DNA of 34,614 bases from Candidatus Sumerlaeota bacterium (GTDB lineage Bacteria > Sumerlaeota > Sumerlaeia > JAFGJS01), in NCBI GenBank assembly GCA_016928995.1, contig JAFGJS010000087.1, forward strand, positions 1-34,614. The letters are read 5' to 3'. Shown here one piece after another: positions 1-34,614 of this stretch. Numbering within the stretch: position 1 is the stretch's first letter; the number at the start of each line of letters is the position of its first letter. A program made the translations under genes and the position numbers. Below the pieces are notes generated by a model, which was given only the letters and a program-made list of their open reading frames with translations, was not told where the DNA came from and searched no databases.

Positions 1-573
1 GCGGATTACTCGACTTCGAATCCGCTGGTAGTGAACAGTGTCGCTGATGATATGGCATTGATCGCGGTCTTTGTGATCAATCAATACACGTTGACTTACA
101 CGGCGGGAGTGGGTGGATCGATTGATGGAGCAACAAGCCAAACAGTCGATCACGGTGATAACGGTACGACAGTAACAGCAGTTGAAGACACAGGCTATCA
201 CTTCGTGCAGTGGAGTGACGGAGTTTTGGCCGCTACGCGCAGGGACGCAAACGTGACTACTAACATCAGTGTATCAGTGGATTTTGCTATCAACCTGTAT
301 AGCGTGGCCTTTCAAACCGATGGGACACCGGGAGCGACGCTGGATGGGGCGACCACGCAAACTGTCGCACATGGCGGCGACTGCACATCGGTGACGGCCA
401 TTGCCCCGGCGGAATGCTTATTCCATCAGTGGATGGAAGGTGGAGAGTATTATTCGGTCAGCAATCCGCTCACTGTAACCGATGTGATACGTGACATGAT
501 TCTGATGGCCGAATTTACATCAGATTGTTCTAGAAGCAGCAGCGTCAAGGACTGGTCTTTGTATGATCAGTGA
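1..573 (+). CDS. C-terminal part of a secreted protein with divergent InlB B-type repeats
   Basis: The frame is open from base 1, so the gene begins upstream of the window; the stop is TGA at 571-573. The visible 190 residues hold the end of one repeat, then two units of about 75 residues. Each unit has the pattern Y-x-L/V...GG/GA-T-L/I-D-G-A-T-x-Q-T-V-x-H-G...V-T-A...H-Q-W, with a closing F at the end of the next strand. This is the divergent InlB B-repeat (Flg_new-like) fold seen in large extracellular proteins. No catalytic domain, sortase motif or membrane span is visible, and the protein ends soon after the last repeat with a Ser-rich tail. Surface or secreted location is inferred from the repeat family. 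The N-terminal domain that would define function is outside the window. Confidence 0.7.
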   Translation, partial: ADYSTSNPLVVNSVADDMALIAVFVINQYTLTYTAGVGGSIDGATSQTVDHGDNGTTVTAVEDTGYHFVQWSDGVLAATRRDANVTTNISVSVDFAINLYSVAFQTDGTPGATLDGATTQTVAHGGDCTSVTAIAPAECLFHQWMEGGEYYSVSNPLTVTDVIRDMILMAEFTSDCSRSSSVKDWSLYDQ

Positions 574-622
574 AAACAAACCGCAAGCGAGTTGATGAAG
601 GGAATGTCATATTGTTTTATGA

Positions 623-808
623 CGCGTTTCTATAAAAGCAGCTACGTATCCCAATGAGGATTTTCAATCAATCAGCATTGCGGAGGCGGTCGACAGTGCG
701 GCAGAGTCCTTGTTCGATGGGGATGCCGGTTTTGTAGCCGGCGGGGTAGTCGGGGGATCATTGGCGGCGTTAGATAAACGTTCTGCTAAAGCGTCCCCCA
801 CTCTATAA
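623..808 (+). other. Open stretch without a start codon, possible gene remnant
   Basis: Between the InlB-repeat gene and the minus-strand TPR gene there are 250 bases with no convincing gene. On the plus strand a frame stays open from 623 to a TAA at 806-808 and reads as a plausible Ala/Gly-rich peptide (AEAVDSAAESLFDGDAGF and on). It has no ATG and no ribosome binding site. It could be the tail of a decayed gene or chance. I see no recognisable domain. Confidence 0.2.
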
Positions 809-823
809 AATGAAGCGGCCGGG

Positions 824-2485
824 TTAGTTGATTTTACCGAGCAGATTCCTGGCGAATTTGGCGTAGACTTTGTCGGGCCACTTGTCGACAACACGCTGAA
901 GCAATTTGCGGGCTTCTTCTTGATTGCCCAGCCGCAGATTGGCGGAACCGGCGTATAACGTCAGCTTGTAATCTCCGCCCCAGCGCAACGTGTTTTTATC
1001 AAGGTTTTGCATCACGAATTCGAAATTATCCGCGACCAGCCGGGCGATGTCTTCCGGCGGACTTCCAATTTGAAACCGGTAATCCTGCTTCAGCGCATGC
1101 TGCCAGATTTCCTCGGCGAATTTGTTTTTCAACGCGTCGATTTTTTTCAATGCGGCCTTTTTCTGATCCGGGACGATGATCATCTCGGCTTCCTTCGCCA
1201 AGGTGTCGAGCGTATGGGCGCCTTGCGCGGTGATCGTATCGAGTTTCTTGAGCAGCTCGTCTCCCTTCATGCGGCCTAGCGACGCCTGCCAGTTTTGCGT
1301 GATGTCCCTGGCCGTTTCCTCGGGCAGGTATTGCATCCATTCCTCGCGCTGCTGAAAAAGTTCTTCCACACGTTCGGGCATCTGATTCTCCAGAGCCAGC
1401 TGGAATTCCAGCAACTTATCCGCATGCATGTCATCGATCACCTGGGCGCGCAAATCCTTGAGCAACTCGGCGCTGGGGGGATGATCGCGCTGAATTTGTT
1501 CGATGCGTTGCAACGTCGCGAAAGGATCGGGGCGGTTCACTTCATATTGCGCGATCAGGCTTCGCGCGGCGCGCTCGCCTTCGATGCTGATGATTTCCGC
1601 GCGGATTTGTTGAGTGAAGGTGGTTCCGTCATCGCTGAACAACCGTTCGTAGTCGTCGAGTTCCGTGATCGCGCTGGACGACGTGGCGATGTCCTCGCGC
1701 ATGGCGTGCAGCGAAGCGACTACGAGCTCCTGCTTGCGCCGGCGCGCCGAATCGCGGACTTCCTGGAGCTGCGCGGCGTATCTTTTCGGCGGATGGCGCT
1801 TGGACAGCGTGTTGATCTGCTCCGCCGCCGCTTGAAACTCGCTGCTATCGAGCAGTTGGTGGATATGGATCATCGCCAGACGGCATTCCTTATTGATCAA
1901 TTGCTCATAGTCCTGGGCGATTGAAGCGAGATAGCGATGGCGGAAGGTGCTCTTCACCGTTTTGAGCTGATCAATCGCGCCTTGGTAATTGCCCTGCTCA
2001 TAAGCCGCAACGGCCGCGTCAAAGTTGTCCAGCGCGGGATCCGGAAGGATGAAATACCCGATGACGCCGATCATCGCGATCACGATCAGCGCCGCGATGG
2101 CCACCATGCCGCGAAGCCGTTGCACCCAGGGCCGGACTTCCACCACAAGGTCGAGTTTTTCGAGATAGGTGTGGGCTTTATGAATCGAGGGATCGAGCGC
2201 AAGGGCGTTTTTCCAGCATTCGCGCGCCTTGTCATGCTCGTCCATCTTGGCGTAGATGGTCCCCAGCACCACGTGGCTGTTGATGAAGTTGCGATCCAGC
2301 TCCAGCGCGCTGTTCAGCTCCGTGATGGCCTCATGATAACGCTGGCGCTCCGCATGCTCAAGGGCTAGGTTATAGTGATGCCGCGCCCTGTTCACAATCA
2401 CGCGCAGCATGGCGAGGTCTTTGCCGCAATGATAGCAGGAGTCTCGGTTTTCCAGGTTTTCCGCGCTGCAATACGGACACTTCAT
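824..2485 (-). CDS. Zinc-ribbon/TPR protein with one membrane span
   Basis: A 553-residue protein of unknown specific role. The N-terminus is a short zinc ribbon (MKCPYC...CYHCG, two CxxC knuckles, residues 3-22). About two TPR units follow (LALEHAERQRYHEAITELNS and the ALELD...GTIYAKM...ALALDP pattern, residues 40-110), then a single hydrophobic span near residues 130-150 and a long helical region with coiled-coil character and another TPR-like segment near the C-terminus. I chose the ATG at 2485 over an in-frame start 105 bases upstream because the CPYC zinc knuckle normally begins such proteins and an AAGG lies 10-11 bases upstream. The layout resembles the second TPR/membrane protein at 21949-23088. 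A scaffold role at the inner membrane is a guess from TPR content. Confidence 0.75.
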   Translation of the reverse strand: MKCPYCSAENLENRDSCYHCGKDLAMLRVIVNRARHHYNLALEHAERQRYHEAITELNSALELDRNFINSHVVLGTIYAKMDEHDKARECWKNALALDPSIHKAHTYLEKLDLVVEVRPWVQRLRGMVAIAALIVIAMIGVIGYFILPDPALDNFDAAVAAYEQGNYQGAIDQLKTVKSTFRHRYLASIAQDYEQLINKECRLAMIHIHQLLDSSEFQAAAEQINTLSKRHPPKRYAAQLQEVRDSARRRKQELVVASLHAMREDIATSSSAITELDDYERLFSDDGTTFTQQIRAEIISIEGERAARSLIAQYEVNRPDPFATLQRIEQIQRDHPPSAELLKDLRAQVIDDMHADKLLEFQLALENQMPERVEELFQQREEWMQYLPEETARDITQNWQASLGRMKGDELLKKLDTITAQGAHTLDTLAKEAEMIIVPDQKKAALKKIDALKNKFAEEIWQHALKQDYRFQIGSPPEDIARLVADNFEFVMQNLDKNTLRWGGDYKLTLYAGSANLRLGNQEEARKLLQRVVDKWPDKVYAKFARNLLGKIN

Positions 2486-2948
2486 AATCGGGGCGCCTTG
2501 GTTGGATTGACGGTTGATCGAAAACGCAGCCGGACAATCGGCCGCGCCGCCTGATGCATCGTGATGCGTTGATGTTGTTCCAACGCCCAATGGCCGTCAA
2601 TCAAAAATCGCGTTTGCCGCCGGCAGCGTCAACGTCACACGATATGCTTCGCCGTCATTGTTTATTCCCAATGTTCTTGGAATACTCGCCGGATTTTTTA
2701 TATTCGCTTTTTGTCATCCTTCTCGCGCCGGAAAATCATCAATCATCCTTATGACTCTCAACGCAATCCAATGCAGTCAAAGAGTGGATTCACTGTAAAA
2801 GCGCAGGTTTGTAAAATTTCACCTCGCATTTTCTTCAACGGATAGGTCATATAAAATACTCGATTTCTCAGGTGTTGAGCGATCAGCGATTATGTGAAAT
2901 TATCTTGACGAAAGATGTAAACCCGTCTCATACTTACCGGCAATTAAT
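2486..2948. other. Intergenic region between divergent genes, no gene seen
   Basis: These roughly 460 bases separate the minus-strand TPR gene from the TetR gene. The part after 2640 is A+T-rich. Short open frames on both strands have no supporting start signals or recognisable content. A small inverted repeat (ATTCC/GGAAT, about 2664-2683) is present, but no canonical terminator. The distal end carries the promoter/operator described separately. Confidence 0.5.
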
Positions 2949-2990
2949 ATTGAGAAAATTGGAACAATCTCAATGTTGGCATCATATAAT
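2949..2990 (+). promoter_or_regulatory. Candidate TetR operator and -10 box
   Basis: A perfect inverted repeat of 7-base arms, ATTGAGA (2949-2955) and TCTCAAT (2968-2974), is separated by 12 bases. It lies just upstream of a perfect TATAAT hexamer at 2985-2990. The TetR start codon follows at 3011, behind a GGAGAG ribosome binding site (3000-3005). TetR proteins usually repress their own operon through palindromes that overlap the promoter, so self-regulation is likely. No good -35 box is seen at the standard spacing. Confidence 0.4.
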
Positions 2991-3010
2991 TTACATAACG
3001 GAGAGCTGTA

Positions 3011-3730
3011 ATGGAAAGCATCAATACATGTGCACATAGCGGACTTTACGAAAGTTATGCGACAGATCGAGATGGCGGAAATCATGCAGTCCAACATTTT
3101 CAGGAACATGATCAGGCTTTCGCGGAAGAAACCGGCGCCAAGGGACGGATTATCCGTGGAGCGATTCGTTTGTTTTGCGAACGGGGCTATGCCGCCACAT
3201 CCGTGCGTGAAATTGTCGCCGCGGCCGGAGTGACCAAGCCGGTGCTCTATTATTATTTTGAGAGCAAAGAGGCGCTGCTGCATTATATCATTAAGCAGAC
3301 AATGGACTATTACCGCGCAAAAGTTTATGCGATCATCACGGATGCTTCGCTGGACGCCGTCGAGAAGTTGCGGGCGATCACGCGTATGTATCTGGAAAAT
3401 GCGCGGCGCGATCCGGTGCTTGTGCGTTTTGTCAATTCGGCTATTTACTCAGGAATGCATGCGGAAGTGTATGATTTTACTAGCAATCAGAAAGAAATCC
3501 ACAGATGGTTGACCGCGATGTTCAGGCAAGGGCAGGAAGAAGGATTGTTCCGCAAGGATGTGGCGTCTCCTGCGATGGCTGGGCATTTTCTTGCAATGGT
3601 GAATATGACAGTGGGTGTTTCCATGCATGAATCGCTGAGGTTGAAGAACATTCCATTTGAAGAAAACTTGCTTAAGATTCTCCTGGATGGAACACGGACG
3701 GAAGCAGCTAGGGAGGAAGTAGTATCATGA
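3011..3730 (+). CDS. TetR/AcrR-family transcriptional regulator
   Basis: A 239-residue DNA-binding regulator. The helix-turn-helix lies at about residues 45-95 with classic TetR spacing: IIRGAIRLFCERGYAATSVREI, then VAAAGVTKPVLYYYFESKEALL. The C-terminal half is an all-helical ligand-binding and dimerisation domain. The ATG at 3011 has GGAGAG six bases upstream. The first 40 or so residues are unusually long for the family and look unstructured. Another frame (from 3030) carries a TetR-leader-like peptide, so a small frameshift near residue 40 cannot be excluded. The stop overlaps the start of the adaptor gene (ATGA at 3727-3730), so the three genes very likely form one operon that the regulator controls. 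The ligand is unknown. Confidence 0.9.
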   Translation: MESINTCAHSGLYESYATDRDGGNHAVQHFQEHDQAFAEETGAKGRIIRGAIRLFCERGYAATSVREIVAAAGVTKPVLYYYFESKEALLHYIIKQTMDYYRAKVYAIITDASLDAVEKLRAITRMYLENARRDPVLVRFVNSAIYSGMHAEVYDFTSNQKEIHRWLTAMFRQGQEEGLFRKDVASPAMAGHFLAMVNMTVGVSMHESLRLKNIPFEENLLKILLDGTRTEAAREEVVS

Positions 3731-4905
3731 AACGTTTTGTAGTATTTCTGGCCGGACTCTGCGCGCTGGCCGGATTGTTTGCCGGTTTATTTTTCTTTAC
3801 GCCGTTGTTGCTCAAGGCCGATGTGGCTGGAGCGCCGGACGAGGATTTGGCTTCGCGGCTGGAGAAAGCGCGGGGCGTGAAGATCCTGACGATGTTTCCC
3901 ATGCCGCTCGAAGACGTGCTTATGCTGCCCGGATCCGTCGAGGCGTATGACGACATCACGCTGAGCACGAAGCTTGCGGGGGTGATCGAAGAGTGTCTGA
4001 AAGAGGAAGGCGAATCGATCCAGGAGGGCGAGACGCTGGTGCGGCTCGACATCGCCGACCTGCAAGCGGAATTGGAGCGCGCCAGCTCGCAATACGATCA
4101 CGACAAGCGTCAATACGAGCGCAAAGCGGAACTGCTGAAGGAAAAAGTCGTCTCGCAGGAAGCCTATGACGAAGCCGCGCTGAACCTGCGGCGCTCCGAA
4201 GCGGCGCTCAAGGCCGCGAAGGTGATGGTCGAGCGCGGAGAAATCCGTTCGCCGATTACCGGCGTGCTGGACCGGCGGCCGGTCGATCCGGGCGAATATA
4301 TTATGCCGGGCGCTGTCGTGGCGCGGCTTGTGAACATCGGCAAGATCAAGGTCGTGATCGAAATCCCGGAGAAAGATGTGCTTTATTTCCAACAGGGCGA
4401 TGAAGCCGGGATTCAAAGCGGCATCGGCGACGGCAGCGAACTGCTGGCCACGGGCCGGATTGAGTATCTGGCGCGTTCGGCGAGCGAGCGCACTCGCACC
4501 TTCACGGCGAAGATCGTGGTGGACAACACAGAGGGCCGGCTGCGGCCGGGCATGATCGTGCGCGCCAGACTGGTGCGGCGCACGAATCCCAAGGCGCTGG
4601 CCGCGCCGTTTTTCGCCCTGGTTGACCGTGAAGACGGCAAATCCGTGTTTATCGAGCGCGATGGCGTGGCGCTTGAACGCCACGTCAGCGCGGGCATCAT
4701 CCGCCGCGGTCTCATCGAGATCGCCTCCGGACTGGAAGAAGGCGACAATCTGATCGTCGTGGGGCAGCGCGAACTGGTCAACGGCGAGCTGGTGCGCGTA
4801 GAGCAAGACCTCACGCCGCTGGCGCAAAACATGGTCGCATCGGGACAAGATCTATCTGCGCTGGTCATGCGCGCATACAAGCGCCTGGATTCGCCCACGC
4901 CATAA
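3727..4905 (+). CDS. RND efflux periplasmic adaptor subunit (membrane fusion protein)
   Basis: A 392-residue adaptor of the AcrA/MexA/HlyD family that would link the inner-membrane RND pump to an outer-membrane channel. An N-terminal hydrophobic anchor (residues 4-28) is followed by the first half of the lipoyl/barrel-sandwich domain (GSVEAYDDITLSTKLAGVI). An alpha-helical hairpin covers residues 105-165 (ASSQYDHDKRQYERKAELLK). The second lipoyl half (IRSPITGVLDRRPVDPGEYI) and beta-barrel and membrane-proximal domains (GRLRPGMIVRARL) come next. There is no lipobox. The start codon overlaps the TetR stop by four bases, so translation is probably coupled. No outer-membrane factor gene is in this operon; the only one in the window is cusC at 30027. 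Confidence 0.92.
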   Translation: MKRFVVFLAGLCALAGLFAGLFFFTPLLLKADVAGAPDEDLASRLEKARGVKILTMFPMPLEDVLMLPGSVEAYDDITLSTKLAGVIEECLKEEGESIQEGETLVRLDIADLQAELERASSQYDHDKRQYERKAELLKEKVVSQEAYDEAALNLRRSEAALKAAKVMVERGEIRSPITGVLDRRPVDPGEYIMPGAVVARLVNIGKIKVVIEIPEKDVLYFQQGDEAGIQSGIGDGSELLATGRIEYLARSASERTRTFTAKIVVDNTEGRLRPGMIVRARLVRRTNPKALAAPFFALVDREDGKSVFIERDGVALERHVSAGIIRRGLIEIASGLEEGDNLIVVGQRELVNGELVRVEQDLTPLAQNMVASGQDLSALVMRAYKRLDSPTP

Positions 4906-5001
4906 ACGGGAACAGCGTGACAGACGCTGCGCTATGCAGGCATCCTTGCATCCTTATTTTACACGTAGACTGCGTATCTGCGAACAGCGAAAAGAAATTC
5001 T

Positions 5002-8000
5002 ATGATTATCAGTGATTTTTCCATCAAGCACGTAACAACTGTCTTCGCGCTGCTCGTCGTCCTCATTGTGATGGGCTTGATCAGTTACATGAAATTGCCG
5101 CGCGAATCCAATCCGGACATCGAAATTCCATGGATTTTTGTCGTGACCGCGTATGAAGGCGCGTCGCCGGAAGACGTGGAGAATTTGATCACCCGCCCGA
5201 TCGAGCGCAAACTGAAATCGCTCACCGACGTCAAGGAGATGAAATCCTCCTCGACGGAGGGAATCTCGCATATTCAGCTGGAATTCGAGCCGGATATCGA
5301 GGTGGACAACGCCATCCAGAAGGTGCGAGAGAAAGTCGATCAGGCCAAGGGCGACTTGCCGTCAGACCTGCTCGATGATCCGGAAGTGATCGAGTTTTCC
5401 CTCACCAATGAATTCCCCGTGATGTTCGTTTTCGTCACCGGCGACGTGGGGCTGGTGCGGCTGAAGAAAATCGCCGAGGACATTCAGGACGAAATCGAAT
5501 CGATTTCTGGCGTGCTGGAGGCCAAACTCTCCGGCGGGCTGGAGCGCGAAATCCGCGTCGAATTCGATCTGGAGCGGATCGGGATGTACGGCCTTACGCT
5601 GCCGGAGATTCTATCGGCGATTCGCAGCAATAATCTAAACACTCCCAGCGGCAGCATCGACATCGGCGACGCGAAATACAGCCTGAAGGTGCCGGGCGAA
5701 TTCACCACGCCGGACGAGATCAACAATATCGTGGTCGCTGTGCGTGATGGACGGCCGATCTATCTGACCGACATCGCCACGGCCGTGGACACGTTTCAGG
5801 ATCGCACCTCCTTCGCGCGGCTGGATCGCACTGAGGCGGTCTCGCTGAAAGTCACGAAGCGCGCGGGCGAGAACCTGCTGCAGATCGCGGATAAGATCAA
5901 GGAGATCGGCGACGCCTGGGAACAGAAACTGCCGGAAGGCATCGACATCATTTACACGAATGATAGTTCAAAGGACATCCATAACATGGTGTCCGACCTG
6001 GAGAACAACATTCTTTCGGGTTTGCTGCTGGTGCTTGTCGTGATTTTCGTGTCGCTGGGATTTCGCAACGCCATTCTCGTCTCGCTCGCGATTCCCTTTT
6101 CCATGCTGTTGACCTTCGTCACACTGGATGCGATGGGGATCACGTTGAACATGGTTGTGTTGTTCAGCCTGGTGCTTGCCTTGGGGATGCTGGTGGATAA
6201 CGCGATTGTGATTGTGGAGAATATCTATCGCCATCGCAGCGAAGGCAAACCGCTGAAGCAAGCGGCCAGCGAGGCGACCTCGGAAGTGGCGTGGCCCGTG
6301 ATTACATCGACGGCGACGACGGTGGCGGCGTTTGGCCCGCTGTTGTTTTGGCCGGGGATCATGGGCGAATTCATGATGTACCTGCCGTTGACGGTGATTA
6401 TTGCGCTGCTGGCCTCGCTGTTCGTCGCGCTGGTGATCACGCCCGCGCTTGGTTCGCTGCTCGTGCGCGTATCCGTCAAGCATCGCGCCATCGGCATGGC
6501 TGGCGCAGTGGACGATCTGCGCTCCACGCCGCAATTCGGACCGATCGTCAGGGCTTACCGGGGCATCTTGCGGCGAACGCTGAACTCAAGCGGCGCGGCG
6601 CTGCTGGTGATTTTTTTCTTTGGCCTTTTGGTGTATATGATCTTTCTGCAAGTGCAGCTGGGCAATGGCACGGAGATGTTTCCCGATACCGAGCCGCAGC
6701 GCATCATGGTGAGCATCGATGCGCCGGAAGGATCGAATATCTATCAAACGGATCAACTGACGCGAATCGCCGAGGAGCAGATCGAACGTTACGGCAATAT
6801 ACGGACGATCACAACGACGGTGGGGGCGTCCAACAGCGGCAATGCGCCGAATAAGGCGCAGATCGTGGTGGACATGGTGGACCGTGAACTCCGCGCGGAT
6901 AGCGGACCCGGCGGCAAGATTTACTTTCGCGACAGCAACCAGACGCTGGCGGAGATCCGCAAAGACGTGCAGAGCGCCATCGTCGGCGCCACGGTCAAGG
7001 TGGATAAAGAAGAAATGGGGCCGCCCACCGGCGCGGACGTGAATGTGGAGATCAGCGGCGACGACTTTGACGCGCTGGCGGCGATCGCGGACCAACTCAT
7101 GCGCGCCATCAAGGACGTGCCGGGTCTTGTGGACCTGGAGGACGATTACGAGCGAGGTCTGCCGGAATTTCGCGTCGAGGTGGACAAGGAGCGCGCGGCC
7201 CTGCTGGGACTCGACGCGAGCCAGATCGGCGCATGGGTCAAGGCGGCCGTGAACGGCATGGTCGTTGGCGATTATCGCGAGGGTGAGGATGAGTACGACA
7301 TCGTGGCGCGGCTGCCAGAGGAACGCCGCTCGAACATCGAGCAGATCGCCTCCATGCGCATCCCGGACTACGAAGGGAACGCGACGCCGCTTACCTCGGT
7401 CGCGCGTATTGTGACATCGAGCGGATTGGGCGCGATCAAACACATCGACCAGAAACGCGTCGTGACGGTGTCGGCCAACGCCGCCGACGGCTATAACGCG
7501 AACCAATTGCTGGCTCATGTGCAGGAGATCGCCAAAACGATCAATCTTCCATCAGGCTATCAGTTTTCATATACCGGGCAGAATGAAGACCAGGAAGAAT
7601 CCCAGGAGTTTTTGACCCAGGCGTTTCTGATTGCGCTTTTCCTGATCGCGCTGATTCTTATCACGCAGTTCAATTCGATCACAACCCCGCTGATCATCAT
7701 GGTTTCGGTGATTCTCTCGTTGCTTGGCGTGTATTTCGGCCTGATCCTGCTCGACAAACCCTTTGGCGTAATCATGACCGGCATGGGGGTCATCTCCCTG
7801 GCCGGCGTCGTGGTGAATAACGCCATTGTGTTGATCGACTACATCGAGCAACTGCGCGCGAAAGGTTTTGAACTGCGCGAAGCGATTCTGCGCGCCGGCT
7901 GCGCCAGGTTCCGGCCTGTGATGCTGACCGCGATCACGACGATCCTGGGACTGCTCCCGATGGCGATTGGAGTGAGCTTCGACTTTCGCAAATGGGAGTG

Positions 8001-8223
8001 GATCTTGGACTCCGAAAGCAGCCAATGGTGGGGTGCGATGGCCACGGCGGTGATCTTCGGCCTTACCGTGGCGACGATCCTCACGCTGGTGGTCGTGCCA
8101 TCGTTGTATTTCCTGCTGGATTGGCTCTTCGCGCCGCTGGTCCGGGCATGGAAGCGCGTTACAACGACGGACGAGCAGTCTTTTGGTTCGGCCGCTTCGC
8201 AGGATGAAGCGCCGGTGAAATGA
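5002..8223 (+). CDS. RND-family efflux pump permease (AcrB/MexB-type)
   Basis: A 1073-residue inner-membrane proton-driven exporter, close to the usual RND length. The layout is the standard duplicated one: TM1 near residues 10-30, a large periplasmic loop, TM2-6 near 335-480, a second periplasmic loop, and TM8-12 near 870-1045. The TM4 proton-relay motif reads LVDNAIVIVENIYRH with Asp399. The second position is Asn rather than the second Asp of AcrB, which is common in HAE-type relatives. The second half has the matching GVVVNNAIVLIDYIEQLR. It lies 96 bases after the adaptor gene and is presumably co-transcribed with it. No strong ribosome binding site is seen. Substrates cannot be read from sequence; a drug or lipophile pump is more likely than a metal pump because the CusA motifs are absent. 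Confidence 0.93.
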   Translation: MIISDFSIKHVTTVFALLVVLIVMGLISYMKLPRESNPDIEIPWIFVVTAYEGASPEDVENLITRPIERKLKSLTDVKEMKSSSTEGISHIQLEFEPDIEVDNAIQKVREKVDQAKGDLPSDLLDDPEVIEFSLTNEFPVMFVFVTGDVGLVRLKKIAEDIQDEIESISGVLEAKLSGGLEREIRVEFDLERIGMYGLTLPEILSAIRSNNLNTPSGSIDIGDAKYSLKVPGEFTTPDEINNIVVAVRDGRPIYLTDIATAVDTFQDRTSFARLDRTEAVSLKVTKRAGENLLQIADKIKEIGDAWEQKLPEGIDIIYTNDSSKDIHNMVSDLENNILSGLLLVLVVIFVSLGFRNAILVSLAIPFSMLLTFVTLDAMGITLNMVVLFSLVLALGMLVDNAIVIVENIYRHRSEGKPLKQAASEATSEVAWPVITSTATTVAAFGPLLFWPGIMGEFMMYLPLTVIIALLASLFVALVITPALGSLLVRVSVKHRAIGMAGAVDDLRSTPQFGPIVRAYRGILRRTLNSSGAALLVIFFFGLLVYMIFLQVQLGNGTEMFPDTEPQRIMVSIDAPEGSNIYQTDQLTRIAEEQIERYGNIRTITTTVGASNSGNAPNKAQIVVDMVDRELRADSGPGGKIYFRDSNQTLAEIRKDVQSAIVGATVKVDKEEMGPPTGADVNVEISGDDFDALAAIADQLMRAIKDVPGLVDLEDDYERGLPEFRVEVDKERAALLGLDASQIGAWVKAAVNGMVVGDYREGEDEYDIVARLPEERRSNIEQIASMRIPDYEGNATPLTSVARIVTSSGLGAIKHIDQKRVVTVSANAADGYNANQLLAHVQEIAKTINLPSGYQFSYTGQNEDQEESQEFLTQAFLIALFLIALILITQFNSITTPLIIMVSVILSLLGVYFGLILLDKPFGVIMTGMGVISLAGVVVNNAIVLIDYIEQLRAKGFELREAILRAGCARFRPVMLTAITTILGLLPMAIGVSFDFRKWEWILDSESSQWWGAMATAVIFGLTVATILTLVVVPSLYFLLDWLFAPLVRAWKRVTTTDEQSFGSAASQDEAPVK

Positions 8224-8228
8224 CTGTG

Positions 8229-8265
8229 CTCCTCATAAAGGAGGATATTGCGCCCGGTTTTTTTT
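8229..8265 (+). terminator. Weak candidate terminator after the RND pump
   Basis: A 5-bp stem (TCCTC at 8230-8234, GAGGA at 8241-8245) lies just after the pump stop codon, and a run of eight T residues follows at 8258-8265. The T-run is 12 bases from the stem, so this is not a canonical intrinsic terminator. The rest of the gap to 8448 contains a direct ATCCGGCG repeat and a second T-run, but no gene. Confidence 0.25.
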
Positions 8266-8448
8266 ACTGCGCTCGATGAATCCTATCATTCTTTGAAGTT
8301 CCGTATGCCTTTTCTTAATCTTATCCGGCGATGAATCCGGCGTTGCTTTTTTTTAGCGCTATCCATTGCTGCGAAAAGGCTTGCCAATCAGCGCACCGAC
8401 GGTAAACTGGCCGGAAATTAATTGATTTGCCGGGAATCGAGACGTTTC

Positions 8449-9960
8449 ATGGCGAAAAATGAAAATCAACCTGTGTGGGCCGGGAGACTGGGGAGCGAAC
8501 CGGATCCGGTGAATATCGCCTATTGCGCCGGGCGAGACGTGTCGCCGCGACCGATGGCCGACGCCGCCCTCGTGCCTTATGACATCTGGCTGAACCAGGC
8601 GCACGCCCTGATGCTTTTTCAGCAAAAGATCATCAGCAAAGAAGCGCATCAGGCGATTCAGACGGGATTGAAAAGAATCCACCGCGATCACAACATGGGG
8701 CGTTTTCAGCTCAGTCCGGAGCTGGAAGATGTTCATATGAACATTGAGCGCCATCTGATCAACCAATACGGCGAGGAGTTGGCCGGCGTGCTGCATACCG
8801 GGCGCAGCCGCAACGATCAATCCGCCACGGACGTGCGCATGTTCCTGCGCTGGCATAATCTGCAATTGATGGACTCCAGCTGCGAGTTAGTGGATGCGCT
8901 GCTCAGCCGCGCGGAAAAAACGATGCGCACCATCATGCCGGGCTTCAGCCACACGCAGCCCGCGTCGCTGACAACCTTCGCGCATTTTCTCTGCTCGCAT
9001 GCGCAGGCGCTGTCGCGCGATTTGCAACGCCTGCAAAACTCGTATCAGATCATCAACGAGTCGCCGCTTGGCGCCGCCGCTGGCTTCGGCACGGCATGGG
9101 GTATCCAGCGCCAGAGCACGGCACGCTGGCTTGGTTTTCGCGGAATCCAGGAGAACTCCATCGACTGCATCTCGAGCCGCTGGGAGATGGAAGCCCAGCT
9201 CGTCACGGCGTTGACGTTCATGGCCACGCATCTCAGCATCCTCGCGCAAGACATCATTTTCCTCTCCTCGCATGCGATGCGCTTCATTCGCCTGCCGGAC
9301 GCTTACGTCACGGGCTCCTCGATCATGCCCCAGAAACGCAATCCGGATTTCGCCGAAGTGACGCGGGCGAAATGCGCGATGATGCAGGGGCATTTGCAGT
9401 CGCTGTTTTCCATCGCCAAGGGAGCGATCTCCGGATACAACCGCGACTCCCAGTGGACCAAATACATCGCGATGGACGCCGTGTCGGAAATGCGCGACGC
9501 CCCGTACATTTTCACGCAGGTGATCAACGGCATGGCGCTGAAACCGGAGCGCATGCGCGACGAAGCGGCGCGTAATTTTATCACCGCCATCGACCTTTCC
9601 GATCAACTCGCGGAGCACTGCCAACTCACTTTCCGCCAATCTTACTTGCTGGTGGGCGAGATGGTTAAACTCTGCGAGAAACAGGGGCATTTCGATTATG
9701 GCATCTGCATGAAATTCCTTCAATCGAAGGGCGTCCAGGTGGATCTCAGCGAGAAGAAGTGGCTGCAAATGTTGCAGCCGGAGCGCTTGCTGACGCGCCG
9801 GAAATCGTACGGCGGTCCGGCGCCGGGCACAGTGAAGGACAGCGTCAATAATTTGCGCGGTTCGCTGATCGATTTCCGCCGCTGGAGCCACAGGCAGATC
9901 GAACGAATCGACCAGGCGCGCAAGAATCTGCGCGACGCGATTGACAAGGCGATGCAATGA
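8449..9960 (+). CDS. argH: Argininosuccinate lyase family protein
   Basis: A 503-residue member of the fumarase/aspartase superfamily. The best match is argininosuccinate lyase, which cleaves argininosuccinate to arginine and fumarate in the cytoplasm. Seen directly: the N-terminal YDIWLNQAHALML segment, LEDVHMNIE, the ASL-specific HTGRSRNDQ loop, GFSHTQPA with the catalytic-region His, and the flexible signature loop GSSIMPQKRNPD with its catalytic Ser. A YNRDSQWTK segment replaces the usual YNRDLQEDK, so the substrate pocket is somewhat divergent. I chose the ATG at 8449 over a TTG at 8422 because MAKNENQPVWAGRL matches the family start. The stop overlaps the HPr kinase start (ATGA, 9957-9960). 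No other arginine genes are nearby, so a related but altered substrate is possible. Confidence 0.82.
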   Translation: MAKNENQPVWAGRLGSEPDPVNIAYCAGRDVSPRPMADAALVPYDIWLNQAHALMLFQQKIISKEAHQAIQTGLKRIHRDHNMGRFQLSPELEDVHMNIERHLINQYGEELAGVLHTGRSRNDQSATDVRMFLRWHNLQLMDSSCELVDALLSRAEKTMRTIMPGFSHTQPASLTTFAHFLCSHAQALSRDLQRLQNSYQIINESPLGAAAGFGTAWGIQRQSTARWLGFRGIQENSIDCISSRWEMEAQLVTALTFMATHLSILAQDIIFLSSHAMRFIRLPDAYVTGSSIMPQKRNPDFAEVTRAKCAMMQGHLQSLFSIAKGAISGYNRDSQWTKYIAMDAVSEMRDAPYIFTQVINGMALKPERMRDEAARNFITAIDLSDQLAEHCQLTFRQSYLLVGEMVKLCEKQGHFDYGICMKFLQSKGVQVDLSEKKWLQMLQPERLLTRRKSYGGPAPGTVKDSVNNLRGSLIDFRRWSHRQIERIDQARKNLRDAIDKAMQ

Positions 9961-10898
9961 AACGAAGGCTGTTTACAGTCCGGCAGTTGTACAATGAGTA
10001 TAGCAGCGCGCTGCAGCTCGAACTGATCTCCGGCGGCGAATACATGGATCGCGCGCTGACTTCGGTGAACAGCAATCGTCCGGCGCTGGCGCTGGCTGGA
10101 TTTCTGGACGTGTTCACCTTCACGCGGGTGCAGATTCTGGGCAACACCGAGACATCATACCTGATGCGGATGAGCCGCGAGGAGCGTCTGCAACGGCTGG
10201 AATCTCTTTTTGAGTACGAAATGCCGTGTGTCGTCCTGACCTGCGAGGAGGAATGCCCGCCGGAAATTTACGACGTGGCCGCGAGATCCACCGTGCCGTT
10301 GTTCCGCTCATGCATTTCCTCCAGCGCATTCATCTCCCGTTTGACGGACAGCCTGTGGAACGTGTTTGCGCCCCGGCTATCGTATCACGGCGTGATGATT
10401 GATGTTTACGGCATGGGCTTAATGATCACCGGCGACAGCGGGGTGGGCAAGAGCGAGACGGCGATTGAAATGATTCAGCGCGGCCACAGGCTTGTCGCGG
10501 ACGACACCGTGGAACTGCACCGCACTTACGACAACCATATCATCGGAAAACCCTCCGACCTGCTGCGCTTCCATATCGAAGTGCGCGGCATGGGCATCAT
10601 GGACGTCGAACGCCTTTTCGGCATCACATCGGTGCAGTTGGAACAGCAACTGTCCGTCGTCGTGAAACTGGAAACGCGCGATCCGGAAGCGTCGTATGAG
10701 CGCACGGGCATGGAGGAGAATAAAATCCGTATTCTCGACGTGGAACTGCCGCATTATACGATCCCCGTTGAACCGGGACGCAATATCGCGGCCCTGCTCG
10801 AAGTCGCCGCGCTGCAGCAGCGTCTGAAAGACGCGGGCATCAACTCAGCCAAAATCTTCAATGATCGCATCATCGCTCTGATGAAAGAGCCAAAATAA
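9957..10898 (+). CDS. hprK: HPr kinase/phosphorylase
   Basis: A 313-residue bifunctional enzyme of normal length that phosphorylates and dephosphorylates a conserved serine of HPr. The N-terminal domain (1-130) is followed by a P-loop kinase domain with Walker A GDSGVGKS at residues 159-166. The family signature EVRGMGIMDVERLFG follows about 45 residues later. HPr itself and PTS enzymes are not in the window. In many non-Firmicutes, hprK works in regulatory rather than sugar-transport circuits. The ATG overlaps the argH-like stop, which indicates coupled translation, and fmt starts 16 bases after its stop. Confidence 0.93.
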   Translation: MKRRLFTVRQLYNEYSSALQLELISGGEYMDRALTSVNSNRPALALAGFLDVFTFTRVQILGNTETSYLMRMSREERLQRLESLFEYEMPCVVLTCEEECPPEIYDVAARSTVPLFRSCISSSAFISRLTDSLWNVFAPRLSYHGVMIDVYGMGLMITGDSGVGKSETAIEMIQRGHRLVADDTVELHRTYDNHIIGKPSDLLRFHIEVRGMGIMDVERLFGITSVQLEQQLSVVVKLETRDPEASYERTGMEENKIRILDVELPHYTIPVEPGRNIAALLEVAALQQRLKDAGINSAKIFNDRIIALMKEPK

Positions 10899-10914
10899 TA
10901 AATAGGACAACGCC

Positions 10915-11871
10915 ATGCGCATCGTTTTCATGGGCACGCCGGAATTCGCCGTGCCGATCTTGCAACGTTTAATCGCTTCGAACCATGAGGTTCTGGCCGC
11001 GGTGTCGCAGCCCGACCGCAGAGCCGGACGCGGCCAGCATCTCCAGCCCACGCCGGTGAAGCAATGCGCCTCGGAGCAGGGCGTGCCGGTATTGCAGCCG
11101 GAGTCCATCCGCACTTCGGAATTCGAGCAGGAAATCCGCGAACTTCAGCCGGATTGCATCGCCGTCGCGGCCTACGGCAAAATTCTGCCGAAGAACATCC
11201 TCGAACTGCCGCGCTACGGCTGCGTCAACGTGCACGGCTCGCTGCTGCCGAAATATCGCGGCGCCGCGCCGGTCAATTGGGCCATCATCAATGGCGAACG
11301 CCGCACCGGCGTCACCATCATGCAGATGGACGAGGGGCTGGACACCGGCGGGATGATCATGAAGCGCGAGATCGACATCCTGGACGATGACGACACGCTG
11401 AGCGTGAGCAACATGCTCAGCTGCCTCGGCGCCGAGGCGCTGGTGGAGGCGCTGAACCGCATCGCCGAAACGGGCCGGGTGGACGCTGAGCCGCAGAATG
11501 GCGATGAGGCGACTTATGCGCCGTTGCTGAAAAAGGAAGACGGCCGGATCAATTGGAAGAAATCACCCGATGCAATCATCTGCCACATCCTCGGCATGCA
11601 GCCATGGCCAGGGGCTTTTTCCGAGTCGAAGGGCGAAGTCTTCAAGTTCCTCAAAGCGATCTCATTTTATCCCGAAGAGGCGCAGACCTTTCTCAATGAC
11701 AAACAGAAACCCGGCGAGGTGATTGAACTCGCGCCGGATCGCGGACCGATCGTGCGAACGGGCGACAGCTGCATCTGCATCACGCAATTGCAGCCGCCAA
11801 ACCGCAAGGCGATCAGCGGCTCCGATGCGATCAACGGCGGATATGTCAAAGCCGGCATGCGGTTTGAGTGA
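10915..11871 (+). CDS. fmt: Methionyl-tRNA formyltransferase
   Basis: A 318-residue cytoplasmic enzyme of normal length that formylates initiator Met-tRNA using 10-formyl-tetrahydrofolate. The N-terminus MRIVFMGTPEFAVPIL is typical. The catalytic set is present: Asn105 and His107 in NVHGSLLPKYRGAAP, and Asp143 in DEGLDTGGM. The C-terminal OB-like domain follows from about residue 205. An AGGAC ribosome binding site lies seven bases before the ATG. It closes a probable three-gene operon with argH and hprK. Confidence 0.96.
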   Translation: MRIVFMGTPEFAVPILQRLIASNHEVLAAVSQPDRRAGRGQHLQPTPVKQCASEQGVPVLQPESIRTSEFEQEIRELQPDCIAVAAYGKILPKNILELPRYGCVNVHGSLLPKYRGAAPVNWAIINGERRTGVTIMQMDEGLDTGGMIMKREIDILDDDDTLSVSNMLSCLGAEALVEALNRIAETGRVDAEPQNGDEATYAPLLKKEDGRINWKKSPDAIICHILGMQPWPGAFSESKGEVFKFLKAISFYPEEAQTFLNDKQKPGEVIELAPDRGPIVRTGDSCICITQLQPPNRKAISGSDAINGGYVKAGMRFE

Positions 11872-11873
11872 AA

Positions 11874-11940
11874 CCACGAAGACACGAAGCCACAAAGCTA
11901 CGAATGAGAATTTTGACAGGATGAACATGATGAGCAGGAT
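11874..11940 (+). repeat. Degenerate 8-bp and 9-bp tandem micro-repeats after fmt
   Basis: Immediately after the fmt stop are four imperfect 8-base units (CCACGAAG, ACACGAAG, CCACAAAG, CTACGAAT; 11874-11905). A few bases on are three imperfect 9-base units of the pattern GAnCAkGAT (11915-11940), followed by a run of eight T residues. No coding function is visible. Such runs are probably degenerate intergenic repeats; the T-run could help termination, but there is no stem. Confidence 0.55.
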
Positions 11941-12009
11941 TTTTTTTGCTGCAGATCCTATCAATTATATCAGGCAGTTCTCGATAGTTTTTGTCCCATT
12001 TGTTTAAAT

Positions 12010-12090
12010 GTGGCACAGCCGCTCCCGGCTGTGTTGTCTCTCAACGATAATACCCGGATTGATCGCCACAGCCGAGGGCGGCTGTGCCAC
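12010..12090. repeat. Paired palindromic repeat (REP-like), inverted copies
   Basis: Two 24-base units, 12010-12033 and 12067-12090, are near-perfect reverse complements of each other. Each also contains its own hairpin, CACAGCCG with a 4-base loop and CGGCTGTG. The loops differ (CTCC and AGGG) while the stems are conserved. The pair sits in the convergent gap between fmt and the prepilin gene, so it could also act as a bidirectional transcription stop or an mRNA-stabilising structure. It does not share sequence with the REP family at 16142-17147. Confidence 0.75.
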
Positions 12091-12125
12091 ATTATATTCA
12101 GGCTGGATCGTCTTTGCCGGAAGGT

Positions 12126-12797
12126 TTATTGCGAGCGGGCGATGAGTTGAAAGACCGGCGGCATTTCACCAGTAGGGGAGCCGCCGCCGCGCAGGATCTC
12201 GCCATTGCTCACCGTGCCGTTGCTCGGATCGTAGATCAATTCGATGAAGTTGTCCGGATTGCGAATGTTCTCCGCCGCGGCGAAAGTTTTGTCGTTGGAT
12301 GCCTTGCTGCGCACCCGATCCGGACCGTGACAAAAGAGGATGTAACTGAAAATGCGCGTCGATCCCGGCTCTCCATTCGAGCCGGTTTCACCGCTGCCGC
12401 CGCTGAGGATGATTTCGCCCGTGTTGCTGTCGGCGTTGATTGTGCCGTATTCATTGCAGCCATAGTAGCGGATATAGTGATACGTGACGCCGTAATTATA
12501 CGCCGCGCCTTCCGTGAAAGGATCCGGAAGCTCGGCCCTTGAGATGTAGGAGATCGGCGTGGAAAGGGCTTTGATCCATTTCGAGGAGCCTTGGCTGTTC
12601 GCGCTCGGAAAGGCTCCGTTTTCCACGTAATAGGCCTCAAGCGCGGTGGACAGACTGCGCATGTCCGCCTTGGCCCGGGAGGCTTTTGCTCGTGTCTGGA
12701 ATTCAAGAAAGTTCGGCACTGCGATGGCGGCGAGAACCGCGATGATCAGAACGACGATCAGCAGTTCGATCAACGTGAATCCGCGCCGATGCATCAT
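12126..12797 (-). CDS. Prepilin-type protein (type II secretion/type IV pilin, PulG-like)
   Basis: A 223-residue protein with a textbook class III prepilin leader: a short basic MMHRR, then GFTLIELLIVVLIIAVLAAIAVP. Cleavage by prepilin peptidase is expected before the Phe, with Glu at mature position 5. The NFLEFQTRAKASRAKADMRSLSTALEAYY helix matches PulG-like pseudopilins that are greatly expanded in PVC-related and candidate phyla. The C-terminal globular part (residues 60-223) is Gly/Ser/Asn-rich and unassigned. Two adjacent ATGs are possible; the one at 12797 has AAAGG seven bases upstream. No secretion-apparatus genes are adjacent, so this is an orphan pseudopilin. It would sit in the inner membrane until assembled. 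Confidence 0.9.
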   Translation of the reverse strand: MMHRRGFTLIELLIVVLIIAVLAAIAVPNFLEFQTRAKASRAKADMRSLSTALEAYYVENGAFPSANSQGSSKWIKALSTPISYISRAELPDPFTEGAAYNYGVTYHYIRYYGCNEYGTINADSNTGEIILSGGSGETGSNGEPGSTRIFSYILFCHGPDRVRSKASNDKTFAAAENIRNPDNFIELIYDPSNGTVSNGEILRGGGSPTGEMPPVFQLIARSQ

Positions 12798-12869
12798 GGA
12801 TAGCCTTTGCCGTTTGGAATGCCCGAAAGGTTAGTGGAAATAGCGCCAAGTTTCAAGATAAAAAACGTG

Positions 12870-15200
12870 TCAGGAATGATCTGTTGGCTCATATTTAGAC
12901 GGTCCGCTGAATCCGTCTGGCGCGATCAGTTCATAGACCGTGAGTTCTTCGGATTTGCCTTTGATCCGCACATTTTCGAGTTTACGAAATTCAATCGGGG
13001 CGTCTTGCCAGGCTGGCGGAACGTCGCTTGTCGCGCGGCGCCAGGTGTCCTCGCCAAGCAGGATGTTGTTGTTGCGGGCGTGATTTTGCAAACGCGAGGC
13101 CACATTGACGCCGTCGCCGAGCGCGGTGTAATCGGTCTTCGTTTCTGCGCCGCCGACCATGCCCACGACCACCTCGCCGGTGTTGACGCCAATGCCGCAA
13201 GTCAGCGCGATTCCTAATTCACGAAGACGTTGCGATCCATTCAGCGCGAGAATTGCCGCGCGGACTTGGAGCGCCGTTTGCAGCGCGGCCCACTCCGGCC
13301 GCTCAATCGTTTGAGGCGCGCCGAAGATGCCCAGCACGGCGTCGCCGATGAATTTATTCACATGGCCCCGGTTGCGGATCACGGCGCGCGAGACCAGATC
13401 GTAGTAATTGTTCAGCACGTCTAGAATCCCGGCCGCATCGTGACGCTCCAGCAGCGTGGTGAAGCCGCGCAGGTCGATGAAGAAGATCGTGGCGAGGCGC
13501 TTGCTTCCTTCCAGCGAGGAGCGGTCGGATGACTCTAGAATCTGACTCACCACTTCAGGCGACACCATCCGGTCGAAATAGTTGCGGATCGTGCGGTCGC
13601 GTCGTTCCACCACGCCGACGCGGTACATTAGCAGCAGCATCGACGACAGCACGAGCGTCAGGTTCGAACGCGCCATTGGGATGATCAGCTGCGCGAATGT
13701 GAACAAACCGATGGCCAGCAGGTTGAAGGCGGCCAAAAGCAACGCCAGCGCCACACCGAGTCTGCGGTAAGGCATATTGTTGATCAGCAGCCAGGCGACC
13801 AATCCGATCAGCACATTGATCGCGGTTGTGACGATCCAGCGCGGCTCGCGCCAGAAACGCTGCCGGCGGATGTTGTCAATCATATGCGCGTGCGTGGCGA
13901 ACAGGGAGTAGGACTGCGTTAGTGGAATCGGCTTGATGTCCGTGCCGCCCACGTCATTCTCTCCGACGATGACGATGCTCTTATTCAGCCACTCCGGATC
14001 AAATCCGGCCGCGACACGTTGCTGCATGTACTGCTGGAAATATTTGTGTGCCTGCGTATCGCTTTCGGGCGGACGGCGGTTCCAACTGATCAGACTGCCC
14101 AGTGAATAAGCCCGATTGATCAGCGACTCGCCTTCGGAGAAATACAACCGCGCCCGGCCCTTTTCATCGATGGGAATGCGCACTTCGGCGAGAGTGGAAT
14201 TGCGCTCGGGCGTAAAGGTGATCGCATCGCCCAGCGTGATGTGCAAATCCTTCAGCGCCACACCGTACTCATGACAGATGAAGGCCAGGTCGAGATTCGG
14301 ATAGATGCGCCCGTCATACTCAAACAGCATCGGATTGCGCCGCAGCACGCCGTCGATGTCCACCTCCGTGGTGATGAAGCCGACGCCCTTCGCCGCCAGC
14401 AGGATCGGCGTGGAGGGGATTTCAACGAAGGTGGCGGAGGGAATCGCGGCGTCGCGTTCCGGATCGAAATCGCGGATCGAAAAGAAGCGCTTCAGGTGTT
14501 CTCTGCCGGCCAGCCATTGCTCGTATTCATTCAACGGCAGTTCGATGAGTTTCAGGCGGCGTTTGGCGTCGAGGCGTTGCTGCACGGTGAGCGTGTCGTT
14601 GGATGGCAGCGACTCCAACCGTTGTTGCAGCTCCGCATGCGCATCAACGAGATCATAGAGCATCGCGTCCAATACGCCGTCGCCGGCGTCTGTCAGCTGC
14701 TCGCGAAATGCGGCCAGCTCATCCGAAATTTCCGGAGTCATGAAATCGCCGGCCAGCGCGTCTTCGCTTTCCTGGCGGCTGAACACTACCGGCACGAACA
14801 CATTGGACTGCCGCATGTTCAGCGCCAGCAGGTCGTCGCCCGCTTGCGGACCGCTGAACAAGATGTCGAATACGACGGCTCGCGTGCCTTGTTCATTGAG
14901 GAAACCCAGCAGCTCGGCGTGGATCTCACGCGAGTCAATCTCCGGTCCATAGCGGTACTGATCGCGCGTTTCCATGCCCACGAGTTGGATGTCGAGGGCC
15001 ACGTGCGTATTACGTCCGAGCCGGTCCAGGATCGCATTGGCCAGCCGCATCCGCGTGTCGTAGGTGCTGAGCTCGGCGTTTTGAATGAGCTCGTCGATTG
15101 TCGCGATTCGCGTGGGCACGGCGCAGATCACCACGGCGAACAGCGCGATGAGCAGGCTGACTCCCTCGGTGGTGCGAACTTGACGAGTGATGTTGAGCAT
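12870..15200 (-). CDS. CHASE2-domain adenylate cyclase (class III), membrane sensor
   Basis: A 776-residue signalling protein. TM1 lies near residues 12-32. A long extracytoplasmic CHASE2 sensor (about 35-410) contains VVFDILFSGPQ and the IVIVGENDVGGTD...T segments, and three closely spaced TM helices follow near 430-520. The C-terminal class III cyclase domain (about 560-740) has both metal-binding Asp residues (IFFIDLRGFTTL and KFIGDAVLGIFG), the base-selecting Lys in NKFIGDA, and Thr in the partner position (TDYTALGD). The transition-state Asn and Arg are in GVNVASRLQ. The Lys/Thr pair favours ATP over GTP, so cAMP is the likely product. The ATG at 15200 is preferred over a TTG at 15260. 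It is transcribed divergently from lutA; no cAMP effector is in the window. Confidence 0.9.
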   Translation of the reverse strand: MLNITRQVRTTEGVSLLIALFAVVICAVPTRIATIDELIQNAELSTYDTRMRLANAILDRLGRNTHVALDIQLVGMETRDQYRYGPEIDSREIHAELLGFLNEQGTRAVVFDILFSGPQAGDDLLALNMRQSNVFVPVVFSRQESEDALAGDFMTPEISDELAAFREQLTDAGDGVLDAMLYDLVDAHAELQQRLESLPSNDTLTVQQRLDAKRRLKLIELPLNEYEQWLAGREHLKRFFSIRDFDPERDAAIPSATFVEIPSTPILLAAKGVGFITTEVDIDGVLRRNPMLFEYDGRIYPNLDLAFICHEYGVALKDLHITLGDAITFTPERNSTLAEVRIPIDEKGRARLYFSEGESLINRAYSLGSLISWNRRPPESDTQAHKYFQQYMQQRVAAGFDPEWLNKSIVIVGENDVGGTDIKPIPLTQSYSLFATHAHMIDNIRRQRFWREPRWIVTTAINVLIGLVAWLLINNMPYRRLGVALALLLAAFNLLAIGLFTFAQLIIPMARSNLTLVLSSMLLLMYRVGVVERRDRTIRNYFDRMVSPEVVSQILESSDRSSLEGSKRLATIFFIDLRGFTTLLERHDAAGILDVLNNYYDLVSRAVIRNRGHVNKFIGDAVLGIFGAPQTIERPEWAALQTALQVRAAILALNGSQRLRELGIALTCGIGVNTGEVVVGMVGGAETKTDYTALGDGVNVASRLQNHARNNNILLGEDTWRRATSDVPPAWQDAPIEFRKLENVRIKGKSEELTVYELIAPDGFSGPSKYEPTDHS

Positions 15201-15357
15201 GGCTCTTTCGTAGCGCGAATCGCGCCGCGCCGCAACGCTTTTTCTTGCAATGCCGCTCAAGAGAGCGCAAAAAACTTGCAGGGCTTGATGATCGAATTCG
15301 AACTGTGCGGCGTTCCGGCTCGCTGAGCCGTTGACCCGATGAAACGGAGAAAGAACT

Positions 15358-16134
15358 GTGTCCGATGTGATTCAACCGGAGGTGAAACCGGAAAAAGGCA
15401 TGCGCGCGGAGCTCATGGTGACGTGTCTGGCCGACGCCTTCTATCCGGCCGTGGGGCTTGCGGCGGCGGAATGCCTCGAGCGCGTGGGGCTTAAGGTGCA
15501 TTTCGACGAACGGCAGACCTGTTGCGGCCAGCCGGCCTTCAACAGCGGCGACCGGGCGGCAGCGCGCAAAGTCGCGCGGCACACCATCGAAGTCTTCCGT
15601 CACGCCGAACTGGTCGTCATCCCCAGCGGCTCCTGCGCCTCGATGGTGCGCTGGGGCTATCCGCAGCTTTTTCGCGGCGAGCGCGACGAGGCGGACGCCA
15701 TCGCGCTGGCCAAGCGCACCTTCGAACTCTCCGAACTGCTCTGCCTGATGAGCGATAACCAGTGGGAAGGCCGCTACGCCAGGCGGATCACGTTCCATCG
15801 CTCCTGCCACATGCGCGAACTTTCCCCTGGCGCGCGGCCCGAAGACTTGCTGCGCTGTCTGGACGGGATCGAGATGCTCGATTTCGACACGCCCGAGCAA
15901 TGCTGCGGCTTCGGCGGCACATTCGCCGTCGCGTTCCCCTGGACCAGCAAGACCATGGGCACGAAAAAGCTGGATGCGCTGCTCAAGCCCGAACCGGAAG
16001 AAATCATCTCCAGCGACATGGGCTGTCTGATGCACCTCGGCGGCATGCAGAAGAAATTGCTCAGCGAAGGCAAACTGAAAAAAGAAATCCCCATGAAGCA
16101 TTTTGCGCAAGTGCTCAATGAGGCTGGATCATGA
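15358..16134 (+). CDS. lutA: LutA-type lactate-oxidation (Fe-S)-binding protein
   Basis: A 258-residue cytoplasmic protein with two CCG (cysteine-rich) domains: CCGQPAFNSGD...IPSGSC in the first half, and CHMREL...CCGFGGTFAV...SSDMGCLMHLGG in the second. This is the LutA/YkgE family, which with LutB and LutC oxidises L-lactate to pyruvate. GTG at 15358 is the start, with a GGAGA seven to eight bases upstream. lutB and lutC are not adjacent as usual but begin 2.3 kb downstream, behind a transposase/REP/nuclease insertion. Length and motifs are intact. Confidence 0.92.
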   Translation: MSDVIQPEVKPEKGMRAELMVTCLADAFYPAVGLAAAECLERVGLKVHFDERQTCCGQPAFNSGDRAAARKVARHTIEVFRHAELVVIPSGSCASMVRWGYPQLFRGERDEADAIALAKRTFELSELLCLMSDNQWEGRYARRITFHRSCHMRELSPGARPEDLLRCLDGIEMLDFDTPEQCCGFGGTFAVAFPWTSKTMGTKKLDALLKPEPEEIISSDMGCLMHLGGMQKKLLSEGKLKKEIPMKHFAQVLNEAGS

Positions 16135-16141
16135 CAGAACC

Positions 16142-16170
16142 TTGGAGTGCGCAGGCCATGCCTGCGCCTT
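16142..16170 (+). repeat. REP-like hairpin, unit 1
   Basis: This 29-base element eight bases after lutA contains a perfect 8-bp stem (GCGCAGGC 16149-16156, GCCTGCGC 16160-16167) with the triloop CAT. It is flanked by TTGGAGT on the left and CTT on the right. An identical copy in the same orientation lies at 16912-16940, so the two copies bracket the RAYT transposase gene. It could also terminate or stabilise lutA mRNA. Confidence 0.85.
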
Positions 16171-16199
16171 CGAATTGAAATGCAATTGATCATACGACA

Positions 16200-16790
16200 A
16201 TGAGCAAGAAAATGCCAAACCAGCATTCCGATTTCCAGAATTCCTTAAACAATACGCAATCCCGGCGCTGGCATCATCGTCCTGCCCATGTGTTCGAGCC
16301 GAACATGGCCTATATCGTGACGGCGGGCACATTGAACAAGGAGCATTTTTTTCGAGGAGATGAAAGGCTCGAACTGCTGCAAACCACAATTTTTGAAGTT
16401 CTGGAAGCATATGAATGGCAACTTCAGGCTTGGGCGGTGTTCTCCAATCACTATCATTTCATCGCCCTTTCACCGGCAATTCCAAATACACTGCGGTCCA
16501 TGATTGGACGATTGCACTCACAGACCGCTCGTGTGATCAACCAACTGGATGGCGCTCCAGGACGGCGTGTCTGGTTTCAGTATTATGATACGTGCTTAAC
16601 CTATGAGAATAGTTATTATGTACGGCTCAACTATGTGCATAATAATCCGGTTAAGCATGGAATTGTGGGCAATGCGGAGTTATATCTTTGGTGCAGCGCG
16701 GCATGGTTTCGTCAAAACACCGAGCAAGGCTATTACAACAAAGTCGGCTCGTTTCGTTGCGATCATCTTAACATCGCGGATGACTATTGA
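16200..16790 (+). CDS. REP-associated tyrosine transposase (RAYT, IS200/IS605-like Y1 HUH)
   Basis: A 196-residue Y1 transposase-type protein. The HUH metal-binding motif is seen as NHYHFI (residues about 88-93). The catalytic Tyr region is SYYVRLNYVHNNPVKHGIVG (about 137-156), the hallmark of the RAYT/Y1_Tnp family. These single-domain nucleases nick single-stranded DNA at REP hairpins and are usually domesticated genes flanked by REPs rather than mobile ISs. Here 29-base REP copies lie 30 bases before and 122 bases after the gene, and more REPs follow. The gene is intact. It has no clear ribosome binding site; ATG 16200 or 16212 could start it. It interrupts the lut cluster. Confidence 0.92.
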   Translation: MSKKMPNQHSDFQNSLNNTQSRRWHHRPAHVFEPNMAYIVTAGTLNKEHFFRGDERLELLQTTIFEVLEAYEWQLQAWAVFSNHYHFIALSPAIPNTLRSMIGRLHSQTARVINQLDGAPGRRVWFQYYDTCLTYENSYYVRLNYVHNNPVKHGIVGNAELYLWCSAAWFRQNTEQGYYNKVGSFRCDHLNIADDY

Positions 16791-16800
16791 CTTGTCTGCG

Positions 16801-16891
16801 ACAAAGGCTGAAGCATGGCTTCAGCGCATGTTGTGAATAGTGGCGGAATCCGGCATGGCAAAGGCGGCGGCATGGCCGCCGCACTCCAAGG
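16801..16891 (+). repeat. 91-bp duplicated block with two REP-like hairpins, copy A
   Basis: This block holds a perfect 8-bp stem GCTGAAGC/ATG/GCTTCAGC (16807-16825) and a second perfect 8-bp stem GCGGCGGC/ATG/GCCGCCGC (16864-16882). They are separated by about 38 bases that include a decayed CCGGCATGGC. The second unit is the inverted orientation of the 16142 unit, with paired stem substitutions. The whole 91 bases recur at 17059-17149 with four differences by my alignment. Confidence 0.85.
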
Positions 16892-16911
16892 ACGTTGTGC
16901 GGCCAGCACTT

Positions 16912-16940
16912 TTGGAGTGCGCAGGCCATGCCTGCGCCTT
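16912..16940 (+). repeat. REP-like hairpin, exact second copy of unit 1
   Basis: Identical over 29 bases to 16142-16170 and in the same orientation, 770 bases downstream, so the RAYT gene lies between direct REP copies. The stem is GCGCAGGC/CAT/GCCTGCGC. Confidence 0.88.
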
Positions 16941-16965
16941 AAGAACAACGCGAATTTTAAGTCAA

Positions 16966-16980
16966 GGCGGCCATGCCGCC
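16966..16980 (+). repeat. Short REP-like hairpin, unit with 6-bp stem
   Basis: A perfect 6-bp stem GGCGGC (16966-16971) and GCCGCC (16975-16980) with the same CAT triloop as the other units, preceded by AA and followed by a degraded CTGGAG flank. It is a partial member of the same family. Confidence 0.7.
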
Positions 16981-17058
16981 CCCTGGAGTTTCTTCGGTTG
17001 AATTGCGAGTCTGGACGCGTTAATTTATGTGCGACGAAAATATAAGTGAGAATTCAAT

Positions 17059-17149
17059 ACAAAGGCTGAAGCATGGCTTCAGCGCATGTTGTGAATCGTA
17101 GCGGAATCCGGCATGGCGAAGGCGACGGCATGGCCGCCGCACTCCAAGG
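17059..17149 (+). repeat. 91-bp duplicated block with two REP-like hairpins, copy B
   Basis: Second copy of the 16801-16891 block. The first hairpin (GCTGAAGC/ATG/GCTTCAGC, 17065-17083) is unchanged. The second (17122-17140) has one A in place of G in the left arm, which breaks one base pair. It ends 32 bases before the nuclease-like gene start and may lie in its leader. Confidence 0.85.
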
Positions 17150-17181
17150 CGGGCGTAGCACATCATCAAAGGAGACAAAGG

Positions 17182-18339
17182 ATGAATAAACTGATCCAAA
17201 CTATCGGGATGATCCGGCAAAAACTTCCTTCGCTACGTCGTCATGCATTGAAGGAAACCCCGACTCGAACGATTGTTATCGATCCTTTGCTCGATGCGCT
17301 CGGTTGGGATGTGCGCGATCCTGACGAGGTGCAATTGGAGTGCCCGACAGTGGACGGCAAATTTGTGGACTATGCGCTCAAACTCAATCGGAAACCAGTA
17401 TTGTTGGTCGAAGCGAAAGCGATTGATGATCCGCTGGATGATGTGAAGGCGATTACGCAGATCGTGGGTTATGCCGCCAACGCAGGCATTGTCTGGTGTA
17501 TTCTCACCAATGGCATCAAATGGCGTGTCTATCGTAGTGTGGAGAAATGCCCTGCACCGGATAAGTTGATGTATGAAGTCAGCCTCGATCTTGACGAGTC
17601 GGAAGGCATGACTATTGAGCAAATTGCACAACAGCTCTGGCGTCTTTCACGCGAAGAAACGGCCAAGGGAACGCTGGATGCTTTGGGAGAACAGACCTTC
17701 ACGGACGGCAAGGTTCGCAAAGCATTACATGCTCTAATGAATGATCCACCTCGGCCATTGCTCAATCTTGTCCGTGCAAATATCGGGGATAACGATCTAG
17801 CCCCGCAACGCATCAAACAAAGCCTGATCCGTATAGCCGCAGAATCGGATCAATCTATAGTATCCATTGGCAGTACGGAATCCAAGCGCTCAAAATACTC
17901 TAGGACAGAACAAGCCTACAGATCGCATAGAGCTAAAAAAGCTTGGAAAACACGCTCTGCTCCAGATTATGAAGATCAATGTAATGAATCATATCATATT
18001 TCTGGCAAGTCTCAAGAAACACTTGATCTATATCGGGGAGCAGAACGCTTTTGTTATAGTATGACTTCAGAGAAAATTGATAAAAGGTATCGTAAAAACT
18101 ACATTGGATATTTTTTAGGCGAGAGAAAATGTTTCTGCAGAATCGTACTGCTTTCTAATCGAATAATTCTTAGGCTCCGTTTAAAGTACACCGAAATAAG
18201 CAATCCGCCAGTTTTTGCAAGAGACACAAAAGGATTGCTGCATCACAGTCCGCTTGATTTCGAGTTGACGATCAGCAATCGCATAGAGTTAGAACAAAGC
18301 AAAGATTTAATACGGCAGTCATTTGACGCCGTATCTTAA
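17182..18339 (+). CDS. Lone PD-(D/E)xK nuclease-like protein (HsdR N-terminal type) with DUF5655-like C-terminus
   Basis: A 385-residue protein of unproven function. The first 170 residues match the N-terminal domain of type I restriction subunits and related nucleases: PTRTIVIDPLLDALGWDV, then Asp63 in GKFVDYAL, and Glu77-x-Lys79 in LLVEAKA, giving the D-(13)-ExK active-site pattern. A QIVGYAANAG helix follows. A hydrophilic, low-complexity linker covers about 225-285. The C-terminal 110 residues (YRKNYIGYFLG...DFELTISNRIELEQSKDLIRQSF) resemble DUF5655 as I remember it. No helicase motor, HsdM or HsdS is nearby. Start ATG 17182 has a strong AAAGGAG seven bases upstream. G+C falls sharply along the gene: 58% in a 60-base sample at 17281, 35% at 17941. 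A solitary defence nuclease or selfish-element passenger are both possible. Confidence 0.72.
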   Translation: MNKLIQTIGMIRQKLPSLRRHALKETPTRTIVIDPLLDALGWDVRDPDEVQLECPTVDGKFVDYALKLNRKPVLLVEAKAIDDPLDDVKAITQIVGYAANAGIVWCILTNGIKWRVYRSVEKCPAPDKLMYEVSLDLDESEGMTIEQIAQQLWRLSREETAKGTLDALGEQTFTDGKVRKALHALMNDPPRPLLNLVRANIGDNDLAPQRIKQSLIRIAAESDQSIVSIGSTESKRSKYSRTEQAYRSHRAKKAWKTRSAPDYEDQCNESYHISGKSQETLDLYRGAERFCYSMTSEKIDKRYRKNYIGYFLGERKCFCRIVLLSNRIILRLRLKYTEISNPPVFARDTKGLLHHSPLDFELTISNRIELEQSKDLIRQSFDAVS

Positions 18340-18349
18340 AAAATCGGTT

Positions 18350-18384
18350 ATCTAGCATCGAGTATCCAGCATCCAGCATCGGAT
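18350..18384 (+). repeat. Five imperfect 7-bp tandem repeats before lutB
   Basis: Units ATCTAGC, ATCGAGT, ATCCAGC, ATCCAGC and ATCGGAT run head to tail between the nuclease-like gene and lutB, ending 26 bases before the lutB ATG. They may lie in the lutB leader. No known regulatory motif is recognised. Confidence 0.6.
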
Positions 18385-18410
18385 GCGATCAACACACAAG
18401 GCAACAAATC

Positions 18411-19805
18411 ATGTCCTACATTGAAATGGAAAAAGAAGCGCAGGGGCAGACTGCGGAGTCATTGGCGGCGGTGCGGGATGCTTCGGAGAAAAAGGTGATC
18501 TCCCGCCGGAACGCCTTTGGCGCGAAAGTCAAGGATCTGGACGGGCTGCGTCAACTGGCCGCGCGGATTAAGCAGCATACGCTGGACAACCTGCCGCATT
18601 ACCTGGAGCAGGCGGAGAAACGCCTCACGGCCAACGGGATCCAGGTGCATTGGGCCGCCGACGCCGACGAGGCGCGCCGCATCTTCAAGAAGCTCTGCGA
18701 CAGGGTCGGACCGGGATTGATCGCCAAGTCCAAGTCGATGGTGACTGAAGAGATTCACCTCAACGATTTTCTTGAGCAGCACGGCTACCAGCCCGTCGAG
18801 ACCGATCTCGGCGAGTTTGTCGTGCAGATCGCGCACGACCGCCCGAGCCATATCGTCACGCCGATCATCCACATCAACGGCCGGCAGGTGGCGAAGTTGT
18901 TCGAGAAGGAAGGCCTCGGCAAATACACCGAGGATCCCGAGGAACTGACCATGCAGGCGCGCGCGCATCTGCGCGAGATTTATCGTAAATCGAGCATCGG
19001 CGTGACCGGCGGCAACTTCGTCTGCTGTGAAACCGGCCGCATCGTGACCTGCACTAACGAAGGCAACCTGCGTATGAGCGCGCAGGGAGCGAAAATCCAG
19101 GTTTCGATCACTGGCATCGAGAAGGTCGTGCCGCGCGAGGCGGACATGGCCGTGCTGTTGAACCTGCTGGCGCGTTCGTCCACCGGCCAGGACCTGACGG
19201 TGTATACGCAGTGGGTCAGCGGTCCGCGACAAGAGGGCGAGATCGACGGTCCGGAAGAAGTGCACCTGATTTTCATCGACAACGGCCGCACGAACCTGCT
19301 GGGCGGCAAGTACCACGAGATGCTGCGCTGCATCCGCTGCGGGGCGTGCATGAATGTCTGCCCGGTGTATCGCGCGCAATCGGGCCACAGTTACGAAAGC
19401 GTATATCCCGGACCGATGGGCGCGGTGATCTCTCCGCTGCTGGGCGGCGAGGAGTCGCTCAAGACCTACGCGCAATTACCGAAAGCCTCCTCGCTGTGCG
19501 CAGCGTGTGAAGAGGTTTGTCCGGTCGCCATCCCCATTCCGAAACTGCTGCTCTCCCTGCGTGACGAATTGCACGGCAAGGCTCCGGCGCTAGGCGGGCT
19601 GCCGTCCTTTGCGCCCTGGGCCATGCTGGCGTCGAGTCCGTTGATGTGGAAGACGGCGTTGAAGGCCGGGGGGATCACTGGTTGGGGACCGGCGAAGCTC
19701 GCCGCGTACCGGGTTTTCGGCAATTGGCTCAGCAGCCGCGAACTGCCGGAATGGCCGCGTGAATCATTCCGCGCGGCATGGAAGAAACGGAAAGGGAACT
19801 CATAA
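18411..19805 (+). CDS. lutB: LutB-type lactate-oxidation iron-sulfur protein
   Basis: A 464-residue cytoplasmic iron-sulfur protein. The N-terminal LUD-type domain (about 65-300) includes SKSMVTEEIHLNDFLE and GVTGGNFVCCETGRI. A ferredoxin-like region follows with two Cys clusters, CIRCGACMNVCPVY and CAACEEVCPVAIPIP, each suited to a 4Fe-4S cluster. It acts with LutA and LutC to oxidise L-lactate. An AAGG lies about 14 bases upstream of the ATG. The stop shares one base with the lutC start (TAATG), so lutB and lutC are translationally linked, while lutA is separated by the REP/transposase insert. Confidence 0.94.
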   Translation: MSYIEMEKEAQGQTAESLAAVRDASEKKVISRRNAFGAKVKDLDGLRQLAARIKQHTLDNLPHYLEQAEKRLTANGIQVHWAADADEARRIFKKLCDRVGPGLIAKSKSMVTEEIHLNDFLEQHGYQPVETDLGEFVVQIAHDRPSHIVTPIIHINGRQVAKLFEKEGLGKYTEDPEELTMQARAHLREIYRKSSIGVTGGNFVCCETGRIVTCTNEGNLRMSAQGAKIQVSITGIEKVVPREADMAVLLNLLARSSTGQDLTVYTQWVSGPRQEGEIDGPEEVHLIFIDNGRTNLLGGKYHEMLRCIRCGACMNVCPVYRAQSGHSYESVYPGPMGAVISPLLGGEESLKTYAQLPKASSLCAACEEVCPVAIPIPKLLLSLRDELHGKAPALGGLPSFAPWAMLASSPLMWKTALKAGGITGWGPAKLAAYRVFGNWLSSRELPEWPRESFRAAWKKRKGNS

Positions 19806-20485
19806 TGACCGATCATCGCGCAGTGATTTTCGACCGCATTCAACAGGCGTTGGACCGGGGACGCCGGGATGGTTACGTGCCTACGAGCAGTGAAGCGGCG
19901 CCGCAGCCGCCTGATTTGCCGGAAGGATCGATCCGGCAATTTGCGTCGAGTGATTCCGGCGCGACCTACGCGCGTTTCGTCGAACGCATCAAAGGTTTGG
20001 GCGACACGATTGTGCGCGTGGCGAACATGAACGCCGCGAAACATTGGCTGCTTGACTCGGTGCGGCAGCGCGGCTTTGCCAGCGGCGTGGCGGACCGCGA
20101 TGCGGCGAAGGCGCTGGGGATTGATTTTTCAGGGGATAGCGCGCCAAAACTGCATCCGCCGATGGATAAGGACGCGATGTTCGCCGTGGATTTCGGCGTG
20201 ACGCTGGCCGATTTCGGCATCGCCGAGACGGGATCGCTGGCCATTTTCGGCGGCGCGGGGCGTTCGAGGCTCTCCAGCCTGGTTCCGCCGGTGCATTATT
20301 GTGTCTTGCGTTTGGAGGACTTATTGCCTGATGTCTGGGATGCGGTTCATTTACAGGCAGAACGCGCAAAGCCGGGGCTGCTGGTCTGGATCAGCGGCAG
20401 CAGCCGCACCGCCGACATCGATGGCATCATGATTCATGGCGCTCACGGCCCCAAGGAACTGTTTGTTATTGTCGTGGATGAATAG
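19805..20485 (+). CDS. lutC: LutC-type lactate utilisation protein (LUD domain)
   Basis: A 226-residue protein made of a single LUD domain. The diagnostic segment VTLADFGIAETGSLAIFGGAGRSRLSSLVPPVHYCVLRLEDLLPD is at about residues 130-175, and the C-terminal ISGSSRTADIDGIMIHGAHGPKEL ends the domain. LutC is the third component of the L-lactate oxidation complex. I chose ATG 19805, one base overlapping the lutB stop, over an upstream start inside lutB, because GGAAAGGGAA precedes it at good spacing. Confidence 0.93.
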   Translation: MTDHRAVIFDRIQQALDRGRRDGYVPTSSEAAPQPPDLPEGSIRQFASSDSGATYARFVERIKGLGDTIVRVANMNAAKHWLLDSVRQRGFASGVADRDAAKALGIDFSGDSAPKLHPPMDKDAMFAVDFGVTLADFGIAETGSLAIFGGAGRSRLSSLVPPVHYCVLRLEDLLPDVWDAVHLQAERAKPGLLVWISGSSRTADIDGIMIHGAHGPKELFVIVVDE

Positions 20486-20646
20486 TTGATATTTCAGGAG
20501 TTGGGGATGATGCTCCGCCTTTATGTGCTCAGTTCTGTTACTTTTTTGAAATAAAACGGGCTTTCCGCGATGTTGATCAGTTGTGGTTCGTATGGATCGA
20601 CATCGTTGAAGCGGCGCACGGCCGGTTCAACCAGGAGAGTTCGAAA

Positions 20647-21114
20647 ATGTTTGGATTGAACAATAAGCAACGAGAGCAACGTTGGGATCCGCGTTTCATC
20701 CTCGATGCGAATGCGCTGCCCAACGTCCGGTTAACCTCGCCCAATGAATTGCCGGCGTGCGGCATCTTGATGGAAGTGCTGGATGTCAGCGACAAAGGGA
20801 TACGCCTCGTTGCGCGCAGCGTCCCGGTGGAAGTGGTGGACTTGCTGAAAAAGGGAGTCCACAAGCTCAATCTCCAGCTGAAATTGCCGAACAACACCGA
20901 GGAAGTGGTCCTGAACGGCAACGTGGCCTGGGTGCATCACCAAGCGCGGCGCAACGACAAAGCCTTTGCGGAATGCGCGCTGGGCGTGACGTTCCGGGAT
21001 GGAAACAACCCCGAATTGCCGGTGTTCCGGCAGTACGTCTCCGCCATCCGACCGAGAGAATGGCATGAAAAACTGGCTCTGTCGCTCGGATCGCTGTTGC
21101 TCCGCGCATCATAA
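20647..21114 (+). CDS. PilZ-domain-like protein
   Basis: A 155-residue soluble protein. The pattern REQRWDPRF near the N-terminus followed by EVLDVSDKGIRLVA matches the PilZ c-di-GMP-binding signature (RxxxR, then D/N-x-S-x-x-G). The beta-rich core continues with LKLPNNTEEVVLNGNVAWVHHQ and ECALGVTFRD. It might therefore bind c-di-GMP, but the first motif is imperfect. The ATG at 20647 has AGGAGAG eight bases upstream; an earlier GTG-type start is unlikely. It stands alone between lutC and a strong terminator. Confidence 0.72.
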   Translation: MFGLNNKQREQRWDPRFILDANALPNVRLTSPNELPACGILMEVLDVSDKGIRLVARSVPVEVVDLLKKGVHKLNLQLKLPNNTEEVVLNGNVAWVHHQARRNDKAFAECALGVTFRDGNNPELPVFRQYVSAIRPREWHEKLALSLGSLLLRAS

Positions 21115-21187
21115 GCTGGGCGTTGCGTCATAACGCCAGAGAGTTCAAAACTGAAAAATAAAAAAAAGTTGAGTGGTCTTGCGAAGG

Positions 21188-21227
21188 AAAAAACCGTGCG
21201 CTGTAAAAGGCGCGCGGTTTTTCTTTT
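21188..21227 (+). terminator. Strong intrinsic terminator
   Basis: An 8-bp stem, CCGTGCGC (21194-21201) with GCGCGCGG (21210-21217) including one G-T wobble, has an 8-base loop and is followed by TTTTTCTTTT. Six A residues precede the stem, so it could also work on the minus strand. It lies about 80 bases after the PilZ-like gene and before the lepB promoter. Confidence 0.85.
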
Positions 21228-21245
21228 CAGGAGCCGTTTCGCAAT

Positions 21246-21274
21246 TTGACAAAACGCTTTCCAAGGCATAAGCT
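21246..21274 (+). promoter_or_regulatory. Sigma-70-type promoter for lepB
   Basis: TTGACA (21246-21251) is a perfect -35 box, followed by a 17-base spacer and TAAGCT (21269-21274), which keeps the three most conserved -10 positions. Transcription would begin near 21281, right after the terminator. This makes the TTG at 21246 an unlikely start codon and helps fix the lepB start. Confidence 0.6.
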
Positions 21275-21314
21275 GTTTTCGAATCAAGTGGAGAGAAATC
21301 CGGGAAGTTCAGGC

Positions 21315-21944
21315 GTGTTCAGAGCTTTACAATCATCGGAATCGCATGACGCAACATTGCGTTCAGGACGCGGCAAACGGACCAGCTTCCTGCGGCGTTT
21401 GATTGGAGTGCTGATCCTGTGGGTTGTGCTGTGCGTGGCAGGGCTGCTGATTTTCGGAGGCATCGGGCGCTATAAGGTGATCTCCAATTCGATGTACCCC
21501 ACGCTGCACATCGGCGACTTTGTCCTGGCCAATCAAAGCGGAAGCTACGAACCGCAACGCGGCGATATCATTGTGTTCGGCGATCCGGACGACCGTTACG
21601 CCGAGAAGACGCGCGATCGCGACCGGGTGACCAAGCGCGTGGCGGCCGTGCCGGGCGACACGGTGGAAGTGCTGAAGGACGGCGTCTGGATCAACCAGGA
21701 GGAATTTCACGAAGCGCCGTCCTGGAAGATGAGCCAGTCGAAATTGCGCGAGCGAACCTTTCGCTTGAAGGACGGTCAATATTTTTTAATGGGCGACAAT
21801 CAAAGCAATAGTCACGACAGCCTGCAATTCGGTCCGGTGGACCGGGAGTTGATTATCGGCCACGTGTTGCTGGTGTATTGGCCGCTCAGCCACGCCGGCA
21901 GACCCGACTCGACACTTGAATTGCGCGCCAAGGAACTGCAATAG
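21315..21944 (+). CDS. lepB: Signal peptidase I
   Basis: With a GTG start at 21315 this is a 209-residue inner-membrane serine protease that removes signal peptides from exported proteins. It has one N-terminal membrane span (about residues 21-45, RRLIGVLILWVVLCVAGLLI). Box B contains the nucleophile Ser59 in VISNSMYPTLHIGDFV, box D the general base Lys107 in VTKRVAAVPGDTVE, and box E GDNQSNSHDS. An in-frame TTG at 21246 would add 23 residues, but it coincides with a perfect -35 box, so I prefer 21315, which has GGGAAG seven bases upstream. The TPR gene begins five bases after the stop and is probably in the same operon. Confidence 0.93.
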   Translation: MFRALQSSESHDATLRSGRGKRTSFLRRLIGVLILWVVLCVAGLLIFGGIGRYKVISNSMYPTLHIGDFVLANQSGSYEPQRGDIIVFGDPDDRYAEKTRDRDRVTKRVAAVPGDTVEVLKDGVWINQEEFHEAPSWKMSQSKLRERTFRLKDGQYFLMGDNQSNSHDSLQFGPVDRELIIGHVLLVYWPLSHAGRPDSTLELRAKELQ

Positions 21945-21948
21945 CAGC

Positions 21949-23088
21949 ATGAAGTCAGGAGACGATCCAGAATCCATGGGCAACGTAGGCGAACAAAATT
22001 CGATGGAGATCGTGGAACAATTGATCGAGGAGGGAGCGCTGTGCCTTCAGCAGGGGCGCTACGACCGCGCGATCGCATTGTTCCGCAAGGGCCTGCAAAT
22101 CGCGCCATTGCGTCAGGATTTGCGGGAGTATTTAACCTTGGCGCTGGATCAACGCCCGGACGCGGATAATGGGTTTATCCCGGACGATTCGACGGGCGCG
22201 GATGCGAAAGAGGATTCGAAGGATGCGGCGGATTGGCCGGACGACGTTGATCCGTTGATTGAGAGTCTGGCCGCGAAAAGCGGACGGCGTCCGGAGTCCT
22301 CCCACGCCTTGGAGCAGTTGACGGAGCAAACCGGCGTCGAGCATACGCGGCGCGGCAGCCATATCAAACTGCCGATGTGGCTGCTGGTTCTGGCCGTGAT
22401 CGTCAACATCGGCCTGGTCGGCCTGCTGTACGTCTGGTATCAGCATAGCGACAGCTTTGATGAATGGATGACGCGGCTGCGGAATCTGAACGTGCCGGAA
22501 AACGTGCAGGAAGGGCGGCGGCTTTATGAACTGGCGCTGGATCGAGTCCGGCATGAAGACTATGAAGGCGCGCTGACCTATCTGCAGGACGCCGCGCGCA
22601 TCCATCCGGAAGAGCAGCAGATGTATCGCGCGCAGGAATCCGAGATCTATCTGCAACTGGCCCACGTCGAGCTCGATTTGCGCGAGGACAGCGAAGAGAA
22701 GTACAACAAGGCGCTGGAACTGTTCCAGAAATCCGCGGATTTGAATTCGCAAAACGCCGATGCATGGTTCAACATCGGCTATTGCAAATACAGCCTGGCG
22801 CGCAAGGCCCGGCTCAAAAACCTATCACACCGCGAGATCCGCGGCATCGAAGAAGCCGCGGCCGAGGCGCTGGAACACGCGCGCAAAGTCGAGCCAAATC
22901 ACCAGATGTCGATTTTCCTGCTGGCCAAGGTCTACCCCAAAATTCCTCAGATGGCCAAGGCGGCGGACGTGTGGTATACGATCATCGAGCAATGGCCGGA
23001 ATCCCCGGAGGCGCGTCAGGCCGAGCGCGACCTGAAGAACTTCGGCCTGCCCCTGAAACGCCCGCAGGCTCCCGAATCGAATGGCTGA
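21949..23088 (+). CDS. TPR-repeat membrane protein
   Basis: A 379-residue protein. An N-terminal TPR unit (about residues 20-60, EEGALCLQQGRYDRAIALFRKGLQIAP) is followed by an acidic linker, one membrane span near residues 143-163 (MWLLVLAVIVNIGLVGLLYV), and a C-terminal periplasmic or cytoplasmic array of about four TPRs (YELALDRVRHEDYEGALTYL, ELFQKSADLNSQNADAWFNI, EHARKVEPNHQMSIFLLAKV and others). It resembles the TPR/membrane protein at 824-2485 in layout. ATG 21949 is five bases after lepB; ATGs at 21976 and 22003 are alternatives. Function is unknown; the lepB pairing hints at envelope biogenesis. Confidence 0.8.
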   Translation: MKSGDDPESMGNVGEQNSMEIVEQLIEEGALCLQQGRYDRAIALFRKGLQIAPLRQDLREYLTLALDQRPDADNGFIPDDSTGADAKEDSKDAADWPDDVDPLIESLAAKSGRRPESSHALEQLTEQTGVEHTRRGSHIKLPMWLLVLAVIVNIGLVGLLYVWYQHSDSFDEWMTRLRNLNVPENVQEGRRLYELALDRVRHEDYEGALTYLQDAARIHPEEQQMYRAQESEIYLQLAHVELDLREDSEEKYNKALELFQKSADLNSQNADAWFNIGYCKYSLARKARLKNLSHREIRGIEEAAAEALEHARKVEPNHQMSIFLLAKVYPKIPQMAKAADVWYTIIEQWPESPEARQAERDLKNFGLPLKRPQAPESNG

Positions 23089-23165
23089 AAAAGTTTATCA
23101 ATTCGAAGAATTAGATAGCGCGAATCCGGCGATCTCGGCGATCTCGCAGGCGCTTCTCTTTTTCA

Positions 23166-26100
23166 TTATTCAACCGGATGTGTGTTCACCGCTTCCATGA
23201 TCTCGAAATATGCCGGGTGGGACTGATCAACGTCCTTGAATTCCTGTGCGCCTTTAATTTTAGCTCCGCATTTTCTTTGCAGCATCTTGTTGACAGCTGT
23301 AACGATCTCTGCGCGGGTCATCAGCGCGTCAGGTTGGAATGATCCGTCGAAGCCGGCCTTCATCCAACCTTGCGCCGCCACTGAACGAATCGCCTCCGCA
23401 TGCGGCATGTTGGCTGTAACGTCGGAGAAATTATCGCCGCTTTTTACATCCAACCTGTTCATCCGCGCCATAAAGTCCGCGAACTCGCCTCTGGTAATGT
23501 CATCATCCGGCCTGAATTTATTGCCGTCAGCAGTGATGAATTTCTTCATAGCCATATAGGCCACGTCATCATAATACGATGCGCCGGGAGCGACATCGGA
23601 GTAGCCGCACTGATAAGCGCCTTTGTCGGTGTAGTCGTTCACCAGCCTGGAAAGCAGTGACGCCGCTTCCGCTCTTGTCATATTCTTACCCGGTTTGAAT
23701 GTGCCATCCGCATAGCCTTCGATGTAAGCCACATGATAGTCCGGGCTGTAAGCTTCTATCCGCTCGCCGAAGATTCTCAGTTCGCTGATTTCGAAGATAT
23801 GATAAGGCTTTCTGGGCATGAAGAAACGCAGATACCGGTAAGCGTTATTTTTCTCTTCTGCTTTAACCTTTAAGATCTGCATATCAGGAGATTTTTTTGC
23901 CGCGTTCCCGGTCAGGAGCGTCCAGTTTGCATTGTCATTGGAGCCGTATACAACAGCCTCCGCGACCCTGATGGGAAAGCCATCCCGGGCTTGAATGCCG
24001 AATGAGTCCGCTTTGACCTTGAATCTGTTGCCGAAATCCATCGTAACATTTTTATCATCTCCCCAAACGCCTCCCCACGTCAGGGGATCGCCATCCGCCA
24101 TCTGCCTGCTTCCGCGTATATCGCAGGACCACGTCTTGCAATAATCCAAACTTCCGTCAGTCAGTTTTGGGGTCAACAACGTTAATTGGTTCGCGGCCTT
24201 TTGCAGCGCGGCAAGGCTCCTCGCTTTCAACGCCGCGTTGAAGGCTTCTTCCGTCGCCGACTCATATTTCTCATGGGGATCATACGCCGTTGCCACGAAA
24301 TCCAACGCCCCCTGCAAATCCTTCGCGACATGGATGTTTACGGGTATGGTGTTGACCGCGACGCTGTTGCGCGCGGTGATATATATTGTGTGATCTCCGG
24401 TTTGGCCAGTGGGCGGCGTCCATGTCAGTCGTCCGGATGCGCTGTCAAGCGCAGCGCCCGCAGGCAGATTGTGCGCGGCATATTCGACCTTTTCCTGATC
24501 GCCTTCGAGGCTTGCCTGGTCAAATTTATAGGCGACTGCAGGTGATTTCGGATCAATACGTTCACCATTGGCAAAGACGGTGTTTAAGGCTTTGATTTCA
24601 TGCGGCGTCAGAGCTTTATTGAAAATCGTAAATTCATCCACCATTCCAGCCAGATAAGGATCCGGCCATTGGGATTTTCCGATGTAATTATTCGGCGTTT
24701 TCCCCAGACTGGACGGCTTCAATGTCAGTTTCGAATTTCTTCCCGCCTCCTCGCCATTCACATACAGAATTCCAGTATTGCCTGATAGCGTGACCGCCAC
24801 ATGCTGCCATGAACCGGTGGCAAGCGGTTCCTTGGCGATGATAGCTTGTTCGTTTCGACTGCCGGAGGCGGTGATGGAAAACTTTACAGCTTTTCCGTCG
24901 CTGGGCGCCAGAAACATATATTGGCTGGTGTTATGTCCAAAGTCAAAAATGCGCGCCCAGGTGTCGATCTGATCAAGTTTAACCCAGGCGCTGATTGTAA
25001 AATCATCCAGATCGCTGACGATTCCTTCCGGCAATTTGGCGTATTGCTCCTTGCCGTTCAGACTCAGAGCGGCGCCATTTTTTTCGGGCTTCCAGTTCGC
25101 TCCACCTAAGAGATGCTTATCCGGACATGTCGCCGTAAATGACTTTTCAATGGCGGCGCCGGCATAGGTTGGAATTGAATTGTTTTCCTTGGGAGTATCA
25201 AAAGTCAGCGGCAGAACCTCATCCGGCTTCGTGTCAATACGATCAAAGTCAATTTTTGCGGGGCCTTCCAGCGAAGTCGCTTCGAGATATAAAATATCGC
25301 CGGCGCCGAAGTCAGTCGTCACATATTCCCATTCATTGTTGGTATCCGGAATATAGATGGTTTGCAGCGATCCCTTTTTTGCATAGTCTTCACCTGTGAA
25401 GAAATTCAGTTTTACAAAATGATCGGCGCGCACCCGCAGCCCTGAGCCGGATGGAAAACCGGCAAAGACCACCATAGTGCGCGGGTTTTTGTTTAATTCC
25501 ATTCTTACATAACCTGTGCCGTCGGCGTCTTTCTTGACTGACAGAGGAATGTCTTCCGGCGATCCCGGATAGATATCGCCGGGCATTGCATTGCCGGACA
25601 GATCCACAAAGCTGTATTCAAATTGAATTCCTTCCACCAGCGCACCCTCCCTGGATATTTCCAGCGGAGGAAGTTCTTTCGCCAAAGCGCGTTTTGCTTT
25701 TTCTGTATCAGGTTCGGCTTCCGAGGATTTCTCGGGAAGACCGGCCCAGAAATCGAATATATTGTTATGCAGCGTGTCAATGTATACGCCTGATCTGGCG
25801 CGGTATTCCTGTGCGATGCTGAAGGTTTGCATAGCTGTCTTGATATAATGATACGGGCCGGCGTCCATATCGAATCCCACGCCTTTGAAATAATAGTATC
25901 CGGCGGGAATTCCGTTTGTGCCGCCAAGCCGGCCTCTTTGGTGGTGACTGATCTGGTCATACGTCACCATATTGTCCGGCGACGATTCGGAGTATGTCGG
26001 TATCCAGGGTAGTCCGTATCCCAGATTGTATTTTGCAAACAGCGCAGCGCCTTTGATTATACGATCGTCCAGAAAATGGATGGGCGAAACGCCGTTCGCT

Positions 26101-27089
26101 TTGCTGGTGACTGTGCCATCAACCGGATCAACTTTCGTTTTTTGAAAATCAATGGTTTTCGCCATCATTAGCAGATTGTCGACATTGCCGCCGGCGTGAG
26201 GTTGATCCCGGCCCATCTCCACGACCTGCAAATTCGGCTCGACGGTTTCACCGGTTTTATCATTGCGGGTCACGATGCGAAATTGCTGTTTGATCGAACC
26301 GTTTTTCCCTTGATTTTCGGTTGTGGCATTGACCGTAGTCCACTCGACGGCTTGCTTGTAGCCTTCCAGGTCGTCCGCCATGATCGTGGATGCCAGGTAG
26401 CCCATGATGGCATAGGAATGTTGATTCATAAAGTAGTAGTTGCGTTCAATGCAATTTTTACGGATCGGCATCATGCAGTAAGTTTGCAATGCATTGATCA
26501 TTTCCGCGGTGACTGCGAGGCTTTCATCCTGAGGCGTGGTGTAGCGCATAATATCGGCGACAGCGCACATGGTATAGACGGGCTTGCCGATTTTGATATG
26601 GGCATCGGCAAAATTCCCGGGGAAGAAACTCTCTCCGGTTCTCGATCCATACCATTTTATGATATCGACCGGGAGTTTCCGGTATTCTTCGTCGCCGGTC
26701 GCCACATAGAGTATGGTTTGCGTCCACGCCAATTGTGCGTCATGAGTAAAGCCGCTGATGCCGCCATTGTTCACGATTTGACCGACATGCCGGGGGCTTT
26801 GATTCGGATTCGCATATCTTGTGCGGCGCAGCCCCTCAAAATAATCCACCCAGGGCGAAACGCCGGCGATCACCTTTTCACGCATGACAGACAAGGTCTC
26901 AGCATTGCAACTGATGCCCGGATGAACAAATCCCTGCGGAGATATCGTTTCTTCCAGTTTTACTACATTGTCCATAATAATGGCGTCACTTTCCTGTGCT
27001 GACACTGAAGCCGCGCATGCAAACAATGCGACACACAAAGTTAATCCTGACAAAATAGGCAACGCTCTTATCATCGTTATTTTCTCCAT
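23166..27089 (-). CDS. Secreted alginate-lyase-like protein with LamG, F5/8C and three SLH domains
   Basis: A 1307-residue extracellular protein. In order: a signal peptide (1-31, cleavage near VSAQ); an alpha/alpha-toroid alginate lyase-like catalytic domain (about 55-450) with NQHSYAIMG near 221 and EMGRDQPHAGGN near 290-301; a beta-rich, possibly carbohydrate-binding segment (about 520-620); a LamG/concanavalin-like domain (about 680-833); an Ig-like segment; an F5/8C discoidin domain (about 980-1110); and three C-terminal SLH modules (about 1112-1300, YADGTFKPGKNMTRAEAASL, FRPDDDITRGEFADFM, FQPDALMTRAEIVTAV). SLH modules attach proteins to cell-wall polymers. This mix is typical of Firmicutes surface enzymes. 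G+C is low (26/60, 30/60 and 21/60 in lines at 24601, 25501 and 26401, against 39/60 at 22021), which suggests transfer. The second ATG at 27074 (GGAG upstream) could be the true start. The substrate is inferred only to be a polysaccharide, perhaps uronate-rich. Confidence 0.85.
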   Translation of the reverse strand: MEKITMIRALPILSGLTLCVALFACAASVSAQESDAIIMDNVVKLEETISPQGFVHPGISCNAETLSVMREKVIAGVSPWVDYFEGLRRTRYANPNQSPRHVGQIVNNGGISGFTHDAQLAWTQTILYVATGDEEYRKLPVDIIKWYGSRTGESFFPGNFADAHIKIGKPVYTMCAVADIMRYTTPQDESLAVTAEMINALQTYCMMPIRKNCIERNYYFMNQHSYAIMGYLASTIMADDLEGYKQAVEWTTVNATTENQGKNGSIKQQFRIVTRNDKTGETVEPNLQVVEMGRDQPHAGGNVDNLLMMAKTIDFQKTKVDPVDGTVTSKANGVSPIHFLDDRIIKGAALFAKYNLGYGLPWIPTYSESSPDNMVTYDQISHHQRGRLGGTNGIPAGYYYFKGVGFDMDAGPYHYIKTAMQTFSIAQEYRARSGVYIDTLHNNIFDFWAGLPEKSSEAEPDTEKAKRALAKELPPLEISREGALVEGIQFEYSFVDLSGNAMPGDIYPGSPEDIPLSVKKDADGTGYVRMELNKNPRTMVVFAGFPSGSGLRVRADHFVKLNFFTGEDYAKKGSLQTIYIPDTNNEWEYVTTDFGAGDILYLEATSLEGPAKIDFDRIDTKPDEVLPLTFDTPKENNSIPTYAGAAIEKSFTATCPDKHLLGGANWKPEKNGAALSLNGKEQYAKLPEGIVSDLDDFTISAWVKLDQIDTWARIFDFGHNTSQYMFLAPSDGKAVKFSITASGSRNEQAIIAKEPLATGSWQHVAVTLSGNTGILYVNGEEAGRNSKLTLKPSSLGKTPNNYIGKSQWPDPYLAGMVDEFTIFNKALTPHEIKALNTVFANGERIDPKSPAVAYKFDQASLEGDQEKVEYAAHNLPAGAALDSASGRLTWTPPTGQTGDHTIYITARNSVAVNTIPVNIHVAKDLQGALDFVATAYDPHEKYESATEEAFNAALKARSLAALQKAANQLTLLTPKLTDGSLDYCKTWSCDIRGSRQMADGDPLTWGGVWGDDKNVTMDFGNRFKVKADSFGIQARDGFPIRVAEAVVYGSNDNANWTLLTGNAAKKSPDMQILKVKAEEKNNAYRYLRFFMPRKPYHIFEISELRIFGERIEAYSPDYHVAYIEGYADGTFKPGKNMTRAEAASLLSRLVNDYTDKGAYQCGYSDVAPGASYYDDVAYMAMKKFITADGNKFRPDDDITRGEFADFMARMNRLDVKSGDNFSDVTANMPHAEAIRSVAAQGWMKAGFDGSFQPDALMTRAEIVTAVNKMLQRKCGAKIKGAQEFKDVDQSHPAYFEIMEAVNTHPVE

Positions 27090-27297
27090 TTATTCACCTG
27101 CACATTTCCCCAACCCGCCTGTAAGAAAAGGCATGTTGATTCAAAACTGAAATATCGTGGAGCACGGCATAGACGCAGATATTTAATGGGAAATGTAATC
27201 TCAAAGCAACGAACTTATGCTGTCGCCTTTCCAAAACGATGCACTTTTTGAGTGATCTTTTGCAAGCTCTTCAGCTCGACAAAAAATCGCAAATCAA

Positions 27298-27885
27298 TTA
27301 TTTAAGAATTTTGTCCGCTTTGGGTAGGCGTATTTCGAATCGAGCGTTTGTCGATGGATCTTCCGCCAGCTGGATTGTTCCCTGGTGCGAGGCGATGATG
27401 CGCTCGACAATGGCAAGGCCGAGACCGGCGCCTGTATCCTTGGTGGTGAAGAAGGGATCGAAAACACGACCGGCGATTTCAGGCGGGATGCCGTATCCGG
27501 AATCGGACACGATGATCTTGATGATTCCATCAGACTCTTCCTGGGCTTCGATCTGCAGCCATCCGTTCTTCCCGATGGCCTCAATGGAGTTGAGCAAAAG
27601 GTTCATGAGAATCTGACGCAGGTGGGATTCCTGGATTTTCACAGAGATTTCCGGATCGTTGAAAGAGCAGCGCAGTTCGATGTTTTGCTGCGCCAGTTGA
27701 TGACTGAAGAGCTGCTGGATTTTGTTTACGACATTTTCAACACGGCAAAAGCGAGGCTCATCATCCTGCTGCTTGCCTGCGTCGCGTGTGAATTCGAGGA
27801 AGCGGGTGACGATTTGATTGAGACGCTCGGTTTCCTCGAGCAGCACGGCGAGGAAGTCCGGACGGTCGGGATCATCAGGCCGCTC
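27298..27885 (-). pseudogene. Sensor histidine kinase, 3' fragment (dimerisation helix 2 and ATPase domain)
   Basis: The homologous part begins around 27885 with ERPDDPDRPDFLAVLLEETERLNQIVTRFLEFTRDA, the second HisKA helix. A complete HATPase follows: N box ILMNLLLNSIEAI, G1 DSGYGIPPEI, F box FDPFFTTK and G2 GAGLGLAIV. The reading frame is +1/-1 relative to the 5' fragment, and the segment that should carry the H-box (AHEIRNPL type) is absent. The phosphoacceptor His is therefore missing, so this could not autophosphorylate even if translated. An in-frame ATG exists at 28002, but the peptide it adds is out-of-frame reading of the 5' part. Confidence 0.85.
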
Positions 27886-28345
27886 CGGCGCTAAGCTTGC
27901 CGAGGGCGGCGAGGCGTTCAGAGCGGTGAAGGTGCTCCTCCATGGCGAAGAGCTCTTCGGTTTTTTGGCGCAACTTTTCGTAGGCCGCAGCTTTTTCTTC
28001 ACGCGATTGCTTCTCGATTTTCAGTGCGCGTTGCGTGCGTTCGGAAAGGACGCCGACCACGGCGCCAATGACGTGATACATGATGAGTTCCAGCGCGCGG
28101 AAATAGACGGAATACGGCGAATGCCATCCGTGAAAGGCGTGTGGAGCGTAGGGGATCGAGATGATCAGCGCAGTCAGCAATCCGCCTTTCCAGCCGAACC
28201 ATAAGCCGCCCAGCACGATGGGAATATAGTACGCTCGTCCCAGGATTTCATGGACGGGGCCGATCTGCGGGCTGAGCGTATAATGCAGTGCGGTGATGAT
28301 GATAACCAAGACGCCGATGATGGCGGTTTTATGTCCAGTTTTCAT
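27875..28345 (-). pseudogene. Sensor histidine kinase, 5' fragment (membrane sensor and linker)
   Basis: Starting at ATG 28345, the fragment encodes about four hydrophobic segments (ITALHYTLSP..., RAYYIPIVLGGLWFGWKGGLLTALIISIPY, LELIMYHVIGAVVGVLS), then a coiled coil and the beginning of HisKA (LHRSERLAALGKLSAG). It then runs into TGA at 27875-27877 two residues later, exactly where the H-box should begin. This N-terminal type is familiar from kinases paired with NtrC-like regulators in Deltaproteobacteria. The ATG overlaps the regulator stop (ATGA, 28342-28345), so the two genes formed one operon. The product would be a membrane stub. Confidence 0.85.
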
Positions 28346-29517
28346 GATTGCTTGCCTTTGACCTTCGAGCCGTATTTCGGCACGATGCCGTGTTTTTGCA
28401 GGCGATAGATGAAGGCCTGGCGGTTCATACCGAGCAGTTCCGTGCCTGCGGTCTGGTTGTGTCCGCTCTGCTCCCAGGCGGCCTGCAGCAGTTTCTTTTC
28501 CAGTTCCTCCAGTTCGATGCCATCCTGCGGTATGGTGACCGGTCCGCCGGACAACAGCGATCCGGTCAAGGATTGATCGGATTTTATGCCGGATAGCATG
28601 ATTTGCTCGGCGCCGATGATGCGTAGCTCCGGATGCAAGGCGCAGACGCGCATGAAGATGTTCTCCAGCTCGCGGACATTGCCGGGCCATGGATGCGCGC
28701 GCAAAGCGGCAAGGGCTTCCGGCGAGAGTCCGGCGCCTGGCGATCCGTGCTTGGCGAGGAAATGTTTGGCGAGTGTTTCGATGTCGTCCAGGCGTTCGCG
28801 CAGAGGCGGGACGTTCAAGGGAACGACCGCCAGACGATAAAACAAGTCCTGGCGGAATCCGCCGGTTTTGATGCGCTCCTCCAGCGGCTGATTAGTGGCG
28901 GCGAGGACGCGCACATTGACGCGGCGGGGTTGGCTTTCACCGACGCGAGTGACTTCGCTTTCCTGCAGCGCGCGCAGGAGTTTGGCTTGCAGGGCGAGCG
29001 GCATGTCGCCGATTTCGTCGAGGAACAGTGTGCCGTTGTCGGCGGCTTCGAATTTGCCGATGCGGTCTTCCACGGCGCCGGTGAAGGAGCCCTTGCGATG
29101 GCCGAACAGTTCGGATTCGAGCAACTCGCCGGGGATGGCGGCGCAGTTGAGCACGACATATTTTCCCGACAGCGCGCGCGGGCTGTCGTAATGCAGGGCG
29201 CGCGCGACGAGTTCCTTGCCCGCGCCGGATTCGCCGCGAATCAAGACGGGGACGTCCGCATCCGCCAGGCGCGTGATGGTTTCGCGCAGGTTTTGCATCG
29301 CCTTAGAGGCGCCAATGAGCTGATCGACGGATCGGCCTTCCGCCAAACGTTCGCGCAATTCCTGATTTTCACGCACCAGGCGCTGCCGGTCAAAAACGCG
29401 TCTCAGCGCCAGAGCGAGCTCCTCCCGGTTGATCGGCTTGGTGATGTAATCGATCGCTCCTTCGCGCATGGCGGCCACGGCGCTCTCGATCGTGCCGAAC
29501 GCGGTCAGCACGATCAC
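28342..29517 (-). pseudogene. NtrC-family sigma-54 activator, 3' part (half receiver, AAA+, Fis HTH)
   Basis: This part resumes in the same frame after an in-frame TAA. It has the end of the receiver (VIVLTAFGTIESAVAAMREGAIDYITKP, with the conserved Lys), a full AAA+ ATPase with Walker A GESGAGKE, the sigma-54 contact loop GSFTGA and Walker [12 protein letters not shown], then a Fis-type helix-turn-helix near the C-terminus (NQTAGTELLGMNRQAFIYRLQKHGI). A GTG at 29517 or an ATG a little further in could restart translation. The resulting protein would lack the phosphoacceptor Asp, so it may be dead or constitutively active. It probably once controlled the divergent cus genes. Confidence 0.85.
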
Positions 29518-29544
29518 CGGCGGCGGAGATGGCCTTTCGTGAAG

Positions 29545-29754
29545 TTAGCGCAGGAATTCCATGCCGTCCATCACGGGCATCTTCAGATCGCTCAGGATCA
29601 CGTCGGGCTGAAAAGCATCGAGCTGGGCCAAGCCTTCCTTGCTGTTTTCCGCAACGGTTACTTTGTAGCCCTCATCTTTAAGCAGATAGGCGGTGACGTT
29701 GCGAAAATTCTTATCATCGTCGATGAATAAAATTTTCTGATCCCGTTGTGCCAT
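29545..29754 (-). pseudogene. NtrC-family regulator, 5' receiver fragment ending at a premature TAA
   Basis: ATG 29754 has AGGAGAG six bases upstream. The fragment has the first two thirds of a response-regulator receiver domain: the acidic pair in KILFIDDDKNF, then the phosphoacceptor Asp in VILSDLKMPVMDGMEFLR. TAA (29545-29547) follows directly; nine sense codons later the frame reads VIVLTAFGT, the expected next strand. A GAA-to-TAA change at the position where LRELHER would be expected explains it. In-frame ATGs upstream (29808 and 29790) lack a good ribosome binding site. Confidence 0.85.
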
Positions 29755-29819
29755 ACTGGGCTCTCCTGAACGCCGATGGTATGGAAACATCAGCAAGCTT
29801 TGTTCCAACCGGAATCGAG

Positions 29820-29836
29820 ATCAAACATCGTCCGAT
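29820..29836. promoter_or_regulatory. 17-bp imperfect palindrome upstream of cusC, candidate activator site
   Basis: ATCAAACATCGTCCGAT shares 15 of 17 bases with the perfect palindrome at 33125-33141. It lies about 140-160 bases upstream of the sigma-54-type -24 box of cusC, a normal distance for an NtrC-family enhancer site. Binding by the adjacent regulator is inference. Confidence 0.4.
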
Positions 29837-29977
29837 TTCCATTGAATCCTTAATTTTGCATTAACTGTTGCTGGACTTCAAGCATGGAGATGCTGCAAAT
29901 CCAGCACGGCTAGTGTCTTTTTGTGCAGGATTGACTGTAAATCAGGCACATAAAGCGAAATTTCCCATGTTTTCCGC

Positions 29978-29993
29978 TGGCATGAATCATGCG
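29978..29993 (+). promoter_or_regulatory. Candidate sigma-54 (-24/-12) promoter for cusC
   Basis: TGGCATGAATCATGCG fits the sigma-54 consensus TGGCAYR-N4-TTGCW: GG at -24 and GC at -12 are exactly 10 bases apart, with one change in the -12 element (ATGC for TTGC). Transcription would start near 30005, about 22 bases before the cusC ATG. A sigma-54 activator gene lies divergently next door, which strengthens the reading. Confidence 0.5.
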
Positions 29994-30026
29994 GATTTAT
30001 TTTGTCAACGAACATGAGGATCGAAG

Positions 30027-31451
30027 ATGAAAACTCCACATTCACGCGCCATTCAATTGTTGGGCTTGTTTGTCGTGGCGGCGATGGCGACATCCTGTTC
30101 GCGCGCCATGATAGCAGAATCGATTGCTCAGGAACGATTTGAGCGTCCGGTGCTGGCGATTGATGGCTTGAAACAAGGAACGCCTGCTCCTGCGATCTCG
30201 AGTTCATTCGCTCCGGCAACACGCGTTTTCTCGCTGGAGGATGCCATTTACATCGCGCTGCTGGAAAATCCGGAATTGCGGGCGGCGTATGATGAATTTC
30301 AGGCGAAGCTGCAGAAGATTCCGCAGGCGCGGTCGATGCCCGATCCGATGATCAGCTACACGCAATTCGTCGAGAGCGTGCAGACGCGCACCGGCGAACA
30401 GCAATTCAGCGCGGGGCTTTCGCAGAAATTTCCCTGGTTTGGAAAATTAACGCTGCAGGGCGAAATCGCCAACGCCGAAGCGCAGGCGGCGTTGGAGGCG
30501 TATCACGCCCAGGCGCTGGATGTCATAGAGGAAATGACGCAGGCCTATCACAACCTGGCGTTCGAGCGCGCGGCGCAAAGATTGACAGAGGAAGAGCGTG
30601 AATACTTGAGCCAGTTCCTGCAGGCGGCTGCGGCGTCATACGCCAGCGGCGGTCAGGGCCGCCTGGCGGTGTTGAAGGCGCAAACGGAAATCAGCCGGGT
30701 GAACAATGATCTGGCAGGTTATGCGGCGCGTATCCGGACGCTGGAAGCGCAGCTGAACCGGTTGATGAACCGCGATGCGGCGACTCCATTGATCGTTGCG
30801 GAGCATGATCCGGCGCGGCTGCTTGATTTGCGCAATGCGGATTTTATCGGACAGGCGTTGGCGAACCGGCCGGAGCTGAGGCGGCTGGATTGGATGATCG
30901 AGAAGAGCGAGCGGCAGCATGATCTGGCGCGCAAGGATTACTGGCCGGATGTGACGTTTGGTGTGAATTACATCGGTATCGGCGGCCGTCCGGATGATCC
31001 GGCGATGGCTCCGTTCGACGAAGGCAAGGACGCCTGGAACGTGGCGGTGATGTTCAACCTGCCGTTGCAGAATCCGCGCCGCCGGGCGCAACTGGCCGAG
31101 GCGCGAATATGGAAGGACAAGGCGGAGCATGAGAAGGAAGCCGTGACGGACCGCATCGAAGAACGGCTGGACTCGCTGCAAAGCCTGCTGCGAAGTTTGA
31201 ACGATCAACTGGCGTTGTTTGAGAACAGCTTGCTGCCATTGGCCGGCGAGATGTTCGAGACCAGCCGGGCGGATTATGAAACGGGAAAAATGACCTTTCT
31301 CGATCTGCTGGATGCGGAGCGTATGTTGCTGCGGGTGCGGATGGATTACTTGAAAGCGGCGCGCGATTACAACCTGGCTGTCGCCGAGCTGGAACGGACG
31401 GTGGGAGCGAAGTTACAGGTTCAGGCGCCGGATTCCATCGAGGGTGGATGA
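30027..31451 (+). CDS. cusC: TolC-family outer-membrane efflux protein (CusC-like)
   Basis: A 474-residue outer-membrane channel subunit. It has an N-terminal export signal ending at VVAAMATSC, a possible but imperfect lipobox (Cys at residue 24), then the duplicated OEP coiled-coil domains: YIALLENPELRAAYDEFQAK...MPDPMISYTQF and the second-half FIGQALANRPELRRLDWMIEKSE. It would form the exit duct for the CusA/CusB pump that follows. The start ATG has GAGGAT upstream. The stop overlaps the cusB start (ATGA at 31448-31451). Length and content look intact, unlike several neighbours. Confidence 0.88.
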   Translation: MKTPHSRAIQLLGLFVVAAMATSCSRAMIAESIAQERFERPVLAIDGLKQGTPAPAISSSFAPATRVFSLEDAIYIALLENPELRAAYDEFQAKLQKIPQARSMPDPMISYTQFVESVQTRTGEQQFSAGLSQKFPWFGKLTLQGEIANAEAQAALEAYHAQALDVIEEMTQAYHNLAFERAAQRLTEEEREYLSQFLQAAAASYASGGQGRLAVLKAQTEISRVNNDLAGYAARIRTLEAQLNRLMNRDAATPLIVAEHDPARLLDLRNADFIGQALANRPELRRLDWMIEKSERQHDLARKDYWPDVTFGVNYIGIGGRPDDPAMAPFDEGKDAWNVAVMFNLPLQNPRRRAQLAEARIWKDKAEHEKEAVTDRIEERLDSLQSLLRSLNDQLALFENSLLPLAGEMFETSRADYETGKMTFLDLLDAERMLLRVRMDYLKAARDYNLAVAELERTVGAKLQVQAPDSIEGG

Positions 31452-33103
31452 CCATGAAGACAATCGGAAACATGCTGAAAAATGCGACGCCGGCGATGAA
31501 GCAGCTGGCGCTGATCGGGCTGATCCTCGCCGCGCTGTTTTTCGGGATCAATCTCGGCGCGCGGTTCGCATCCGAGAAAACGATGCCTGTCATGGCCGCC
31601 GCGGATGAAGGCGTGGAGCACGATCATGGCGCGGAGAGCGCGGTAGGCGAGGCGGGTAAAACGATCTGGACTTGCTCGATGCATCCGCAGATTCGCATGG
31701 ACAAGCCGGGCAAGTGTCCGCTGTGCGGCATGGACCTTGTTCCAGAAAAAGTATCGCCGGGTAAAAAGCCGGCAAAGAAAAGCGGCGAGCCTGCCGGCTA
31801 TGCCTGCGCGATGAATTGCGTGCCGCCCTTGCCGCATCCGGGCAAGTGCTCGATCTGCGGGATGGAAATGCAGCCGATTTTTGCGGATGCGAACACGGGA
31901 AGCGATTCGTCGCGGCGCATGACGATGTCGGATGAGGCGAAGGCGATTGCGAAAATCGAGACCGCGTCTGTGGAGCGCCGGTGGGTGGAGAACGCCGTGC
32001 GGATGGTCGGCGTGGTGGATTACGACGAAACGCGGCTGGCGGATGTGACGGCGTATGTGGGCGGGCGGCTGGACCGGCTGTTCGTCGATTTCACCGGCAC
32101 GCAGGTGCGCACGGGCGACCACATGGTGGAGATTTACAGCCCGGACCTGTTCGCATCGCAAAAGGAACTGCAGGAGGCGAAACGGGCGTTGGATAGCATG
32201 AATCCCAATACGCTTCCGGCGGTGAGACAAGCGAGCCGCGCGACCCTGGATGCGGCGCGCGAACGATTGCGGCTGTGGGGATTGACCGGGGAGCAGATCG
32301 CTCAGCTCGAATCGGCAAGCGAACGGCAGGAAAGGCTGACGATCCATGCGCCGATTGGCGGCGTCGTGATCAAGAAGCACGTGCAGGAAGGCGCGTATGT
32401 CAAGACGGGCGACCGCATTTACACTATCGCGGATCTTTCGCATCTATGGGTGAAATTGAAAGCGTATGAGAGCGACTTGCCGTGGCTGCGGTATGGGCAG
32501 GATGTGGTTTTCACCGCCGAGGCTTATCCCGGCGAGGCGTTTCATGGGCGGATTGTGTTTATCGAGCCGGCGCTGAACGCGATGAGCCGCACAGTGGACG
32601 TGCGGGTGAACGTGGACAATGCGGATGGCAAGCTGAAGCCGGGAATGTTCCTGCGTGGCGAGGTGAAATCGCGGCTGGCCCAGGGCGGCAAAGTGATCGA
32701 ACCAAAGCTGGCAGGTAAATGGATTAGTCCGATGCATCCGGAGATCGTGAAAGACGGACCGGGGCAATGCGATGTGTGCGGGATGGATTTGGTTCCCGCT
32801 GCGGAGCTCGGTTTCGTCGCCGCTGTTGAGGAGACGCCGCCGATGGTTATTCCGGCCACGGCGCCGCTGATCACCGGCAAGCGCGCGGTGGTTTATGTCG
32901 AGGTTCCCGGCGTGGAGCAGCCTACATATGAGGGGCGCGAGGTGACGTTGGGTCCGCGCGCCGGGGATTTTTACATCGTGCAGCATGACCTGGAGGTTGG
33001 GGAGAATGTCGTGACACGCGGCGCGTTCCGCATCGACTCGGCGCTGCAGATCGTAGCCAAGCCCAGCATGATGATTCCGCAGAACGGCGGAGCGAAACAA
33101 TAA
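31448..33103 (+). CDS. cusB: CusB-type heavy-metal efflux adaptor with three metal-binding (HMBD) motifs
   Basis: A 551-residue periplasmic adaptor for a copper/silver-type RND pump. One N-terminal membrane span (about 16-36) is followed by two heavy-metal-binding motifs, WTCSMHPQIRMDKPGKCPLC (about 74) and YACAMNCVPPLPHPGKCSIC (about 118), each ending in GM(D/E). The CusB core comes next: barrel-sandwich (YVGGRLDRLFVDFTGTQV), hairpin (QKELQEAKRALDSM), and beta-barrel (IVFIEPALNAMSRTVDVRVN). A third HMBD copy, ISPMHPEIVKDGPGQCDVC (about 425), is embedded before the C-terminal domain. Most CusB proteins have one such motif. The start overlaps the cusC stop; ATG 31454 is an alternative. Confidence 0.9.
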   Translation: MTMKTIGNMLKNATPAMKQLALIGLILAALFFGINLGARFASEKTMPVMAAADEGVEHDHGAESAVGEAGKTIWTCSMHPQIRMDKPGKCPLCGMDLVPEKVSPGKKPAKKSGEPAGYACAMNCVPPLPHPGKCSICGMEMQPIFADANTGSDSSRRMTMSDEAKAIAKIETASVERRWVENAVRMVGVVDYDETRLADVTAYVGGRLDRLFVDFTGTQVRTGDHMVEIYSPDLFASQKELQEAKRALDSMNPNTLPAVRQASRATLDAARERLRLWGLTGEQIAQLESASERQERLTIHAPIGGVVIKKHVQEGAYVKTGDRIYTIADLSHLWVKLKAYESDLPWLRYGQDVVFTAEAYPGEAFHGRIVFIEPALNAMSRTVDVRVNVDNADGKLKPGMFLRGEVKSRLAQGGKVIEPKLAGKWISPMHPEIVKDGPGQCDVCGMDLVPAAELGFVAAVEETPPMVIPATAPLITGKRAVVYVEVPGVEQPTYEGREVTLGPRAGDFYIVQHDLEVGENVVTRGAFRIDSALQIVAKPSMMIPQNGGAKQ

Positions 33104-33124
33104 AACTCAATCGACAATGTGCAG

Positions 33125-33141
33125 ATCGAACATCGTTCGAT
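33125..33141. promoter_or_regulatory. 17-bp perfect palindrome before the small metal-binding genes
   Basis: ATCGAACATCGTTCGAT has perfect 7-base arms around ATC, lies 27 bases before the next start codon and just upstream of a TATAAA (33144-33149). A near copy lies upstream of cusC at 29820-29836. It may be the binding site of a local metal-responsive regulator. Confidence 0.45.
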
Positions 33142-33168
33142 TTTATAAATAAAAAAAGGAGAATAATC

Positions 33169-33354
33169 ATGTGTCTCAATCGATCAATATTCGGCGCTTC
33201 CTGCGTCGCAATCGCTTTTATGCTTTCCATCGGCGTTCATCCGTCGATGGCCGCTGAGACGAAGGACAAGGCGAATGATCATGCCATGCATGCGGCGGAA
33301 CCCACCGGAAGCACAGAGGAAGACGCTGCGAAATTAATTGAGGCGCAGTCGTGA
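33169..33354 (+). CDS. Small exported protein; probably the 5' part of a frameshifted metal-binding gene
   Basis: A 61-residue reading frame with a good ribosome binding site (AAAGGAG) and a clear signal peptide (about 1-29, IAFMLSIGVHPSMAA). A His/Met-containing hydrophilic stretch (NDHAMHAAEP) and EEDAAKLIEAQS follow, then TGA. Alone it has no domain. Related exported TRASH/YHS-type proteins continue from 'LIxAQ' into a YPLxTCxVS segment. The next frame starts in the middle of such a repeat, so this is best read as the beginning of one longer gene broken by a short frameshifting deletion near 33340-33352. Confidence 0.65.
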   Translation: MCLNRSIFGASCVAIAFMLSIGVHPSMAAETKDKANDHAMHAAEPTGSTEEDAAKLIEAQS

Positions 33355-33686
33355 TGAACGACATGCCTTTAGGCGATGACGCAATCAATTATTTGCACGA
33401 AGGTCGCCTGATTCGTTTTTGCTGCAAAGGTTGCCAGGCGGATTTCGCAAAATCGCCGGAGAAGTATCTTAAAGCGCTGGATGCTGCTGTGATCAAGAAC
33501 CAGGTGGATAAATATCCGCTGGATACATGTGTCGTTTCCGGCGCGCCGTTGGACGGAATGGGCGCTCCCAAGGATTTTGTGTATCGCAATCGGCTGGTCC
33601 GTTTTTGCTGCTCAGGTTGCGAAAAGACGTTTCTGAAAGATCCGGCCAAATATCTGGAGAAGATCGACGCAGCGATGGCAGAGTAA
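33354..33686 (+). CDS. TRASH/YHS-like metal-binding protein, two Cys-rich repeats (possible 3' part of frameshifted gene)
   Basis: A 110-residue frame from ATG 33354 (a GTG at 33351 is also possible) that overlaps the preceding stop. It has two similar units: MPLGDDAINYLHEGRLIRFCCKGC, then QADFAKSPEKYLKALDAA; and TCVVSGAPLDGMG...VYRNRLVRFCCSGC, then EKTFLKDPAKYLEKIDAA. The FCCxGCxxxFxKxPxKYL motif is a Cys-rich metal-binding knuckle of the TRASH/YHS kind found beside copper-efflux genes. The first unit lacks its leading Cys segment. As a separate protein it would be cytoplasmic without a signal; joined to 33169-33354 it would be exported. A periplasmic metal chaperone role is inferred from the cus context. 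Confidence 0.72.
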   Translation: MNDMPLGDDAINYLHEGRLIRFCCKGCQADFAKSPEKYLKALDAAVIKNQVDKYPLDTCVVSGAPLDGMGAPKDFVYRNRLVRFCCSGCEKTFLKDPAKYLEKIDAAMAE

Positions 33687-33766
33687 AAAACGCGGCTTAG
33701 AGCATTCACACGGGTGCATGTCACTTAAGTTACGGAGGCCAATCTCTTTAATCATGGCTCCTTATT

Positions 33767-33900
33767 AGCGCTGAAGGCGCTGCGTATCACAGCCCAGGCC
33801 AGAGCAGCGAAAGGCGCCTGCGGCGCGTTTCGCCATGCAGTTGTTGGTTTGGTTCTCCGCTTGCGGCCGTGAGCGCCGGCCTGGGTAAGCGTTAAAAAAC
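33767..33900 (+). repeat. Hairpin-rich repetitive intergenic element
   Basis: The 350 bases between the metal-binding gene and cusA hold no gene. They contain a perfect AGCGC/GCGCT stem-loop (33767-33781), a GGCGCC-rich run near 33815-33833, and CCCAGGCC (33793-33800) that can pair with GGCCTGGG (33878-33885). Related 'AGCCCAGG...CCTGGGTAA' elements are, as I remember them, dispersed repeats in several candidate-phylum and planctomycete genomes. Confidence 0.5.
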
Positions 33901-33923
33901 GTCTCCAGGCTGGCGGGTTTTTT
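33874..33923 (+). terminator. Intrinsic terminator or attenuator before cusA
   Basis: CGCCGGCCTGG (33874-33884) pairs with CCAGGCTGGCG (33905-33915) at 10 of 11 positions, around a 20-base loop that can itself fold (GTT-A6-AAC). GG and six T residues follow. It would stop transcription from the cusC-cusB side about 120 bases before cusA. The left arm can alternatively pair with the upstream CCCAGGCC, so conditional readthrough is imaginable. Confidence 0.65.
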
Positions 33924-34040
33924 GCCCTGCAAAAATCATGACATCCGTGTTTTGCAATTCCGTAGCTTAAGAGAATTACGCCCTCATCCGCACGATGACG
34001 CCATCTCTGTCAATGCGCCGTAGATACAGGATTATCGACC

Positions 34041-34541
34041 ATGTCCACGCACAATACTGAACATCGATCCTTGCTGGATTCCTTGATCTGGTTTTGCCTG
34101 CAAAAAAAGCTGGCGGTGACGCTGATCACGGTCGCTTTCATCGCCTGGGGAGTAATGGTCGCGCCGTTCGACTGGTCGCTGGGCGGCTTTGTGCCGCGCG
34201 ATCTGGTGCCGGTGGATGCGATTCCGGACATCGGCGAGAACCAGCAGATCGTCTTCACTGAATGGATGGGGCGCTCGCCGCAGGACGTGGAGGATCAGAT
34301 CAGCTATCCGCTGACGGTTTCGCTGCTTGGCATCCCGGGCGTGAAGACGATCCGCTCTTACTCGATGTTCGGCTTTTCGACGATTTACGTAATCTTCAAG
34401 GAGGACGTGGAATTTTACTGGTCGCGGACGCGGGTGCTGGAAAAGCTGAATAGCCTGCCAGCCGGGATGCTGCCGCCTGATGTGAAGCCTGCGCTGGGGC
34501 CGGATGCCACGGCGATGGGGCAAATCTTCGTAAGCCTTTAG
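34041..34541 (+). pseudogene. cusA: CusA-type heavy-metal RND permease, truncated after about 164 codons
   Basis: The N-terminus of a CusA/CzcA-type proton-driven metal exporter: TM1 near residues 20-45, then VPVDAIPDIGENQQIVFTEW, EDQISYPLTVSLLGIPGVKTIRSYSMFGFSTIYVIF, SRTRVLEKLNSLP and LGPDATAMGQIF. In the family this continues with an aromatic stretch (W/YxYxL) and nearly 900 more residues. Here the frame reads VSL and stops at TAG 34539-34541. The last 70 bases of the window do not resemble CusA in any frame. An insertion element, rearrangement or assembly join near 34524 are all possible. No strong ribosome binding site is seen before ATG 34041. Confidence 0.82.
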
Positions 34542-34614
34542 CCAAGTGTCACGGTTTGCGCCTCAAAACCACAGCGGACAGGTTTTAAACAAACCAAAAA
34601 AGAGATAGCTCGCC
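34525..34614. other. Unassigned sequence after the cusA break
   Basis: From about 34525 the sequence no longer encodes CusA in any frame. It is A-rich near the end and one frame reads LAKCHGLRLKTTADRF before a stop. It could be the left end of an insertion sequence whose transposase lies beyond the window. No inverted repeat or target duplication can be tested here. Confidence 0.35.

Follow-up and report, generated by a model that had tools for sequence, protein, structure and literature searches.

A putative REPtron with GGA[G/C]T-headed hairpins in a Sumerlaeota genome and a MITE-like element around most of its repeats

A single-copy gene for a REP-associated tyrosine transposase (RAYT) in a Sumerlaeota (BRC1) genome, together with the hairpins around it, is best read as a REPtron, with a probability of roughly 0.8: the hairpins would be cognate REPs recognized by head, foot and cap, and many of their dimers would be passengers of a MITE. 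The broader proposal is that GGA[G/C]T-headed REPs form a class served by a RAYT clade that is widespread, seems to be undescribed and uses a head-foot-cap code, and that their dimers are also cargo of a DDE-type MITE, one repeat population being served by two unrelated transposition systems; this is more tentative and falls a little short of even odds. New are the head sequence, the cap rule and the packaging of dimers in a MITE. The genome comprises 4.55 Mb in 161 contigs, and the window, i.e. the whole stretch of 34,614 nucleotides analyzed, belongs to contig C131.

The RAYT gene and its hairpins

A lutA-like gene (15358-16134) precedes the RAYT gene and six hairpins, and a lutB-like gene (18411-19805) lies beyond them. 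The features of the window are as follows.

16142-16170, + strand: REP type A, upstream of the RAYT gene; head TTGGAGT, stem GCGCAGGC/GCCTGCGC, loop CAT, tail CTT
16200-16790, + strand: RAYT, 196 amino acids, with NCBIfam, Pfam and PDB matches; HUH motif N83-H84-Y-H86, catalytic Y145, N149
16801-16891, no strand assigned: 91-bp direct duplication, first copy, containing hairpin C and REP B; 96% identity
16807-16825, - strand: REP-like hairpin type C; stem GCTGAAGC/GCTTCAGC, loop CAT, tail CTT
16861-16889, - strand: REP type B, downstream of the RAYT gene; stem GCGGCGGC/GCCGCCGC, loop CAT
16912-16940, + strand: second copy of REP type A, 29 nucleotides identical to 16142-16170; hairpin 16919-16937
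16966-16980, + strand: short remnant hairpin GGCGGC-CAT-GCCGCC, 6 bp, without the GGA head; inverted repeat pairs I5 and I6
17059-17149, no strand assigned: second copy of the 91-bp direct duplication, 96% identity
17065-17083, - strand: hairpin C again, within the second copy of the 91-bp duplication
17119-17147, - strand: second copy of REP B; stem GCGGCGGC/GCCGTCGC, loop CAT

A preliminary description of this DNA had placed a REP family beside a RAYT, and the gene product bears this out with 81.4 bits against NCBIfam NF047646 (REP_Tyr_transpos; cut-off 80) and 26.6 bits, above the cut-off, against Pfam Y1_Tnp. The sole PDB match is E. coli TnpAREP 4ER8 (E 0.003), to which the HUH, Y145 and N149 columns align; these columns are kept in the relatives. 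Membership in the RAYT/TnpAREP group is indicated by the Y1 family domain with HUH motif and catalytic tyrosine and by a single-copy gene with inverted REPs on either side, of a kind found repeatedly across the genome; a search at E<=1e-25 found one copy of this clade in the own genome. Eight more Y1_Tnp genes, of other clades, are present (L031-L038); in their immediate vicinity, no TTGGA[GC]T REP with a CAT loop was recorded. A weak match to the last 41 RAYT residues (37% identity) at C37:7193-7315 is possibly the remnant of a second copy. The lutABC-like lactate utilization genes (15358-20482) are split by the REPtron and an HSDR_N gene: the ORF at 17113-18339 contains a type I restriction HSDR_N domain, and since its ATG at 17113 lies inside the duplicated REP region, the true start is probably 17182.

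In the canonical REP, TTGGA[G/C]T and CTT enclose an 8-bp stem whose two arms are separated by CAT; CAT and ATG are one loop, read on opposite strands. The hairpin proper of REP A spans 16149-16167 and is canonical on the + strand (DNA fold -10.8 kcal/mol, z -3.5), that of REP B spans 16864-16882 and is canonical on the - strand (-12.0, z -4.0). A and B differ in mid-stem and stand inverted to each other, one on either side of the RAYT gene; A/B dimers occur elsewhere. The earlier reading of the third unit as the first one inverted was correct: the unit at 16864 is an inverted form of the unit at 16149 in which both arms are altered at stem positions 4 and 5. The perfect 8-bp stems that had been described around CAT or ATG are found in most units, but the second REP B (hairpin 17122-17140) has one G.T wobble on the canonical strand, corresponding to an A.C mismatch on the other, and folds more weakly (-8.5, z -2.3). 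Type C hairpins, of which the genome holds two copies only, carry CATGC in place of the GGAGT head, and REPs with GCTGAAGC and a GGAGT head were found in G007 and at L129. Because the second GCTGAAGC and second GCGGCGGC copies lie within one 91-bp direct duplication, they represent a single event.

Head sequence, guide-reading residues and known systems

Almost every copy has GGA[G/C]T as its head, as do the relatives, in place of the GT[A/G]G that stands 5' of the hairpin in GTAG-headed REPs. Surveyed REPs have a GTAG or GTGG head (PMC2817692, PMC3733652, PMC6006769), and the words GGAG and GGAC were not found in the open-licence REP texts searched for them. The GTAG-reading residues W94, Q95, E100, H101 and R104 of the E. 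coli enzyme align to W125, F126, D130, T131 and T134 of the window RAYT, and at least three of the five differ in kind. A switch in specificity is predicted from the new head and the altered guide-reading residues taken together. The motif set NHYH, WF and YVHNNP fits no subclass tabulated in PMC6006769; the clade is provisionally regarded as undescribed, as the literature search was confined to open-licence papers.

Like the Group 3 / subclass 2.5 REPtron of S. maltophilia (REP-Sm, PMC8266576), the system has a single-copy RAYT, an 8-bp perfect stem, a 3-nt loop (reported to be critical for REP-Sm), CT on the 3' side and inverted dimers. It differs from REP-Sm in its head, which is GGA[G/C] at one base from the stem instead of GTAG, and from the subclass in its protein motifs, since subclass 2.5 is defined by DH[LF]H, WQ, YI[VI]ANP and GTAG REPs, whereas the window RAYT has NHYH as its HUH motif, WF as its W motif, and YVHNNP. 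With the E. coli REPtron (group 2 / subclass 2.2, 4ER8) it shares a homologous Y1/HUH enzyme, BIME dimers and more than one REP type beside one gene (Y, Z1 and Z2 in E. coli); the E. coli REPs, however, are long, bulged and GTAG-headed, while the window stems are short and mostly perfect. Subclass 2.6 and class 3 TnpAY1 (PMC6006769) likewise have flanking repeats without GT[A/G]G, but their structures are weaker and atypical (class 3 foot CnGA), in contrast to the strong stems of the window, and class 3 has a Y motif other than YVHNNP.

Stem pairing, and a cap common to both hairpins of a RAYT

With one genome scanned per species, 274 relatives of the window RAYT were found. The best 80 of the 274 have 42-64% identity and come from records labelled Verrucomicrobia, Planctomycetota, Acidobacteria, Zixibacteria, Hydrogenedentes and others, metagenome-bin labels that may err. 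Hairpins of relatives were searched with the RAYT as anchor (<=500 bp) and the pattern TGGA[CG]TGC ... GC[CT]TT, pairing not being a criterion. The REP frame was found beside the related RAYT at 56 of 83 loci, in 181 places with 99 distinct sequences; related loci are not independent. Stem positions 3-7 were paired in 90.3% of cells of the 99 distinct sequences, compared with 60.4% when the 3' letters were shuffled (maximum 65.7% in 1000 shuffles). A pair counter applied to 33 distinct 28-mers with 8+3+8 hairpins of relatives gave 96.2% paired cells vs 78.3% shuffled, 45 doubly changed cells vs 11.1, and both-sided changes at six of the eight pairs; the covariation score was 0.501 vs 0.144 shuffled and <=0.16 in slid controls. 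Selection on the folded form across relatives is well supported by these sequence comparisons.

Two variants of the repeat were noted in this material. A G.A mismatch is kept at stem position 7 in 31 of the 99 distinct sequences, e.g. GCGGCGGC-TT-GACGCCGC; the RAYT loci of this subclass are among L126-L205 (e.g. L133, L163 and L200). Another genome (G025) contains >25 copies of GGAGTGCGCGCGGCTTGCCGCCGCCTT and near variants with the same head and tail and an imperfect stem, and no related RAYT was found in its assembly.

Further copies beyond the window, on which the preliminary description had made the case depend, were found: the genome holds about 85 in all, mostly as inverted dimers. A-like places number 47 and B-like places 39 (<=3 mismatches; reversed controls 0), with one place common to both lists. 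Matches to GCNNNNGCATGGCNNNNGC total 105 vs 5 in the reversed control, and the flank-only pattern GGASTGC-N15-GCCTT occurs 73 times vs 4. The repeats have the general character of RAYT-associated REPs, i.e. short, GC-rich, multicopy palindromes (20-50 nt) that frequently form inverted dimers (BIME/REPIN). Exactly one of three founder stems is present in 72 of the 85 copies read; seven copies have stem A' (GCGCAAGC/GCTTGCGC), which differs from A by a paired change. The remaining 13 copies contain 16 changed stem positions, eight wobble, eight broken and none compensatory. These private copies look like decaying founder stems, and as all 16 changes are one-sided, the local copies show no selection on pairing. 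Paired changes had been taken as a sign of selection on folding; this is upheld by the covariation across relatives but not within the own genome (0 of 16 private changes compensatory), and the conclusion drawn from the three local stems went too far. The refuting condition named in the preliminary description, unpaired changes as frequent as paired ones, speaks against selection on private copies when it is applied within this genome. The loop is constant within the own genome, as had been described, but varies in the family (CAT, CAC, CGT, TCT, TTT, TT, TC, AT and others).

REPs in both orientations are present at 41 loci, with identical hairpins at 9 and different hairpins at 32. Several stem types near one RAYT are therefore not unusual, contrary to the first impression, and in a published survey close to half of such genes are likewise reported with two or more REP subfamilies (PMC6006769). 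Partners of equal length were compared at 25 distinct two-stem loci, with partners shuffled between loci as control. Agreement at stem positions 6, 7 and 8 was 84, 88 and 84% (shuffled 54, 63 and 72%), and at positions 4 and 5 it was 40 and 20% (shuffled 52 and 30%). Stem 6-8 plus loop was identical between partners in 48% vs 7% shuffled, a value reached by 0 of 5000 shuffles; selecting two-stem loci forces differences somewhere, a bias that runs against this result. The two hairpins of one RAYT thus share the foot (GC) and the cap (stem 6-8 plus loop) and differ at stem 4-5, which explains the fixed loop with changing stems noticed at first reading. Mantel tests of RAYT distance against cap (r 0.17) and mid-stem (r 0.22) were both weak and do not discriminate.

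From these sequence patterns, the RAYT probably reads the head, the GC foot and the cap. The HUH/Y1 enzyme would bind the single-stranded hairpin through these three parts and would cut at CT 3' of the stem, a CT being present in the CTT tail. With recognition so confined, any pairing mid-stem would be accepted, and the two ends would be free to drift apart there, avoiding perfect pairing of the ends with each other. TnpAREP of S. maltophilia acts on an 8-bp perfect stem with a 3-nt loop, is loop-dependent and cuts at CT (PMC8266576); by analogy, the proposed head-foot-cap recognition agrees with its biochemistry, in which the loop is critical. The dozens of natural RAYT/hairpin pairs with shared foot and cap and free mid-stem make the recognition code directly testable. 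To our knowledge, the choice of REPs by a RAYT has been measured for few enzymes only.

Mid-stem differences may instead have been selected at the level of the dimer, since identical inverted REPs would fold into a long cruciform and would then be cut or deleted, with RAYT recognition irrelevant. Such an effect has been suggested for REP heterodimers (PMC3733652), and the partners do differ at stem 4-5 somewhat more than unrelated partners, a count that the selection of two-stem loci biases. The identical hairpins on both sides at 9 of 41 loci and the shared cap, which it leaves unexplained, make it an unlikely sole cause, although it is compatible with the REPtron reading.

The element enclosing most genomic REPs

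A 13-bp inverted end, CTGATGTTACGCA, starts about 24-25 nt before the REP head on both sides of dimers. This TIR (<=3 mismatches) was found within 40 nt upstream of 54 of the 85 REPs, against a background of 5 of 919 windows. No recognizable TIR encloses the other 31, which include all REPs of the window and one at the border of the sequence read. Exact TIRs number 31 in the own genome and 0 in the reversed control, with two single matches in 60 other genomes. Examples of TIR/TSD elements that enclose REP dimers are:

C121:6671-6826 (L059)
C141:22475-22631 (L065)
C22:21956-22113 (L018)

TIR pairs 100-320 bp apart number 39, and 16 of these have exact 7-8-bp A+T-rich target duplications (e.g. 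TTATTCA, TTACTAA and CTATTTAA), compared with a mean of 0.8 and a maximum of 5 with swapped flanks. Swapped flanks were used since a shifted-flank control is uninformative, the shifted matches containing the same duplication. Whole elements are up to 97% identical in unrelated flanks. With its 13-bp TIR, 7-8-bp target-site duplications, length of about 155 bp and no coding capacity, the element resembles bacterial MITEs. No TIR pair 0.7-3 kb apart that could mark an autonomous element was found (<=1 mismatch; 161-contig assembly), and in the window the best TIR match has 5-6 mismatches of 13, no better than chance. One imperfect candidate for an 'empty' TIR-TIR element (C129:29616) was not convincing.

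IS200/IS605 transposition leaves no larger target duplications (PMC2817692), and the duplications at CTGATGTTACGCA elements point to a DDE-type enzyme instead. Many REP copies have probably spread as cargo of this MITE rather than by the RAYT, the dimers multiplying as passengers of the CTGATGTTACGCA-ended element. As most genomic REPs lie in it, copy number in this genome is no evidence of RAYT activity, and where REP dimers sit inside target-duplicating elements, REP copy number need not measure such activity.

It could be argued further that the dimers are simply the inner part of the MITE, with unread hairpins, a bystander or relic RAYT, and stem variation that is founder variation. The TIRs, the target duplications, the near-identical elements in unrelated flanks and the uncompensated private mutations all fit this. 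It is nevertheless quite improbable: it does not account for the 31 REPs outside recognizable TIRs or for the cap shared within a REPtron, and the TIR is confined to the own genome, yet the REP frame adjoins orthologous RAYTs in many phyla. Least probable is a role of the hairpins in RNA, as terminators or mRNA stabilizers, and not as transposase substrates, for although they are apparently intergenic and fold strongly, and known REPs can act on mRNA, there is no Rfam match, the stem is followed by CTT and not by a run of U, and the conserved unpaired head and the inverted arrangement around RAYT genes fit a DNA enzyme.

Particular to this MITE are the REP dimer as cargo and the presence of unrelated hairpin dimers in other copies. 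A REP pair with another cap is enclosed in elements on C118 and C64. GACAGGAT dimers lie inside elements on C48 (L208), C62 (L209) and C110 (L210), a GTAGGGGCGATTG hairpin inside one on C135 (L212), and GCCGGC hairpins inside those on C156 (L214), C49 and C113.
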